A stretch of 64,000 nt of DNA from Ignavibacteriales bacterium (GTDB taxonomy: Bacteria > Bacteroidota > Ignavibacteria > Ignavibacteriales > Melioribacteraceae), in NCBI GenBank assembly GCA_016177735.1, contig JACOUS010000013.1, positions 62,001 through 126,000 of the forward strand, read 5' to 3'. A program made the position numbers and the translations under genes. Of this stretch, positions 1 to 64,000 are shown piece after piece; position 1 is the stretch's first letter, and each line of letters opens with the position of its first letter. The notes beneath the pieces were generated by a model, which saw only the letters and a program-made list of their open reading frames with translations, was not told the DNA's origin and ran no database searches.

Positions 1-12
1 TTCATCAACAAC

Positions 13-468
13 TCAGGTTAATTTTGAAATGTAAATTTCTTCTCCTTTCAGGATTACGCGGTACGGCTGTAAAGGCTTTGGAGGAGGTCCGGAAATATTA
101 CGGCCTGTTAAATCATATTTGCCGTTGTGGCATGCACACCAAATAACCCCCATCTCTTTTTTGTATTGAACGGTGCAGTCGAGATGCGTACAAACCGCAT
201 CGAATGCAAGCAGTTTGTCGTCCGCTGTTCTAATTAATATCACGGGTTTATTACCGAAGCGGATAATCTTGCCGCTTTCTTTTTCGATATCGGAAATTTT
301 TCCGGCAGAAACGGAAGAGACTGCAACTTCATTTTGTTCGGGCGGTTTCAAATAAGAAATCAGCGGATACAACAGCGCCGCACAAAATCCGGTTATGCCG
401 CCGGTTAGAAGATATTTAAGAAATTCTCTTCTGCCGTTCTTCTGTTGAAGAGAATCAACAGCTTCCAT
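13..468 (-). CDS. Rieske [2Fe-2S] protein, Tat-exported, QcrA/PetC-like
   Basis: Iron-sulfur subunit of a cytochrome bc-type or related quinol oxidising complex at the membrane, 151 residues. Seen: a twin-arginine motif (R13-R14-x-F-L-K) followed by one hydrophobic segment (about 20-40), as in Tat-inserted Rieske proteins. The cluster motifs are C93-T-H95-L-D-C98 and C111-A-C113-H114. C93, H95, C111 and H114 are the expected iron ligands and C98/C113 the expected disulfide. A proline-rich 'Pro loop' (GPPPKPL) follows. The ATG has AAAGAG upstream. An ATG at position 5 on the same strand, 7 nt beyond the stop, may begin the next gene, typically cytochrome b in such operons, but that lies outside the window. 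The family is sure; the exact complex is inferred. Confidence 0.93.
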   Translation of the reverse strand: MEAVDSLQQKNGRREFLKYLLTGGITGFCAALLYPLISYLKPPEQNEVAVSSVSAGKISDIEKESGKIIRFGNKPVILIRTADDKLLAFDAVCTHLDCTVQYKKEMGVIWCACHNGKYDLTGRNISGPPPKPLQPYRVILKGEEIYISKLT

Positions 469-994
469 AATTATCTCTTTATTTTTTGTGTACTAAACTT
501 TTCTCAAATTTGGTTTAAAAAATTCGTATTTGTGCCCTATCAATAAAATGACATTTGCTTTGTTGGCACATTCAAGATTGTAATAGAGTAAGTACGGGCG
601 GCGGAATGGAATAAGGAGATTTAGGAAATCCTTAATTGGGATGGAGTACAGAAAATATTCGAGACAAAAAATACTTGACAGCATCGGTGAAGATTCCCTT
701 AAGTTAATAGTTAATGCTTGTTCATTAATATCAACTTACCTACAACACTGCTCAATTCTTATCATGCAAGTCAGAAACAAATAGCAAGTTTATCATCGCT
801 GAAAAAGAAGACCGGGAAATTAACACTGCAATTGCTGTTTGAAACTAAGAAGAATTTGTAATTATTCCTATAAAAAAAATGGATAATGAGACAACTTATA
901 TATTTTCCCTTCGTTATATTCCCAAAGAATAAATTCAGCAAGCGAAATCTTGAATATCTTTTTTGATATTTTTGAGTAACAAAAAACTGCAGAT
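469..994. other. Intergenic region, no gene recognised
   Basis: This 526-bp AT-rich stretch lies between the divergently transcribed Rieske gene and aspA. Short open frames on the minus strand (493-684 and 771-1016) have no recognisable motif and no convincing ribosome binding site. It probably contains the two divergent promoters, but I could not assign boxes reliably. No tRNA-like fold or terminator was seen. Confidence 0.5.
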
Positions 995-2404
995 ATGAGA
1001 ACAGAAAAAGATTCAATCGGCGAACAGCAGTTAGACGATGATGCCGTTTACGGAATTCATTCTTTGCGAAGTTCTAAAAATTTTCCTCAATCGGGTGAGA
1101 TATCTAATCTCTACTTGATTAAAGCTTTCTTACTCGTCAAAAAAGCGGCGGCAGAAACAAATTATAAGTGCGGACTTTTATTCAAAGACAAATACAATGC
1201 AATTGATGAAGCAATTGATAACCTATTGAAAGAAACCGAAGATGCTTTGCAGAACAATTCGGATTCGATTTACAAAAAAATAATTGTCGATCCGTACCAA
1301 GGCGGCGCCGGTACGTCTCTCAATATGAATATCAACGAGATTATTGCAAATACGGCACTCCGGCTGATGGATCGTCAATACGGAGATTACAACATTATCA
1401 ATCCGCTCGATGATGTAAATCTCAGCCAATCAACAAACGATACTTTTCCCACTGCGTTAAAAATTGCATCAATCTATTTATTGAGAGAGCTCGCCGATTC
1501 ATTTGCAAGATTACAAAACTCTCTTCAGAAAAAAGAAGAAGAATTTAAAAACATACTTAAACTCGGCAGAACACAATTGCAAGATGCAGTGCCGATTACA
1601 TTGGGTCAGGAATTCGGCGCGTATGCGCAAGCAATAGCGCGGGATAGATGGCGTTTGTACAATGCAGAAGAAAGACTACGCTCTGTTAATTTGGGTGGAA
1701 CTGCCGTCGGTAATTCTGTTTCTGCAACAAAAGAATACGTGCTGAATGTTAACAGCATTCTTAAAAAAATTACAAAGCTGCCGGTTGCAAAAAGCGAAGA
1801 CTTGATCGATGCGACACAAAATCTTGATGTATTTGTTGAAGTACACGGCATCGTAAAAGCCGGAGCCGTTTCAATCATAAAAATCTGCAACGATCTCCGC
1901 TTCCTTTCGAGTGGGCCAACCGGAGGAATTGGCGAAATAAATTTGCCGCCGATGCAAGCCGGCTCGAGCATAATGCCGGGCAAAGTCAATCCGGTTATTC
2001 TGGAAAACGCAATCCAAATTTCAGAACTCGTGAAAGGACACGATGTAATTATTTCGAACATCGCTGGCAGCGGCAACCTCGAATTAAATCCTTTCGTACC
2101 GCTGCTGGCTCACACTTTCTTAAAATCTCTCGCGATGTTGAAAGACTCGAACATCAATCTTGCGGTTAATTGTATTGAAGGAATCACCGCAAATGTTGAA
2201 CGATGCAAATTGAATCTTATCAACAGTTCTGCAATTGCCGCTTCGCTAATTACAACATTTGGTTACGAAACAATTCAAGACCTTGTAAAATATTCGCAAA
2301 AGCATAAAGTAACATTTGTAAAAGCACTCATGAAAAGTAAACTGCTCGATGAGCAAGAATTGTTAAACATTATTTCAAAAGATATGGGTATAAACATTGA
2401 GTAA
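995..2404 (+). CDS. aspA: Aspartate ammonia-lyase (aspartase/fumarase superfamily)
   Basis: Deaminates L-aspartate to fumarate and ammonia in the cytosol. The 469 residues match the usual length of about 470. The superfamily signature GSSIMPGKVNP is present, preceded by the conserved SGP..G.GEI stretch and a QAGSS context. The start 'MRTEKDSIGE' matches the usual aspartase beginning, although no clear Shine-Dalgarno is seen. Its last 8 nt overlap the TTG start of hydF, so the two are probably co-translated. In several anaerobic bacteria an aspartase gene sits among the [FeFe]-hydrogenase maturation genes, which supports this name over class II fumarase. A fumarase-like activity cannot be excluded from sequence alone. 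Confidence 0.88.
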   Translation: MRTEKDSIGEQQLDDDAVYGIHSLRSSKNFPQSGEISNLYLIKAFLLVKKAAAETNYKCGLLFKDKYNAIDEAIDNLLKETEDALQNNSDSIYKKIIVDPYQGGAGTSLNMNINEIIANTALRLMDRQYGDYNIINPLDDVNLSQSTNDTFPTALKIASIYLLRELADSFARLQNSLQKKEEEFKNILKLGRTQLQDAVPITLGQEFGAYAQAIARDRWRLYNAEERLRSVNLGGTAVGNSVSATKEYVLNVNSILKKITKLPVAKSEDLIDATQNLDVFVEVHGIVKAGAVSIIKICNDLRFLSSGPTGGIGEINLPPMQAGSSIMPGKVNPVILENAIQISELVKGHDVIISNIAGSGNLELNPFVPLLAHTFLKSLAMLKDSNINLAVNCIEGITANVERCKLNLINSSAIAASLITTFGYETIQDLVKYSQKHKVTFVKALMKSKLLDEQELLNIISKDMGINIE

Positions 2405-3650
2405 AGTTCCGCAGTCGGAAAGAGTTCACATCTCTTTCATAGGAAAACGCAACGTTGGTAAATCTTCGCTGTTGAATAAATTTATCGGGCAAGAGTTGGT
2501 TATTGTAAGCGATGTGCCGGGTACAACAACCGACCCGGTAAAAAAAGCAATGGAACTTCCGCCCTTTGGTCCGGTAATTTTAATTGATACTGCCGGCATT
2601 GATGATACCGGCGAACTCGGGCAGAAGAGAATCGGCAAGACAACAAAAATTATTTACGAATCCGACTTCGCAGTTCTCGTTTTGGATTCGCAAAGTAAAT
2701 TATCCGTGCACGAATTGGTTTTGATAGAACAATTGAACGAACTCGATATTCCTTTTCTCGCGGTGATCAACAAATCCGATCTCGGAATAAATTACGAGCT
2801 GATCGAAAAATTAAAAGAGCTCGAAATAAAATTTCATACTGTATCGTGTATTGATGACTCCGGCATATATGAATTAAAAGAAAAAATATCCAAACTTCTG
2901 CCGCGCGATGAAGAGCCGCCGCTCGTAGGCGATCTGATCAAACAACATGATGTTATTGTACTCGTGGTTCCGATTGATCTCGGCGCTCCGAAAGGAAGAT
3001 TGATTATGCCGCAAGTGCAGACAATCCGCGAATCACTTGACGAGGATGCAATTGTTGTTGTTGCAAAAGATAAAGAACTGCGCGCCGCACTCGGCAAGTT
3101 AAGTCAGAACCCGAAACTTGTTGTAACAGACAGCCAGGCAATTATGCGTGTTGCCGCAGATGTACCCGATGAAATTCCGTTAACAACTTTTTCAATTTTG
3201 ATGGCGCGCTACAAAGGCGATCTTCCCGAATATGTGAAAGGAATAAAAAGAATTGAAGAATTGGAAAACGGCGATAAAGTTTTGGTGGCGGAAGCTTGCT
3301 CACATCATGCACAAGAAGACGATATCGGCAGAGTTAAAATTCCGCGCTGGCTCAGGCTTCACACTAAAAAAAATCTTGAAATCGATGTAGTAAGCGGACA
3401 CGATTACCCTGACAATTTGCACGAGTACAAATTAATTGTTCACTGCGGCGGATGCACGTTAACGCGAAGAATGATGCAGATGAGAATAAAACAAGCGAAG
3501 TACGTTGGTGTGCCTATTGTTAATTACGGTGTTGCAATTTCTTACATGCACGGTGCTGTTCCGCGTGCACTTGAACCATTCCCAGAAGCAATTAATGTTT
3601 GGAATAAAATCAATACCCCAGCGTCTCCGCGAGAAACATTCTCTCGCTGA
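2397..3650 (+). CDS. hydF: [FeFe]-hydrogenase maturation GTPase HydF
   Basis: Scaffold GTPase on which the 2Fe subcluster of [FeFe]-hydrogenase is assembled before transfer to the apo-enzyme. Seen: an N-terminal TrmE-like G domain with P-loop GKRNVGKSS (16-24), DTAG and NKSD motifs. At the C-terminus is the HydF cluster motif C301-x-H303 ... H349-C350-x-x-C353, with the family spacing. The start is TTG inside the aspA stop; no ATG lies near the conserved N-terminus. The radical-SAM partners HydE and HydG are not in this window. The last residues (ASPRETFSR) are encoded by a strong hairpin that also looks like the terminator, so the tail may be element-derived. Confidence 0.93.
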   Translation: MSKVPQSERVHISFIGKRNVGKSSLLNKFIGQELVIVSDVPGTTTDPVKKAMELPPFGPVILIDTAGIDDTGELGQKRIGKTTKIIYESDFAVLVLDSQSKLSVHELVLIEQLNELDIPFLAVINKSDLGINYELIEKLKELEIKFHTVSCIDDSGIYELKEKISKLLPRDEEPPLVGDLIKQHDVIVLVVPIDLGAPKGRLIMPQVQTIRESLDEDAIVVVAKDKELRAALGKLSQNPKLVVTDSQAIMRVAADVPDEIPLTTFSILMARYKGDLPEYVKGIKRIEELENGDKVLVAEACSHHAQEDDIGRVKIPRWLRLHTKKNLEIDVVSGHDYPDNLHEYKLIVHCGGCTLTRRMMQMRIKQAKYVGVPIVNYGVAISYMHGAVPRALEPFPEAINVWNKINTPASPRETFSR

Positions 3651-3662
3651 ACGCGGAGTTTT
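3625..3662 (+). terminator. Hairpin at the end of hydF
   Basis: CTCCGCG (3625-3631) pairs with CGCGGAG (3652-3658), with an inner GAGAA/TTCTC pairing, followed by TTTT. The hydF stop lies in the loop region and the convergent pseudouridine synthase gene ends immediately after. It probably acts as a terminator; its GC-rich form contrasts with the flanks and could be a repeat element. Confidence 0.55.
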
Positions 3663-4641
3663 AATCTTCCAGTTTTTTCAAAAGCAATTGAAAATCTTCC
3701 GGCGGTTCTGAATCGAGAGAAATTTTTTCTTTTGTGTGCGGATGAATAAACCCAAGTGTTTTTGCGTGAAGTGCTTGCCTTTGCATTATCTGCAATAAAT
3801 TTTCTACTCTGCTTTTCATCTTTGCGAGATCTGAACCGTACATAATTTTTCTGCCGCCGTAAACCGGATCACCGAATATCGGATGCTTGATATGTGCCAT
3901 GTGAACTCTGATTTGATGAGTGCGCCCGGTTTTTAATCTCAATTTAATCAGCGAAGCAAATTCAAATTCTTTTATCACTTCATAAAAAGTGTGAGCGTAC
4001 TTTCCTTCTGTTTTACTCACTGCAAAAACTTTTCTGTCTTTTGTACTTCGGGCAACATTGCCGATCACTTCACCTTTTCTGTCCTTAAAAATTCCCCAGC
4101 ATACCGCCCAATACTCGCGTTCAATTGTGTGACTCGAAAACTGTTTTGCAAGCAGAGCATGTGTTGCTTCGTCTTTAGCGATTAGCAGCAAGCCGCTCGT
4201 ATCTTTATCAATCCGGTGAACAATGCCCGGTCTGCCCGGCTCATTCAATCCGCTCAATTTTTTTGTGTAATAAAGAAGTGCATTCACAAGCGTGCCGGTG
4301 TAATTTCCAAACGAAGGATGTGCAACCATTCCCGCCGGTTTGTTTACAACAAGCAGATAATCATCTTCATAAACGATATCGAGTGGAATATCTTCGGGTT
4401 CGTTTTTTTCCGGGCGCGGCTGCGTAGGAATTGTTACATCAATTTTATCACCCGGACAAACAAGATAATTTGCTTTAACAATTTTGCCGTTGACGGTAAC
4501 GCAATTTGCTTTAATTAATTTTTGAATCCGGGATCGCGTGGCATTTTCAACAGAGTTGGCAAGAAAAATATCAATCCGTTCTTTTTTTTTACCTTCTGGG
4601 AGATCGAACTTAAATTTCTTTTCGGTTACTATCTTCGGCAT
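3661..4641 (-). CDS. RluA/RluD-family 23S rRNA pseudouridine synthase
   Basis: Converts specific uridines in rRNA to pseudouridine. Seen: an N-terminal S4-type RNA-binding domain (about 20-80, with 'RIQKLIKANCVTVNG'), then the RluA catalytic domain with the HRIDKDTSGLLLIAK motif holding the catalytic Asp, and the C-terminal GRTHQIRVHM and HPIFGDPVYGG blocks. I start at the ATG at 4641, giving 326 residues beginning MPKIVTEKKF. An upstream in-frame ATG at 4722 would add 27 residues without homology-like character and overlap lspA by 113 nt. With the chosen start the overlap is 32 nt. It ends the ileS-dksA-lspA run. RluD is the nearest guess but RluA/RluC-type specificity is not excluded. Confidence 0.9.
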   Translation of the reverse strand: MPKIVTEKKFKFDLPEGKKKERIDIFLANSVENATRSRIQKLIKANCVTVNGKIVKANYLVCPGDKIDVTIPTQPRPEKNEPEDIPLDIVYEDDYLLVVNKPAGMVAHPSFGNYTGTLVNALLYYTKKLSGLNEPGRPGIVHRIDKDTSGLLLIAKDEATHALLAKQFSSHTIEREYWAVCWGIFKDRKGEVIGNVARSTKDRKVFAVSKTEGKYAHTFYEVIKEFEFASLIKLRLKTGRTHQIRVHMAHIKHPIFGDPVYGGRKIMYGSDLAKMKSRVENLLQIMQRQALHAKTLGFIHPHTKEKISLDSEPPEDFQLLLKKLED

Positions 4642-5296
4642 TATTAACCGTTGTTTTTGGTTCTGCGAGCACTTCAATTGTTTCGGTAAGAGCGGGCGGA
4701 TCAATTTGTTCTGCACCTTCAATAACCGGCAAAGTTTTTTCAGCTTCTTTTGTTTTCTCTTCGGCTGATTTGTGGAATATCAATAAGAATACTACGCCAA
4801 CCGTTACGGCAGAATCGGCAATGTTAAAAATCGGGAAGCGCTCGTAAGTTCTGCCAAGAATTGTGAAATCAAAAAACTCCATATTAAAAAAATCCACAAC
4901 CTTGCCGTAGAAGATCGGTGCGTAGCCGTAAAAAACTCCGTAAAAAGTTCTGTCGATTAAATTGCCAACTGCCCCGCCCAAGATTAAAGCAAGTGCAACG
5001 CGAACAACTAATTTTTGTTCGCGCGATTTATACAAATAATAAAATATCCCGATGCTTGCGATCAGCGAAAATAACGAAAGAAAAAGTTTTGAAGTTTCGT
5101 TAACATCAATTCCAAAAGCCAAGCCGGGGTTTTCAACAAAAGTGATTTGAAAAAAATCTCCGATCACGCTAAAACTTTGCCCGTAAAACATTCCATCCGC
5201 TTTTATATTGAGAAGCGGTATCGTTCCTCCTTTTACCAAGAACTTTGTTACCTGATCCAATATTACAACGAACAATGTTGTGTACAATACTTTCAA
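4610..5296 (-). CDS. lspA: Lipoprotein signal peptidase (signal peptidase II)
   Basis: Membrane aspartyl protease that cuts prolipoproteins before the lipid-modified Cys. Seen: four hydrophobic segments, the ENPGLAFG block, GGAVGNLIDR, and the catalytic aspartates in VVDFFN (D135) and FNIADSAV (D161). At 228 residues it is longer than the usual 150-170. About 55 extra residues, rich in Glu, Thr and Pro, form a cytoplasmic C-terminal tail of unknown use. The start is TTG with GGAGAG seven to eight nt upstream. The gene lies between the DksA-like gene and the pseudouridine synthase, a common neighbourhood in this phylum. Several lipoproteins in the window are likely substrates. Confidence 0.94.
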   Translation of the reverse strand: MKVLYTTLFVVILDQVTKFLVKGGTIPLLNIKADGMFYGQSFSVIGDFFQITFVENPGLAFGIDVNETSKLFLSLFSLIASIGIFYYLYKSREQKLVVRVALALILGGAVGNLIDRTFYGVFYGYAPIFYGKVVDFFNMEFFDFTILGRTYERFPIFNIADSAVTVGVVFLLIFHKSAEEKTKEAEKTLPVIEGAEQIDPPALTETIEVLAEPKTTVNNAEDSNRKEI

Positions 5297-5320
5297 ATTA
5301 CATTCTCTCCGTATTGGCTG

Positions 5321-5920
5321 TTAACTTGTTTTCATTTTTTGTTTTACTTGCAGACAGTGCTGTGTATGTGGAACTGCCATCAATCTTTCTTTCGGAACGA
5401 GCGGGCAAGTCGGGCACAAATACTGCGGTTCATCAATACATTCGATGCAGATTCCGTACGTGCCGTTTTCAATTCTTTGCAGAGCATCATCGAGATATCC
5501 TAAAAATTTATTTTCTCTTTGAGCCCATAGATACAATTTTTCGCGTTCCATTGCATCGGTTCCTTGCTCTGCCATGTGCAAAGAGTACGGCGAATTTTCA
5601 TTCACGTACTGCCCGGTAGTCGTGTCCATCATCTGTTCTTTGAGCGCTTGCAGCTGCTCAATAATTTCATTGCGTTTATCGAGGATAACTTTCCTAAATT
5701 CTTCAAGATCTCTTTTGGAATAGCCTTGAATCTTTCTCACCTTTTTAGTCGGTGATATTACTTCAACATGTTTGGCTCTATTGATTTTAGGTTTAGCAGT
5801 TTTTTTAGCAATTTTTTTTGGTTTAGCGGCTTTAGCTTTAACTGTTTTTTTGGGATTGCTTGCAGTTTTAGCCTTAGCGTTGCCCCTCTTCACCTTTTTT
5901 GTATCAGCTTTTTTTGCCAT
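5321..5920 (-). CDS. DksA/TraR-family protein with basic N-terminal extension
   Basis: Likely RNA polymerase secondary-channel regulator or relative; 199 residues. Residues 1-65 are very rich in Lys and Ala (AKKTVKAKAAKPKK type), like histone H1 tails. Then comes the DksA coiled-coil region ('LEEFRKVILDKRNEIIEQL') and a zinc-finger region. The finger is odd: C158-x2-C161 is followed by a second C169-x2-C172 in an insertion, and the final pair is reduced to C189 with Val where the fourth Cys usually stands. The motif PKERLMAVPHTQHC is otherwise family-like. It lies 24 nt upstream of lspA and 27 nt downstream of ileS. DksA function is probable; use of the basic tail for DNA or RNA contact is inference. 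Confidence 0.85.
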   Translation of the reverse strand: MAKKADTKKVKRGNAKAKTASNPKKTVKAKAAKPKKIAKKTAKPKINRAKHVEVISPTKKVRKIQGYSKRDLEEFRKVILDKRNEIIEQLQALKEQMMDTTTGQYVNENSPYSLHMAEQGTDAMEREKLYLWAQRENKFLGYLDDALQRIENGTYGICIECIDEPQYLCPTCPLVPKERLMAVPHTQHCLQVKQKMKTS

Positions 5921-5947
5921 AGCGCCTCCATAGACCCCGGTTGATAA

Positions 5948-8900
5948 TTATTTTACTTTAGCAATCAAAATAGCGCAATCATAATCACCGATTTTCCACA
6001 CTTGTTTAAATCCGTCTCCGTCACCTTCAATTTTTATTTGTTCTGCCAGAACTTCATTGCTAATATAATCATAAAACTTTTTAACATGCCCAATCAATTT
6101 TTCATCGCCGGTTAAAAACACATTGATACGGTCGATAACATCGAAGCCGGCATCTTTCCTCATATTCTGAACGCGGTTGACAAATTCTCTTGCATAGCCT
6201 TCGGCAATCAATTCGTCGGTAAGTTCGGTATCAATTGCTACCGTAACGCCTTCTTCGCTTTCAACAAGCCAGCCTTCAATTTCGTGGCTGATTATTTCAA
6301 CATCTTCTCTTCCGATTTTTACCGTCTCTCCTTCAATTTGAATTTCCAGTCCGCCGGTCTTTTCAATAATTGAAATAGAATTTTTATCCAATTCTTTAAT
6401 TGCATTTGTTAATGCTTTTACAAGCTTGCCGTATTTCGGTCCAACAACTTTAAAGTTCGGTTTTGCACTTTTATTCACAATTGATGAATCGTCTTCAAGC
6501 GCGATCAATTCTTTGATGTTCACTTCTTCCAAAATTACATCTTGCATTTTTTGGAGAGCTTCTTTTCTGCTCTTATCAACAACCACCATAATTTTTTTGA
6601 GCGGCTGACGAACTTTCAAATTATGTTTTGCACGCATCGAGCGTGTTAAATAAACAACCTTCTGTGCAACATCCATCTTTTCTTCGAGTTCGAGTTCGAA
6701 GTACGACGGCTTTGGATAATGAGCGAGATGGACAGAATCATAATTTTCGAGTTTTGTAACCGAGTTCAAATTTTGATAAAGTTCTTCTGCAACAAACGGT
6801 GCAAACGGCGAAGCCAGTTTTGCAATCGTAATCAAACATTCATACAGAGTTTGATATGCCGATAATTTATTTTTGTTCACTTCGGATTTCCAGAAACGTC
6901 TTCTGCTTCTGCGCACGTACCAATTCGATAATTGATCAATCGTAAAATTAGAAACCAACCGCGCCGCTTTTGTAACATCGTAATTATCCATCAACTGTTC
7001 GTAATCTTTTACGAGCGAGCTGAGTTTGGATATAATCCATCTGTCAATTTCAGGTCTCTCCTCGTACGGTATCAAAGCTTCGCCGTGATTAAATTTATCG
7101 ATGTTCGCGTAGAGCACAAAGAATGAGTAAGTGTTAATCAATGTTCCGAAAAATTTCCTTTGAACTTCGAGAATACCATCCTCATCGAACAGCGTGGGTT
7201 TCCACGGCGGACTTGTTGTAACGAGATACCACCGTGTTGCATCGGCACCGTACTTATCGAACAATGAAAACGGATCAACTGTATTGCCGCGCGACTTGGA
7301 CATTTTCAGTCCTTCTTTATCAAGTATCAATTCGTTGACAATCAAATTTTTATAAGTAACGTTATCAAACAGCATTGTTCCGATTGCATGAAGCGTGTAG
7401 AACCATCCGCGTGTTTGATCAATTCCTTCGCAGATAAAATCGCACGGGTAATTTTTCTTGAACTGTTCCTGATTTTCAAAGGGATAGTGGTATTGCGCAA
7501 AAGGCATTGCACCGCTGTCGAACCAAACGTCAATCAATTCGGGAGTGCGTTTATAAATTTTTCCGCCGCGTTCAAATTTAACTTCATCAACAAAAGGTTT
7601 GTGAAGATCAATTTCTTCAGCCGGCAAATCTTTAACAAAAATTTTCTCCCCGTCTCTTTCAACAAATCCTTCTTTTAATTCTGCAATCGAACCGGCACAA
7701 ATCATATCGCCTTCTTCGTTCAGCCAAATAGGAAGAGGTGTTCCCCAATATCTATCGCGCGATAGAGACCAATCTTTATTTTCTTCGAGCCAGTTGCCAA
7801 ATCTTCCCGAACCGACTTCCGGCGGACACCAATTGATTGTGTTGTTAAGTTCAATCATCCGCTTTGCAATATCTGTTGTTCTGATGTACCAGCTGTCGCG
7901 TGCGTAATAAATTAACGGATTATCGCACCGCCAGCAGTGAGGATACGAGTGCAAATAATCATTTGTTGCGCGGTAAATCAATCCGCGCTCTTTGAGATTT
8001 CTGATGATTTCAGGATCAACACCTTTTTCTTCACGAGTTTCGAACTGCAAAGACTTTACGAGCCGTCCGGCAAAATCGGTAACTTGTTCAGTAAATCTAC
8101 CGCTCTTTGTAACCGGCTGAATAAAAGGAAGATCAAATTTTTTGGAAACTTCGTAGTCATCCGCGCCGAATGCCGGAGCTATGTGCACAACACCGGAACC
8201 GTCTTCAGTGCTTACAAAATCTCCGGGAATTATGTACCACGCTTTTTTATCAACCGGAACGTATGAGAAAAGAGGTTCGTAATTTTTATTGAGAAGTGCT
8301 GAACCTTTCAGCTCCTCAAGAATTGTGTATTCTTCTTTGATAACCGAAAGTCTTGCTTTTGCAAGATAGAGTACGCCGTGTTTTTCAGTTTTGATTTTTA
8401 CATAATCGATATCGGCACCAACTGCGAGCGCAACGTTTGAAATTAAAGTCCACGGAGTTGTAGTCCAAACAAGAATGAATGCATCTTCATCTTTGAGCTT
8501 GAATTTCAGATACACGTTCGGGTCTTGAACTTCATCGTAACCGAGTGCAAGCTCGTGCGAAGAAAGAGGTGTTTCGCAGTGCGGGCATTGTGGAACAATT
8601 TTAAATCCTTTGTAGATCAAACCTTTTTTGTAATATTCGGAAAGTGCCCACCAAACAGATTCGATGTAATTGTTTGTACATGTTATGTACGGGTCATCGA
8701 GGTTGATCCAGTATCCCATTCTTTCTGTTAAAGTGCGCCACCCTTCTTTCATTTCGATGTGGTGATAAACAAGATCTTTTGCTTTTTTGTTGAACGCGGC
8801 AACACCGTATTTTTCAATGTCGGCTTTTTGAGTGAAGCCGAGATCTTTTTCGAGTGCAATTTCAATCGGCAAGCCGTGTGTATCCCATCCGGCTTTTCTA

Positions 8901-9139
8901 TGAACGCGGTAACCTTGCAAAGTTTTGTAACGGCAGACCAAATCTTTCAGCGTTCGTGCCATCACGTGATGAATGCCCGGTCTTCCGTTTACGGTTGGCG
9001 GTCCTTCATAAAATGTAAAAGAATTCTCTTCGTTTCTCGAATAAATACTTTTTTCGAAAATTTCTTTTTCTTGCCAGAATTTTAAAATACGTTCTTCAAT
9101 TGCCGGGTAACTGATTTTTTCATCAAACTGCTTGAACAT
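5948..9139 (-). CDS. ileS: Isoleucyl-tRNA synthetase
   Basis: Charges tRNA-Ile and edits misactivated valine. At 1063 residues it fits the long IleS type (about 1040-1100) rather than the 930-residue type of E. coli. Seen: the class I HIGH-region 'GRPGIHHVMAR', the second signature GLKMSKSRGN, the CP1 editing region with 'TTTPWTLISNVALAVG', and an anticodon-binding domain with 'LSNWYVRRSRRRFWKS'. A long C-terminal extension follows. Upstream is a 97-nt gap to the preceding gene containing a small GC-rich hairpin, so it may have its own promoter. The DksA-like gene, lspA and the pseudouridine synthase follow on the same strand. Confidence 0.97.
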   Translation of the reverse strand: MFKQFDEKISYPAIEERILKFWQEKEIFEKSIYSRNEENSFTFYEGPPTVNGRPGIHHVMARTLKDLVCRYKTLQGYRVHRKAGWDTHGLPIEIALEKDLGFTQKADIEKYGVAAFNKKAKDLVYHHIEMKEGWRTLTERMGYWINLDDPYITCTNNYIESVWWALSEYYKKGLIYKGFKIVPQCPHCETPLSSHELALGYDEVQDPNVYLKFKLKDEDAFILVWTTTPWTLISNVALAVGADIDYVKIKTEKHGVLYLAKARLSVIKEEYTILEELKGSALLNKNYEPLFSYVPVDKKAWYIIPGDFVSTEDGSGVVHIAPAFGADDYEVSKKFDLPFIQPVTKSGRFTEQVTDFAGRLVKSLQFETREEKGVDPEIIRNLKERGLIYRATNDYLHSYPHCWRCDNPLIYYARDSWYIRTTDIAKRMIELNNTINWCPPEVGSGRFGNWLEENKDWSLSRDRYWGTPLPIWLNEEGDMICAGSIAELKEGFVERDGEKIFVKDLPAEEIDLHKPFVDEVKFERGGKIYKRTPELIDVWFDSGAMPFAQYHYPFENQEQFKKNYPCDFICEGIDQTRGWFYTLHAIGTMLFDNVTYKNLIVNELILDKEGLKMSKSRGNTVDPFSLFDKYGADATRWYLVTTSPPWKPTLFDEDGILEVQRKFFGTLINTYSFFVLYANIDKFNHGEALIPYEERPEIDRWIISKLSSLVKDYEQLMDNYDVTKAARLVSNFTIDQLSNWYVRRSRRRFWKSEVNKNKLSAYQTLYECLITIAKLASPFAPFVAEELYQNLNSVTKLENYDSVHLAHYPKPSYFELELEEKMDVAQKVVYLTRSMRAKHNLKVRQPLKKIMVVVDKSRKEALQKMQDVILEEVNIKELIALEDDSSIVNKSAKPNFKVVGPKYGKLVKALTNAIKELDKNSISIIEKTGGLEIQIEGETVKIGREDVEIISHEIEGWLVESEEGVTVAIDTELTDELIAEGYAREFVNRVQNMRKDAGFDVIDRINVFLTGDEKLIGHVKKFYDYISNEVLAEQIKIEGDGDGFKQVWKIGDYDCAILIAKVK

Positions 9140-9204
9140 TTTTCTCTCTATAAATGTATTTAATAAATATTAGAACAAGCTTTATTAATTGCCGCCTTGT
9201 AATA

Positions 9205-9236
9205 AGCCTCCACTTTGGGGAGGTTGGGATGGGCTG
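9205..9236. repeat. Short GC-rich hairpin repeat
   Basis: CCTCC (9207-9211) pairs with GGAGG (9219-9223), followed by TTGGGATGGGC. This 'CCTCC..TTTGGGGAGGTTGGG' form resembles small interspersed hairpins common between genes of Bacteroidota/Chlorobiota. It lies directly after the membrane/coiled-coil gene and before ileS and could attenuate transcription. Its repeat status is from memory of such genomes, not shown here. Confidence 0.4.
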
Positions 9237-9854
9237 TTATTCTTCTTCCGATTCGTACTTTTTTATAAGCTCGCGTTCGGCGGAAATAAATTCTTTTAGT
9301 CTGTATTCAACCTCTGCTTTTCTCTCGATAACTTCATCTGCGGCTTGCTGAGCTTCGTACAACATACGTTCTGATTTTAATCTTGCATCTTCAATAATAA
9401 TCTGCGCTTCCCTTTGAGCGTTTGCCAGCAACCTTCTTAGTTCTTCCGTTTTGCTTTTGCCGCTCTCGCTTTCTTTCTGCAAATGAATAATCTCACAGAT
9501 TGCCATGCCGAAAAACCCCATCGCACCCAAAGTAATATTACGCAAAATATAGAGTATCATATTTTCAACAAGCAGATCGCTCAATCCAAAGTACTCGCTG
9601 AAAAATGAGATTAAAAAAACACTAATAAACGCAGATGCAACAATAACGGCAAAAAGAACTTTGCCGCCGTGAACATATCCCAGCGTCTTGTTGATCAGCC
9701 ATCCGCACGCAAAAGAAAAAATTGAAAGTACGAACCAAACGGAAAAATTTTGATAACCGGCTTGGAATATATCCGTACTCAGAAAATTGGATGCAAAAAT
9801 TATAACCGCGAGCAATCCGGCTGTTGCATAATAGATCGGTTTCTTTTCTATCAT
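9237..9854 (-). CDS. Membrane protein with C-terminal coiled coil, unknown
   Basis: Not a family I recognise with certainty. The 205 residues start with about four hydrophobic segments (roughly 8-28, 37-57, 65-90 and 100-122) and end with a charged, probably coiled-coil domain of about 75 residues rich in Glu, Arg and Ala ('ANAQREAQIIIEDARLKSERML'). That heptad-like stretch resembles DivIVA/Wag31 tails. The ATG at 9854 overlaps the stop of the nucleoside phosphorylase as ATGA; longer upstream starts would lie inside that gene. It is the last gene of the yggS-divIVA-phosphorylase run, suggesting a role with the DivIVA-domain protein at the membrane. This is inference only. Confidence 0.75.
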   Translation of the reverse strand: MIEKKPIYYATAGLLAVIIFASNFLSTDIFQAGYQNFSVWFVLSIFSFACGWLINKTLGYVHGGKVLFAVIVASAFISVFLISFFSEYFGLSDLLVENMILYILRNITLGAMGFFGMAICEIIHLQKESESGKSKTEELRRLLANAQREAQIIIEDARLKSERMLYEAQQAADEVIERKAEVEYRLKEFISAERELIKKYESEEE

Positions 9855-10672
9855 AAATCTTTTATTACCTCTTTCATTATCACAGTCATTTTTGGTTCGG
9901 CTTCCATTGCAGTCGCAATAATTTCTTGAACATTTACCGGCTTCAATGATTCTGGAAAACATTCATCTGTTACAATGCTGATGCCGAGTACTTTCATTCC
10001 CATATGATTAGCTACAATATTTTCTGGAATTGTTGACATGCCGACAACATCAGCGCCGGTATTTCTTAAAAATCTGTACTCTGCTTTTGTCTCAAGATTT
10101 GGTCCGGGCACTGCAACGTAAACTCCTTTTTGGACACGTATCTGATTTTTCAACGCAACCTTTTCTGCAATTTCGATCAATCCCAAATTGTACGGCTCGC
10201 TCATATCCGGGAAACGCTGACCGAGTTCGTCTTCATTTTTACCGATGAGCGGATTATCACCGAGCAGATTAATGTGATCGACCATCAGCATAACATCGCC
10301 TTTTCTAAAAAGAGGATTCATTCCGCCGCAAGCATTGGAAACAAGCAGAGTTTTTACGCCGAGAAATTTCATCACACGAACCGGGTAAGTAATTTGCTGC
10401 ATCGTGTAACCTTCGTAATAATGAAATCTGCCTTGCATTGCAACGACATTCTTCCCGTTGATTTTTCCGAAAATTAATTTGCCGTGGTGCGATTCCACTG
10501 TCGATAATGGGAAATGAGGAAGTTCTGCGTAATCAATTTGATGTTCTATCTCGATCTCTTTTACTAAACCACCCAATCCGGTGCCGAGTATAATTCCTAT
10601 TTCGTAAGTCTTCCCAGTTTTTTTTCTGATTACTTCGAGTGTTTCGTTAATCATTAGAATTAGATTACTCAT
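9851..10672 (-). CDS. Purine nucleoside phosphorylase, trimeric type
   Basis: Cleaves purine nucleosides with phosphate to base and (deoxy)ribose-1-phosphate for salvage. Seen: the phosphate-binding GTGLGGL near residue 30, 'ESHHGKLIFG', 'QGRFHYYEGY', the VSNACGGMNP block, and the purine-binding region 'GPNLETKAEYRFLRNTGADVVGMSTIPE'. The 273 residues match the PNP/MTAP family 2 (trimeric) rather than the hexameric DeoD type. The start overlaps the divIVA stop by ATGA and its own stop overlaps the next gene in the same way, so all four genes are translationally coupled. Methylthioadenosine phosphorylase is less likely, because the VGMSTIPE region is PNP-like. Confidence 0.9.
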   Translation of the reverse strand: MSNLILMINETLEVIRKKTGKTYEIGIILGTGLGGLVKEIEIEHQIDYAELPHFPLSTVESHHGKLIFGKINGKNVVAMQGRFHYYEGYTMQQITYPVRVMKFLGVKTLLVSNACGGMNPLFRKGDVMLMVDHINLLGDNPLIGKNEDELGQRFPDMSEPYNLGLIEIAEKVALKNQIRVQKGVYVAVPGPNLETKAEYRFLRNTGADVVGMSTIPENIVANHMGMKVLGISIVTDECFPESLKPVNVQEIIATAMEAEPKMTVIMKEVIKDL

Positions 10673-11217
10673 AATAATTTCTCCAGAATGTCGTCAACAT
10701 TTATCTCGCTTTGCTCTTCGTTTTTTTTCGTTCCATCGGTTTGTTCTTTCCGCCTAATCTTTGGTTCAACATTCTCAACATTAAATTCGAGCAAATTTGC
10801 TTGAGAATCTACCATGGCTTTCAAACGCGCAGCCAATAATTTTTTTTCTTCGCGGAGTTTCAGCACTGCATCTCTAATCGAATTTGCACTCTCTTTAGCT
10901 TTTTCAATTATCTGTGCGGCTTTCAATTCGGCTTCTTTAATCATCAACGCGGTTTGTTTCTTTGCAGAATCGACAGCTTTTGTAGTAGATTCTGTTGCAC
11001 TGAGCATCACGGTTTGAAGATTCTTCTCAATTTTTTTGTACTCCTTCAACTGCTCATCGTTTCTTTCGATCTCGTTTTTGAGTTTATCATTCTCGTTCTG
11101 CAAACGTTCATATTCATCGGCAAGTTTTTCGAGAAAAGCTTTTACCTCGTCCCTATCGTAACCGCGGACGGATTTGTTGAATTCCTGATTCTTAATGCCG
11201 AACGGAGTGAACTTCAT
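10669..11217 (-). CDS. DivIVA-domain protein
   Basis: Cytoplasmic coiled-coil protein of the DivIVA family, which binds curved membrane and organises division or polar growth. Seen: the family N-terminus 'MKFTPFGIKNQEFNKSVRGYDRDEVKAFLEKLADEYERL' type, with conserved F-x-x-x-x-R-G-Y-D-x-x-E-V and F-L. It is followed by a coiled coil to about residue 130 and an acidic tail; 182 residues. The start overlaps the yggS stop (ATGA), and its stop overlaps the phosphorylase start. Linkage of yggS and divIVA is best known from Gram-positive division clusters. Finding it here in a probable Gram-negative suggests a conserved link. Its precise role is not known from sequence. Confidence 0.9.
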   Translation of the reverse strand: MKFTPFGIKNQEFNKSVRGYDRDEVKAFLEKLADEYERLQNENDKLKNEIERNDEQLKEYKKIEKNLQTVMLSATESTTKAVDSAKKQTALMIKEAELKAAQIIEKAKESANSIRDAVLKLREEKKLLAARLKAMVDSQANLLEFNVENVEPKIRRKEQTDGTKKNEEQSEINVDDILEKLL

Positions 11218-11891
11218 TTTCTTTCTCCGAAAATTGCCGTTCCGATTCTCAGCATAGTTGCCCCCTCTTCAATTGCGATTTCGTAATCATTAGTCATTCC
11301 CATCGAAAGTTCTGTTAAGTTAAAACCGGAATTGCTCAACTCATCTTTTATCTTCTTGAGTTTTTTGAAACAACTCCTTATCACTAATTTATCTTCAGTA
11401 AACGGAGCCATTGTCATCAAGCCGGTAACATCTAAATTTTCAGCTCGTATGCAAAACTTCACTGTGTCAAAAATTTCTTTATAGTCTGCCAAACCGTGTT
11501 TCGCTTCTTCGTCCGATGTTTTTACTTCGAGCAAAATTTTCTGAACTTTATTTATTTGTCTTGCTTTCTTATCAATATCATCGGCTAATTTAATCGAATC
11601 AACAGAGTGAATATATTCGGCAGAGCTGATAATGTACTTCACTTTGTTGGTCTGCAAATGCCCGATAAAATGCCAATGAAAATCTGCGCCAAGCAATTCG
11701 GATTTATCGCGAAGTTCTTGTGCTTTGTTTTCTCCGAAGTCTTTTATACCGGTAAGTAAAGCTTCTTCAATAATTTCAACCGGCTGAGTTTTACTTACCG
11801 CAATCAATTTAATTTCAGAACGATTACGATTACATTCACAGCACTTTAATGAGATTCTATCTTCTAATATCTTAAGATTTTCAGTTATCAT
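11214..11891 (-). CDS. YggS/PROSC-family pyridoxal-5'-phosphate homeostasis protein
   Basis: PLP-binding protein that buffers vitamin B6 and affects amino-acid pools. Seen: the KLIAVSKTQP motif with Lys34 as the expected PLP lysine, 'FGENKAQELRDK', 'WHFIGHLQTNKVKYI', 'VDSIKLADDI', and the C-terminal 'LSMGMTNDYEIAIEEGATMLRIGTAIFG'. I start at ATG 11891, which gives 226 residues, the family's usual size. An upstream frame to 11990 adds 33 non-conserved residues. It heads a four-gene run with 4-nt overlaps (divIVA, purine nucleoside phosphorylase, membrane/coil gene). No clear Shine-Dalgarno is seen for this start. Confidence 0.94.
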   Translation of the reverse strand: MITENLKILEDRISLKCCECNRNRSEIKLIAVSKTQPVEIIEEALLTGIKDFGENKAQELRDKSELLGADFHWHFIGHLQTNKVKYIISSAEYIHSVDSIKLADDIDKKARQINKVQKILLEVKTSDEEAKHGLADYKEIFDTVKFCIRAENLDVTGLMTMAPFTEDKLVIRSCFKKLKKIKDELSNSGFNLTELSMGMTNDYEIAIEEGATMLRIGTAIFGERK

Positions 11892-12052
11892 CACATATTT
11901 TAAGAATGAAAAACTATCCCTTTTGATTCTAAAAGTCAACGAAACTAATTGTAAATATAATGAAAAAGGGCGGCTTTGAATTAAGTCCATTGAAATGGAA
12001 GATAAGCTGCACGGCTTTAAATTTGCTCAATAACATTTTGACTCAAAAAAAA

Positions 12053-12076
12053 TTATATTGTTACAGTCCAATATAA
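12053..12076. promoter_or_regulatory. Inverted-repeat operator candidate
   Basis: TTATATTG (12053-12060) and CAATATAA (12069-12076) form a perfect 8-bp inverted repeat with an 8-nt spacer. It ends 12 nt before the start of the toxin-antitoxin pair. Palindromes in this position commonly bind the antitoxin or the complex for autoregulation. A TTGACT sequence lies at 12039-12044. Function is inferred from position. Confidence 0.5.
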
Positions 12077-12088
12077 GAGAAAAAAGAA

Positions 12089-12406
12089 ATGCCAGTTCAA
12101 CAAATAGTAAATGAGCTGAAAAATAGTTTGAACCAACTGTTGCCGGCTAAAATAAATAAAATAATTCTCTATGGTTCCTATGCAAGAAAAGAAGCTTCCA
12201 CTGATTCCGACATTGACGTTCTTGTTATTTGCAATGGTATGATCGACTCACAACTTAGAGAACGAATTTACGAGGAATGTTACACAATTAATTCCAAGTA
12301 TGATGTTTGGATTGATGTAAGTTTGTTATCAGAAAACGACCTCACAACAATTCGCGGTAAACAACCGTATATCCAAAATGCTCTCTGCGAAGGAATCGTA
12401 CTGTGA
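12089..12406 (+). CDS. MNT-type nucleotidyltransferase antitoxin
   Basis: Minimal nucleotidyltransferase of the MntA kind, 105 residues. In characterised pairs it blocks the HEPN toxin by adding AMP residues. Seen: the NTase signature G-S-Y-A-R near residue 28 followed by S-D-I-D (x-x-DxD metal ligands), and a third acidic strand in 'DVWIDVSLLSE'. AGAGA lies upstream of the ATG. Its stop overlaps the GTG start of the HEPN gene (GTGA), so the pair is co-translated. The family is clear; whether this pair acts as a toxin-antitoxin system or in phage defence is inferred. Confidence 0.88.
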   Translation: MPVQQIVNELKNSLNQLLPAKINKIILYGSYARKEASTDSDIDVLVICNGMIDSQLRERIYEECYTINSKYDVWIDVSLLSENDLTTIRGKQPYIQNALCEGIVL

Positions 12407-12807
12407 TTGACCATGATAAAAATGTTTTGATGAATCTTAGAATTAAGCAATCTGAAAAAACATTAAGTGAGACGTCATTTTTGATCGAGAACAAACTTTT
12501 AGCGCTTGCAGTTAACAGAATTTACTACTCAATCTTTTATGCAATATCAGCGGTATCTATAAAAGACAATTTTTCTACTTCGAAGCATAAAAGATTACTT
12601 GGCTGGTTCAACAAAAATTATATTTACTGCGGACTTCTCTCCAAAGAATACGGGAAGATGATCTACGCTTCTTATGAAAATAGAGAAAAAAGTGATTACG
12701 ATTTCTTGTTTGAGATGACTAAAGAAGAAATCATCAAATATTTTGAGCTTGCAAAGGAATTTGTTGCCGAAATTAAAAAACTATTAGAAATCACAAACCA
12801 ACCATAA
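12403..12807 (+). CDS. HEPN-domain protein, partner of the MNT antitoxin
   Basis: All-helical HEPN protein of 134 residues, the probable toxin half of a MNT/HEPN module. Seen: the 'NRIYYSIFYAISA' helix typical of PF05168-like HEPN proteins and the later 'ENREKSDYDF' helix. The RNase motif R-x4-6-H, usual in HepT-type toxins, is not evident, so the mode of action is uncertain and it may not be a nuclease. The start is GTG overlapping the antitoxin stop. It converges on nrdJ, whose terminator lies just after its stop. Confidence 0.85.
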   Translation: MIDHDKNVLMNLRIKQSEKTLSETSFLIENKLLALAVNRIYYSIFYAISAVSIKDNFSTSKHKRLLGWFNKNYIYCGLLSKEYGKMIYASYENREKSDYDFLFEMTKEEIIKYFELAKEFVAEIKKLLEITNQP

Positions 12808-12846
12808 AAAAGAAGCCGTCCCAAAATTATTTTCGAAACGGCTTCG
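12805..12846 (-). terminator. Terminator of nrdJ
   Basis: GAAGCCGT (12812-12819) pairs with ACGGCTTC (12838-12845). Read on the minus strand the stem is followed by TTTTTTAT, an intrinsic terminator for nrdJ. On the plus strand no T-tract follows. Confidence 0.8.
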
Positions 12847-12885
12847 TCCACATCAAAAGCAAAAACACTCAAAAGGGAAAATTGA

Positions 12886-15800
12886 TTAACTGCACCCCGT
12901 TGTAGATCCGCAAGTTGTGCATTTCAAGCATGTGCCGTTGCGTACCATAGTCATGCTCTGGCATTCGGGGCAAATATCGCCGGTGTAACCTCTTTCGCGT
13001 GCTTTTGCAACCGGATCGTTGAGTGTAATCATTTTAACTTTCTGCTGTAAACTTCCGTTTGATTGATCATCATTTTTTCTGTGATGATCCAACTCTATCG
13101 TTCTTTCACTAACAATTTCTTCGCTTTCAAAATCCGGCGGTTCGGCAACTGAACGATATTCCGGCTTTGCAATCACAGGCATTTCATCATCTTCTACGTG
13201 GGATAAATCGTTCCTTCCGAGATATGTAACAGCCAGTTCGCGGAAGATGTAATCAATTACAGATGTTGCCATTTTAATTCGTTTGTGTCCGGATACAACA
13301 CCGCTCGGTTCGAAACGTGTGAATACAAAAGCATCCACAAATTCATCGAGCGGCACACCGTGTTGAAGACCAAGTGAAATCGAAATTGCAAAACAGTTTA
13401 ATAGACTCCGGAATGCCGCTCCTTCTTTGTGCATATCTATAAATATTTCGCCGAGCTGACCGTTTTCATATTCGCCTGTTCTGATGTAAACCGATTGCCC
13501 GTTAATTTTTACTTTTTGTGTGTAGCCTGTTCTGCGGTCCGGCAGTCTTCTTCTTTTTGCAATGTATCTGTGAATAATTCTTTCTGCAATTTTTATAATA
13601 TCGTTCTCTTCTTTCTTTTCAAGAATATCTTCAACTTCTTCTTCTGTCATTGTATTGAGAGGCTGTGAAAGTTTTGAGCCGTCTCTGTAAAGTGCATTGG
13701 CTTTGCATCCGAGTCGCCACGATTGATAGTACGCATACTTAATATCTTCAATAGTTGCATTGTTGGGAAGATTAATTGTTTTGGAAATTGCACCCGAAAT
13801 GAACGGCTGTGCTGCAGCCATCATAAAAATGTGTGCATCGGATTTTATAAAACGTGCTCCTTTTTTACCGCATTTGTTTGCACAGTCAAATACCGGATAG
13901 TCTTCATATTTTAGGAACGGCGAGCCTTCAACTGTCATTGTGCCGCAAACGTAATCGTTGGCAACAGCAATTTCTTCTTTAGAAAAACCGAGTTCACTCA
14001 AAAGATCGAATCCGTAATCATTTATTTTTTCTTCGGGAATGTTCAGGTTATTTTTCAAAAACTTTTCGCCCAAAGTAAATTTGTTGAAAGCAAAGCTGAG
14101 TTCGAAAACAGATGGAAGAATTGATTCTATTTTATTCAATATTTCGTCGGTGAATCCTTTTGCCTTAAGCGATTCATAATTGATGTACGGGCATCCGGCC
14201 AAACTGCCGGCACCTTTTGCATACTTAACTATTTCTTTGACTTGATCATCGTTGTAACCGAGTTTCTTTAACGCCGGTGGAATTGATTGATTAATAATTT
14301 TGAAATATCCGCCGCCGGCAAGTTTTTTGAATTTTACCAAAGCAAAATCAGGCTCGATGCCGGTTGTGTCGCAGTCCATTACCAAACCGATTGTTCCGGT
14401 TGGCGCTACTACTGTAACTTGTGCATTACGGAAACCATGTTTTTCGCCGAGTTCAAGCGCAAAATCTGCATCTTCGCGTGCAGCTTCCAACAAATCGGAA
14501 GGACAATACTCGGGATTAATTCCCATCGGATACACAGTTAAGTTTTCATACTCTTCTTTCGGAACATTATAAGCGGCGCGCCGATGATTGCGGATAACCT
14601 TCAACATCGGCTCTCTGTTCTCTTCAAATTTCGGGAATGGTGAAAGTTCTCTCGCCATCTCCGCAGATGTTGCGTATGATCTCATGTGCATAATTGCGGT
14701 AAGCGCACCGCAGATTGCATAAGCCTCTTTGCTGTCATAGGAAATTCCTTGACGCATTAACAAGGAACCCAAGTTCGCATATCCCAATCCGAGCGTTCTG
14801 AATTCATAACTTTTTTGTGCAATTGCACGGCTCGGATACTGAGCCATCAACACGCTGATTTCAAGAACAACCGTCCACAATCTTGTAGCGTGTCTGTAAG
14901 CTTCGATATCAAAATCGGCTGTTTCATCATTGTAAAATTTTACGAGATTTAACGAAGCGAGATTGCACGCAGTGTCATCGAGAAACATATATTCACTGCA
15001 CGGATTTGATGCACGAATCGAACCGCTATTGGAACAAGTATGCCATTCATTAATAGTGGTATCAAACTGAAGACCGGGGTCTGCGCTCGACCATGCCGCG
15101 TAAGAAATATCGTCCCACAATTGTTTTGCCGGAAGAGTTTTGCAAGGCTTTGGTTTTCTTCCGTCTCTATCGGCTCTTTCTTTTTCAACCCGCCAGTACA
15201 AATTCCAATCGCTGTCGTTTAAAACCGCTTGCATAAATTCATTATTTATGCGAACGGAATTGTTTGAGTTTTGCCCAGACACAGTTGCATAAGCTTCGGA
15301 ATTCCAATCAGTGTTGTAGATTGGAAATTCAATTGATTTGAAACCAAGCTTTGCAAGTTTTATAACACGTTCAATATAATTTTCGGGAACATTGGCTTTG
15401 CGCGCTTCGAGTATTGCTTTGCGCAAATACAAATTTGTTCTCTTGTTGAAGCGGTCGTTTTCGGGATGTTCCGAATAGCAAGCTTTCATAATATTATTCA
15501 AATGGAAGTTGCATAATTTGGAACCGGTAACAAGTGCGGCAACTTTTTGTTCTTCAACAACTTTCCAATTTATATATTCTTCAATATCGGGATGATCAAT
15601 ATCGAGAGTAACCATTTTAGCGGCGCGGCGTGTTGTTCCGCCCGATTTAATTGCACCGGCAGAACGATCTCCAATTTTTAAGAACGACATTAATCCGGAA
15701 GATTTACCTCCGCCGCTCAGCGGTTCATTCATTCCGCGAACGCTTGAAAAATTTGTACCGGTACCTGAACCGTATTTAAATAAGCGGGCTTCGCGAACCC

Positions 15801-16449
15801 ACAAATCCATTATGCCGCCTTCGTTAACAAGATCATCGGAGATAGATTGAATAAAACACGCATGCGGCTGAGGATGTGTGTATGCATCTTCCGATGCAGT
15901 GAGTACTCCGGTTTTGTAATCAACATAATAATGACCTTGCGATGGTCCGTTAATTCCGTAAGCCCAATTGAGCCCGGTATTAAACCATTGCGGAGAATTT
16001 GGAGCTGCATATTGTTTTGCAAGCATGTAAATCAATTCATCATAAAAAGCTTTCGCATCATCTTCGGAATCAAAGTAACCGGCTTTCCAACCCCAATAAG
16101 TCCACGTGCCGGCAAGTCGATGAAAAACTTGCCATGCATCAGTTTCGGATGTTAATCTATCTTTCTCGGGCAGTTCTTCTAATTTGGGATCTGCACATGA
16201 AGTCTGCAGCCACTTGGGTACACCTTCTTCTTTTATTTTCTTTAATAATTTTGGTACGCCGGCTTTACGAAAATATTTTTGTGCTAATATATCAGTTGCA
16301 ACTTGCGACCATTCGCTTGGAACGATTACGTCTTCCATTTTGAAAACTATTGATCCATCCGGATTTTTTATTTCCGATGTTCTTTTTACGAACTCTATTG
16401 AATCAAGCGGGTCTTTTTCGGCTGAAGTAAAGAGACGATTAATCTTCAT
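12886..16449 (-). CDS. nrdJ: Adenosylcobalamin-dependent ribonucleotide reductase (class II)
   Basis: Reduces ribonucleotides to deoxyribonucleotides using a B12-derived radical, with no need for oxygen. The 1187 residues fit the large NrdJ type. Seen: an N-terminal '[13 protein letters not shown]' region, the catalytic '[21 protein letters not shown]' loop with Cys, the 'APTGTIG' block, and a C-terminal zinc-ribbon tail with repeated CxxC (CPECQ, CLKCTTC) ending in Cys-Ser. GGAGAAC lies just upstream of the ATG. No cobalamin riboswitch or NrdR palindrome was recognised upstream. It is probably monocistronic, with a strong terminator downstream. Class II use fits an anaerobic or facultative organism. 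Confidence 0.96.
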
Positions 16450-16837
16450 TCAGTTCTCCAATCTTTCAACATTTTTGGTGAACACAACTTGTTAGTTAAT
16501 TTATAGAAGCTTCCGAAAAATATGCTGAATATTTACAGCCGCAGTCTTTAAACTGTTTAATGTTTTTGAAACCGCAATATGAAGATTGTGGCTGCCTACC
16601 AGAATCAATTTTTCAGAATATTCTTTCGCAAAAATTTAATGAACTATACCGTGGGGAAATCAACTTAAATAAAATTTTTTTTTTAAGCAATTACCTGAAC
16701 ATAGATTTAAAAATAATTCAAATGTTTTATCGCTACCCTCGCATGCAAAATAGTAAATTCCTGATAAAAGAAAATATTGTTTTTTTCTTTAATTTTATTA
16801 AGACGATTTTACTCACAAAAAAAAATCAGAGGCACAC
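16450..16837. other. Divergent intergenic region between nrdJ and malQ
   Basis: 388 bp. It should hold both promoters. An imperfect inverted repeat, AGCCGCAGTCTT (about 16540) with AAGATTGTGGCT (about 16579), could fold as a hairpin. A 93-residue open frame (16560-16841) has no motif and no ribosome binding site and is not called. No riboswitch consensus was recognised. Confidence 0.4.
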
Positions 16838-18379
16838 ATGAAGATCGATCGTTCTGCCGGAATTTTGCTGCACCCGACTTCTTTACCGGGAAAATTCGGT
16901 ATAGGTGATTTAGGACCAAATGCTTACAACTTTGTTGATTTCTTGAAATCATCGGGACAAACTCTTTGGCAAGTTTTTCCGCTTGGACCAACCGGATACG
17001 GTGATTCACCATATCAATGTTTTTCAGCATTTGCCGGAAATCCTTTGCTGATTAGCCCGGAAATACTTCACAAAGAAGGTTTGCTTGATCATCACGATAT
17101 TGAACATGCACCTCATTTTAATCCGCATCAAATCGATTTCGGGAAAGTGATAAACTACAAATATGGTCTGCTAAAAATTGCATTCGACAAATTCAAAAAT
17201 CAAAACAAAAAAATTGAAGATGAGTGCGCCGAGTTTTGTAATGCAAACAAATTCTGGCTCGATGATTACGCTCTCTTCATGGCTGCTAAACAATTTCATA
17301 ACGGAGTTCAATGGACACAGTGGGAAGAAAGTATTGCTTTCAGAAAAGGGAATGCCGTTAGGGAATGGACAAAAAAATTAAAACACGAAATCGATTTCCA
17401 AATTTTTATTCAATACGTCTTTGATAAACAATGGCAAGATTTGAAAAAATATGCCAACAACAGCGGAATAAAAATTATTGGTGACCTCCCGATTTTTATT
17501 GCGTACGACAGCGCAGATCTTTGGGCAAACAAAGAACTCTTTACCGTTAACGAAGACGGCTCGCTCGAATTTGTTGCCGGTGTTCCGCCAGATTATTTCA
17601 GCGCTACCGGACAGCTTTGGGGCAATCCACTTTACAGATGGAAAGTAATGGAAAAAGATAATTTCTTGTGGTGGCAGAAAAGAATTTCCAAACTGATGGA
17701 AACAGCAGACATAATTAGAATAGATCACTTCCGCGGATTTGATGCGTACTGGCAAATTCCCGGCAATGCGGAAACTGCGATTAACGGTAAATGGATTAAA
17801 GCACCGGGCGAAAAATTTTTCACAATTTTAAAAGAAAAATTCGGAGAACTTCCAATCATCGCCGAAGACCTCGGCGTTATCACTGATTCGGTAATTGAAC
17901 TGCGTGATAAATTTAATTTCCCCGGCATCAAAATTTTACAATTCGGTTTCGGCAACGACGGCGATAAAAGATTTCTGCCGCACAATCATATTCCGAATTG
18001 TGTTGTACACACCGGCTCGCACGATAACGAAACAACACACGGATTTTTCGAATCGGAGAAACACAAACACTCCGGTATTTATCAATGGGCACAGAACTAC
18101 TTAAATTTCTATAACGATGATATCGTTTTAGAATTGATAAAAACTGCTTACGCATCGGTTGCAAATATTGTTGTTATTCCAATGCAAGATATTTTGAATC
18201 TCAGCAATGAAGCGCGGATGAACTTCCCGGGCAAACTCGGCGGAAATTGGACGTGGCGTTTTTCGTGGGATCAGGTTTCGTATGATTTGGCTTCTACCTA
18301 CAAAGACTTTACGGTTATGTATGAAAGACCGCCTCTCAAAAAGAAATATACCGAAGACATTGAGGTAAGTGAGGAATAA
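16838..18379 (+). CDS. malQ: 4-alpha-glucanotransferase (amylomaltase, GH77)
   Basis: Transfers alpha-1,4-glucan segments between maltodextrins in glycogen/maltodextrin metabolism; cytosolic. At 513 residues it is a compact GH77 enzyme. Seen: 'GILLHPTSLPGKFGIGDLG', 'WQVFPLGPTGYGDSPYQ', the catalytic nucleophile D296 in RIDHFRGF, the acid/base E343 in IAEDLG, and D396 in HTGSHDNETT. AGAGG lies upstream of the ATG. It is divergent from nrdJ and appears to stand alone; an inverted-repeat element follows it. Confidence 0.96.
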   Translation: MKIDRSAGILLHPTSLPGKFGIGDLGPNAYNFVDFLKSSGQTLWQVFPLGPTGYGDSPYQCFSAFAGNPLLISPEILHKEGLLDHHDIEHAPHFNPHQIDFGKVINYKYGLLKIAFDKFKNQNKKIEDECAEFCNANKFWLDDYALFMAAKQFHNGVQWTQWEESIAFRKGNAVREWTKKLKHEIDFQIFIQYVFDKQWQDLKKYANNSGIKIIGDLPIFIAYDSADLWANKELFTVNEDGSLEFVAGVPPDYFSATGQLWGNPLYRWKVMEKDNFLWWQKRISKLMETADIIRIDHFRGFDAYWQIPGNAETAINGKWIKAPGEKFFTILKEKFGELPIIAEDLGVITDSVIELRDKFNFPGIKILQFGFGNDGDKRFLPHNHIPNCVVHTGSHDNETTHGFFESEKHKHSGIYQWAQNYLNFYNDDIVLELIKTAYASVANIVVIPMQDILNLSNEARMNFPGKLGGNWTWRFSWDQVSYDLASTYKDFTVMYERPPLKKKYTEDIEVSEE

Positions 18380-18399
18380 CTGCTGCCTATCCTCTAAGA

Positions 18400-18527
18400 G
18401 GTTGTCTCAAAAGTAAATCTGTTTTTAAGAATAGTACGCAGATAACCCGCCAACAAGCGGCGGGCAAGCTCTGATCAAAACGGATTAACACGGATTTTTC
18501 AATTGAACTATTACTTTTGAGACAACC
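18400..18527. mobile_element. MITE-like element with 17-bp terminal inverted repeats
   Basis: Perfect 17-bp inverted repeats, GGTTGTCTCAAAAGTAA (18400-18416) and TTACTTTTGAGACAACC (18511-18527), bound a 128-bp non-coding element. Ends of this 'TTGTCTCAAAAG' kind are familiar from insertion-sequence termini. The interior has a GC hairpin (CCCGCC 18446-18451 with GGCGGG 18459-18464). It also shares a stretch with the repeat near 26.84 kb. No clear target duplication was seen. A mobile origin is inferred. Confidence 0.65.
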
Positions 18528-18593
18528 CAAATTTTAAAATTTTTGCAAATTAGATAATAGCATTCAACGCACCGAATGCAATCATGTAATAAA

Positions 18594-19172
18594 TTATTTG
18601 AGTAATTCTTCAACAGCCTTTGTGAGTTCTTCGCTTTCAGGTTTTACTTTACTTCTAAATCTTGAAATTATATTGCCGCTTTTATCAATCAAAAATTTTT
18701 CAAAATTCCATTTTACGTCGCCTCTGTCATCCGTGTTATTAATCAGAATTTCATAAAGCGGTGATTTATCTTCGCCGATAATTTTTATTTTATCAAAAAG
18801 TTTGAACGTAACATTGTATTTGGCTGAACAGAAATTTTTAATCTCTTCATTTGTACCGGGTTCTTGCGCGCCAAAATCGTTGCACGGGAAAGCGAGTATT
18901 TCAAAACCTTTGTCTTTGTACTGTTCATAAATTTTTTGCAAACCTTCATATTGCGGAGTGTAACCGCATTCACTCGCCACATTTATTATCAGCAGTACTT
19001 TGCCTTTGTAACCGGAAAGTTTGATTTCTTTGCCGTCGATATCTTTTACGGAAATATCTTTAATGTTACTATCCATGCCGTTTCCTTTCGAAGAATTGTG
19101 AGAAGCAAAAATAGAAGTGGTTAACAAAACCAAAATACTCGATACAAAATTTATGATGCGTTTAATTTTCAT
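18594..19172 (-). CDS. Glutathione peroxidase family thiol peroxidase, exported
   Basis: Reduces hydrogen peroxide or lipid hydroperoxides, probably with thioredoxin in bacteria of this kind. Seen: an N-terminal signal peptide (about 1-24, ending near 'FAS'), the active-site block NVASECGYTPQY with a Cys (C69) in place of selenocysteine, FPCNDFG with the resolving-region Cys, and KWNFEKFL with the catalytic Trp-Asn. The 192 residues are family length plus signal. The signal suggests a periplasmic place of action. It is flanked by the MITE-like element downstream and a terminator of the preceding operon upstream. Confidence 0.93.
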   Translation of the reverse strand: MKIKRIINFVSSILVLLTTSIFASHNSSKGNGMDSNIKDISVKDIDGKEIKLSGYKGKVLLIINVASECGYTPQYEGLQKIYEQYKDKGFEILAFPCNDFGAQEPGTNEEIKNFCSAKYNVTFKLFDKIKIIGEDKSPLYEILINNTDDRGDVKWNFEKFLIDKSGNIISRFRSKVKPESEELTKAVEELLK

Positions 19173-19228
19173 TTTTATTCCCAGTTTGTTTTTCTTTTTA
19201 ACATGAGAGGTAGTGTGGTAAGTTCAAA

Positions 19229-19256
19229 ATAAAAACCCGATCATTTGGATCGGGTT
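19229..19256 (-). terminator. Terminator of the 19.3-20.8 kb genes
   Basis: AACCCGATC (19234-19242) pairs with GATCGGGTT (19248-19256), loop ATTTG. On the minus strand the stem runs into TTTTTATTTTG. This is a strong intrinsic terminator for the genes upstream on that strand. Confidence 0.85.
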
Positions 19257-19292
19257 CTACTAAGGCACCGTTTGGTGTTGATTGTTATCCCT

Positions 19293-19514
19293 TTACCAAT
19301 TCCAATTTGGAGATTCCGCAGATAGATCATTCACACCATTGCGATTTAACCAAATTTGCATTTGCAAACTACTTTCCCCCTCCAAAGTAAGCGATAGTAA
19401 CTTATTATTTTTATCCAAACCTAAAAAAACTAGTATTAATTGCTGTTCGTTTTGCTGAACAGCAATTAATTGCTCCATATTTAGAATCATATTTCCTATT
19501 CTAACGAGTTTCAT
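19293..19514 (-). CDS. Small protein, unknown
   Basis: 73 residues, not recognised. It begins MKLVRIGNMILNMEQLIAV and is rich in Leu, Gln and Asn; no signal peptide, membrane segment or Cys pair is seen. GAGAG lies about 8 nt upstream of the ATG. It lies 26 nt after the 149-residue membrane gene and right before a strong terminator, so it is probably the last gene of that operon. The strong context (spacing, ribosome site, terminator) is the main reason for calling it. Confidence 0.6.
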   Translation of the reverse strand: MKLVRIGNMILNMEQLIAVQQNEQQLILVFLGLDKNNKLLSLTLEGESSLQMQIWLNRNGVNDLSAESPNWNW

Positions 19515-19540
19515 TTATTATTCTCTCATCCGAAGACTTT

Positions 19541-19990
19541 TTAATCAAATTTTTCCAGCTCACTTAATATTTCATTACGTTTTCTGAGACCCTCTTTAGC
19601 AACCCGTTCAGCTTCTTCTTTCTTAGGTTTATACGAAAGGAAAAAGTATAAAAACCAAAGCAAACACCAGGCAGAAGTGAATAACCAAATCCAAAAGCCG
19701 CCCGGGAACAGTACCGGATATTTAGGGTGTGGAACAGCAAGATATTGCTGCTCAAGTTTTTTTACTTCATTTAGATTAGGCAAATCCAACGCGCGGTTAA
19801 AAGTTAGTTTAACATATCTTTCAGTATTTGTTACCTGATAAATATCATCCCCTCTTCTTTCCAAATGGTTGTCAATAGTCTTTATTTCTTGTGAGGATAG
19901 AAGTGACCAATGAAATTTTTGCATTAACTCAATTTGCTCTTGCTCATCATTTGGATGAACTTGAAACGTAACACTTTCGGTTCTTGCCAT
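19541..19990 (-). CDS. Membrane protein with one or two C-terminal segments, unknown
   Basis: 149 residues, family not recognised. Residues 1-90 are soluble and charged. A Trp- and Phe-rich hydrophobic stretch (about 94-119) probably forms one membrane segment or a hairpin, and a basic/acidic helix closes the protein. The ATG follows AGAGGAG with good spacing. It lies 36 nt after the lipoprotein gene at 20027-20836 on the same strand. The pairing with that lipoprotein suggests a shared envelope role, but nothing in the sequence names it. Confidence 0.7.
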   Translation of the reverse strand: MARTESVTFQVHPNDEQEQIELMQKFHWSLLSSQEIKTIDNHLERRGDDIYQVTNTERYVKLTFNRALDLPNLNEVKKLEQQYLAVPHPKYPVLFPGGFWIWLFTSAWCLLWFLYFFLSYKPKKEEAERVAKEGLRKRNEILSELEKFD

Positions 19991-20026
19991 AAAATTTTCT
20001 CCTCTTAAATAACTTTGTTATAGAAA

Positions 20027-20836
20027 TTATTTAACAACCCCCTGAGCTTTCTTTCTTATATCGTCCGCATTCCTTGCAAGTATTGTAAACTCATCCGGAT
20101 CAATAAACACTTCGCATTTAGATAATGTATTTTGATATACTTCCATTAGAACATTGGCTAAGGATTGCGGTCTGCTGTCTGTACCTATTTTAACAGCCAT
20201 CGTTTTAGAATCCGTATAATTCCAATTATAGCTATAAGAAATTGTTTTAGGTTCTTGCTCTTCTATTGTTTTCACCCATATTAGCTGCCATGTAAATGGT
20301 TCATAAACTTCCAAGTAAATTTTATATTTCACATTAAACTCGCCGGTAGCTACACCGTAACTAAAATTCTTCGCGCCTATGAGTCCGGAACCCAATTGTT
20401 CTTTCGGTTCTGTAAAAGAGTTCTGCGTTGCATTAACTTCAATTTCAATTCTACTTTTAAGCGCAAAGGTGCTTTGCTCTCTTTGCGAATATGTAGCCAT
20501 AGCTTGGTCTTTAAGCAACGAAATTAGTCTAAATCCCCTGTCAACCATTAGCTCGTTAAAATCACCTTCAATTGCTTTTGAGAAATTCTTTACAATATTT
20601 TGTAAATCATCTCTGCCTTGAATCCATAATTGTGGATATACAACACTATACGAAGGTGAAATAAGAAGAAACGTTAGAGGCACTTTTAAGTTTTTTTGAT
20701 CCTGAACACTGTAATTGAATTGATAGTTTGGAACCGCAGTATTCCCCGGGTCTTCAAAAGTTGGAGCCATGTAAGCACCACAACCCGAAAAGAAAACCGA
20801 ACCGAAAATAAATAGGCAAATAGTTATTTTTTTCAT
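20027..20836 (-). CDS. Lipoprotein, faintly HpaA-like
   Basis: 269 residues with a signal peptide and lipobox (F-S-G-C19), so a probable outer-membrane or periplasmic lipoprotein. The order of features recalls the HpaA-type lipoproteins of Helicobacter: a middle 'F..LM.DRGFRLISL' block, a beta-rich part and a C-terminal Asn-Ala-Asp-Asp-rich helix. That resemblance is from memory and weak. AGGAAAG precedes the ATG. It heads a three-gene run with two small unknown genes. The 211-nt gap upstream separates it from the anti-sigma-like gene. Confidence 0.75.
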   Translation of the reverse strand: MKKITICLFIFGSVFFSGCGAYMAPTFEDPGNTAVPNYQFNYSVQDQKNLKVPLTFLLISPSYSVVYPQLWIQGRDDLQNIVKNFSKAIEGDFNELMVDRGFRLISLLKDQAMATYSQREQSTFALKSRIEIEVNATQNSFTEPKEQLGSGLIGAKNFSYGVATGEFNVKYKIYLEVYEPFTWQLIWVKTIEEQEPKTISYSYNWNYTDSKTMAVKIGTDSRPQSLANVLMEVYQNTLSKCEVFIDPDEFTILARNADDIRKKAQGVVK

Positions 20837-20920
20837 ACCACTTTCCTCATTTGTTTTGGTTTGTACTTAATACATTCGACCAATTACACCCCATTGCAGA
20901 AAATTTTTGTAAAATTATTT

Positions 20921-21067
20921 ATGGGAAAGCCTTGTATGGTATGTAGAGCCCTTAGATTAGATGAGATAGAAACTGAGATACTTATAGCAGGTAGATTTGT
21001 TACTATTTTATGTATAAATCTTAGCTTTCAAAATGAACAGCTAACCGTTATTTTCCCGGCAATCTAA
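20921..21067 (+). pseudogene. Possible fragment of a small CxxC protein
   Basis: A 48-codon frame begins MGKPCMVCRALRLDEIETEIL. This opening resembles small proteins of the type 'C-x-V-C-x(5-7)-EIE..L..G..' seen in phages and accessory regions, but what follows loses the pattern. Its 3' end overlaps the anti-sigma-like gene on the other strand. It may be a decayed remnant or chance. Confidence 0.2.
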
Positions 21068-22511
21068 ACTTTTGATTCCAATATTTATTAACTGTAGGAT
21101 AGTTAACAAATTTATCTCCGTCCCAATATTTAACAGAGTCTTTTAAGGTTGCCAGATAAGACACTATTCCTTCTTTAATTTTTCCTTTACTTACAATTTC
21201 ATCATATAGAGCTTTGTATTGAGTAGTGTAATTAATGAACTGAATCTCTATCTTTTTATTAAAAGAATAGAGAAGCCTTAACCTGTTTTCCCTTTTATCA
21301 CTCGGGACATCATCACTGTAACAAACAATTCCGTCTTTATCAAACTTTTTTATTACACTTAAAGAAGCGGGTGAAACTAAGCCGGCAATTTTGCTTAGCT
21401 TACTTACGGGTAAAAGCACATAATACCAAGCATTGCCGGGCACTTTGTGGTTTGAAGAAAAATAATCGGGCATAACACCCATTAGATATGGTTGTTTTAA
21501 GATCATAACAAACGGTCTATCGTAACTGCTAATGCCGCCTAAAAATATTTCATCATTTCCATCCCCATCCATGTCATAATGAAACTGAGTAGTATAGTGA
21601 CCGGAATGATAGAGAGAAGAAGTTACCTTTCCGGTAAGTGGATTTAAGGTTGACAACACGGTTCCACCATAAGTTTCTACATTTGCTAAAACATATAGTA
21701 AAACACCATTATTACTTTTAGCAGTAAAAAATTCTTCAACCCACCAGTTGGTTCTTTTCCATTTAGGAGCGTAATTAAATTTCTGATCTTCGGGAGATAC
21801 AGTCCATCTTTTTGTTCCATCACTATTAAAGCAATACAGGCTATCTGTTCTGTAAAGACCTTTCTCTATTAAACTGCCGGTAATCAATATTTCATTTTTG
21901 TTGTCATTGTCAATGTCTAATAAATTAACACACTTTTTGCGCCCTTCGGTAAAAATCATTACGCTGTCTATCTTGTCTGCATAAATACCATCAACATTCT
22001 TATTCCAAAGAAGCTGACCGGCTTGATTATAAGCATACAAAACCGAGTGTTTTATTTCTAATGAAGCCGGATTAGTATCTTTTACAAAGTCTTTGAATGT
22101 TGTAACAAGGAAAGAAGCTGCCATAACACAAACAGCAGCAAAGCTAAAAGATGAGACGGGATATGTTTTGATTAGCCTATAAATGTTCTGCAAAGAATAA
22201 ATATTCTTCTTGGTAATTATTTCTGCATTCCCGTTAAAGATTTGTACAGCACCGTTTTTATCTCTAAGCAGTTTGCTTTCTTCCGGCTCAAGTTTGCTCT
22301 TTAACTTTTGAGCAAAATTGTAATCAATATCGGAAGGCTCTGTGAGACTACTTTCCTCAAGTTCATTTACTGATTCCAAATAAAAGGAATATAGTTCTCT
22401 GCAATGCCCGCACTCTTTTAGGTGGCTTTTAACCGCAAGTACTTCTTCATCATTAAGAAGATTTTTATCTATTGCAAATTTTTCTAATATGTTTTCATCA
22501 ATATGTTTCAT
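21048..22511 (-). CDS. Zinc-finger anti-sigma-like membrane protein with FG-GAP/VCBS-type periplasmic domain
   Basis: 487 residues. Seen: an N-terminal zf-HC2-like anti-sigma motif H30-x3-C34-x2-C37, a single membrane segment at about residues 115-140, then about 340 residues outside the membrane. That part contains Ca-loop-like repeats DIDNDNKNEI and DMDGDGNDEI, as in FG-GAP/VCBS beta-propellers, plus stretches like PQQ-type blades ('LYCFNSDGTKRW'). This is the plan of a transmembrane anti-sigma factor with a sensor domain. The gene just upstream on the same strand (36 nt away) would be the cognate sigma-like protein. What the propeller senses is unknown. Confidence 0.75.
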   Translation of the reverse strand: MKHIDENILEKFAIDKNLLNDEEVLAVKSHLKECGHCRELYSFYLESVNELEESSLTEPSDIDYNFAQKLKSKLEPEESKLLRDKNGAVQIFNGNAEIITKKNIYSLQNIYRLIKTYPVSSFSFAAVCVMAASFLVTTFKDFVKDTNPASLEIKHSVLYAYNQAGQLLWNKNVDGIYADKIDSVMIFTEGRKKCVNLLDIDNDNKNEILITGSLIEKGLYRTDSLYCFNSDGTKRWTVSPEDQKFNYAPKWKRTNWWVEEFFTAKSNNGVLLYVLANVETYGGTVLSTLNPLTGKVTSSLYHSGHYTTQFHYDMDGDGNDEIFLGGISSYDRPFVMILKQPYLMGVMPDYFSSNHKVPGNAWYYVLLPVSKLSKIAGLVSPASLSVIKKFDKDGIVCYSDDVPSDKRENRLRLLYSFNKKIEIQFINYTTQYKALYDEIVSKGKIKEGIVSYLATLKDSVKYWDGDKFVNYPTVNKYWNQKFRLPGK

Positions 22512-22547
22512 GTAATATAGATTGACCCGTAATAAATGCTTTGCAGA

Positions 22548-23591
22548 TTAAGTCTGCGCAAAAATATAATTAATAAATTTTTTCTTTGTTTCTTTAATTA
22601 AGTATTCAAGTTTTGTTTTAACAAAATCCACGTAATCGCTTTTACTTATTTTGTAGTGAGTATTAAAGCGTTCATAAAGAGCATCAATTTCTTCACCGTG
22701 ATTAATCCATGTATCAATTACATCTTTAATAACCAATCTAAGCGCTCCGGCTTGTTCTTTATTTATTTTATTCTTCAGATAATAATCAAGATAAATTTTC
22801 AGTTCAATTTCGTGAGTAATTTTATTTCTTATTTGGTTTAACTCAACAGCCTCATACTCAAAGTTACCGTTTAAAGAAACTTCTTCATGTAAGTCATTTT
22901 CAGTTTCGTAACCGTAGTAATCCTTAAACAGATTAACAACATCGTATAACGGTAATTCCGAAACCGACCCATAATATTCTTTTGTAACTTCCAATAGGGT
23001 ATTTAATAAATCTCCAGTATTGTTTTTACCTTTAGCTTTCTTAATAAACTCAAATTTTAATGTATCAATATCCACAGCGTGTATTTTATCATCCAAAGTA
23101 GTAACGTTAAAACGAAGCTTATAACCAATGGGTAAAGAAGCCAATTCTATTCCTTCTATTTTTCTTACGGTCTCTTTAATATTTCTTGTAATTCTAAAAC
23201 CATTTGGGTCCCACTCGGCGTATAACCCGGCAATTTGTTTATCAGCAACTACAGCAAGAAATTTTTTATAAGCCAAGTAGAATTCGTGACCGGCAATATG
23301 TTCTATTTGGCTATTTAGCGAACTGCAAAACTTCTTTAGTAAGTAAAATGAATCGTTTTCTTTTCTACTAAATATTTCGGATAAGCAATCAATTGCAAGA
23401 TCGGATAAATCAAATCCGAATTTTTGGCAAAGAGGAAGGATATGAGGTTTAGTTTTTCTTATGTGTACTGTAAGAATATTTCTGGAATGCTTAATTAATA
23501 CTGCAATTTCTCTTTCGGATGGTTTTTCTGTTAAGACATTGGTAAATGATAATTTTAAGTCATTGAAATATTTTTGTTTGCTTTCCGTCAT
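22548..23591 (-). CDS. Possible divergent sigma-like protein
   Basis: 347 residues, not securely recognised. The segment 'FGFDLSDLAIDCLSEIFSRKENDSFYLLKKF' and the following helices have a spacing that recalls sigma-70 region 2 of large divergent FCB sigma factors. The end ('ISKSDYVDFVKTKLEYLIKETKKKF') recalls the last helix after a region 4 helix-turn-helix. No membrane segment or Cys pair is seen. Its position 36 nt before the zinc-finger anti-sigma-like gene is the best argument. Alternatively it is an unrelated helical protein. The start is ATG, with GGGGTAT just before it. Confidence 0.45.
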   Translation of the reverse strand: MTESKQKYFNDLKLSFTNVLTEKPSEREIAVLIKHSRNILTVHIRKTKPHILPLCQKFGFDLSDLAIDCLSEIFSRKENDSFYLLKKFCSSLNSQIEHIAGHEFYLAYKKFLAVVADKQIAGLYAEWDPNGFRITRNIKETVRKIEGIELASLPIGYKLRFNVTTLDDKIHAVDIDTLKFEFIKKAKGKNNTGDLLNTLLEVTKEYYGSVSELPLYDVVNLFKDYYGYETENDLHEEVSLNGNFEYEAVELNQIRNKITHEIELKIYLDYYLKNKINKEQAGALRLVIKDVIDTWINHGEEIDALYERFNTHYKISKSDYVDFVKTKLEYLIKETKKKFINYIFAQT

Positions 23592-23920
23592 ATACCCCGT
23601 AGTAAAATTAGAGTCAGGAAAGAATATTTTAGGATTTTACAATGTTAATATATAGCACAGTCCTATTTAGTAAAAGGGAAAAATTGTATAGTGCAAACAA
23701 GATAGAAAGCAGGCAATACGCCACCCAGCCTATGACTGGTTTCTTCACTTGTAGCAGCTGCTGTTCAAAGGTAGTATCTATAGAGATTTAATCCGCTTAA
23801 ACTAGTACAGAGTTTATCGAAAATCTGCACAATCAGCGTTATACAAAATCATGCCGAACGTCAGCAACAATGTTTATCTTTGTAATAGATAATATGAGCC
23901 TCAATATTAATTGGAAAATT

Positions 23921-25603
23921 ATGATCAACGAAAAAATTATTTTGAAACTGACTAACCCCGCCTCTTTTGAAAGAGGCTATAAGTATTACCAGAAAGGAAG
24001 AGTAACCGCCTATAAGAATGAAAATAATATTATTAGTGCAACCGTAATAGGAACCGATAATTATGAATCGTTAATTGATTTATCAAACCTTAAAGCTGAA
24101 TGTGACTGTCCGGCTTATTCAAATAATTTGCTTTGCAAACACCTGGTGGCACTTTTATTTACATACATGAGCGGAGAAATAAAATCCAAATCGTTGCCAA
24201 AAATAAAAGGAAAGATAAAACAACCGGAAGGAGATAATGATAAGGACCTTTCTCAAATTCTATACAAATTTAGTAAAGAGGAAATAGTTTATCATTTGAA
24301 AAGAATTGATGCCGATTATGGGATAATAGCCGACTATTTTGACCGGCTTTTACTTTCTGAAAAGAGCATTGATTATAGCATGATGAGAAAAGCGATACGA
24401 AGCAAAGTAAATTATTTTTCTAAACATGGATACATAAACAATTACTTTCGGAAAATGATGGAAGCTCAGTATGATATTCTCTCTTTAACCGATTCCCTTC
24501 CTAATTCGAAAGCCTCTTCGGAATTTTTATTAGAAACTGCTTACTGGATTAATGAAAAGCTTGATGTAATTGATGATTCTGACGGAATATTTTCTACACT
24601 GGTTGAATTGTTAATTGAAAGAGCCGCTGTTTTTCTTAACTCTGCATCTGTAACAGATATGGAATTATTTTATTCATACATGGGGAAAGAATCTTTTTCC
24701 GATTTCAACTTAGAAGTACTTGAAATAATTTTGCTAAAAGTAAGTAATAAGGAAATACTTGATGAGCTGGAATTCCGGTTGGATATGACTATTCACCGTA
24801 AAGACCCCGGTTTTGCTTTTACCCGCGAGGACGGATTAACCGTTTATAGCGAATACCTTTTGAAAAATAAGCCGGAAAAATTTGAAGAATATCTTTCCGA
24901 TCTTCTCGAAGTCTCTTTTTCGATAAAACTGAATTACATCAGATTTCTTTTTAATAATAAGAGATACGAAGAAGTAATTGAGCTTGCTAAACCGCATATC
25001 CCAAATTTTCATTTAGATATGCAGTATGAGAAATCTTTAATGGTATTAGATAAAACGGAACTATTAATTGAATATTATACCATTGATAACACAAAGATTT
25101 TTTCTTTAGAAAAATTTAAGAAGCTATATCAACTATGCAAAATAAAGAGACCGGACTTACTTGAAAAAGTAAGAACGGATGCACTAAATAATCATAATGT
25201 TTCAATAAATACCCGGATAGATCTGCTTCTCAATCTTGATATGATTGATGAAGTCGCCCAATTAATAAGCAAATTAAATAAAACCGGTTTCGAACTATCC
25301 AGAGACTTTCTGGAAAACACTGTGGCAAAGCTTTGTATCGTTAAACAAGATGCCGCAATTGCTGTTGCAAGAGTCCTGGTTAATCAAGAATTAAAAGCAA
25401 TTTATCAATCCAACTATTACGAAAGGTTAATTGAGTATATCGAATTTTTAATACTCTTGGAAGATAAAGATTATGTAGAGACAATTTACAATACAATAAA
25501 AGTTCATTATAAGACCAAGAAAAAACTTTTGGAACGGCTTAACCTTCAACCAAATACAAATGAAATTATTAATGAACAAGAATTGCTTCAACTGGGAGAA
25601 TAA
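23921..25603 (+). CDS. SWIM zinc-finger protein
   Basis: 560 residues from the chosen ATG. Seen: the SWIM motif C61-x-C63-x8-C72-x-H74 directly after 'FERGYKYYQKGRV', the usual opening of SWIM proteins that stand before SNF2 helicases or alone. The rest is helical, with repeat-like HEAT/TPR character. Upstream in-frame ATGs at 23870 and 23894 exist, but only 23921 has a GGAAAA sequence nearby and matches the family beginning. No SNF2 helicase is adjacent. SWIM domains bind DNA or protein; the role here is unknown. The gene diverges from the sigma-like gene across a 330-bp gap. Confidence 0.85.
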   Translation: MINEKIILKLTNPASFERGYKYYQKGRVTAYKNENNIISATVIGTDNYESLIDLSNLKAECDCPAYSNNLLCKHLVALLFTYMSGEIKSKSLPKIKGKIKQPEGDNDKDLSQILYKFSKEEIVYHLKRIDADYGIIADYFDRLLLSEKSIDYSMMRKAIRSKVNYFSKHGYINNYFRKMMEAQYDILSLTDSLPNSKASSEFLLETAYWINEKLDVIDDSDGIFSTLVELLIERAAVFLNSASVTDMELFYSYMGKESFSDFNLEVLEIILLKVSNKEILDELEFRLDMTIHRKDPGFAFTREDGLTVYSEYLLKNKPEKFEEYLSDLLEVSFSIKLNYIRFLFNNKRYEEVIELAKPHIPNFHLDMQYEKSLMVLDKTELLIEYYTIDNTKIFSLEKFKKLYQLCKIKRPDLLEKVRTDALNNHNVSINTRIDLLLNLDMIDEVAQLISKLNKTGFELSRDFLENTVAKLCIVKQDAAIAVARVLVNQELKAIYQSNYYERLIEYIEFLILLEDKDYVETIYNTIKVHYKTKKKLLERLNLQPNTNEIINEQELLQLGE

Positions 25604-25695
25604 AATTCCCGCATAAGAATCTTACCGAAAAGATAAAGTTAAACGGCAAATACAGTTTGCCTAAAAGTGTTTTTAGAATAGATTCTGAACAAAAA

Positions 25696-25725
25696 AAAAT
25701 CCCTCTAACTCTGAGAGGGATTTTG
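25696..25725. terminator. Bidirectional terminator between the SWIM gene and pta
   Basis: ATCCCTCT (25699-25706) pairs with AGAGGGAT (25714-25721), flanked by A9 on the left and TTTT on the right. It can therefore stop transcription from both sides, and it lies between the convergent SWIM gene and pta. Confidence 0.85.
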
Positions 25726-25736
25726 TAAGAGAAGTT

Positions 25737-26720
25737 TTAATCAGCCATCAAACAAGCGATTGCGGCGGTGTTAACAATATCATCTACACTGCATCCGCGG
25801 CTAAGATCGAAGAATGGTTTTTTTAATCCTTGATTCACCGGACCAACAGCTTCCGCTTTGCCGAGTCTTTGTGCAATTTTGTAACCAATATTTCCGGCAT
25901 TCAAATCCGGGAAGACAAGTACGTTTGCTCTGCCGGCAACATCACTGCCCGGCGCTTTTTTCTTTCCAACAGAATCAACAACAGCAGTATCGAACTGCAA
26001 TTCGCCGTCAACTTTCAAATCCGGTCTTTTATCCTGGACAAATTTTGTTGCGCTGCGAACTTTATCAATCAGTTCGTGTTCGGCACTTCCCTTTGTTGAG
26101 AACGAAAGCATTGCAATGTACGGTTCTTCGCCGGTAAGTTTTTTGTGGTTATCTGCAGTAGCAATTGCAATATCTGCAAGCTGGTTTGCGTCGGGATTCG
26201 GATTAACGGCACAGTCAGCAAAGCTGTAAACTTTATCCGGAAAAACCATCAGGAAAAAACTTGAAAGGATCGACATTCCTTCACCGAGTCCAACGCAAAA
26301 AATTCCGGCGCGTGTGATATCTGCAGTAGTTGCAACGGAACCGCCGACACTTCCGTGAGCCAAACCTTCGCGTACCATCATTCCGGCAAAAAAAATATCC
26401 CGCCGAATTGTTTCGCGCGCTTGTTCAATTGTAACGCCTTTGTGTTTGCGGAGGTTGTAAAAAATGTTAGCAAAGTCGCTCAGTTTTTCCGATTTATCCT
26501 GATCAATAATTCTAACGCCTTGTAAATCAACACTAAACTTTTGAGCATCGTCTCTAATTTTTTGTTCGCTGCCGAGTGTAATTACCGAAGCAATTTTTTC
26601 TTTGGTTAAAATTTCTGCGGCTCTTAAAACTCTTTCATCGTGGGATTCGGGAAGCACAATCGTCTTTTTTCTTTGTGAGGCTTTCTCTCTGATTTGCTGC
26701 AGTAATTCAATTTGAGGCAT
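25737..26720 (-). CDS. pta: Phosphate acetyltransferase
   Basis: Interconverts acetyl-CoA and acetyl phosphate for acetate fermentation or assimilation. The 327 residues fit the short PTA form without the regulatory N-terminal domain. Seen: 'KTIVLPESHDERVLRAAEIL', 'GLAHGSVGGSVATTADITRAG', 'ADCAVNPNPDANQLADIAI', 'MLSFSTKGSAEHELIDKV' and the C-terminal 'GPVNQGLKKPFFDLSRGCSVDDI'. No ackA is adjacent. Phosphate butyryltransferase is less likely given the SFSTKGSA and VNQG..KP.NDLSRG-type blocks. A bidirectional terminator follows. Confidence 0.95.
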   Translation of the reverse strand: MPQIELLQQIREKASQRKKTIVLPESHDERVLRAAEILTKEKIASVITLGSEQKIRDDAQKFSVDLQGVRIIDQDKSEKLSDFANIFYNLRKHKGVTIEQARETIRRDIFFAGMMVREGLAHGSVGGSVATTADITRAGIFCVGLGEGMSILSSFFLMVFPDKVYSFADCAVNPNPDANQLADIAIATADNHKKLTGEEPYIAMLSFSTKGSAEHELIDKVRSATKFVQDKRPDLKVDGELQFDTAVVDSVGKKKAPGSDVAGRANVLVFPDLNAGNIGYKIAQRLGKAEAVGPVNQGLKKPFFDLSRGCSVDDIVNTAAIACLMAD

Positions 26721-26835
26721 GATTCATTCCATAGTTGTTAATTTTTCGTTGTTCAAATATATGTATTTCCGCCGATTGATAAATTTTTGATATTGTGAAA
26801 AGACGGCTTGCAAAAATATTGGAGAACGTTATAAA

Positions 26836-26894
26836 ATTTTTAAGAAAATAGAACGCTGATAACACGGATTAAGCGGATCATCGCGGATAAATTC
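26836..26894. repeat. Copy of a dispersed 'CGGATTAAGCGGAT' repeat
   Basis: A non-coding stretch containing ACGCTGATAACACGGATTAAGCGGAT and CGCGGAT repeats lies between pta and the AI-2E permease gene. Its left part (TTTTTAAGAAAATAG.ACGC.GATAAC) matches the interior of the MITE-like element near 18.4 kb, so the two are related. Confidence 0.5.
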
Positions 26895-26973
26895 TACACC
26901 ATTTTCCCAAAAAATTTAAGTTGAATTTTAACGTATAATTGGGAATATTCTGATGAGAAATTAAAACAATAAT

Positions 26974-28032
26974 ATGCCGTTAACAGAACGCCAGTCCAAA
27001 ATAATAAGAAGAACACTCGCAGCGATTTTGGGTTTGATATTGCTCGGATATTTTGTGTATCTCATTTCAGAAATTATTGCGATGCTGATTATCTCTCTGT
27101 TGATTGCGATGATGTTCAATCCCGTTGTTGATTTCATCGAAAAGAACAGTGTGCCCCGGACTCTTTCTGTACTAATTGTTTTTGCGCTTACCGGTTTTGT
27201 AATTTTTTCTTTGGTCTCGTTTCTGCTTCCGAAAATTGTAAGCCAATTCAATGTGCTTGCAACTGCAATAACTCCCGAAAATATAAAAACTGTTTTCGGG
27301 CAGACAGAAACCACATTGAAAAAAATTTTCCCGTTTATGAACTCGGTTAACCTCGCAGATAAAATTACCGGCTTCTTCCAAAATTTAATTTTCGGGTGGG
27401 TTAACAACATCAGCAATATCATATTTAGTTTGTTCTCGATTCTCGCAATTATTGTGATTGTTCCTTTCATGACTTTCTTTCTTCTCAAAGACAACAAAAG
27501 GATTGTGCGCGGTGTTGTAAACATTATGCCGAATAAATATTTCGAAGTTTCTTATTGGGTGATAAGAAAAATTTCGAACGAACTTGGCAGATACGTGCGC
27601 GGCTGGATTTTGGATGCGTTTCTTGTAGGCTTGATGAGCGGGGTCGGACTTGCATTTCTCGGAATTCAAAACGCGGCATCAATCGGTTTTATTGCCGGCG
27701 TCGGTCATTTGATTCCGTACTTCGGACCGTTAATCGGCGGTGTGCCGGCAATAATTATTTCGCTTGTTCAGTTCGGGGATTTAACAATGCTTCCGAATAT
27801 CGCAATTTTATTTTTGATGGTTTATACATTCGACAACGGATTTATTCAGCCGAACATTTTTGCGAAGAGTACGGATCTGCATCCGCTCTTAATAATTTTA
27901 TTAATTCTTATCGGAAGTAAAGCGCTCGGAATTTTCGGGATGCTGCTGGCAGTTCCGGCGGCAACAGTAATAAGAACTGCTGCCCGCGAAATTTATTTCG
28001 GGTATAAAAATTATAAAATCATCCGCGCTTGA
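26974..28032 (+). CDS. AI-2E family transporter (PerM/TqsA-like permease)
   Basis: Inner-membrane protein of the PF01594 family, 352 residues with about seven to eight hydrophobic segments. Seen: an N-terminal pair of segments, a middle soluble part, and the conserved C-terminal run with 'GHLIPYFGPLIGGVPAI' and 'GIFGMLLAVPAATVI'. Members export small molecules (AI-2 in TqsA) or act in sodium/proton exchange; the substrate cannot be read from sequence. No clear operon partner is seen, as the next gene begins 200 nt later after an inverted-repeat element. Confidence 0.92.
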   Translation: MPLTERQSKIIRRTLAAILGLILLGYFVYLISEIIAMLIISLLIAMMFNPVVDFIEKNSVPRTLSVLIVFALTGFVIFSLVSFLLPKIVSQFNVLATAITPENIKTVFGQTETTLKKIFPFMNSVNLADKITGFFQNLIFGWVNNISNIIFSLFSILAIIVIVPFMTFFLLKDNKRIVRGVVNIMPNKYFEVSYWVIRKISNELGRYVRGWILDAFLVGLMSGVGLAFLGIQNAASIGFIAGVGHLIPYFGPLIGGVPAIIISLVQFGDLTMLPNIAILFLMVYTFDNGFIQPNIFAKSTDLHPLLIILLILIGSKALGIFGMLLAVPAATVIRTAAREIYFGYKNYKIIRA

Positions 28033-28118
28033 CCACCGCACATTTCAATCAACATCAAAGCTGTAACTTTCCTATTGAATTGAAACTCTGCTCAATAATA
28101 AATAGTTTTTCTATTGTT

Positions 28119-28205
28119 CTCCAAAACTTTTAGACATAACAAAAAATTTAGTAATAATTCTTTCATATATTTTATTTATCCTAAGAAGTCGGAAAAGTTT
28201 GGGAG
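28119..28205. repeat. Inverted-repeat element, CCCAAACTTT family, copy 1
   Basis: Arms CTCCAAAACTTTTAGAC (28119-28135) and GTCGGAAAAGTTTGGGAG (28188-28205) are near-complementary and bound 87 bp of AT-rich non-coding DNA just before the metallo-hydrolase gene. The same AAAGTTTGGG/CCCAAACTTT ends recur at 32.56-32.70 and 54.59-54.74 kb. Confidence 0.55.
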
Positions 28206-28231
28206 CTATACGACTTTTCAATAACAAAAGA

Positions 28232-29638
28232 ATGGACACAATGAAAATCCGGTTTATTGGCGCCGCCCAAACTGTTACGGGCTCGATGCATTTAATCAAA
28301 ACAGAAAAATATACTTTCTTGCTCGATTGTGGTTTGTATCAGGGCAAACGAAAAGAAGCTTTCGAGATCAACCGCAATTTTGAATTCTTTGATCCGGCAG
28401 AAATTGATTTCATGATTCTTTCACATGCACATATCGATCATGCCGGTAATATTCCTTCTTTGGTTAAACAAGGATTCAAAGGAAAAATTTTCACAACATT
28501 TGCAACACGTGATTTGTGCTCGATCATGCTACAAGATTCCGCACACATTCAGGAAAAAGATGTTGAGTTCGTTAACAAACGGAGAAAGAAAAAACGACAG
28601 AATCCGTTTGAACCGCTTTACACACAGCAAGATGCGCTTAATTCTTTACAGCATTTTGTTGGATTGAATTACCACAGAGAATTTGAAATTGCGCCGGGTG
28701 TTGTGCTTACATTTTTCGATGCCGGACACATTCTCGGTTCTGCCCTAACATATCTTTCGATCAAAGAAAACGGGAATGCAACGCTGCTCGGTTTTTCGGG
28801 CGATCTCGGCAGACCGCATCTCCCGATTTTGAAAGACCCCGAAAAAATTCCCGATGTTGATTACTTTATTTGTGAAAGCACGTACGGCGGAAGAGACCAC
28901 GATAATCCAACCGACTCGGAAGAGAAATTAATTTCTGTTTTGAAGAAAGCGGTTTCGCGCAAAGCAAAAATTATTATTCCGTCATTCAGCGTCGGAAGAA
29001 CTCAAGAAGTTGTTTACGCTCTTCACAAAATTTTTGAAAGCAGAAAAGTTGAACGGTTTCCCGTTTATGTCGATAGTCCGCTGGCAGTGAATGCAACTGA
29101 AGTTTTTCGCATGCACCCGGAATGTTTTGATCTGGAAACGAGTCAGTTCATGATTAAAAATCACGATCCGTTCGGCTTCAATAAATTGACTTACATTACC
29201 GATGCGGCAGATTCAAAAAAATTAAATAATGTTGACGGACCAATGATTATTATTTCAAGTTCCGGTATGTGTGAAAGCGGGAGAATACTTCATCACCTTT
29301 CAAATAATATCCAAAACCCGAACAACATTATTTTGATTGTCGGCTACGCCGCAGAACACACACTCGGAAGAAAAATTATCGACGGCGAAAAAGTCGTTAA
29401 AATTTTCGGGGATGAATTTGAACTGAATGCCGAAGTAATTGTTATGAATTCTTTCAGTGCACATGCAGATGCAAGCGAGCTTGTTGATTACTGCAGCCAA
29501 TTCGATAGAAGCCGCATGCAGAATATTTTTCTCGTCCACGGAGAAACTGATCAGCAGAATCAATTTAAATCTTCGCTCACATCCGCTGGCTTTAATTCCA
29601 TCACAATTCCGAAAAGAGGCGATGAAATTAATCTGTAA
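28232..29638 (+). CDS. Beta-CASP metallo-beta-lactamase-fold RNA/DNA hydrolase
   Basis: Metal-dependent nuclease of the YsxB/CPSF-like beta-CASP group, about 469 residues, cytosolic. Seen: HxHxDH as SHAHIDHAGN near residue 70, the DAGHILGS and SGDLGR metal-binding blocks, beta-CASP motif A (CESTYGGRDH), motif B in NSFSAHADASEL, and the final VHGE. The start is ambiguous: ATG at 28232 or 28241 (MKIRFIGAAQTVTGS). An in-frame ATG at 28199 lies within the repeat arm and is unlikely. Its last 17 nt overlap the next gene. Family members process RNA 3' ends; the substrate here is unknown. Confidence 0.93.
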   Translation: MDTMKIRFIGAAQTVTGSMHLIKTEKYTFLLDCGLYQGKRKEAFEINRNFEFFDPAEIDFMILSHAHIDHAGNIPSLVKQGFKGKIFTTFATRDLCSIMLQDSAHIQEKDVEFVNKRRKKKRQNPFEPLYTQQDALNSLQHFVGLNYHREFEIAPGVVLTFFDAGHILGSALTYLSIKENGNATLLGFSGDLGRPHLPILKDPEKIPDVDYFICESTYGGRDHDNPTDSEEKLISVLKKAVSRKAKIIIPSFSVGRTQEVVYALHKIFESRKVERFPVYVDSPLAVNATEVFRMHPECFDLETSQFMIKNHDPFGFNKLTYITDAADSKKLNNVDGPMIIISSSGMCESGRILHHLSNNIQNPNNIILIVGYAAEHTLGRKIIDGEKVVKIFGDEFELNAEVIVMNSFSAHADASELVDYCSQFDRSRMQNIFLVHGETDQQNQFKSSLTSAGFNSITIPKRGDEINL

Positions 29639-30626
29639 ATATTTTTCCGTAATTATATTTCTAATTTTTCTTGCTGCTTGCGATAGAGATGAAATTACAA
29701 ATCCGGGCGACGACAATATTCCGCCGAATACACCAATCGGTTTGAATGTTTTCGGCGCATCGGACGGCGAAGTTGGAATCGAGTGGATCAAAAATCAGGA
29801 ATCGAATGTAACCGGCTACAAAATTTTCCGAAGTGTGAACAACTCAAACAATTTCCAATATATCGGCATCACTTCCGATAATTTTTACATCGACGATTCA
29901 CTGGATTACGATTCTACTTATTATTATTCGATCAAAGCAGTGAATCGCGCCGGCAAAGAAAGCGGCTTCAGCGAATTTGTTTCGGCACAGCCGAAAAATA
30001 TTTATTCACCAGGTCCCCCGATTGATGTTGCTGCAACCGCTAAAAATTCCCGTGACAAAATCTTAATAAAACTTTCGTGGAGAAAACCGTACGATTCCGA
30101 CATTAAAGGTTTTGAAATTTACCGGAGTACTACGGAAAATTTCAAGACAGATACCACAACTTTTCTGGAGTTTGTTCCACCGGGTAACATTCCCTATTTT
30201 GATTCGTACACAGACACAAGCGGCATCGAGATTCTAACAAGATATTATTATAAGATTAAGTGTGTCGATAAAGGGGATCTGAAAAGCTACTCTTCGTTCG
30301 AAGTGAGCGACCTCGTACTTGATGAACCAGAACTTGTTTCACCAACAGACAAAGCAGTGCTGAACAATTTGGGCGAGTTCAAAATTATTACCGCCGGTGC
30401 AGAAGCAGTTTATAAACTGATCGTTCAAACCAATGAAATTTACGGAACGGTAGCCGAGATTGAATTTGAATCATCAAAGATACATGAAGAAAATACAATT
30501 GCCGCCCGCAATTTGATTTTGAATACAAATAAAACTTACTATTGGCGAGTGTTTACTTACACCAATAATAATGATGAACCAAACAGTTACAGCGGATTTT
30601 TTTCATTCACTTTATTTTCACAATAA
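29622..30626 (+). CDS. Lipoprotein with fibronectin type III domains
   Basis: 334 residues. Seen: a signal peptide ending in lipobox L-A-A-C, then two FN3-like domains ('PPNTPIGLNVFGASDGEVGIEW' type start, 'YKIFRSVNN', 'YYYSIKAVNRAGKESGFSE', and a second 'FEIYRSTTENF' copy), followed by a third Ig-like region. Such lipoproteins sit on the outer membrane. The ATG at 29622 follows AGAGG and lies 17 nt inside the end of the beta-CASP gene. A longer frame from 29457 lacks these signs. The next gene, an outer-membrane barrel, starts 11 nt after its stop, so the two may form a surface pair. Confidence 0.88.
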   Translation: MKLICKYFSVIIFLIFLAACDRDEITNPGDDNIPPNTPIGLNVFGASDGEVGIEWIKNQESNVTGYKIFRSVNNSNNFQYIGITSDNFYIDDSLDYDSTYYYSIKAVNRAGKESGFSEFVSAQPKNIYSPGPPIDVAATAKNSRDKILIKLSWRKPYDSDIKGFEIYRSTTENFKTDTTTFLEFVPPGNIPYFDSYTDTSGIEILTRYYYKIKCVDKGDLKSYSSFEVSDLVLDEPELVSPTDKAVLNNLGEFKIITAGAEAVYKLIVQTNEIYGTVAEIEFESSKIHEENTIAARNLILNTNKTYYWRVFTYTNNNDEPNSYSGFFSFTLFSQ

Positions 30627-30637
30627 TTGAGAATAGC

Positions 30638-32542
30638 TTGTTAAAGCTAAGAACATTCTTACTGCTCGTTTTTATTTCTGCCCGTGTTTACTCGCAGATC
30701 GGCACGGACAGCCTGAGCTATTCTTCAAATAATTTTTCCAGCCGTCTCTTTGTCAATAGATTCGATAAACAACTCAACACCTACAATTTTTCAACACAAT
30801 TGAGACAGTTTTATCAACAAGACAAAATCTTTTTCGGCATCAATGAAAATTTTAATTCAACAATAATTGATGCATCGGGCAAAAACATAAAAGATGGACA
30901 CCACCTCCAGCTTTTCGGGCAGTATGATTTATCCGATGAGATTAAAACCGGAATTTTTCTGAACAACAATTATTATTCGGATGACCGCACGCTTGCAATC
31001 AACAAAGTTTCGTTTGTCAACGCTTCTTTATTCATGAAATATTTTCTTCTCCAAAATATTTCATTCACTCCTTTCGGTGGAATTTCAAACAATAATCAGA
31101 TTGGCGAAAAAGATAAAGGATTTGTTTACGGCGCCGAAGCCAATGTTGATAAATACGACCTCGGTGATTTTGAATTCTCATCTATGATGAAATTTCAGAA
31201 TGAAGATATTTCGCCGCGCAAAAACACGTTCCGGTTTATCAATTTTGATGCAAGCAGTGTCCTCAAAGAAAATTTTAGCAACACTATCGGTGCGTACTTT
31301 GCAAGCCAGAGGAAAGATTTTTATTTCGCGGCAGATCAAGCAACAATCGATCAGTTCGGCATTGCAAATAATTTGCAGAGCCGTCTCGAAACAAATTATT
31401 TTATTCAGGACAGAATGAAATTCACGCCGGACAATTCTCCGTTTTCATTTAACATCAACGGTAGACTAGCATGGCGCGATATCGAAAGGGATACACGCTA
31501 CGTGAGCATTTCTTCCCCGTCATCAACAACATTCGATACAAAAATCAAAGAATTCAAAATGGAAGTTTCTTCCGATGCCGAATACAAAGTTGACGACCTT
31601 CAATTAACGTTCAGACTTGCGTACTCCGAACGCGAAGAAAAACATCAGCCGAGAAAAATCGAAGGCTTGAGTTCAATTATCTTTAATGACCGCGAAAATA
31701 CCGAAGCGCAAAAGAATAATTCGTCAAAACTTGCCGTTGTTTCTTTTAGCGGAGTTTATAATTTATCACGTGCTGACCGCCTTCTTCTAAGTGTATTCCA
31801 CAGAAAACTTATTTACGATACGCCAAGCGACTTGAATTTTGACGACCGAGACGAACTGCTCAGCATCGGAAGAATTTTGTACGAGAGAAAATTTAATCCG
31901 TATTTAAAAGCTTTTGTCAATTTTGAAGGCAGCTTCAACAAGATAGTTTACATCTTTGCCGAGCGCAGTTCGAATAATAATATCAAGCGTTTCATCAAAT
32001 TATCATCCGGCGGAACCTTCGCTTCCGGCAAGTTTGCTTCTTCGAATTCTGCCGAAGTTTCGGCAAACTACACTGTGTTCGATTACGAAGAACTAAATCC
32101 GAATTTTAGAAGTTATTCATTCAGACAGTTTGTTTACCGCGATTCGACAACTTTTGCTTTTACAAAATATCTGAAATTATTTTTTACCGGGTATATTAAA
32201 CTTTCCGAACAAGGTGATTTTAAGTGGTCTAACTTTACAAACAAGCCGCAGAGATTTTTAAATGAACAATATGCGGAACCGAAACTGTTTTATAATTTAT
32301 TCGGCTTCAATTTCGGTATAGGTATCAGGTATTTTTCTTTATCGACTTTTAACATTATCGATGGAACCGAGAAACAAAAAGTTTCGGAATACGTGAGTAT
32401 CGGTCCGTTATCGGAAATCAATTACGATATAACGGAAAAAATATTATTCAAAACTTACGGCTGGTACGAATTTATCGGAACAGAAAATAATGCGAAGCGC
32501 GAGCTTGCCAATTTTAATCTTGTGCTTACCTACAAATTCTGA
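30638..32542 (+). CDS. Outer-membrane beta-barrel protein, unknown
   Basis: 634 residues, not matched to a named family. Seen: a signal peptide ending near 'VYSQ', then many alternating polar/aromatic strands ('YFAADQATIDQF', 'LSVFHRKLIYDTP') and a terminal strand ending in Phe ('NLVLTYKF'), as in Bam-inserted barrels. The start is TTG, 11 nt after the stop of the FN3 lipoprotein, and no ATG lies near the signal sequence. It resembles long barrels that may carry polysaccharide or protein, but no substrate is indicated. Confidence 0.82.
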   Translation: MLKLRTFLLLVFISARVYSQIGTDSLSYSSNNFSSRLFVNRFDKQLNTYNFSTQLRQFYQQDKIFFGINENFNSTIIDASGKNIKDGHHLQLFGQYDLSDEIKTGIFLNNNYYSDDRTLAINKVSFVNASLFMKYFLLQNISFTPFGGISNNNQIGEKDKGFVYGAEANVDKYDLGDFEFSSMMKFQNEDISPRKNTFRFINFDASSVLKENFSNTIGAYFASQRKDFYFAADQATIDQFGIANNLQSRLETNYFIQDRMKFTPDNSPFSFNINGRLAWRDIERDTRYVSISSPSSTTFDTKIKEFKMEVSSDAEYKVDDLQLTFRLAYSEREEKHQPRKIEGLSSIIFNDRENTEAQKNNSSKLAVVSFSGVYNLSRADRLLLSVFHRKLIYDTPSDLNFDDRDELLSIGRILYERKFNPYLKAFVNFEGSFNKIVYIFAERSSNNNIKRFIKLSSGGTFASGKFASSNSAEVSANYTVFDYEELNPNFRSYSFRQFVYRDSTTFAFTKYLKLFFTGYIKLSEQGDFKWSNFTNKPQRFLNEQYAEPKLFYNLFGFNFGIGIRYFSLSTFNIIDGTEKQKVSEYVSIGPLSEINYDITEKILFKTYGWYEFIGTENNAKRELANFNLVLTYKF

Positions 32543-32557
32543 AATAAACATATATGC

Positions 32558-32698
32558 CCCAAACTTTTCCGATTAATTGCTAAATAGAATATGATAACTG
32601 CAGCAAATGACTTTTTCGTTTCCCGTTTATCCGGCAGAATAAAATATCTGGGAAGAATCAACTATAAAAATTTTTTATTCATGCCAATAAAGTTTGGG
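32558..32698. repeat. Inverted-repeat element, CCCAAACTTT family, copy 2
   Basis: CCCAAACTTT (32558-32567) and AAAGTTTGGG (32689-32698) bound 141 bp of non-coding AT-rich DNA between the barrel gene and the RsbW-like gene. On the left the arm continues TTCCGATT, like the CGGAAAAGTTTGGG arm of copy 1. No open frame is inside. Confidence 0.6.
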
Positions 32699-32785
32699 AC
32701 AATCATAGAAATAAAGATTTTTCATTTGCTTGCACGGTTCGAATATGAATTATATTTTTCTGCCTAAGTTTATCGGGAGTACGAA

Positions 32786-33199
32786 TTGCCTGAAAAAATA
32801 TACATGAAAGAGATTCCCAGCGACCCGAATCTGCTGCCGGAACTTGACGAATTTCTTATTGATATTGCCCGCAATGCCGGCATGAACAAAGATAGGTTCA
32901 ACAATTTATCTCTCTCCTTTTCAGAAGCACTTTCCAACAGCATTGTTCACGGCAACAAAAAGGACATCAATAAAAAAGTAAAGATCACCATCAAAGTTGA
33001 TGATGAAAAAATGACTATCCTTCTTAAAGACGAAGGGAAAGGATTTAATGTTGATTCCGTTCCCGATCCAACCAAACCGGAAAATATTTTAAAAGACAGC
33101 GGCAGAGGCATCCACATCATGAAATCATTCCTCGACGGCTTATCATACAACTTCGATTCCGAAGGAACCGAAATAAAACTTGTAATAAAACTGCGGTGA
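32786..33199 (+). CDS. RsbW-like serine kinase/anti-sigma ATPase
   Basis: GHKL-type ATPase of 137 residues related to RsbW/SpoIIAB, which bind sigma factors or anti-anti-sigma proteins. Seen: N-box 'SEALSNSIVHGNK', G1 box DEGKGFN and G2 box GRGIHIM. The start is TTG with GGGAG about 7 nt upstream, a very good ribosome site. No STAS-domain partner or phosphatase is adjacent, so its partner must be elsewhere. It lies between the repeat element and mdh. Function as a regulator is known for the family; its target here is not. Confidence 0.9.
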   Translation: MPEKIYMKEIPSDPNLLPELDEFLIDIARNAGMNKDRFNNLSLSFSEALSNSIVHGNKKDINKKVKITIKVDDEKMTILLKDEGKGFNVDSVPDPTKPENILKDSGRGIHIMKSFLDGLSYNFDSEGTEIKLVIKLR

Positions 33200-33288
33200 T
33201 AAAAAGCCATTCCGTCCAATTTTATTCCATGAGAAATTTCTTTTTAATCTTCCTATATTTTGTCTGAAAATCTTATAAACAATTCTGA

Positions 33289-34263
<975 letters not shown>

Positions 34264-34291
34264 CTAAAAGTTGAATTGAAGCAAAACAAAA

Positions 34292-34319
34292 ACCCTCCGA
34301 ATGGAGGGTTTTATTTTTT
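34292..34319 (+). terminator. Terminator after mdh
   Basis: ACCCTCC (34292-34298) pairs with GGAGGGT (34303-34309), loop GAAT, followed by TTTATTTTTT. A-rich DNA on the other side may let it also serve rpmA, whose stop is near 34338. Confidence 0.88.
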
Positions 34320-34337
34320 AAAGAGCAAAAATTTTTA

Positions 34338-34598
34338 TCAAGCTTTCGTTTCGTAAACGCTGATAAATTTGCGGTCGTTTTTCTTGACCTCAAATTTTAC
34401 AAAGCCGTTAATAGTAGCAAATAAAGAATCATCACCGGCTTTTTTAACATTAACGCCGGGATGAAATTTTGTACCTTTTTGGCGGACCAAAATTGAACCG
34501 GCTGAAACTTTTTCACCGCCAAAAGCTTTTACGCCAAGATATTGCGGATTACTATCGCGACCGTTTCTTGATGAACCTTGACCTTTTTTATGTGCCAT
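34338..34598 (-). CDS. rpmA: 50S ribosomal protein L27
   Basis: Large-subunit protein near the peptidyl transferase centre. The 86 residues begin [29 protein letters not shown], the standard L27 opening. There is no Firmicutes-type cleavable N-terminal extension. GGAGG lies upstream of the ATG. It follows rplU by 18 nt, the usual rplU-rpmA order. Confidence 0.98.
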
Positions 34599-34616
34599 CG
34601 AAAAAACCTCCGGTTA

Positions 34617-34925
34617 CTAATCTATCTTAGTAACTTCTATTCTTGTTAAAAATTGTCTGTGACCACGTGTGCGTTTATAAGAAATTATTCTCTTCTTTTT
34701 GAAGACAATAACCTTATCATCTTTTAAATGCTCTAAGACTTTTGCATGAACTTTTACGCCTTCAACATTTGGCGTGCCGATTTTCGTGCTTTTATCATCA
34801 TTCAATAACAGAACATTATCAAAAACAACTTCTGTGTTTGGTTCAGCTTTAAGTCTCGGTACGTAATGCTTGCTATTTTCAGTAACCTTGAACTGTTGCC
34901 CAGCTATATCTACAACAGCGAACAT
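34617..34925 (-). CDS. rplU: 50S ribosomal protein L21
   Basis: Large-subunit protein that binds 23S rRNA. The 102 residues begin MFAVVDIAGQQFKV, with 'KKRIISYKRTRGHRQFLTRIEVTKI' at the end, both typical. Two ATGs are adjacent (34928 and 34925). GGAGGA overlaps the first too closely, so I use the second. rpmA follows. The 100-nt gap to the histidine kinase gene upstream should hold its promoter. Confidence 0.97.
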   Translation of the reverse strand: MFAVVDIAGQQFKVTENSKHYVPRLKAEPNTEVVFDNVLLLNDDKSTKIGTPNVEGVKVHAKVLEHLKDDKVIVFKKKRIISYKRTRGHRQFLTRIEVTKID

Positions 34926-35029
34926 CATTCCTCCAATTATAGAAATTTTGAGGGGTAAATATAGACAATGAGGGTTTATAAGTCAATAAATGATGATGAG
35001 GAAATTTGATCTGTAGATTTGGGTGAGAT

Positions 35030-36058
35030 TCATTTTTTAAGATAAAAAGAGAACTCGCTGCCTTTGCCGAATTCGCTTTTAACTTCAATTTTAGAATTGT
35101 GGGCTTCGAGAATATGCTTAACAATTGCAAGTCCCAAGCCGGTACCGCCCATTGCGCGCGATCTGTCTTTATCCACTCTGTAAAATCTTTCAAAAATTCT
35201 GCCGAGATCATTTTCAGAAATTCCGATTCCGGTATCCCGCACATAAATTGCAGCCGATTTAGTTCCGTCAACAACGCCAATCTCAACGAAACCTTGCTCG
35301 GTATATTTTATTGCGTTCATTATTAGATTAACCATAACTTGTCGCAGTTTATCTTTATCGCCGTAAACCTGAAAATTTTGTGCTTGCTGTTTTAACATCA
35401 ATTCGATTCCCTTTTTCTGCGCGTGCGGTTTCATTTCCGAAATAATCGTTTCAAGAAATTCGTTCACGTTGAAATACCGGAAACTCATTTTCATCTGCCC
35501 GGCTTCAATCATCGAAATATCGATCAGATCATTTAACAGATTATTCAGATTGATTGTGTGCTGGTTTGCTTTCTGCAGAAAAGTTCGATTCACATTTTCA
35601 TCTTCAAGCGCGCCGTCGAGAAGTGTTTCGAGGTAACCTTGTATTGCAAAAATCGGCGTGCGTAGTTCGTGCGAAACATTTCCTAAAAATTCAGTTCTGA
35701 TATGCTCAAGTTTTTTTAGATTGGCAATGTCACTCTGCGTTTTTAAGAACATCGCTTTTATTTCATCCTCAAGTTCACCCAGCAGTTTGCCGAGTTTTAT
35801 TTCTTCCGCGGATTTATATGAACTGTATCTGATAGAACCGATTATTCTTTTTATCGTATCGAGTTCCCCTTTGCGGTTCTTTCCAACAAAATATAATTCG
35901 GCAATTGCCGCTAACAATGTGACAAAAGAAATCCAGATAAAACTTTTTTGCGATACATTAATTGATAACGATACAATAAATACAAAAAGTAGGTTTACTA
36001 AAATGATCGGGAAAATGTAGCCGCGAGCAAAAAAAAGATTCTCTTTAATTCTATTCAA
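35030..36058 (-). CDS. Sensor histidine kinase, PhoR-like
   Basis: Membrane sensor kinase of a two-component system, about 342 residues. Seen: two N-terminal membrane segments (about 15-60) without a clear HAMP domain, the H-box 'LGNVSHELRTPI', N-box 'NLIMNAIKYT', G1 'DTGIGIS', F-box 'FERFYRVDKDRS' and G2 'GGTGLGLAIVK'. Start uncertain: TTG at 36058 overlaps the response-regulator stop by 8 nt, and a TTG at 36097 is in frame further up. The response regulator, oxidoreductase, dxs and xse genes precede it in one run. PhoR-like by domain form only; the signal is unknown. Confidence 0.9.
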   Translation of the reverse strand: MNRIKENLFFARGYIFPIILVNLLFVFIVSLSINVSQKSFIWISFVTLLAAIAELYFVGKNRKGELDTIKRIIGSIRYSSYKSAEEIKLGKLLGELEDEIKAMFLKTQSDIANLKKLEHIRTEFLGNVSHELRTPIFAIQGYLETLLDGALEDENVNRTFLQKANQHTINLNNLLNDLIDISMIEAGQMKMSFRYFNVNEFLETIISEMKPHAQKKGIELMLKQQAQNFQVYGDKDKLRQVMVNLIMNAIKYTEQGFVEIGVVDGTKSAAIYVRDTGIGISENDLGRIFERFYRVDKDRSRAMGGTGLGLAIVKHILEAHNSKIEVKSEFGKGSEFSFYLKK

Positions 36059-36743
36059 TGTTTTTGAAACGATACCCCACCCCTTTGATGGTTTCAATCA
36101 GGTCGGCGTGCTCGCCCAGTTTTTCCCGTATTTTACGGATATGCACATCAACTGTTCGTTCAACAACAAAAATATCCGTGCCCCAAACATCTCCAAGTAT
36201 TTTATCGCGGTGAAAAACTTTACCGGGATTTGAGGCAAGGTAAGCCAATATTTCAAATTCCTTTTTCGGGAAGATTACATTCTTGCCGGAAATTGTAACT
36301 GTATATCTTTCACGATTAATATCAAGAGGACCGATATTAATTTCATTTGCAGAGTTTTGCCCTTCGTTAATGCTTTCAAGTTTGCGCAGATTTGATTTCA
36401 CTCTTGCAATTAATTTTTTCGGCGAGATCGGTTTCTGAATAAAATCATCTGCGCCAATATTCAATCCGTGGATTTCATCAAGCTCGGACGATTTTGCGGT
36501 AAGAAATATTATCGGAATATTTTTGTATTCCTCCATTGCGCGGATATGCTTGCAAGTTTCGTAGCCGTCCATTTTCGGCATCAGTACATCGAGAATTATC
36601 AAGTCCGGCTTTTTAGAAACTTTTTCCAAAGCTTCTTTGCCGTCATATGCGGTAATAACTTGAAAGCCTTCTTGAATTAAATTGTATTGAAGAAATTCAA
36701 CGATGTCTTTTTCGTCGTCAACAAGTAATATTTTAGTTTTCAT
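36051..36743 (-). CDS. OmpR/PhoB-family response regulator
   Basis: 230 residues: receiver domain with LVDDEKD acidic pocket, phosphorylated Asp in LDVLMPKMDGYE, switch Thr in FLTAKS and Lys in QKPISPKKL; then a winged-helix DNA-binding domain ('LLAYLASNPGKVFHRDKILGDVWG', 'VVERTVDVHIRKIREKLG', 'IETIKGVGYRF'). The ATG overlaps the stop of the oxidoreductase gene (ATGA), and its end overlaps the kinase start by 8 nt. PhoB-like by sequence style, but a phosphate link is not shown. Lying in an operon with dxs and xseAB is unusual. Confidence 0.94.
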   Translation of the reverse strand: MKTKILLVDDEKDIVEFLQYNLIQEGFQVITAYDGKEALEKVSKKPDLIILDVLMPKMDGYETCKHIRAMEEYKNIPIIFLTAKSSELDEIHGLNIGADDFIQKPISPKKLIARVKSNLRKLESINEGQNSANEINIGPLDINRERYTVTISGKNVIFPKKEFEILAYLASNPGKVFHRDKILGDVWGTDIFVVERTVDVHIRKIREKLGEHADLIETIKGVGYRFKNIE

Positions 36744-37753
36744 AGCGTTTGAATTTTTATTTCTTTTCCTTGTTCGGCAGATTTATAAATCGCTTCGAGT
36801 AAATTCATTCTTGTTAAAGCTTCCGCACCGGAAGACAACAAGTTTGTTCCTTCACGAATCGAGCCGATAAAATGTTTTAATTCATTCTCATAAGATTTGC
36901 GGTAAACGTTTGTCGGGTAAACGGAACTTGTCGGAGTATAATCGATATGCCCCGATTCAATTTTTTTATAAACACGAAGGGGATTCAAACATACGCTTCC
37001 TTTTGTTCCGTGAGCAACAAGATTGAAACTGTCCACATCGGAAAACAAATCCCAGCTCACTTCAAAATTGATTACGCTGTCGTTGGCAAATCTAATAAGT
37101 CCGACCGCTGAATCTTCAACATCTTTAGAAGTGTTGTTAAATTTTTGCACCGAAACAGAATTTACTTTCGAATCACCCATCATCCACAATGCGAGATCAA
37201 GAATAACAATGCCGAGATCAATCATCACACCGCCGCCGGAAAGTTTTTTATTCAAAAACCATTTTTGAGTACTGCTCTGCTTGCGAAGCCACCCGCACTT
37301 GATATAAAAAAGATCACCGAGTTCGCCGCTGTTTACAAGACTTCTCAAAAGCATCGCATCGGGTCGGAATCTTAAATTCATTCCAACCATCACTTGTTTT
37401 TTAACTTTCTTAGCCGCCGCTACAATTTCTTTTGCTTCGGTGTAATTGCGGGCAATCGGCTTTTCAATTAAAATATCTTTTTTGGCTTTCAAACAATCGA
37501 GCGAAATTTGTGTGTGTGTATCGGTCGGTGTTGAAAGAATTACTGCATCGACCTCTTCAGCGGAAAGCATTTCGTTATAATCGGAATATTGTTTTGCGGA
37601 AGAATATTTTTCCCCAACTGTTTTCAATCTGTTCCGATTTACTTCGCAGAGTGCGGTGAGATGTACATTATCAAGCTTAGATAAAATGGGAAGATGAACG
37701 AGTTGTGCCATGCTTCCCAAACCGATTACAGCAATACGAGTTTTATCCGTCAA
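36740..37753 (-). CDS. Gfo/Idh/MocA-family oxidoreductase
   Basis: NAD(P)-dependent oxidoreductase acting probably on a sugar or sugar nucleotide; 337 residues. Seen: 'RIAVIGLGSMAQLVHLP' Rossmann start, the EKPIARN motif with the family Lys, and the C-terminal alpha/beta domain. The start is TTG overlapping the dxs stop as TTGA, and its stop overlaps the response-regulator ATG. Substrate not predictable; the dxs neighbour does not imply an isoprenoid role. Confidence 0.9.
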   Translation of the reverse strand: MTDKTRIAVIGLGSMAQLVHLPILSKLDNVHLTALCEVNRNRLKTVGEKYSSAKQYSDYNEMLSAEEVDAVILSTPTDTHTQISLDCLKAKKDILIEKPIARNYTEAKEIVAAAKKVKKQVMVGMNLRFRPDAMLLRSLVNSGELGDLFYIKCGWLRKQSSTQKWFLNKKLSGGGVMIDLGIVILDLALWMMGDSKVNSVSVQKFNNTSKDVEDSAVGLIRFANDSVINFEVSWDLFSDVDSFNLVAHGTKGSVCLNPLRVYKKIESGHIDYTPTSSVYPTNVYRKSYENELKHFIGSIREGTNLLSSGAEALTRMNLLEAIYKSAEQGKEIKIQTL

Positions 37754-39669
37754 GCGAGAACCTCTTTCTTGATAGCTGAGTTCTTTACAAATGTTTTAAT
37801 TTTTTCTGCAATGCTTGCCGGATCGATTCCAATCAACTTGTGAAGTTCTTCCTGAGTACCGTGATCAACAAAATTATCCGGCAAACCAATTCTCAAAAGA
37901 TCATTCTTATAATTTTTTTCGGAGAAGTACTCTACAACTCCCGAACCAAAACCCCCGATGATAGAATTTTCTTCGAGAGTAACAATTTTATCAAAATGAT
38001 GGGCAACCGAATCAAGGCATTCGTAATCGAGCGGTTTAATAAAACGCATGTTATTAATTTCGGAAGTAATTCCATCTGCGTTCAAAATCACTGCGGCTTT
38101 CTTTGCATGTTCTACCATGCTGCCAACAGCGAGAATTGCAACATCTTCGCCGCTTTCTATTTTTTCACTTTTGCCGATCTGGATTTCGCTAAAACCTTCT
38201 TTGATTTCAACGCCGAGAGCAGAGCCGCGCGGATAGCGCAATGCAATCGGACCTTTTTTATAATTCACTGCCGTGTAAAGCATGTCTCTCAATTCTGCTT
38301 CATCTTTCGGAGCCATTACAACCATGCCGGGGATTAATCTCAAGTATGTTAAATCAAATGCACCGTGATGAGTTGGTCCATCTGCGCCAACCAAACCGGC
38401 ACGATCCAGCACAAAGACAACATGAAGTTTTTGAAGTGCTACATCATGGATAATCTGATCGAATGCTCTTTGCAAAAATGTAGAATAGATAGCAACTACC
38501 GGAATAATTCCTTGCGTTGCCATTCCGGCGGCAAAAGTAACGGCATGCTCTTCCGCGATTCCGACATCAAAATATTTTTGCGGAATTTCTTTTTGAAGAT
38601 AATCGAGCCCGGTGCCGTCCGGCATTGCGGCTGTAACACCAACAACTTTTTCATTCATCTTCGCAATTTCTACAAGTGCCTTTCCAAAGATTGAAGTATA
38701 CGATGAAGGTGCACCCGATTTTTTAATTGCCTGTCCCGTAATTTTATCAAACGGCGTTGCGGCATGTAATCTTTGTACGTGATCTTCTGCCGGTTTGTAG
38801 CCCTTTCCTTTTTCACTAAGCACATGAACCAAAATCGGTCCGGGCAAATCTTTTACGTGTTCAAAAATTTTAACAAGCTGACTAACATTGTGTCCGTTCA
38901 CCGGTCCAAAGTAACGGAAGCCGAGAGCTTCGAACAACATGCCGGGCGTTACGATCGATTTGATTCCGCTTTCAACACGCGCGGCAACTTTCCTAATTCT
39001 ATCACCGAAGTGATCGAGCTTGCCGGTCAAATCCCAAATTGCGCCTTTGAATTTATTGTACTCTGGGTGCGCAATCATTTCAGTAAAATAATTTGAAATT
39101 TGCCAAACGTTTGGCGCAATTGACATTTGATTATCGTTCAACACAACAATCAAATTACTTTTTAAGACGCCGGAATTGTTCATCGCTTCGTACGCCATTC
39201 CGCCGGTCATTGCACCGTCTCCAATTATAGCAACAACTTTGCGTTTTTCTTTTAGAACATCGCGCGCTACAGCCATTCCGAGCGCCGCAGAAATTGAAGT
39301 TGACGCATGTCCCGCACCGAATGAATCGTACTGGCTTTCACTTATTTTTAAAAATCCGCTGATGCCGTTGAACTGTCTGATCGTTTTTAATAAGTCTCTT
39401 CTGCCGGTAATAATTTTGTGCGGATATGCTTGATGCCCCGTATCCCAAACAAGTAAATCTTGCGGTGTTTCAAAAACTTTGTGAAGTGCAACTGTTAACT
39501 CAACAGTTCCGAGCCCGCCGCCGAAATGCCCGCCGATCTGTGAAATTACATCAATCATGTATTGGCGGATTTCCGTGCAGAGTAATTTTATATCCGCGGC
39601 AGATAATTTTTTTATGTCTGCCGGAGAATTTACTTTGAACAAAACTTTATAATTCGATTCATCAACCAT
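37750..39669 (-). CDS. dxs: 1-deoxy-D-xylulose-5-phosphate synthase
   Basis: Condenses pyruvate and glyceraldehyde-3-phosphate, the first step of the MEP isoprenoid pathway; thiamine-diphosphate enzyme. The 639 residues are standard. Seen: 'GHFGGGLGTVELTVALHKVF', 'WDTGHQAYPHKIITGR', the ThDP motif 'IGDGAMTGGMAYEAMNN..' ending in 'NDNQMSIAPN', and the transketolase C-part with 'DRAGLVGADGPTHHGAFDL'. AGGAAAG lies upstream of the ATG, which is 12 nt past the xseB stop. xseA-xseB-dxs (with ispA in many bacteria) is a common order; ispA is absent here. Confidence 0.97.
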   Translation of the reverse strand: MVDESNYKVLFKVNSPADIKKLSAADIKLLCTEIRQYMIDVISQIGGHFGGGLGTVELTVALHKVFETPQDLLVWDTGHQAYPHKIITGRRDLLKTIRQFNGISGFLKISESQYDSFGAGHASTSISAALGMAVARDVLKEKRKVVAIIGDGAMTGGMAYEAMNNSGVLKSNLIVVLNDNQMSIAPNVWQISNYFTEMIAHPEYNKFKGAIWDLTGKLDHFGDRIRKVAARVESGIKSIVTPGMLFEALGFRYFGPVNGHNVSQLVKIFEHVKDLPGPILVHVLSEKGKGYKPAEDHVQRLHAATPFDKITGQAIKKSGAPSSYTSIFGKALVEIAKMNEKVVGVTAAMPDGTGLDYLQKEIPQKYFDVGIAEEHAVTFAAGMATQGIIPVVAIYSTFLQRAFDQIIHDVALQKLHVVFVLDRAGLVGADGPTHHGAFDLTYLRLIPGMVVMAPKDEAELRDMLYTAVNYKKGPIALRYPRGSALGVEIKEGFSEIQIGKSEKIESGEDVAILAVGSMVEHAKKAAVILNADGITSEINNMRFIKPLDYECLDSVAHHFDKIVTLEENSIIGGFGSGVVEYFSEKNYKNDLLRIGLPDNFVDHGTQEELHKLIGIDPASIAEKIKTFVKNSAIKKEVLA

Positions 39670-39681
39670 TTCGTTTCTTTC

Positions 39682-39900
39682 CTATTGATCTTTCAAACCA
39701 TCTTCGAGTTGTTTTTTCAATTCGGTAACTTTTAGTTCCGCTTCTTTTAGTGTGCCGAAGCAAATCTTTGCAAGATTGATTCCTTCTTCGTACAACTTTA
39801 TTGATTCCTCGAGTCCTATTTCTCCTTTTTCGAGCATGTCGGAAATTTCTTGCAGACGCTGCAATGAATCTTCAAATGAATTTTCTTTTTTCTTAGCCAT
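39682..39900 (-). CDS. xseB: Exonuclease VII small subunit
   Basis: Small subunit of the single-strand-specific exonuclease VII. From the ATG at 39900 it has 72 residues, starting MAKKKENSFEDSLQRL. Seen: the family core 'FEDSLQRLQEISDMLEKGEIGLEESIKLYEEGI'. An upstream ATG at 39924 lies deeper inside xseA and adds 8 residues; the nearer ATG gives an 8-nt overlap with the xseA stop. Coexpressed with xseA. Confidence 0.93.
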   Translation of the reverse strand: MAKKKENSFEDSLQRLQEISDMLEKGEIGLEESIKLYEEGINLAKICFGTLKEAELKVTELKKQLEDGLKDQ

Positions 39901-41080
39901 GTTTGATTGTAATTTCTCCGTCATAAAATTTTAATTGTGTGCTTTTATCTTTATCAAACTTTTCTTTGCGGGATACAATTTTGCCTTCCTGACTAACCAA
40001 AGCGAAACCTCTTCGAAGAATTTTTTCTGTATCGAAAGATTGGATTCTGCTTTCCAGCAATTCAAGTCGGTTTTTATTAAACAAAATTTTGTTATCAAAA
40101 AAGTTTTGGAAACGGAAAAGAACATTATCCAAATATTGATTTCTGCTTTTTATAAAATCCAGTGGAATTCTAAAACCGTACGAAGATGTAATTCCCGAGA
40201 TTTCTTCTTTATAGTCAGCGATGATTTCAAATATTTTTTCCGTGAAATAATAGGAAAATTCGTCTATAAAAACAAAAAGCTCGTCTTTGTTCGGGGTTGC
40301 AAGTTCCATCGCCGCCGATGGAGTTGGTGCGCGAAGGTCTGCAACAAAATCGGCAATTGTAAAATCAATTTCATGACCGACGGCGCTGATAACCGGAGTT
40401 TTGGAATCGAAGATTGCACGCGCAACAATCTCTTCGTTAAAAGCCCAAAGGTCTTCCAGCGAACCACCGCCGCGCCCGGCAATGATTACATCTATATCAT
40501 CGCGCGTGTTCAATAATTTTATTGCGGAAACAATTTCTTTGGCGGCACCTTCTCCCTGAACTTTGCACGATGCAATTACAAGTTCTGCAAGCGGATAACG
40601 CCTTGCTGCAATACTTTTCATATCCTGAAAAGCCGCGCCGTCAATCGCAGTAACAATTCCAATCTTCTTCGGAAATTTCGGGATCGGCTGTTTGTGTTCC
40701 GGATCGAACAAACCTTCTTCTGCAAGTTTCTGTTTCAATCTTTCGAAAGCCGCTTGAAGTTCTCCGGCTCCAGCCGGTTTCATCGAACGGACATCTATCT
40801 GGTAATTTCCTCTCGGCGGATAAACGGTAATCTTTCCGCGGACAATCACTTTCATTCCGTCTTGCGGAGTGAAAAAAACATAGCTGTTAACTCCGCGCCA
40901 CATCGTACAGCTTATCTGTGCGCCGGCATCCTTTAAAGTGAAATACCAATGCCCCGAAACGTGCGCTTTAAAATTTGATATCTCGCCGATGATGCTTACA
41001 TCAGAAAAACTTTCTTCGAGTGTTACTTTTATTATGTTGGTAAGCTCGCTTACCGAAAGGATGTTGTTAAATTCATTCAT
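39893..41080 (-). CDS. xseA: Exonuclease VII large subunit
   Basis: Catalytic subunit of exonuclease VII, which cuts single-stranded DNA into oligonucleotides. The 395 residues are family length. Seen: an N-terminal OB domain ('SVSELTNIIKVTLEESFSDVSIIGEISNFK'), 'GIVTAIDGAAFQDM', 'IIAGRGGGSLEDLWAFNEE' and 'ISAVGHEIDFTIADFVADLRAPTPSAA', all core XseA blocks. It overlaps the methylase gene by 8 nt upstream and xseB by 8 nt downstream. Confidence 0.97.
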   Translation of the reverse strand: MNEFNNILSVSELTNIIKVTLEESFSDVSIIGEISNFKAHVSGHWYFTLKDAGAQISCTMWRGVNSYVFFTPQDGMKVIVRGKITVYPPRGNYQIDVRSMKPAGAGELQAAFERLKQKLAEEGLFDPEHKQPIPKFPKKIGIVTAIDGAAFQDMKSIAARRYPLAELVIASCKVQGEGAAKEIVSAIKLLNTRDDIDVIIAGRGGGSLEDLWAFNEEIVARAIFDSKTPVISAVGHEIDFTIADFVADLRAPTPSAAMELATPNKDELFVFIDEFSYYFTEKIFEIIADYKEEISGITSSYGFRIPLDFIKSRNQYLDNVLFRFQNFFDNKILFNKNRLELLESRIQSFDTEKILRRGFALVSQEGKIVSRKEKFDKDKSTQLKFYDGEITIKHG

Positions 41081-41942
41081 GTTCTTTTCTAAAAATTAAA
41101 CAATAATGGTGATGACGGTTGCCGACCCACGCATGATTAACGCCGAGTGCGATTAATCCTTTATCATCTTGCAGCCAAATTTTTTCATCTTTCAAAACCC
41201 AGCTTTTGTTTCCTCTTTGTGTTAATGTTATTGCTGTATCAAACGCGAGCGGATAAAGTTTCCCGTCATGATAAATATTATTTGTAACGATTGTTAGGTA
41301 GCCGCCTTTTTTAGTTACATCGTACACGTTATCAAAAATTTGTGCTTGCACTTCCAAAAATTCGGAATACGAACGTATGTTGCCGAGATCGTGTTCATTC
41401 ATCTTCGAATATTTTGTATCGAGCCCCGATTCTTTTCTTCTTTTCTGCCGCATCGAATCACGTTCGAGCTGATTCCAGTACGGCGGCGATGTAAATGTAT
41501 AATCGAAACGAATGCCGCCGAGTTCATTTTCCTCCAATAATTCTTTTAAATAATGTGAATCGCCGTGCAAAGCTACAACTTTGTTCGAAAAATTTTTACC
41601 GGCAATTCTTCTTTTGGAAGTTTGATAATATTTTTTGTTAAGTTCTATTCCGGCACAATTCCGTTTCAACTCTCCGGCAGAAATTAAAGTGCTTGCAGTT
41701 CCCATGAACGGATCGAGAACCCAACCGTTCTGTTTTGTGAAAAAGCTAACAAAGTCCATCGCAAGCTGTTCGGGAAATTTTGCCGGATGAAGTTTCACTT
41801 CTTTTTTTCTTTTCGGCGGACGAAGTACAAACCAGCTTTTGCTGAACTTGATCCACTCTTTGCCGGTGAGTTCGTTCAGCTTGTTGGCTGAATTATATTT
41901 GCCGCGCTCACCAAAATCGATGATTTTTTTCTCTTTACTCAA
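41073..41942 (-). CDS. DNA methyltransferase, SPPY-type (N4-cytosine or N6-adenine), solitary
   Basis: 289 residues, S-adenosylmethionine-dependent DNA amino-methylase. Seen in order: 'HPAKFPEQLA' (motif X-like, 52-61), motif I DPFMGTAST (77-85), an 'IELNKKYY' motif II, then motif IV TSPPYW (151-156). Order X-I-IV is the gamma-type order, and SPPY more often means N4-cytosine. No restriction enzyme or specificity subunit is adjacent; it sits between an outer-membrane protein gene and xseA, with an 8-nt overlap into xseA. The start is TTG. An epigenetic or repair-linked role is possible, but the target sequence is unknown. Confidence 0.86.
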   Translation of the reverse strand: MSKEKKIIDFGERGKYNSANKLNELTGKEWIKFSKSWFVLRPPKRKKEVKLHPAKFPEQLAMDFVSFFTKQNGWVLDPFMGTASTLISAGELKRNCAGIELNKKYYQTSKRRIAGKNFSNKVVALHGDSHYLKELLEENELGGIRFDYTFTSPPYWNQLERDSMRQKRRKESGLDTKYSKMNEHDLGNIRSYSEFLEVQAQIFDNVYDVTKKGGYLTIVTNNIYHDGKLYPLAFDTAITLTQRGNKSWVLKDEKIWLQDDKGLIALGVNHAWVGNRHHHYCLIFRKEHE

Positions 41943-41949
41943 GCCATTC

Positions 41950-42786
41950 TTAAAAATTTATCGAGAAAAAATTTGAATACAAACCGATGCTCAATTCATG
42001 AAAATCTGTTCCGCTTCTATCCGGCTGAAAATTATATCTGTATCGTGTAAACACCGTGAATACATTTTGTATCTGAAATAAACCGAGTGAAATTTCGGGA
42101 CTAATTCCGTTATAACCTTCAAAGTCGGTAAAATAATTCACACCGGCAGAGGCATATTTTATGAACTCAAGCTGGAATATTTGTTTGTATCCGGTTCTAA
42201 AAAAATTTTTTTTGTCGCTCTTAAAAATGTAAGAGTATTCTGCGCTGATGTATCCAAAAGGATAATTGTAACCGGTTGTGTAGAAAGAAAAAATCGGAAT
42301 CTCTTTTGAAAGTGCGAAAAATTTTTCATTCCCTTTCATCACAAGTGTCGGCGCCGGTAAGCCGAAAATAATTCCGCCGAAACAGCACATCTGCAGTAAA
42401 CCGGCATCGCGCTCGGCAGCAATATTCATATTCTGCGGAACGTCAACATCGTACAACTGGCTTTCGGAAATATTTCCGTCTCTATCTTCAACAAAAATTC
42501 TGAAGTAAACAATGTTGTTTGCTGTGTTCAATTTTTCCAGTGCAATTTCAGTTTTATGATTATCAGTCAGTTTCTTCGAAACAACAAATTCATTTTTATC
42601 GTTAACAAGTTTTGATGTACAGCTATCACTCGTAAAATACGACAGCACAAATTTATGCGGCGGCTCAGGAGTTATGTATGAATCAATTAAATAAATTTCA
42701 ATATCGCCGTAAGCCGTTGAATCCGGCTGAGAATAAAGTGCGTCGAAAGCCGTTAGCAGAAAAACTGCAAGTATTATCTTCTTCAT
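41950..42786 (-). CDS. Exported protein, probable outer-membrane, unknown
   Basis: 278 residues, no named family. Seen: a signal peptide ending near 'LYSQ', a first half of Ig/FN3-like composition ('NNIVYFRIFVEDRDGNISES'), and a second half of alternating aromatic strands ending in Phe ('LYSNFFSINF'), like a small outer-membrane barrel. A hydrophobic 'CCFGGIIFGLPAP' joins the halves. It heads the operon of methylase, xseA, xseB and dxs: its stop is 7 nt before the TTG start of the methylase gene. Why an envelope protein heads this operon is unclear. Confidence 0.8.
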   Translation of the reverse strand: MKKIILAVFLLTAFDALYSQPDSTAYGDIEIYLIDSYITPEPPHKFVLSYFTSDSCTSKLVNDKNEFVVSKKLTDNHKTEIALEKLNTANNIVYFRIFVEDRDGNISESQLYDVDVPQNMNIAAERDAGLLQMCCFGGIIFGLPAPTLVMKGNEKFFALSKEIPIFSFYTTGYNYPFGYISAEYSYIFKSDKKNFFRTGYKQIFQLEFIKYASAGVNYFTDFEGYNGISPEISLGLFQIQNVFTVFTRYRYNFQPDRSGTDFHELSIGLYSNFFSINF

Positions 42787-43093
42787 ATTTTTTTCGGTTT
42801 ATGAATATTGTTCAATACGTACTGCAAAACTCTCCGCGGACTCAGCGTATACTTCGTTATTTCTACGATTTAGAAGCATTTCACACAAAGACGCAATGGG
42901 AACGCAAAGATCGCAAAGAAAAAATCAATTCACACTGATTATAATATTTCGGAATATCGCATTCAATATATTATAAACTTCTGGAAATCTCGAAAAACAT
43001 TTGCCTTAATCTAATAGATTGAAAGCCGAATGCAAAATAAGAATCGTTCTAAAGAATTTAAGTATATTTGCGGCATAAAAATTACGGTGAGAT
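42787..43093. repeat. Intergenic region with an A-rich 'CGCAAAGA' repeat
   Basis: 307 bp without a gene, between divergent operons. Within it, 42881-42924 reads CACAAAGACGCAATGGGAACGCAAAGATCGCAAAGAAAA, a style of interspersed repeat common in Bacteroidota/Chlorobiota genomes. It should also carry the promoters of surE and the outer-membrane gene. Confidence 0.4.
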
Positions 43094-43867
43094 GTGAGAA
43101 TATTGATTTCAAACGATGACGGTATCGATTCCCAGGGCATTGCGGCACTCGCAGAAGAATTAAAAAAGATCGGCGATATAATTGTGATTGCACCGCGCAC
43201 AGAACAAAGTGCAGTTGGTCATGCAATCACAATGAAAATTCCTTTGAGGATTACCGAGTACTACAAAAACGGAGATTTTTTTGGATATGCAATTGAAGGA
43301 ACTCCGGCAGACTGTATTAAAATCGGGATTCGCAACATACTTAAAACGCCGCCGGATATTGTTATTTCAGGAATCAATCACGGTTCGAATGCGGCAATAA
43401 ATATTATTTACTCCGGAACAGTTTCTGCGGCACGCGAAGCGGCAATTATGGATGTTCCGGCAATTGCTGTTTCTGTTACAAGTCACGAAGCAAAAGATTT
43501 TCGATTCGCTGCAAAAGTTACTGCAAAACTTGCACAACAGGTTTTAAAACACGGACTGCCGAACGGAACATTATTGAACGTGAACGTTCCCGATGTGCCC
43601 GAAGAAAAAATTTCAGGCATGCTTTTAACACAGCAAGGCAAATCCAAATGGGATGATATTTACGAAGAACGCTGCGATCCTTATGGTAAAAAATATTATT
43701 GGCTTACCGGCAATCTCGTTGAAACAGACAAAGTACTTGAAACGGATCAGTTCGCAATCAAAAATAATTATGTTTCCGTAACGCCAATCCATTTCGATCT
43801 AACGGATTACAAAACTTATAACTCGATGAAATCGTGGCAGATTGAAAATTTATTGAATCACGATTAG
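43094..43867 (+). CDS. surE: 5'/3'-nucleotidase SurE
   Basis: Metal-dependent nucleoside monophosphatase linked to stationary-phase survival and to damaged nucleotides. The 257 residues are standard. Seen: the N-terminal ILISNDDGIDSQGI with metal-binding Asp pair, 'ApRteQSAVGHAIT' block, 'SGINHGSNAAINIIYSGTVSAAREA', and 'DVPEEKISG'. The start is GTG; GGTGAG lies just upstream. A vWA membrane gene follows after 9 nt, then hemerythrin and comF, in one apparent operon. Confidence 0.96.
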   Translation: MRILISNDDGIDSQGIAALAEELKKIGDIIVIAPRTEQSAVGHAITMKIPLRITEYYKNGDFFGYAIEGTPADCIKIGIRNILKTPPDIVISGINHGSNAAINIIYSGTVSAAREAAIMDVPAIAVSVTSHEAKDFRFAAKVTAKLAQQVLKHGLPNGTLLNVNVPDVPEEKISGMLLTQQGKSKWDDIYEERCDPYGKKYYWLTGNLVETDKVLETDQFAIKNNYVSVTPIHFDLTDYKTYNSMKSWQIENLLNHD

Positions 43868-43876
43868 CAAAATTGA

Positions 43877-46003
43877 ATGAGCGGCATAAACAGTTTTAAT
43901 ATTTCATTCGAGACAAATTTTTTCATCGCACTCGTCTCTATTCTTTTGTTGATAGCCTATTCCATTTACATTTATAAGTACACTGTACCGAAAGTTTCAT
44001 TTGCATTAAGAATTTTTTTATTATCGCTCCGCGCCGTAATTGTAATTCTAGTTCTGCTTTTAATCTTCGAGCCGCTGATTACACTTACTTTCAAAGAAAC
44101 TCAAAAACAATTCACATATCTCTTTGTTGATAACTCACAATCTATGATTGCGAAGGAAAGCGCAAGCAGAAGCAGTGCTGTAAAAAAACTTGTGGATGAC
44201 GTTTCTGCAAATCAAAACGATCTCAAAATTTTTTCTTTTGGAAAAGATGTTAATAAAATTGAGAAAGACAGTATCGACAAAATTAATTTTAGCGAACTGC
44301 TGACAGACTTTTCAAAAATATTTTCGTCGCTTGGTAAATCCGGCAATGCAAGTTCCGCAATAATTGTGAGCGATGGAATTATCACAAACGGAACCGAGCC
44401 GTATTACACCGCAGAAAAACTCGGCTTTCCCGTTTACACAATTGGAATCGGCGACACAACAAAAATTAAAGATGCAGCCGTACGCGATGTCATTTACAAT
44501 CAATACATTTACAAAAATAGACCGACAGAAATTGAAGCGGTGATAACAAGCTTCGGTTACGAAAATCAAAATGCTCGAATAGTTTTTTATGACGAAGGGA
44601 AAGTTATCGGTTCGAAAGATATCGTACTGAGTGCAAGCGGCATTAACCGCGTAAAATTTGATTACAACCCGGATCAAAGCGGCGAAAGGAAATTAAATGT
44701 AATTGTAACTCCACTCGCAAATGAATCGAATAAAACAAACAACAGCCGCACTTTTTTTATTAATGTACTCGAAACAAAAATTAAAATTACTGTTGTTGCC
44801 GGTGCACCGTCGGCAGATTTATCCGCAACAACTCAAGCTTTGGCAAGCGATAAAAATCTAGAAGTAAAAAAAATCGTACAAGTTTCTTCCGGCAAATTTT
44901 GGGATAATTTGAATCTCTCTTTAATTGATTCTGCAGACATTTTATTTCTGGTTGATTTCCCCTCTGCCCGCTCGCCGAAACAATTGCTCGATAAAGTTCA
45001 GATCGCAGTTCAAAACAACAAACCGTTTTATATAGAAGTATCTGCAAACACTGATTACAGACTGTTAAAAAATTTTGAGAGAGCTCTCCCCTTCTCAATT
45101 GGAACTATTAATTACAACACATTTCAAGCACAGCCGGATTTAGTGAGCACAGCTTTTACAAATGCTTTTTCGGGTGCCGCCGATCAAATTAATATTTGGC
45201 AAAATCTACCACCGGTAACTAAAAGCAGTTCAAACTTTCCAGCAAAACCGGAAAGCAATGTTCTCATAAAATCCAAAGTGAGAAACTTGCCGGTTGCATC
45301 GCCGCTGATGATAAGCCGTGCAGTTGCAAATCAAAGATCGATTGCAATGCTTGCCGGAGAAATCTGGCAGTGGAATTTATCAACAACAGAAAAACATCCG
45401 GGCTTCTTCAATAATTTTATTAACGATATTGTAAAGTGGCTTTACTTGAGTGATCAGCAAAAACAATTTGTTATTCGTACCAACAAAAAAATTTTTTCAT
45501 ACGGCGAACAAGTTGAGTTTACCGCAGAGCTTTACGATCAGACTTTTACGCCGGTAGATTCTGCACAAATTGAATTGACAATTAAAAAGCAAAACGAAGA
45601 GCACAAAATTAGTTTTGAAAAAGTAAACAGCGGAGTTTATCAGGCTTTTTTTGATGCCGGTGAAACCGGCGATTACACTTTCGGCGGCACTGCAAAATTT
45701 AACGGCTCGTTAACTCAAAGTAATTCCGGAAGATTTACAATTACCGATGCACAAATCGAATTGCTCGACACAAGAATGAATATTGGTTTGCTTCAACAAC
45801 TCGCACAAATTACAAGTGGAAAATATTTTCCGATTAACAATTACTTCTATTTGTTGAACGAGCTGAAGCGCATCAATAAAATTTCAAAAGACAAATCATC
45901 CTACACTGAAATAGAATTGTGGTCAAACGAATGGATAATGATTCTGATAATTTGTTTATTTGCAATCGAATGGTTCATCAGAAAAAGAACAGGAATGTTA
46001 TAA
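43877..46003 (+). CDS. Membrane protein with von Willebrand A-type domain
   Basis: 708 residues. Seen: two N-terminal membrane segments (about 14-31 and 45-70), a vWA domain with MIDAS motif DNSQSM (DxSxS) and SDGIITNG, a long extracytoplasmic beta-rich part with Ig-like stretches, a glutamine-amidotransferase-like middle, and a last membrane segment (about 685-702). This plan is seen in 'vWA and type 1 glutamine amidotransferase-like' proteins of FCB bacteria, some in BatA-like or MoxR-linked clusters, but no MoxR is adjacent. It lies between surE and hemerythrin. Role unknown. Confidence 0.82.
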   Translation: MSGINSFNISFETNFFIALVSILLLIAYSIYIYKYTVPKVSFALRIFLLSLRAVIVILVLLLIFEPLITLTFKETQKQFTYLFVDNSQSMIAKESASRSSAVKKLVDDVSANQNDLKIFSFGKDVNKIEKDSIDKINFSELLTDFSKIFSSLGKSGNASSAIIVSDGIITNGTEPYYTAEKLGFPVYTIGIGDTTKIKDAAVRDVIYNQYIYKNRPTEIEAVITSFGYENQNARIVFYDEGKVIGSKDIVLSASGINRVKFDYNPDQSGERKLNVIVTPLANESNKTNNSRTFFINVLETKIKITVVAGAPSADLSATTQALASDKNLEVKKIVQVSSGKFWDNLNLSLIDSADILFLVDFPSARSPKQLLDKVQIAVQNNKPFYIEVSANTDYRLLKNFERALPFSIGTINYNTFQAQPDLVSTAFTNAFSGAADQINIWQNLPPVTKSSSNFPAKPESNVLIKSKVRNLPVASPLMISRAVANQRSIAMLAGEIWQWNLSTTEKHPGFFNNFINDIVKWLYLSDQQKQFVIRTNKKIFSYGEQVEFTAELYDQTFTPVDSAQIELTIKKQNEEHKISFEKVNSGVYQAFFDAGETGDYTFGGTAKFNGSLTQSNSGRFTITDAQIELLDTRMNIGLLQQLAQITSGKYFPINNYFYLLNELKRINKISKDKSSYTEIELWSNEWIMILIICLFAIEWFIRKRTGML

Positions 46004-46018
46004 CATCACGGATAAATC

Positions 46019-46423
46019 ATGCCTTTCATTGAATTCACACCGAAAGAAAAAGTAAACGTAAAAATTCTCGACGAACAACACGAACAGCTCGCTGCACTCT
46101 TCAATGTTCTGCATTCGAATCTCGACGAAAGCAAGAGAGAGCTGGCTGCCGAAACATTAAAAGCGATTATCGATTTGGTTGAAAAACATTTTTTTGCAGA
46201 AGAGAGATTGATGAAACAATTTCGCTTTACCGGCTATTTTTCTCACAAGCTTGAGCACGACCGCTTTTACAACAAACTGCTCCTACTTGCCGATAAATAT
46301 AAGAAAGGCGAAGAGAGCATCGGTGAGCGCGAACTTGACGGCTTCAAACAATGGTTCTTCAATCACATTGAACTAAACGACAAAAAATGCGGAGAGTTTT
46401 TGAGTTCGCAAGGAATTAATTAA
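46019..46423 (+). CDS. Bacteriohemerythrin
   Basis: Oxygen-binding non-heme di-iron protein, 134 residues. Seen: the ligands in DEQHEQ (H21), KHFFAEE (His and Glu), FSHKLEHDRF (two His) and FNHIELNDK (His and Asp), in the right order and spacing for the four-helix bundle. In anaerobes such proteins store or sense oxygen. It follows the vWA gene by 15 nt and precedes comF by 4 nt. Confidence 0.95.
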   Translation: MPFIEFTPKEKVNVKILDEQHEQLAALFNVLHSNLDESKRELAAETLKAIIDLVEKHFFAEERLMKQFRFTGYFSHKLEHDRFYNKLLLLADKYKKGEESIGERELDGFKQWFFNHIELNDKKCGEFLSSQGIN

Positions 46424-46427
46424 TTGA

Positions 46428-47111
46428 ATGAAATTGTTTAATCAATTCTTCGATTTTTTTCTGCCGCGGTTCTGTATTTCATGCGAGAAGAAACTTTCAT
46501 CCGAAGTGTATTTTGTTTGCAGCGGCTGCATTGACAGCATCAAAAATGCCGACGCCGGCAGAATCACCCATGAATTCAACAGAAAATTTTTGAACGACAA
46601 ACTTATCAACGATTTTACTTCCCCCTTTGTTTTTGAAAAAGAGAAAACACTTCAACACATAATTCACGCATTAAAGTACAATGGAAATTTCCGGCTCGGA
46701 ATCTTCCTCGGGCGATTAGCTGCAGAAAAAGCGAAACACAAAATTTCAGAATGGGATGCAGATATAATCGTTCCGGTCCCAATTCACAGATTAAAGAAAG
46801 CGGAGAGAGGTTACAATCAATCGTTTTATATTTCAAAAGGAATCGGTTCTGTTCTGCAAATTCAGATTGTTAAAAATGCGGTGGTGAGAAAAAAATTTAC
46901 CGAAACGCAGACAGCTTTCGCTTCCGAAGAAAGAAAAGAGAATGTTAAAGATGCTTTTGCAATCAAAAACAAAAATGTAGTTCGCGGCAAAAAAATTATT
47001 CTCGTGGACGATGTGATCACAACCGGCGCAACAATTTCCGAATGCGCAAAAGTTTTGATCGAAAACGGTGCAGAAAAAGTTTTTGCGTTTTCTGTGGCGG
47101 TTGCGGATTAA
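46428..47111 (+). CDS. ComF-family phosphoribosyltransferase-like protein
   Basis: 227 residues, cytosolic. Seen: an N-terminal four-Cys zinc finger (CISCEKK, CSGC), then a PRTase fold with the PRPP loop IILVDDVITTGATI near residue 190 and 'ERGYNQS' before it. ComF proteins take part in DNA uptake in competent bacteria; a wider role is unknown. It ends the surE operon; a terminator hairpin follows. Confidence 0.92.
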   Translation: MKLFNQFFDFFLPRFCISCEKKLSSEVYFVCSGCIDSIKNADAGRITHEFNRKFLNDKLINDFTSPFVFEKEKTLQHIIHALKYNGNFRLGIFLGRLAAEKAKHKISEWDADIIVPVPIHRLKKAERGYNQSFYISKGIGSVLQIQIVKNAVVRKKFTETQTAFASEERKENVKDAFAIKNKNVVRGKKIILVDDVITTGATISECAKVLIENGAEKVFAFSVAVAD

Positions 47112-47131
47112 CAACGTTTGCTCATTTCAAA

Positions 47132-47161
47132 AAAGGCAGAACATTTAGCTATTCTGCCTTT
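47132..47161 (-). terminator. Terminator of the secreted-protein cluster
   Basis: AAAGGCAGAA (47132-47141) pairs with TTCTGCCTTT (47152-47161). On the minus strand it is followed by TTTTTTGAAATG, a good intrinsic terminator for the cluster; on the plus strand it would also act for comF, more weakly. Confidence 0.8.
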
Positions 47162-47174
47162 AAAAGAATTTGGT

Positions 47175-49253
47175 TTACTTTACGAGCATTATTTTCTTTG
47201 TGAGTGTGTGTTTTTCTGTAACCAAAGCAGTGATGTATATTCCGCTTGGTAAACTGCTTCCATTAAATTCAAACTCGTATCTACCAGCTGAAAATGTTTT
47301 GTTTGCAAGTTCAGCAACTTCCCTACCTAATATGTCGTAAACTTTCAAAGAAACATGTCCACTATTGGGAATTGCAAAAGTAATTTTTGTTGTTGGATTG
47401 AAGGGATTTGGATGAGTTTCTAATGATTCCGAGTAACTTTCACTTTCAACTGCTGCAACAGATGATTCATCAAAGTTCTGTTTCATCAATGCAGAACCAC
47501 TAACAGTTTTTGTTACAGTATAAGTCGAACTGTTTGCATCTGATACTACACATTTTATATCGAATGATCTGCCATCTGAAATTCGTGTAACAGTATTGGT
47601 TGTATTGTAAATACTAAACCACGAACCGCATGCCACTGCATTGGGTGCTATTTCACCCATTTCAGCAGAAGCATCAAGTGAAAGAACTTCATCACAATGA
47701 ACGTAGTATGACCAGCTGTAAGTATATGGCGATTTGCCGCCAGAAGCTGCAGCAGTGTAAGTTCCGCTCTGTCCGTTAGTTAAACTTGATGGCCCCGACA
47801 TAGTAGCAGTTAATGGAGGATAGATTGTAAATGATATTTCTTGGTATTTCCAGCCTTGTTGATATTCACTGCTATAATTGTCATCATAGTATGGTTTATG
47901 ATTAACTCTAAATTTAATATTGCCAGTACCTAATTCATCAGCAGTAAGTGACAAACTCTCAGTGCCGCAGAATGGATAATCTTCACCAAATGTTTTGATT
48001 AATAAGTCATTTCGATAAACATCAACTCGGGTAATTGAGCGATCTGATATAATCCACTCAAACTCATAAATATTACCATTCTTTTTGTATGTAAGATCAA
48101 ATACATGTGAACCGGGCAAAAATCTTCTTATTCCAGAATCATCCCCCCATGCATTTGCGACATAGTAATTTAAAATTGTAGAACCAGGTTTGTTTTGGGA
48201 GTTATTTGAAACTCTCAAGGGATTTTTGAACCCACTAAAATTTGGTGAAGTTCTATAAGAACAAACATACCTTCCAACTGAGTCGAACTTGTGTAGAAGG
48301 TTCAACCCTAAATCCGAGACAAGAAAAGTTCCGAAAGAAGCCATCCCTATATCAGTGATATAACTACTAGCTGGCATAACTGTCACAGAATATCCGACGA
48401 GATCGTTCGATTCGGAACGTACATAAGCAAATCTCCTCTTTGTATTCTCATAAATTAATAACTCACGACAACAATCGTCTATCTTAGTAATAGATATTTT
48501 CTCTAATGTTTCAAATCTTTGATCTGAATGAGTAGTTAAATCGTAAAAGCCAGTATAAAGATTCAAAATATTTCCAGAAGTATTGATATGTAGCAATTTA
48601 TTATAATTATCAACAACCCAAATCCCTTTTTTATTTTGAAGATCATAAGAAAGAGCAATATCAATAGGCTTTTCTAAGTTACTAACATTTATCGTATAGG
48701 AGTAATTCAGAGTATTATTTTGGTAGTTATAATTTAGCACAATTATTTTTTTCTGTTCACTGTCACTTATATAGACATTGCCTTCTAAGTCAACAGTTAG
48801 GGCAGATGGGCTAGAAAATTTATAGTCTGCTGCATTGTCTCCGAAAGATTTGATCTCTTGATTAGAAGTATTAGAAAATACAATCCGTTTCCAATAGGGA
48901 TCTAATAGAAAAACGGCATAATTATCCGTAGAATAATAATAACTATCCATATCGATAGGCGCATGATAACTGAACATATCACGATTTAGATATTGCCGGG
49001 CAAGATTTTTTGTTACCTCAAAAATTTGCGGTACATCGTTGAACTTGGTTGGGATCAGTCCATTGTCAATAATTCTTAATGTCACTTCGGACGAATTCAT
49101 AATTTGTTGAGTTGATGCTACAGAAGATAATTTTAAATTTGGTGCCTCGCGGCTTTCCGTTTCTTTTATTGAAAAATCTTTCTCAAATATTTGACTGTAA
49201 TAAGAATTACAAAAGAATACAAAGAACATAACAATGAATTTTAGACTTCGCAT
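47175..49253 (-). CDS. T9SS-sorted propeller-like secreted protein
   Basis: 692 residues. Seen: a signal peptide, then an NHL/6-bladed-propeller-like first half with repeated 'FGTFLVSDLGLNLLHKFDSVG' and 'LTVDLEGNVYISDSEQKKI' units, then a middle beta domain with SKD-like Ig/PKD features ('LSLTADELGTG', 'GPSSLTNGQSGTYTA'), and a C-terminal T9SS sorting domain of about 90 residues. That domain includes NPFNPTTKITFAIP, 'LKVYDILGREVAEL' and 'SGIYITALV'. It is expected at the cell surface. The last gene of a three-gene secreted cluster; a terminator follows. Confidence 0.88.
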   Translation of the reverse strand: MRSLKFIVMFFVFFCNSYYSQIFEKDFSIKETESREAPNLKLSSVASTQQIMNSSEVTLRIIDNGLIPTKFNDVPQIFEVTKNLARQYLNRDMFSYHAPIDMDSYYYSTDNYAVFLLDPYWKRIVFSNTSNQEIKSFGDNAADYKFSSPSALTVDLEGNVYISDSEQKKIIVLNYNYQNNTLNYSYTINVSNLEKPIDIALSYDLQNKKGIWVVDNYNKLLHINTSGNILNLYTGFYDLTTHSDQRFETLEKISITKIDDCCRELLIYENTKRRFAYVRSESNDLVGYSVTVMPASSYITDIGMASFGTFLVSDLGLNLLHKFDSVGRYVCSYRTSPNFSGFKNPLRVSNNSQNKPGSTILNYYVANAWGDDSGIRRFLPGSHVFDLTYKKNGNIYEFEWIISDRSITRVDVYRNDLLIKTFGEDYPFCGTESLSLTADELGTGNIKFRVNHKPYYDDNYSSEYQQGWKYQEISFTIYPPLTATMSGPSSLTNGQSGTYTAAASGGKSPYTYSWSYYVHCDEVLSLDASAEMGEIAPNAVACGSWFSIYNTTNTVTRISDGRSFDIKCVVSDANSSTYTVTKTVSGSALMKQNFDESSVAAVESESYSESLETHPNPFNPTTKITFAIPNSGHVSLKVYDILGREVAELANKTFSAGRYEFEFNGSSLPSGIYITALVTEKHTLTKKIMLVK

Positions 49254-49264
49254 TTTTTGCCCCC

Positions 49265-50263
49265 TTAATTAAGTTTCTGAATAATATATTCTAATTCATC
49301 TATATGATACTTAGTATCAAGTTTTATTGCACCACTTTTTGCTCCGACTGACAACATATATACTGTTCCATCAGGTGCTACTTTCATGAAAAGATGATCT
49401 GAAATGTAATCGTTGTACATATTGTTATTTCTGTTCACATGAAAGGTTTTACTTTCCCGATTTTTCAAATTGTACATTATTATTTCGTTATCGCGGAAAG
49501 TATAGGCATTTTCCTTGGCGTCGCAGCCAATGAAATATTTTATCCCGAAATCGTTTGTATTGTCATAAGGGAAAAGCATTGTCTCATTAATATCTTTTGG
49601 TTCTTTCTGTTGCTCTTTCGGAATAGATTCTATATAGTAATTTTTTCCTTTTACTGCAGAGTTTAAGTAGTAATTAGTAGTTGCATGGGGATAGTTTGTT
49701 TTACCTATAAAATTCCCGTCTTTGTCATATAAATAAAATAACCGCGTATCATTATCTGGACCTAAAATGACTGGAAATGTGCCAATACAAATTTCATCGT
49801 TGTTATTGATAAAAAATCTTTTTACATAATTACTTCCAAAAAAATTAAGTTGGAACTTGTTTATTTTTTTGCAGTTTTGATCATACTTTTCCATATTAAT
49901 AAAAAATTCCCCATCCAAAAAAAGTACATATAATGAACCTTTTGTGTCGCATGATACTGAAATCGTATTGATTCTTTTGTTGGCAACTAACTGTGATGAA
50001 ATAGAAATTTCATCCACTAAAGTTCCTTTATTATACTTATATACTTTTTCTGTAAATGGATTAGCAATATAGATGTTATCATCCCTATCTACTGTGTAAT
50101 CTGCACGTATAAAAGTATGAGGATATTCTTTATTAGAAAAGATTGGACTTGATCTTTTGGCTGGGTTATTATCCAAAATAGCAGTTTTTAATACAACATT
50201 ACTTTGTGACAAAAGTATATTTGTGCAAATCACAAAGAAAAAAAATAAATATTCTGATTTCAT
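49265..50263 (-). CDS. Exported propeller-like protein, unknown
   Basis: 332 residues, no named family. Seen: a signal peptide ending near 'LLSQ', then repeats typical of a 6-bladed beta-propeller ('DRDDNIYIANPFTEKVYKYNKG', 'DTKGSLYVLFLDG', 'APDGTVYMLSVG'), as in NHL-type or TolB-like proteins. No T9SS sorting domain. GGGG precedes the ATG. It lies 11 nt upstream of the T9SS protein and 20 nt after the lipoprotein, in an AT-rich block with odd codon use compared with neighbours. Confidence 0.78.
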   Translation of the reverse strand: MKSEYLFFFFVICTNILLSQSNVVLKTAILDNNPAKRSSPIFSNKEYPHTFIRADYTVDRDDNIYIANPFTEKVYKYNKGTLVDEISISSQLVANKRINTISVSCDTKGSLYVLFLDGEFFINMEKYDQNCKKINKFQLNFFGSNYVKRFFINNNDEICIGTFPVILGPDNDTRLFYLYDKDGNFIGKTNYPHATTNYYLNSAVKGKNYYIESIPKEQQKEPKDINETMLFPYDNTNDFGIKYFIGCDAKENAYTFRDNEIIMYNLKNRESKTFHVNRNNNMYNDYISDHLFMKVAPDGTVYMLSVGAKSGAIKLDTKYHIDELEYIIQKLN

Positions 50264-50283
50264 TTTATTCCCCTTTTAAAAAT

Positions 50284-51081
50284 TTATTTACGGTAATAGT
50301 GTGCTATATAATTTGGATACTGCCACCAACTAAATACACCGCCATTAGCCGGTGTATTAAAAACGCCAACTCGTGTTTCTTTAGCTCCATAATGAAAAAA
50401 TTCAGCTATGCCTATTGAGCTAATTACACTATAATCATTTACGTTGGGATAAGAAACGCTGGTAATTGTTCCCAAATGATCATACTTCCCATCATTATCC
50501 CAATCGTAAGCAACAACATCACCAACCTTTATATTGCTAGTTTGTACACGAGAAAAGCTATTATCGTTAAGAAATGTATTACAGTTAAATGGATTACTAA
50601 TTATAACCGAGACTCCAGCATCAATAAATGCTCTATAAACTAATGCATAACATACATATCCAGCTTGATATTCCGGCTCCGGCGACTGAGTATTGGTAGA
50701 TGATATCCACCCCGGGAAACCGCCGCCTGATATTAATTGATATTGACTATAAGAAGTTTGGTTCGTAACTGTTGCATTGTTCAGTCTCTTGATATAGTTT
50801 TCTTTATCATCCACTTGTAATTGTTCCCCTACTAATCCTGAAGGTGTCCATGCAACAGCACCATCATTATAAATGATAGGAGCGAGTGGTGGAGGTGGCT
50901 GAACGACGTTATCGGGAATAAAATATTTTGGACAGTCCTTAGTAAATTTGTTGACTTCTTTTGCGACTCTAAAGTTACCTTCAGTTCCATTTCCAGGGTC
51001 TTGAGTATAATTTGTACTTGTACAACCAACTAATGTTGCTACAATTGAGATTAACAAAAATGAAAGATTTTTTTTCTTCAT
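50284..51081 (-). CDS. Lipoprotein with NlpC/CHAP-like amidase domain (probable)
   Basis: 265 residues. Seen: signal peptide with lipobox L-V-G-C20; a second half with the pattern of a papain-fold amidase: Cys144 in 'AGYVCYALVYRAFIDAG' and His202 in 'KYDHLGTITSV', near a 'KVGDVVAYDWDNDGK' block. That order (Cys helix, then GDVV.. then H-x-G) matches CHAP or NlpC/P60 enzymes that cut peptidoglycan. A Pro-rich stretch (about 61-67) follows the lipid anchor. GGAGGG precedes the ATG. It heads the secreted-protein run. Catalysis is inferred, not shown. Confidence 0.72.
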   Translation of the reverse strand: MKKKNLSFLLISIVATLVGCTSTNYTQDPGNGTEGNFRVAKEVNKFTKDCPKYFIPDNVVQPPPPLAPIIYNDGAVAWTPSGLVGEQLQVDDKENYIKRLNNATVTNQTSYSQYQLISGGGFPGWISSTNTQSPEPEYQAGYVCYALVYRAFIDAGVSVIISNPFNCNTFLNDNSFSRVQTSNIKVGDVVAYDWDNDGKYDHLGTITSVSYPNVNDYSVISSIGIAEFFHYGAKETRVGVFNTPANGGVFSWWQYPNYIAHYYRK

Positions 51082-51370
51082 GTTTCCCTCCGATTGTTAG
51101 TAAAAAATCTTCAATTGAATACAATCGAAATTATAACTCCGTCACAAGTTACAAAAGGTAATAATTTAGGTATTGTCTACATAAATAGTTTTTGTTATTC
51201 TTATTCAGAATTGGAAGCTTTTGGAGTTTTTGCTTGATGTTTAATATGCTGATTATTTATTGGATACTAATTAAGTTCATTTAGGAATGTTGATGAGATT
51301 AGTCGCAACTTATAATTCCTTCTGTAACATGAGAAAGTAAAAAGTAATATGCTCGATAGATTAAGCTTGC

Positions 51371-52999
51371 CTACATCTTCTCCGGCGCGCTAACATCAAG
51401 TATCGTCAATCCATTTTTCAACACTGTACGCACGGCAAGTGCCAAAGCAATTCTTGCTTCTGCAAGTTTTTGCTCGCTGCCGATTATTCTGCAGAACGTA
51501 TAAAATTTATGGAAGAGTGCCGCAAGTTCTTCAAGGTATGTTGATATTCTGTGCGGTTCAAAATTTTCCGAGCAGAACAAAACTTCATCAGGAAATTCAT
51601 AAAGTTTTTTTACCAGGTTTTGTTCTTCGGATGTTGTCAGCAATTCGAGATTTTCCAGATTGGCTGTCAATCCTTCGTCTTTCGTCATCCTCAATATTGA
51701 AGAGATCCTCGCGTGTGCATACTGAAGATAAAAAACCGGGTTCTCGTCTGATTGTTTTTTTGCAAGGTCTAGATCAAAATTCAAGTGGCTTCCGATGCTT
51801 CGCATTATAAAAAAGTAACGGACAACGTCACTGCCTACTTCGTCAATCAATTCATCGAGCGTAATATAATTTGCTTTGCGTGTGGACATTTTAACAATCT
51901 CGCCTTTCTGCATTATCGTAACAAACTGATGTATCAAAACTTTTATTTTGCTTGCATCGTAATTCAATGCTTTAAGCCCGGCAAGCACATCGGGGTATGT
52001 TGCGTTATGATCCGAGCCGAAAAGATCAACGGCGAGGTCGTAGCCGCGCTCAAACTTTGTTATGTGATAAGCAATATCGGGCAAGCGGTAAGTAGGCTCG
52101 CCGCTCGATTTCACAATAACTTTATCTTGCTCGTTGCCGAGTTCGGTAAACTTCAGCCAAACAGCGCCTTCTTTTTCATACGATAAATTTCTTTTCTTAA
52201 ATTCATCAAGCAGTGCTTTTATTTTCCCTTCTTCGTACAAATTGTTTTCGTTGTAATAATTTTTGAAATGAATTTTCAGACGTTCCAAAGTTTTATTGAT
52301 GTCCACAAAAATTTCTTTTTCGGCAGTCCGCTTGAAAATACCTTCTGCATCTTCGTTAATTAATTTATCGCCGTGTTCGTTTTTTAATTTTTCGGCAATC
52401 TCTTTTATGTATTCACCCTGGTAATAATCTTCGGGAAAATCTATTGGCTGACCGAGCAGTTCGAGATAACGGCGACGAACCGAATCACCGAGCACGCGCA
52501 TCTGTCTGCCGGCATTATTGAAATAATATTCTCTATCAACATCGTAGCCAATCCATTCGAGCATGTTTGCAACCGTATCGCCGATTACGGCATTCCTTCC
52601 GTGCCCGACTGTTAACGGTCCGGTTGGATTTGCGGAGACAAACTCAACCTGTGCTTTTTTGCCGGCATACTTTTTTGATTTGCCGTAGCTTTCTTGTGCG
52701 GAAAGAATTTCTCTGATTATTTCAGGAACGTATGAAGAAGCAAAATAAAAATTTATAAAACCCGGTCCGGCAATTTCTATTCTCTCTATAATAGATTTAT
52801 CGTAATCAAGATTTGCAATTATTTCATTGGCAAGCTCACGCGGATTACGTTTCAGTTTTTTAGTCAGCATCATCGCGGCATTTGTAGAATAATCACCGTG
52901 ACTTTGCTGAGCCGGCACTGAAAAAATCAGTTCAACATCTTGCAAATAAATTAACTTCTGCGAAGCATCTTCAAAAATTTTCTTGAGATATCTTTTCAA
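51371..52999 (-). CDS. argS: Arginyl-tRNA synthetase
   Basis: Charges tRNA-Arg. 542 residues, class I. Seen: 'FVSANPTGPLTVGHGRNAVIGDT' with the HIGH-type HGRN, the KMSTRKAN motif near residue 358, an N-terminal additional (Add1) domain and a C-terminal anticodon domain with 'DALL'-type helices. Start TTG directly after the rsfS stop (TAATTG), with GGAG upstream; no ATG is suitable. Confidence 0.97.
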   Translation of the reverse strand: MKRYLKKIFEDASQKLIYLQDVELIFSVPAQQSHGDYSTNAAMMLTKKLKRNPRELANEIIANLDYDKSIIERIEIAGPGFINFYFASSYVPEIIREILSAQESYGKSKKYAGKKAQVEFVSANPTGPLTVGHGRNAVIGDTVANMLEWIGYDVDREYYFNNAGRQMRVLGDSVRRRYLELLGQPIDFPEDYYQGEYIKEIAEKLKNEHGDKLINEDAEGIFKRTAEKEIFVDINKTLERLKIHFKNYYNENNLYEEGKIKALLDEFKKRNLSYEKEGAVWLKFTELGNEQDKVIVKSSGEPTYRLPDIAYHITKFERGYDLAVDLFGSDHNATYPDVLAGLKALNYDASKIKVLIHQFVTIMQKGEIVKMSTRKANYITLDELIDEVGSDVVRYFFIMRSIGSHLNFDLDLAKKQSDENPVFYLQYAHARISSILRMTKDEGLTANLENLELLTTSEEQNLVKKLYEFPDEVLFCSENFEPHRISTYLEELAALFHKFYTFCRIIGSEQKLAEARIALALAVRTVLKNGLTILDVSAPEKM

Positions 53000-53407
53000 T
53001 TAATTCTCCTTCTTACTCTTTCTTGTGCGCGTTTTCGGTTTTGGTTCTGCGGCAATTTCTGTTTCATCCGCAACTTCGATTACCGGTGCATCGCCCCAAA
53101 ATTTTTCGAGGTTGTAATAGTTGCGCGCGTCAACTTTGAAAACGTGCACAACAACATCAAAGTAATCGAGCAGAATCCAGTTCAAAGTTTCGTAACCTTC
53201 GCGGTGCAAGCATTTAATCCCTTGCTCGATCAGTTTCTCGTCAACTTCGTCGGCAATTGCCTTTACCTGACGATCCGAATCAGCAGAGCAGACAACAAAA
53301 AAATCGGCAATAGCCGAAAGTTTGCGGAGGTCAAGAATTTTTATGTTGTACCCTTTTTTATTTTGAACAAGTTCAGCAATCAATTTTGCAAATTTTATTG
53401 AAGTCAC
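53000..53407 (-). CDS. rsfS: Ribosome silencing factor RsfS
   Basis: Binds L14 of the 50S subunit and blocks subunit joining in starvation. 135 residues from a GTG at 53407 with GAGG 7 nt before it; a longer frame to 53467 would lie within the LytR_C gene. Seen: 'DLRKLSAIADFFVVCSADSDRQVKAIADEV' and 'YETLNWILLDYFDVVVHVF', the conserved RsfS core. The last 25 residues are a basic tail (KPKTRTRKSKK). The stop is immediately before argS. Confidence 0.94.
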   Translation of the reverse strand: MTSIKFAKLIAELVQNKKGYNIKILDLRKLSAIADFFVVCSADSDRQVKAIADEVDEKLIEQGIKCLHREGYETLNWILLDYFDVVVHVFKVDARNYYNLEKFWGDAPVIEVADETEIAAEPKPKTRTRKSKKEN

Positions 53408-53414
53408 TTTCGCC

Positions 53415-53903
53415 TCATTTAAGTGGTTGTAAAGTAAAATAATCTTTACCGATAACAATTGAAACATCGAGGAAGTAATCGTTATTCAACTGCTGGATAA
53501 CATTTTCATTTTTAACGCCGAGCGCATTGGCAACTTTGTAAGCATTAGCCGTGTTGCCGATCCGGTCAATCACAAGCGTTTCATCCATATCGAAACGAAT
53601 ATAATTGCCGTCGTTCACTACATCAAAATTATTTGCACGAAGAAAATCCGTGAAGCGGTCTGCAACGCCGCTTACTCCGCATCCGTTCAAAACTTCCACT
53701 TGAATAATTTCAGACGGCGATTGACTGCCCGCCGGTGAAATATCAGCACCATTCGTATTAGTCAATTTAACATATAGAGAATAGACCATAAAAATAATTA
53801 CGGCACCAAGCAAAAAAATTGCAATGTTGAGAAAAAGATTCGTTGTAGAAGCTTTTAAATCAACCGTTTGTTTAGAGGCTTTCTTCGTTGCGGTTTTTTC
53901 CAA
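53415..53903 (-). CDS. LytR_C-domain membrane protein
   Basis: 162 residues. Seen: a Lys-rich N-terminus, one membrane segment (about 23-44), and a LytR C-terminal domain ('VEVLNGCGVSGVADRFTDFLRANNFDV' to 'YFLDVSIVIGKDY'). The start is TTG. It lies 7 nt before rsfS, an order common in FCB bacteria. LytR_C domains are often attached to wall-polymer transferases; here only the domain and anchor remain, and the function is unknown. Confidence 0.9.
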   Translation of the reverse strand: MEKTATKKASKQTVDLKASTTNLFLNIAIFLLGAVIIFMVYSLYVKLTNTNGADISPAGSQSPSEIIQVEVLNGCGVSGVADRFTDFLRANNFDVVNDGNYIRFDMDETLVIDRIGNTANAYKVANALGVKNENVIQQLNNDYFLDVSIVIGKDYFTLQPLK

Positions 53904-53959
53904 AGTAATTTAATGATTGTGAAATGCTGAATAAATTCGGAGGGAAATTTAATAAAATT

Positions 53960-54463
53960 CTACTTCTCTTTCTCGTTCGATGATTCTCTGTTGTAAAATG
54001 AATCGTAGTAAAACGGCGAATTGTACCAATACGAGTTGTAATAATTATACGGCATGTTTCTGTATTGAAGAATGATCGTCATGTTATCAGCCGGTTTGTA
54101 GTTCAACTGTGCGCGGCTCAAATAAATTCCGTTCAATTGCTGTGAGAAACTTTTATCAAATGTGTTGTAAGGAGAGTTTACCAAACTGATGTCCGCTTCA
54201 ATATTAAGCTGATCGTTAAATTTATAGAACATGCTGTTTGTGTAAGTGGTTAATGCAATGTTGCCGAAACCGGAAGTTTGATACGAAACATCAAAAGTGT
54301 GGCGCATTTTAAAATTATCCGGGTTGAAAAAGCTGAACAAAGACGAAGAATAATTTTTCACGATACCGCTTGTTACATCCAAAGGTTTGTTAGATTGATC
54401 TTTGAATTGCGCGTTTGCGTTGATCGAAAAGAAAATTAAACATAATATTGATAACTTCTTCAT
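53960..54463 (-). CDS. Exported protein, unknown
   Basis: 167 residues. Seen: a signal peptide ending in 'NANAQ', a beta-rich middle ('FDVSYQTSGFGNIALTTYTNSMFYKFND'), and a Tyr/Asn-rich tail ('YNYYNSYWYNSPFYYDSFYN'). The 'LSRAQLNYKPADNMTIILQYR' pattern suggests outer-membrane strands, but the protein is short. 56 nt upstream of the LytR_C gene. Confidence 0.7.
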   Translation of the reverse strand: MKKLSILCLIFFSINANAQFKDQSNKPLDVTSGIVKNYSSSLFSFFNPDNFKMRHTFDVSYQTSGFGNIALTTYTNSMFYKFNDQLNIEADISLVNSPYNTFDKSFSQQLNGIYLSRAQLNYKPADNMTIILQYRNMPYNYYNSYWYNSPFYYDSFYNRESSNEKEK

Positions 54464-54593
54464 GTTTGTTCCTAAATTTTAGCTTTTTACAAACCGTGTC
54501 GTAATTTTGTTTCTACAGTAAAAATTCCGGCAGTAATTTTATAATTAACGAAGACAGTTTCAAGCCAATAAATAATTATTTTGCGCCATCTCT

Positions 54594-54744
54594 GTCCCAA
54601 ACTTTCTCCGGAATACTAATAAGTTATTGAGGGACATCTACTTACTTCAAGAAAAAATTTTGGGTATCTAATTTTTTCGTTAGAATAAAACAATTGAACA
54701 GAGCACTTTTTGCAAGTTTTTAATCATTTTAAAAAGTTTGGGAC
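54594..54744. repeat. Inverted-repeat element, CCCAAACTTT family, copy 3
   Basis: GTCCCAAACTTT (54594-54605) and AAAGTTTGGGAC (54733-54744) are perfect 12-bp inverted repeats bounding 151 bp. The right arm contains the stop codon and last residues of ridA. The interior is AT-rich and non-coding. The third member of a family with copies near 28.1 and 32.6 kb. Confidence 0.65.
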
Positions 54745-55208
54745 TCCGGTGATTTTACACGCACAATCATTTCAATTTCTACCGGCGCGTTCATCGGTAA
54801 TTCGCTCACACCAACTGCACTTCGGGCGTGTTTGCCGGCTTCCCCGAAAATGTTTACCAAAAATTCCGAAGCACCGTTTGCAATTTTGGGCTGTGCATGA
54901 AAACCGATAGTAGAATTAACAAACACAACTAGTTTAACGATCTGTTCAATTTTATCGAGGTCGCCGATTACCGATTTAATTGCACTCAGGCAGTTCACTG
55001 CAGAAATTTTTGCACATTCAATTCCTACTTCTTCGGAAACTTCGTAACCAAGTTTGCCTACAGCAGCTAATTTGCCGTCTTTAAAAGGAAGTTGACCGGA
55101 AGTGAAAATTAAATTGCCGATCTGCTGTGCGGGAATGTATGCGGCTAAAGGTTTAGGAGCAGTAGGAATGTCGCTGCCCAAAACTTCTTTAATCTTTTGC
55201 TCGATCAT
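54729..55208 (-). CDS. RidA-family protein
   Basis: Reactive-intermediate (2-aminoacrylate) deaminase-type protein of the YjgF/L-PSP family; 159 residues, long for the family (usually 125-155). Seen: 'GNLIFTSGQLPFKDGKL', 'CLSAIKSVIGDLDKIEQIVKLVVFVNS' and 'ARSAVGVSELPMNAPVEIEMIVRV'. The expected end is near 'IEMIVRV'; the extra KSPESQTF comes from the repeat element that overlaps the 3' end. This matches the YjgF subgroup with 'PTAPKPLAAYIPAQ' at the front. Confidence 0.92.
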   Translation of the reverse strand: MIEQKIKEVLGSDIPTAPKPLAAYIPAQQIGNLIFTSGQLPFKDGKLAAVGKLGYEVSEEVGIECAKISAVNCLSAIKSVIGDLDKIEQIVKLVVFVNSTIGFHAQPKIANGASEFLVNIFGEAGKHARSAVGVSELPMNAPVEIEMIVRVKSPESQTF

Positions 55209-55318
55209 TTAACTCACCTCAATAATTCATTGCAAATATACCAAAAATGTTTAAACGATTTCTTTGGATTAGTTTTCTTTCTCTATTATCTTTGTCCGAA
55301 AAATATGAAAGGCAGAAA

Positions 55319-56080
55319 ATGACCGGACAAAAATTTCATGAGCTATATGATATTATGGTTCGATTAAGAAAAGAATGCCCGTGGGACCGCGAGCAGACAC
55401 ACGATTCCATCAAAGCCGCAACACTTGAAGAAACTCACGAACTGATTGAAACAATCGATGAAAAAAATTTTCAGGAAATGAAATCCGAACTCGGTGATTT
55501 GCTTCTGCATATACTGTTTCATTCGGTAATTGCAGAAGAGAACAAAAACTTCAACATCAATGATGTTATCGATTCGCTGAAGAATAAATTAATCAGGCGG
55601 CATCCGCATGTTTTCGGCGATGTTCAAGTTAACGGAACCGAAGATGTTGCTAAGAATTGGGAAGAAATAAAATTATCCGAAGGAAGAAATTCCGTGCTCG
55701 AAGGTGTTCCGAAAAATCTTCCGAGCTTGGCACGCGCGTACAGATTGCAAGAGAAAGCATCCAAAGTTGGTTTTGATTGGGAAAAGAAAGAAGATGTTTG
55801 GAAAAAAGTAATCGAAGAAATTGAAGAGATGCACGCAATGGAAAAATCCGGCAATAAAGTTGAACTCGAAAAAGAATTGGGCGATGTTTTTTTCGCATTA
55901 ACAAACTATGCGCGCTTTCTTGGTGTCAATCCCGAAAATGCACTCAGAATCACAAACGAAAAATTCATAAACCGCTTCAGTTACATCGAACAAAAAATTA
56001 AAGAGGGTGGAAAAACTTTGAAGGAATCGAACCTCGAAGAGATGGACAAATACTGGGAAGAAAGCAAAAAAGTATTATAG
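55319..56080 (+). CDS. mazG: Nucleoside triphosphate pyrophosphohydrolase MazG
   Basis: Cleaves NTPs to NMP and pyrophosphate; linked to nucleotide sanitation and (p)ppGpp. 253 residues from ATG 55319, preceded by AAAGG. Two tandem MazG domains: 'RLRKECPWDREQTHDSIKAATLEETHELIE' with acidic 'ELGDLLLH', then 'RAYRLQEKASKVGFDW' with 'EKELGDVFFALTNYARFLG'. A 24-residue extension from 55247 has no support. Confidence 0.95.
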   Translation: MTGQKFHELYDIMVRLRKECPWDREQTHDSIKAATLEETHELIETIDEKNFQEMKSELGDLLLHILFHSVIAEENKNFNINDVIDSLKNKLIRRHPHVFGDVQVNGTEDVAKNWEEIKLSEGRNSVLEGVPKNLPSLARAYRLQEKASKVGFDWEKKEDVWKKVIEEIEEMHAMEKSGNKVELEKELGDVFFALTNYARFLGVNPENALRITNEKFINRFSYIEQKIKEGGKTLKESNLEEMDKYWEESKKVL

Positions 56081-56132
56081 AATAATGTTAAATGGGAAAT
56101 GGTAGTTAATGAACGATTTTCCCCATTTACCA

Positions 56133-57059
56133 TTAATCTTTCTTTCCATTGTTCTCTTGATAATGTTTCTCATAAGCGTCAATAATATCTTTCACAAGTT
56201 TGTGGCGCACAACATCGCCTTTATCAAAGTAGACAAACCCGACGCCGTCAATATGCTGCAAGATTTGCTTCACTTGTACCAATCCGCTTTGCGAGAAGCT
56301 CGGCAAATCGATTTGAGTAATATCCCCCGTAATTATAGCTTTTGAATTCGGACCGAGACGAGTCAAAAACATTTTCATCTGCATTATTGTTGCGTTCTGT
56401 GCTTCATCAAGAATAACGTAAGCATTGTTCAATGTTCTGCCGCGCATAAAAGCAAGCGGTACAATCTCGATAATTCCTCGTTCAATATTATTTTTCAACT
56501 GTTCGAAAGGCAGCATCTCTTCAAGCGCATCGTAAAGAGGACGCAGATACGGATCAATTTTTTCTCTAAAATCGCCCGGCAAAAATCCCAAACTTTCCCC
56601 GGCTTCAACAGCGGGACGAGCAAGTACAATTTTTTTTACAATTCCCTTTTTCAACGCAGAAACAGCAAACGCAACAGCAAGATAAGTTTTGCCGGTTCCG
56701 GCCGGTCCAATTGCAAAACAAATATCGTTCTCTTTTACGCTTTTAATATATTCAATTTGATTTGGCGTTTTGGCTTTTATAACATCTTTTTTGGAATAAA
56801 GAACTATGTTATCGAATTCATTTTCACTTACTATTTCTCTGCCCTGAAGAGTTAAATCGATGATGGTTTCAACGTCTTTGGAATTGAGTTTGCCGGTTGT
56901 GTTCAAAACAAAAATCATCTCCTTAAAAATTTTTTCAACGGAGTCCACTTCTTCGGTAGTACCTTGCAGATAAACATTATCGCCGCGGACAGTGATATTT
57001 GTTGTGAATCTGCTTTCAATCGGTTTTAGATTGGAATCGTTATAACCGAGCAGCAGCAT
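56133..57059 (-). CDS. PhoH-like ATPase
   Basis: 308 residues from the first in-frame ATG. Seen: Walker A GPAGTGKT, Walker B 'VILDEAQN', 'ARPAVEAGESLGFLPGDFREK' and 'TGDITQIDLP', all PhoH. The family's conserved opening (LENVDLMLLLGYNDSN) continues upstream of that ATG in the same frame to 57113 without any ATG, GTG or TTG; a GGAGG lies at about 57107. The true start may thus be a rare codon (ACG or ATT), or there is an indel. PhoH proteins are tied to RNA metabolism, with YbeY usually near. Here mazG lies convergently beyond its 3' end. Confidence 0.93.
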   Translation of the reverse strand: MLLLGYNDSNLKPIESRFTTNITVRGDNVYLQGTTEEVDSVEKIFKEMIFVLNTTGKLNSKDVETIIDLTLQGREIVSENEFDNIVLYSKKDVIKAKTPNQIEYIKSVKENDICFAIGPAGTGKTYLAVAFAVSALKKGIVKKIVLARPAVEAGESLGFLPGDFREKIDPYLRPLYDALEEMLPFEQLKNNIERGIIEIVPLAFMRGRTLNNAYVILDEAQNATIMQMKMFLTRLGPNSKAIITGDITQIDLPSFSQSGLVQVKQILQHIDGVGFVYFDKGDVVRHKLVKDIIDAYEKHYQENNGKKD

Positions 57060-57116
57060 TAAATCAACATTTTCGAGCCTAAGAATTTTTTCTATTTGCG
57101 TATCGTCCTCCGTTCA

Positions 57117-57151
57117 TTAAAAAAGCCCTTTCCAAAAATATGAAAAGGGCT
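57117..57151 (-). terminator. Terminator after the LysM gene
   Basis: AGCCCTTT (57124-57131) pairs with AAAGGGCT (57144-57151), loop about 12 nt. Read on the minus strand the stem is followed by TTTTTTAA. It ends the transcript of the Lpp-like and LysM genes, before phoH. Confidence 0.85.
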
Positions 57152-57180
57152 CAACAAATTTTACAATAAAACTATTTATG

Positions 57181-57882
57181 TTAATTAGCTTGCTGGGTTT
57201 GAGTTGGAGGAGCAGGCTTATAGCTTCTTCTAATTTTATCGTATTTAGCTTTTTCTTCTTCAGTCAAGTTGGGAACTTTAAAGATTTGTTTCGGATAGAT
57301 CAAATCGGGATTTTTAATTTGGTCTCTGTTTGCTTTGTAAATGATTGGCCAAGCAAACGGATTTGCATAATGTTCTTTCTTCTTTGCAATTCCCCAGAGG
57401 TGATCGCCACGAACAACTGTGTACATAATTTCTTTCGGAGCTTCTTCCCACGCATCAAGTTTTCTTTGTAATTGATTGTGAACTTTATCGAAGAATTCCG
57501 GCAGAGCGGAAATTTTATTTTTCTTCATTGCATCAAGTTCTGCCTGACGGTCGGCTTTTGGAGATTCTTTGCCGTCAATTTTGCTTGTCAATGCATTAAG
57601 CTGTTGTTTGAAATTATCAACATCGGCTTTTGTAGCACCAACCATTGCATACAATTCGTTGATGCAATCATCGTATGCTTGTAAGCCGTCTCTTGTTTTT
57701 TTCAATTGAGCAACATCAGCTTTTAAATTATTTAATTCAGTTGTGAGGGCAACTTTACTTTCAGTTAAGCGGTTAATTTCAGCTTGCCACTCCTCTTCCG
57801 TCATTTCTTGCCTTTGCGCAAAAACATTTGTTGAGAGGAGTACAAATGCAGTTAAAGCCAGCAATAATTTGTAAACTTTCAT
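57181..57882 (-). CDS. LysM-domain exported protein
   Basis: 233 residues. Seen: signal peptide ending near 'VFAQ', a coiled-coil stretch (about 28-110), and a LysM peptidoglycan-binding domain ('YTVVRGDHLWGIAKKKEHYANPFAWPIIYKANRDQIKNPDLIYPKQIFKVP', about residues 152-203). AAGGAGGTC lies upstream of the ATG, an optimal ribosome site, so expression is probably high. It follows the Lpp-like lipoprotein by 30 nt. Together they are likely to tie the outer membrane to the wall. Confidence 0.92.
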   Translation of the reverse strand: MKVYKLLLALTAFVLLSTNVFAQRQEMTEEEWQAEINRLTESKVALTTELNNLKADVAQLKKTRDGLQAYDDCINELYAMVGATKADVDNFKQQLNALTSKIDGKESPKADRQAELDAMKKNKISALPEFFDKVHNQLQRKLDAWEEAPKEIMYTVVRGDHLWGIAKKKEHYANPFAWPIIYKANRDQIKNPDLIYPKQIFKVPNLTEEEKAKYDKIRRSYKPAPPTQTQQAN

Positions 57883-57912
57883 TTATGACCTCCTTGGTTT
57901 TTAAACTTTTGA

Positions 57913-58188
57913 TTACAGACCTATTTTTTCAAGATTTTTCTTTGTTTCTGCCTTGGTTTTTGCGCATTCATCTAATTTTGCATTTTTTTCAGCAATTTCT
58001 CTTTCGAGAGCTGCTTTTTCACTCTTTAAAGAATTAACTTCTTTTTCAAGAGCCAAAACTTCAGAGCGTAGTGCTTCCAATTCTGCCATTTGCTCTTCTG
58101 AAACGCCACTGCAGCCGGTAACACCGATCATTCCGGCAAATAGTACTGCAATTAGTCCAGTGGTCAAAATTCTCTTCATTTTTGTCAT
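57913..58188 (-). CDS. Small coiled-coil lipoprotein, Lpp-like in form
   Basis: 91 residues from ATG 58188, which has GGAGGTC with ideal spacing; an upstream frame to 58251 is not supported. Seen: signal with lipobox V-T-G-C26, then one long heptad-rich helix ('ELEALRSEVLALEKEVNSLKSEKAALEREIAEKN'). No terminal Lys like E. coli Lpp. Its partner is the LysM protein just downstream. A structural role at the outer membrane is inferred. Confidence 0.85.
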   Translation of the reverse strand: MTKMKRILTTGLIAVLFAGMIGVTGCSGVSEEQMAELEALRSEVLALEKEVNSLKSEKAALEREIAEKNAKLDECAKTKAETKKNLEKIGL

Positions 58189-58255
58189 ATTCGACCTCCT
58201 TTGGTTTAAGAATTTCTTTTTATAACGATAGAAATATAAGGATTTTTGCATCTAA

Positions 58256-58276
58256 AAGAAGGCAAAAAGCCGTCTT
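58256..58276 (-). terminator. Terminator after radC
   Basis: AAGAAGGC (58256-58263) pairs with GCCGTCTT (58269-58276) with one mismatch, loop AAAAA; on the minus strand a short T-run (TTTTAG) follows. It lies just beyond the radC stop. Confidence 0.6.
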
Positions 58277-58292
58277 CCATTTAAAAAAATAA

Positions 58293-58985
58293 TTAAATAA
58301 GTCTTTTTTCAACAAAGCTTGTATAATTGTGACCGGCAACAATTATGTGATCGAAGACCTGAATATCCATCAGCTTTCCGGCTTCTACTAATTTTTTTGT
58401 AATCGAAATATCTTCGTTGCTCGGTTCCGTATTTCCGCTTGGATGATTATGCAGTAAAATTATGTTGGCGGAATTATTTTCAATCGCAACTTTGAAAATT
58501 TCCCGGGGATGAACAACGCTTGCGTTGAGATGACCAACGGAAACAACTTCGTGTTTGATTATTTTGTTTGCCGTACTTAAACAAACAACAACAAATTTTT
58601 CTTTTACTTCATCTCGAAGAAGCGGAATAAATATTTCTGCAACATCGCGCGGCGAAATAATTTTTTTATTAGAGAACCATTTTTTTTGCGAGTCTGCTCT
58701 TCTGCCGATTTCAAATGCCGCAGAAAGTGCAGCAGATTTGTCCCTTCCGATTCCGGAAAATTTTTTGATTGCATCAACCGATTGCGAGGAAAGAACGTTC
58801 AAGTCGCCGTATTTGTTAATCAGCTCTTGCGCAATTTGAATCACATTTTTCCCTTTAGTCCCGGTTCGTAATAGAATGGCAATTAATTCGGCATCTGTTA
58901 AACTTTGCGGACCTCTCAACGCAAGTTTTTCTCTCGGACGATCATCAAGCGGAAGTTCTTTAACTTTGGAAATAACACCCTCCAA
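58293..58985 (-). CDS. radC: RadC/JAB-domain protein
   Basis: 230 residues. Seen: an N-terminal helix-hairpin-helix-like part ('LTDAELIAILLRTGTKGKNVIQIAQEL', 'FSGIGRDKSAAL') and a JAMM metal motif HNHPSGNTEPSNED. The name follows tradition; a direct DNA repair role in vivo is doubtful. The start is TTG, with a GGAGGG just inside the frame. 11 nt after the guaA stop. Confidence 0.92.
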   Translation of the reverse strand: MEGVISKVKELPLDDRPREKLALRGPQSLTDAELIAILLRTGTKGKNVIQIAQELINKYGDLNVLSSQSVDAIKKFSGIGRDKSAALSAAFEIGRRADSQKKWFSNKKIISPRDVAEIFIPLLRDEVKEKFVVVCLSTANKIIKHEVVSVGHLNASVVHPREIFKVAIENNSANIILLHNHPSGNTEPSNEDISITKKLVEAGKLMDIQVFDHIIVAGHNYTSFVEKRLI

Positions 58986-58996
58986 ATTTTAAATTA

Positions 58997-60538
58997 CTAT
59001 TCCCATTCGATAGTTGACGGAGGTTTGGAGCTGATATCGTAAACAACACGGTTTATTCCGCGTACTGAACGAATTATTTTATTCGAAACATTTTCCAAAA
59101 AATCATGATCGAAACGGTACCAATCTGCAGTCATTGCATCCAAAGAAGTAACCGCGCGCAATGCAATAACATTTTCGTAAGTGCGCGCATCGCCCATTAC
59201 GCCAACTGTCTGCACCGGAAGTAAAACCGCGAACGCTTGCCAGATGTTGTCGTAAATGTTTCCAGAGTGTAATTCACTAATAAAAATATCATCGGCTTCG
59301 CGCAAAATATCGAGACGTTCTTTTGTAATTTCACCGAGAACGCGGACTGCAAGACCGGGACCGGGGAACGGATGACGTTGGATAAAAATTTCGGGCAAAC
59401 CAAGTTCACGCCCAATCGCACGAACTTCATCTTTGAATAATTCTCTGAATGGTTCGATCAATTTTAGATGCATCTTTTCCGGCAATCCGCCGACGTTGTG
59501 ATGCGTTTTAATTGTTACAGAAGCTCCTTTCACAGAAACAGATTCAATTACATCGGGATAAAGTGTGCCCTGAATTAAAAAATCCGCATCGGAAAATTTC
59601 TTCGCTTCTTTTTCGAAAACTTCGATGAATGTAGTACCGATAATTTTTCTTTTCTTTTCCGGATCGGTTACACCGGCAAGTTTGGACAAAAATATTTCCG
59701 AGGCATCAATGTGAATGATATGCAGATTAAAATTCTCTTCGAACATTTTTATGATGTCTGCGCTTTCGTTTTTTCTCATCATGCCGGTATCAACATGAAT
59801 GCAGATCAAATTTTCATGAAGAGCTTCGTGGATCAACACAGCCGCAACCGATGAATCGACACCGCCGCTGAGCGCACAAATCGCTTTTTTGTTGCCGACT
59901 TTTACTTTTACTTCTTCGATTGATTCTTCGATAAAATTTTTGGAAGTCCAGTCGGGCGTACAACCGCAAACACTGAACAAAAAATTATCCAGAAGTTTTT
60001 TGCCTTGTTTGGTGTGAGCAACTTCGGGGTGAAATTGCAATCCGAAAATTTTCTTTTCGAGATTGGCAACGGCGCATATCGGGGAATTTTCCGTTCGTGC
60101 GGTAATATTAAATCCTTCCGGCAGTTCGGTGATATAATCTCCGTGGCTCATCCAAACAACGGAATTATTTTCGACAGAATTAAAGAGTGAATCGATTTGG
60201 CAAATCTGCAAATTTGCTTTTCCGTATTCTCTGCTTTTTGCCGGTTCCACTTTGCCGTTGTGATGCTGTGTGATTAACTGCAATCCATAACAGATGCCGA
60301 GTACCGGAATTCCAAGTTCAAAAATTTCTTTTGAAATATTCGGCGCGCCTTCATCATAAACACTCATCGGTCCACCGGATAAAATTATTCCGCTCGGTTT
60401 TTCTTCTCTGATTTTTGAGATAGGATAATTGTGCGAATGGATTTCCGAATAAACTTTACTTTCGCGGACTCTTCTTGCTATCAATTGTGAGTATTGAGCA
60501 CCGAAATCTATAATCAAAATTTTTTGTACGTGTTGCAT
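58997..60538 (-). CDS. guaA: GMP synthase (glutamine-hydrolysing)
   Basis: Converts XMP to GMP with glutamine. 513 residues from ATG 60538. Seen: class I GATase domain with GICYGLQ (catalytic Cys) and [10 protein letters not shown]; the ATP pyrophosphatase P-loop [12 protein letters not shown]; and the dimerisation domain ending '[15 protein letters not shown]'. An ATG at 60571 adds 11 residues. The gene is preceded by a hairpin at 60566-60591 and gcvH. Confidence 0.97.
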
Positions 60539-60565
60539 TTCTATTTGCGGTAAGTTTAAAAATAT

Positions 60566-60591
60566 GGGCAAAGCTCGTAAGAGTTTCGCCC
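60566..60591 (-). terminator. Hairpin in the gcvH-guaA gap
   Basis: GGGCAAAGCTC (60566-60576) pairs with GAGTTTCGCCC (60581-60591) with one mismatch, tetraloop GTAA; on the minus strand ATATTTTT follows. It may end the acc-gcvH transcript or act in the guaA leader. Confidence 0.5.
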
Positions 60592-60619
60592 AAAGTTAAA
60601 GAATTTTTTGAATTAATTA

Positions 60620-61000
60620 TTACTGACCGAGCTGTGCTTTGTAAGCGGCAGAATCCAAAAGACTATTGATTTGTGCCGGGTCGGACAATTCAATTTTTAT
60701 AATCCATCCTTCGCCGTACGGATCACTGTTAACAAGCTGCGGTTCATCGTTCAACTTTTTGTTAATCTCAATAACTTTTCCATTTGCCGGTGCGTAAAGA
60801 TCGCTCACTGTTTTTACTGCTTCAATTGTGCCGAATGGATCGCCGGCGTTTAATTCGGTAATATCCGGATTAATATCAACGTAAACTATATCGCCAAGTT
60901 CTCCCTGGGCATAATCTGTAACACCAATTATACCGGTAGTGCCTTCAACTTTAATCCACTCATGTTCTTTTGTGTACTTCAAATTTTCTGGAACGTTCAT
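60620..61000 (-). CDS. gcvH: Glycine cleavage system H protein
   Basis: Lipoyl carrier of the glycine cleavage complex, 126 residues. Lipoylated Lys63 in 'GTIEAVKTVSDLYAP'; conserved 'GITDYAQ'-like 'GVTDYAQGELGDIVYVD'. Starts 2 nt after accC stop, so it is co-transcribed with the acetyl-CoA carboxylase genes; gcvT/gcvP are not here. A role as lipoate carrier beyond glycine cleavage is possible. Confidence 0.96.
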   Translation of the reverse strand: MNVPENLKYTKEHEWIKVEGTTGIIGVTDYAQGELGDIVYVDINPDITELNAGDPFGTIEAVKTVSDLYAPANGKVIEINKKLNDEPQLVNSDPYGEGWIIKIELSDPAQINSLLDSAAYKAQLGQ

Positions 61001-61002
61001 GA

Positions 61003-62349
61003 TTACCTCATCAGTTTATTTATGTGTTGATCTATGAATGATGTATCAAAATCACCTTCAATAAATTTTTCGTTTTCGAGAACTTTACGATGGAACGGAA
61101 TTGTTGTTTTAATTCCTTCAACCGTGAATTCTTCGAACGCGCGTTTCGCACGTACTATTGCATGTTTCCTATCAGTGCCCCAAACAATCATCTTTGCAAT
61201 TAAAGAATCGTAGTAAGGAGGAATAACATAATCATTGTACACATGCGAATCGATTCTGATTCCAAATCCGCCGGGGAAATGAAGATATTCTATTCTGCCC
61301 GGTGATGGTCTAAAATTATTTTCAGGGTCTTCGGCATTAATTCTAAATTCAATAGCATGCCCTTTAGGTTCGATTGGAAGATTTTCGATTGGCTCGCCGC
61401 TGGCAATTAAAATCTGTTGTTTGATCAAATCAAGATTCTGCACCATTTCCGTTACCGGATGCTCTACTTGAATTCTTGTATTCATTTCGATGAAATAGAA
61501 ATTCAAATATTTATCGACGAGAAATTCAATTGTACCGGCACCTTCATAGTTAACAGATTTAACACCGAGCAGAGCTGCTTCGCCCATTTTATTTCTCAAT
61601 TGCTGTGAGACGGCCGGCGATGGCGCTTCTTCAATTAATTTTTGGTGCCTTCTTTGAATCGTGCAGTCTCTTTCCCCGTAGTGATAAACACTGCCGTGCT
61701 GATCGCCCATTATTTGTATTTCAATGTGGCGCGGATTTTCAATAAACTTTTCGAGATAAAGATCGGGCACACCGAAAGATGCTTGTGCTTCTGTGCTTGC
61801 AGTCTGAAATAATTTTTCCAATTCTTTTTCTTCCCAAACGATGCGCATTCCTTTTCCGCCGCCGCCGGCAGAAGCTTTTAACATAACCGGGTAACCGATC
61901 TCAGCCGCAATTTTTTTTGCTTCATCTGCAGTTGCAACAATACCTTCACTGCCGGGAACTACCGGCACACCCACTTTTCTCATTGTTTCTTTTGCAAAAG
62001 CTTTATCGCCCATTTTGCGGATTGAATCGGGGGTAGGTCCGATAAATTTAATATTCGACTCGGCACATATTTCACTGAAGCTGGCATTCTCTGCAAGGAA
62101 TCCGTAACCGGGATGAATTGCATCTGCGCCGGTTATTGCCGCCGCAGAAAGTATGCTTGGAATTTTTAAATAGCTTTCTGCGCTTGAAGACGGACCGATA
62201 CAAACGGCTTCATCGGCAAACACAACATGCAGAGAATCACGGTCTGCTTCGGAATAAACCGCTACTGTTTTTATTCCAAGTTCTTTACATGTACGAATGA
62301 TTCTTAGTGCAATCTCACCACGGTTGGCAATTAGAATTTTTTTGAACAA
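61003..62349 (-). CDS. accC: Biotin carboxylase, acetyl-CoA carboxylase subunit
   Basis: ATP-dependent carboxylation of BCCP biotin, for fatty-acid synthesis. 448 residues, standard. Seen: '[15 protein letters not shown]', '[12 protein letters not shown]' glycine loop, '[22 protein letters not shown]', '[16 protein letters not shown]'. The start is TTG with GGAGAT upstream. Follows accB by 28 nt. Confidence 0.97.
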
Positions 62350-62377
62350 AATCTCCTCTCAATAAAATTGGATAACA

Positions 62378-62836
62378 CTAAGTTTCGATTAAAAATAACG
62401 GCTGGTTGTATTCAACCGGTGTGGCATTTTCGACAAGTATCTTCACAATCTTACCGCTTACATCGGCTTCTATTTCATTCATCAATTTCATTGCTTCAAC
62501 AATACAAAGAACGGTTCCCGGAGAAACCATGCTTCCAACCTGTGCATACGGATCTGCATCAGGAGCCGGCGCTCTGTAAAAAGTACCAACTATGGGTGAT
62601 TTAATTTCGTGAAGATTTGTTTGTGCCGTCTCTGCTGGTTTAATCTCCGCCGGTGTAACTACCGGCAAAGCTGTTGTTTGTCTTACTATTTCCGATCCGG
62701 GCTGAATGCTTACTTGTGCTGCTTGATGTGAATTTTTTGAGATCTTAACTTTGAGATCACCTTCTTGAACGGAAAATTCGGTTATCTCGCTTTGCTCAAC
62801 CATTCTGATGAGCTTCTTAAGTAGATTTATGTCCAT
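62378..62836 (-). CDS. accB: Biotin carboxyl carrier protein of acetyl-CoA carboxylase
   Basis: Carries biotin between the carboxylase and transferase. 152 residues from ATG 62836; a TTG at 62845 is in frame 9 nt upstream. Seen: N-terminal helix 'LLKKLIRMVEQSEITEF', a linker rich in Pro/Ala/Thr, and the biotinyl domain with Lys117 in CIVEAMKLMNEI. Heads accB-accC-gcvH. Confidence 0.96.
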   Translation of the reverse strand: MDINLLKKLIRMVEQSEITEFSVQEGDLKVKISKNSHQAAQVSIQPGSEIVRQTTALPVVTPAEIKPAETAQTNLHEIKSPIVGTFYRAPAPDADPYAQVGSMVSPGTVLCIVEAMKLMNEIEADVSGKIVKILVENATPVEYNQPLFLIET

Positions 62837-63026
62837 GCTTACCAATTGATTAGTTGCAAATTCAGTAAAGAGCGTTTAATAACAGGTGTGCAATGCAAAC
62901 AAATTGTACCAATGGCAGATAAAATTGAGCCTTGTGCCCAATTATTATTTTTACACACACAGTTGGGGTGAAAATATAGGTACCCATCAATATAAAATCA
63001 AGAAATCTGATTTTATTTTGCCGTTG

Positions 63027-63716
63027 TCAACTTTCAGTTTGAATTAAGTACCTATCAACTTCTTGAGCGGCTGAAGTATTTTTGTAGTCTTCCTTAATAC
63101 CTTTAAGAAGTTTAGCGGCTTCTTCTTTTGCACCGCTTTTCAAAAGATTAACACTTGCTTTGAGTAAATATTCTGAGTTGGATGGATTTGTTTTTGTTAT
63201 TTGTGATGCTTCTTTATATAAGTCAGCGGCTTTTTCAAATTCTTTTTTGGTTTCATAATATCCGCCCATTCCGGCTAAAGCCGTTGCTTTGAAGAGCGGG
63301 TTGCTTCCCGAATAATCTTCATAAGTTTCAAATGCTTCTTGCTGCTTACCGGTGAATAGATATGCATTTGCTAAAAATATTTTTGCCGTTTCGCCTTGTT
63401 CGGTACTTCCGTAATTATCAACAATATTTTTCAATCCAACTAAATTATTTTTCGACTGACCATCAATTGCATCTTTGTACTGCGCAGCTTCATATAAAGG
63501 AATAACTTTTGCCAATAAATTTGAGGCGGCTAAATTATCGCTCGATCTTTTATTTGCAAATAGGATAACAGCAACCACAGCTAAAGCAACCACACCGGCA
63601 CCTATCAAAATTTTCGCCTGATGCCCCATGAAATAATTATAAACCTTATAGTACGATGTAACAAGTGTATCTTGTTTAATTTCTTTTTTCGAAATTCGTT
63701 TTTTGGCAGTAAACAC
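63027..63716 (-). CDS. TPR membrane protein, YfgM-like
   Basis: 229 residues. Seen: basic cytoplasmic N-terminus, one membrane segment (about 36-53), then a periplasmic TPR-rich domain ('AKIFLANAYLFTGKQQEAFETYEDY', 'YYETKKEFEKAADLYKEASQI'). The start is GTG with AGAGG upstream. The form matches YfgM-type proteins that bind the SecYEG translocon and chaperones; the precise role here is inferred. Confidence 0.85.
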   Translation of the reverse strand: MFTAKKRISKKEIKQDTLVTSYYKVYNYFMGHQAKILIGAGVVALAVVAVILFANKRSSDNLAASNLLAKVIPLYEAAQYKDAIDGQSKNNLVGLKNIVDNYGSTEQGETAKIFLANAYLFTGKQQEAFETYEDYSGSNPLFKATALAGMGGYYETKKEFEKAADLYKEASQITKTNPSNSEYLLKASVNLLKSGAKEEAAKLLKGIKEDYKNTSAAQEVDRYLIQTES

Positions 63717-63770
63717 GTTTACCTCTATTTTATTAAAAACTCAAAAATGCGGCGGAAAATTTAGTAAATA

Positions 63771-64000
63771 TTATAATCCAATTCTAATATGATTGGAAAA
63801 AATCCACGCGCTGCCGTTAACATAAACTTCTATTCTGTATGCGCCGGATTCACTGCTTGTAAATTCTGCTTCGCTTCCTTCAAAGCTTGCAGCCAAATTT
63901 CCGTTTCTTATTAAATTGATTGTACCCGAAATTCCGGGCAATGTTACGCGCAGTTTAACTTTATTGTTCTTTGTGCTTTCGCCCATCTGATAAATTTTAT
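63771..64000 (-). CDS. 3' end of a larger gene, possibly a PHP-type (CehA/McbA) metallohydrolase
   Basis: The frame stays open to the window edge, so the gene continues beyond 64000; an ATG at 63986 is probably internal. The last residues 'GAYRIEVYVNGSAWIFSNHIRI' resemble the C-terminal beta-sandwich of CehA/McbA-family PHP metallohydrolases ('YRVEVYxxGRPWIFSNPIYV' style). No catalytic His is inside the window, so this is tentative. Confidence 0.55.
   Translation of the reverse strand, partial: KIYQMGESTKNNKVKLRVTLPGISGTINLIRNGNLAASFEGSEAEFTSSESGAYRIEVYVNGSAWIFSNHIRIGL

Follow-up and report, generated by a model that had tools for sequence, protein, structure and literature searches.

The SIG–AS locus and the domains of AS

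The stretch of DNA analyzed here (the window, 64,000 nucleotides) comes from a genome of 3.87 Mb in 44 contigs, which belongs to the same genus as relative G001. It carries two minus-strand genes that lie 36 nt apart. The upstream gene, SIG (22548..23591), was defined by its ORF, its homologs and an AlphaFold model, and encodes a helical protein of 347 amino acids that is presumed to be the target of an antagonist. The downstream gene, AS (21048..22511), encodes the putative antagonist, a membrane protein of 487 amino acids possessing a ZAS-type domain, a transmembrane helix and a β-propeller (ORF, 24-member alignment and AlphaFold model). The first-pass annotation had placed a 347-residue protein 36 nt before a membrane protein with an H-x3-C-x2-C motif, and a check of the ORFs in the window agrees with it in frames, lengths and gap.

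A lipoprotein-like gene (20027..20836, minus strand) is found 211 nt downstream of AS and shows a weak match to NLBH (E 4e-4, under the cut-off); the next gene (19541..19990, minus strand) encodes a membrane protein of 149 amino acids. It is possible that these two genes are co-transcribed with SIG and AS, or that they are target genes. Matches to sigma-70-type promoters around the pair were no better than those in shuffled sequence, and no PADLOC defense families were found. The source genome contains a second, diverged pair (G000:C35:253673-256135; L040:8638-11151), with 34% identity for SIG and 29% for AS. Directly before it lies the gene for a 1225-residue alpha-amylase-family protein (Pfam Alpha-amylase, E 3.5e-9), and the same neighbor is found upstream of SIG in L042, L045 and L104.

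The AlphaFold model of AS (pLDDT 84.5) consists, from the N-terminus, of a ZAS-like domain (residues 1–74), a low-confidence linker, a transmembrane helix (residues 118–140), an all-β domain (residues 150–428) and a short helical tail. The ZAS-type domain (22290..22511, minus strand) was delimited from the alignment, hhalign, the model, zf-HC2 and a match to RsiW; its four predicted helices (residues 6–14, 21–33, 35–56 and 61–74) would, by their count, constitute a three-helix bundle plus a fourth helix. The presumed zinc ligands are H3, H30, C34 and C37 (22401..22505, minus strand). Among 24 aligned relatives the residues of the motif H30-x3-C34-x2-C37 are invariant and H3 is retained in at least 90%. 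The Pfam family zf-HC2 is recognized in 8 of 24 AS relatives, the AS of the window itself falling under the cut-off, and the profile of the domain matches RsiW (E 0.011). Comparison by hhalign with three HxxxCxxC proteins of the same genome, which were found through zf-HC2 and two of which adjoin recognized sigma genes, gave a probability of 94.7%. It had been considered beforehand that the zinc finger might belong to another known family; these matches are to genuine ZAS-type domains, and with signature, predicted helices and ZAS similarity in agreement, the assignment of residues 1–74 as a ZAS-type (class I anti-sigma) domain is well supported.

The transmembrane helix (22092..22160, minus strand) is evident from both hydropathy and the model. 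The domain that follows it (21228..22064, minus strand) was recognized from the strands of the model, from Foldseek matches to propellers (best E 8e-6) and from FG-GAP_3, which is detected in 19 of 24 AS relatives, although the AS of the window alone is under the Pfam cut-off. It contains two DxDxD-type loops, DIDNDNKNE (residues 199–207; 21891..21917, minus strand), with D199 nearly invariant, and DMDGDGNDE (residues 313–321; 21549..21575, minus strand), with D313 and E321 nearly invariant. Repeat family, loops and fold together make an FG-GAP-like β-propeller well supported, and topology places it, presumably, outside the inner membrane, which is congruent with the large outside domain with DxDxDGxxE-type loops proposed initially. 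A survey of class I anti-sigma factors does not mention an FG-GAP/PQQ-like propeller sensor of this kind (PMC7406223). A literature search for FG-GAP or other propeller sensors in anti-sigma factors returned no relevant paper, a provisional result since the search was poor in subscription journals.

Distribution of the pair and its split and receiver-fused forms

Among 58 close relatives, 14 possess a SIG homolog, as do 68 of the 164 genomes of the order (profile search) and 52 of 395 genomes sampled across the phylum, the survey thus covering sampled genomes of one phylum. The pair is kept in relatives down to approximately 30% identity, and the protein encoded directly after SIG falls into three main classes. 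In class a (23 loci), the gene-pair survey suggested in the first-pass annotation recovered the arrangement of the window: SIG is followed by a ZAS-TM-propeller protein of 440–500 residues with the HxxxCxxC motif in 23/23 and a transmembrane segment at about 95–130 in 22/23, the hydropathy of L182 being under the cut-off. Class b (22 loci) possesses a protein of 200–345 residues without a predicted transmembrane segment, six of which retain the zinc motif, and class c (32 loci) one of 140–199 residues with neither transmembrane segment nor motif. Profile comparisons link fused-zinc to soluble-zinc (98.5%) and to soluble-nonzinc (95%) antagonists, and short antagonists to soluble-zinc (94%) and nonzinc (97.5%) ones, and thereby join classes a, b and c into a single antagonist family running from zinc to zinc-less members. 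Zinc and non-zinc forms also occur side by side among class I anti-sigma domains (PMC7406223). The ECF sigma/ZAS class I pairs (SigE-ChrR, SigR-RsrA and SigW-RsiW) share with the present system the H plus H-x3-C-x2-C signature, the four predicted helices, the position of the antagonist gene directly after that of the presumed target, and the occurrence of membrane-bound and soluble as well as zinc and zinc-less forms (PMC7406223); they differ in that SIG is not recognizable as a sigma factor.

Some SIG genes have no recognizable partner next door. In one subgroup (L050:4198, L051:9234 and L053:7746) a conserved protein of about 100 residues is encoded downstream in place of the antagonist, and a divergent pair of PAS-domain-like and NarL-like response-regulator genes, identified by eye, lies upstream. 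A decayed copy of the pair (G007:C6:20710-22358; L018 and L057) carries several stop codons in both remnants. Downstream of the module, L048:4075, L094, L185 and L215 encode large proteins that look secreted, some of which appear by eye to contain T9SS sorting or LamG-like sequences; these proteins could be targets of the module.

Next to SIG, loci of classes b and c often encode a further protein, of 640–860 residues, which consists of an N-terminal part, an S16/Lon-type domain, a transmembrane segment at about 340–440 and a homolog of the AS propeller. Its Lon-type profile matches LonB of Archaeoglobus (1z0e) with an E value of 5e-11, and Lon_C is recognized in 16 of 41 members. Ser96 and Lys148 are invariant in 41 Lon-type sequences and align with the catalytic pair of Lon, Lys148 being presumably the catalytic lysine. 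While the S16 domain with its invariant Ser and Lys resembles LonB, the protein differs in that no AAA+ module was found in it and in that a transmembrane helix and propeller follow the protease domain. Lon-type-TM-propeller proteins occur within 3.5 kb of none of the 23 fused loci versus 33 of 54 soluble-antagonist loci (Fisher p ~1e-7, with loci treated as independent and kinship ignored); within that distance none is found at 18 of 32 short-antagonist and 3 of 22 mid-length loci. The fused and split forms are mutually exclusive and therefore represent alternative arrangements, a pattern that links the propeller in function to SIG and its antagonist. The protein is also absent from the 64-kb window, and a Lon-type profile search of the source genome retrieved no Lon-type propeller protein and only an 837-residue frame, which is probably ordinary Lon. 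At L058:6173, L059:6914, L054:3299 and L204:7387 a Lon-type-TM-propeller protein is encoded but SIG is not found within 3.5 kb of it, so the protease may also work from a distance or have different targets. A primase-like gene, called as DnaG from a CPFHSEKTPSF motif judged by eye, directly precedes SIG, alone or together with the Lon-type propeller gene, in L055, L099, L100, L109 and L112. In many bacteria rpoD is found downstream of dnaG.

Three further loci (L052, L105 and L110) encode a receiver domain N-terminal to SIG and adjoin HisKA_2 kinase genes. Just upstream of the kinase, L105 and L110 possess an ORF of 72–76 residues that by eye resembles the antagonist N-terminus, and BLAST grouped the one in L105 with the short antagonists. 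Receiver and HisKA_2 kinase are both present in these three loci, the fused domain being SIG, which shows no sigma similarity. With small antagonist-like ORFs nearby, these fusions echo, by analogy only, the PhyR-NepR-EcfG system of Alphaproteobacteria with its HWE/HisKA_2 kinases (PMC12148442, PMC4814048), from which they differ in the absence of sigma similarity and in the N-terminal position of the receiver.

The SIG protein and the case for a sigma factor

The AlphaFold model of SIG (pLDDT 90.2, pTM 0.71) is helical at both ends and mixed in the middle. On the basis of model secondary structure and conservation it comprises an N-terminal helical region (residues 1–142; 23166..23591, minus strand) with a conserved DP motif at 128–129, and a C-terminal helical region (residues 244–345; 22557..22862, minus strand) ending in a conserved EYLxK helix; between them the model shows a β-hairpin and helices (residues 146–226; 22914..23156, minus strand). 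No Pfam or NCBIfam family fits the approximately 93 near-full-length members collected, and matches to NusB, FosB and TAF42 were weak and at chance level. SIG is an unnamed protein family found throughout the phylum.

The position of its gene, where a sigma gene would be expected before that of a ZAS protein, makes it natural to ask whether SIG is a genuine sigma factor that has diverged too far to be recognized and still carries sigma-2, a middle region and sigma-4 in their usual order. The locus would then be a conventional sigma/anti-sigma pair whose sensor is unusual. The helix order at the two ends would fit sigma-2 and sigma-4. Among the weak hhalign results, the strongest pairs the N-terminal region with region 2.1–2.2 of RpoD-type sigmas in the expected register (P 0.009), a pairing that none of 11 decoys beats and one approaches (P 0.011), and one ECF comparison aligns the same region with region 2.2. 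Apart from this hint the searches were negative. No sigma family was found in Pfam for 54 members (among the 25 of 46 families listed) or for a further 36, NCBIfam gave one sigma match among the 54 at chance level (E 0.043), and PDB sequences gave none. Comparison by hhalign with 22 ECF and 23 RpoD-type sigmas of the same order was negative over the whole length as well as by domain, where the probability reached at most 4.5%, against 84–96% for the positive control of ECF versus RpoD; decoy families score like the sigmas, although this control is small (11 families with enough members). Structure prediction against sigma-70 had been set beforehand as a check, and the sigma reading fails it. 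A Foldseek search of the PDB with the whole model as query, run without a sigma-fold positive control, returned a best E value of 1.8 and no sigma factor among the matches listed, in spite of a pLDDT of 90; that against viral models gave 0.44. A row for the anti-sigma factor DdvA (E 4.7) in the PDB search is meaningless. The identification of SIG as a sigma factor is consequently not supported and we consider it doubtful, extreme divergence leaving some room for it. The faint region 2-like and 4-like helices of the first-pass annotation come down to helix order, with no measurable sigma similarity; of the sigma-like/anti-sigma module proposed there, the anti-sigma half, the membrane anchor, the propeller and the pairing hold, and the sigma half does not.

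SIG might instead be an effector outside transcription, for instance an adaptor, or a protein that regulates secretion, the envelope or metabolism, and the ZAS-type domain would have been recruited to control it. Congruent with this, no DNA-binding family was recognized in it by Pfam (among the 25 of 46 families listed for 54 members, and in 36 further members), and its few most conserved residues (F, DP, Y, K and Y) make no obvious catalytic set. Fusion to receivers beside HisKA_2 kinases is, on the other hand, typically seen in partner switching or where the output is gene regulation, and the ZAS-type domains known to date regulate sigma factors (PMC7406223), such that we judge this reading unlikely. 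That SIG and AS are adjacent by accident, with no joint function, is extremely improbable: SIG alone is unannotated and zf-HC2 in AS is under the Pfam cut-off, but chance is contradicted by a pair kept across the phylum, by invariant zinc ligands and by an antagonist positioned directly after SIG in most loci. The functional pairing of SIG and AS is well supported.

A proposed transmembrane switch

The reading we lean toward is that SIG and AS form a transmembrane switch of sigma/anti-sigma-like design, the cytosolic target of which comes from a new protein family. The four-helix domain of ZAS proteins sequesters its partner, and that of AS probably does the same with SIG. At rest, the cytosolic ZAS-type domain would bind SIG and keep it at the membrane, while the propeller beyond the inner membrane would sense a ligand or partner. 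A signal would then free SIG into the cytoplasm, where it would most likely act on transcription; we infer gene regulation from the place of SIG in its operon and from its fusions to receivers. In the version present in the window, release could be conformational or proceed via general proteases. In the split relatives, which have a soluble ZAS-like antagonist and carry the propeller on a membrane-anchored Lon-type protease, release probably occurs through proteolysis of the antagonist, since the sensor is itself a protease. In the receiver-fused relatives it is probably the HisKA_2 kinase that controls SIG.

Propeller repeats or a ZAS-TM unit tied to a sigma system are also seen in ECF57 (WD40-like C-terminal extensions) and ECF52 (fused ZAS-TM), where the sigma factor itself bears the additional domains (PMC8999054), whereas in the present system the antagonist or the protease does. 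The SIG–AS pair is a real signaling module, apparently not described before, in which an unannotated, phylum-wide family occupies the position expected of a sigma factor, and in which one sensor domain has two alternative wirings, being carried either by the antagonist or by a membrane protease of Lon type. The nature of SIG bears upon two possibilities, that a sigma factor can change until it is no longer recognizable, or that anti-sigma domains have targets of another kind. We tentatively suggest that SIG may represent a new class of protein without kinship to sigma-70, either a signaling effector or a regulator of transcription, which anti-sigma-type domains control across the phylum. If so, it would be a new type of partner for ZAS domains, and a single sensor would serve interchangeable wirings, direct sequestration and Lon-type proteolysis, alongside a phospho-receiver variant.
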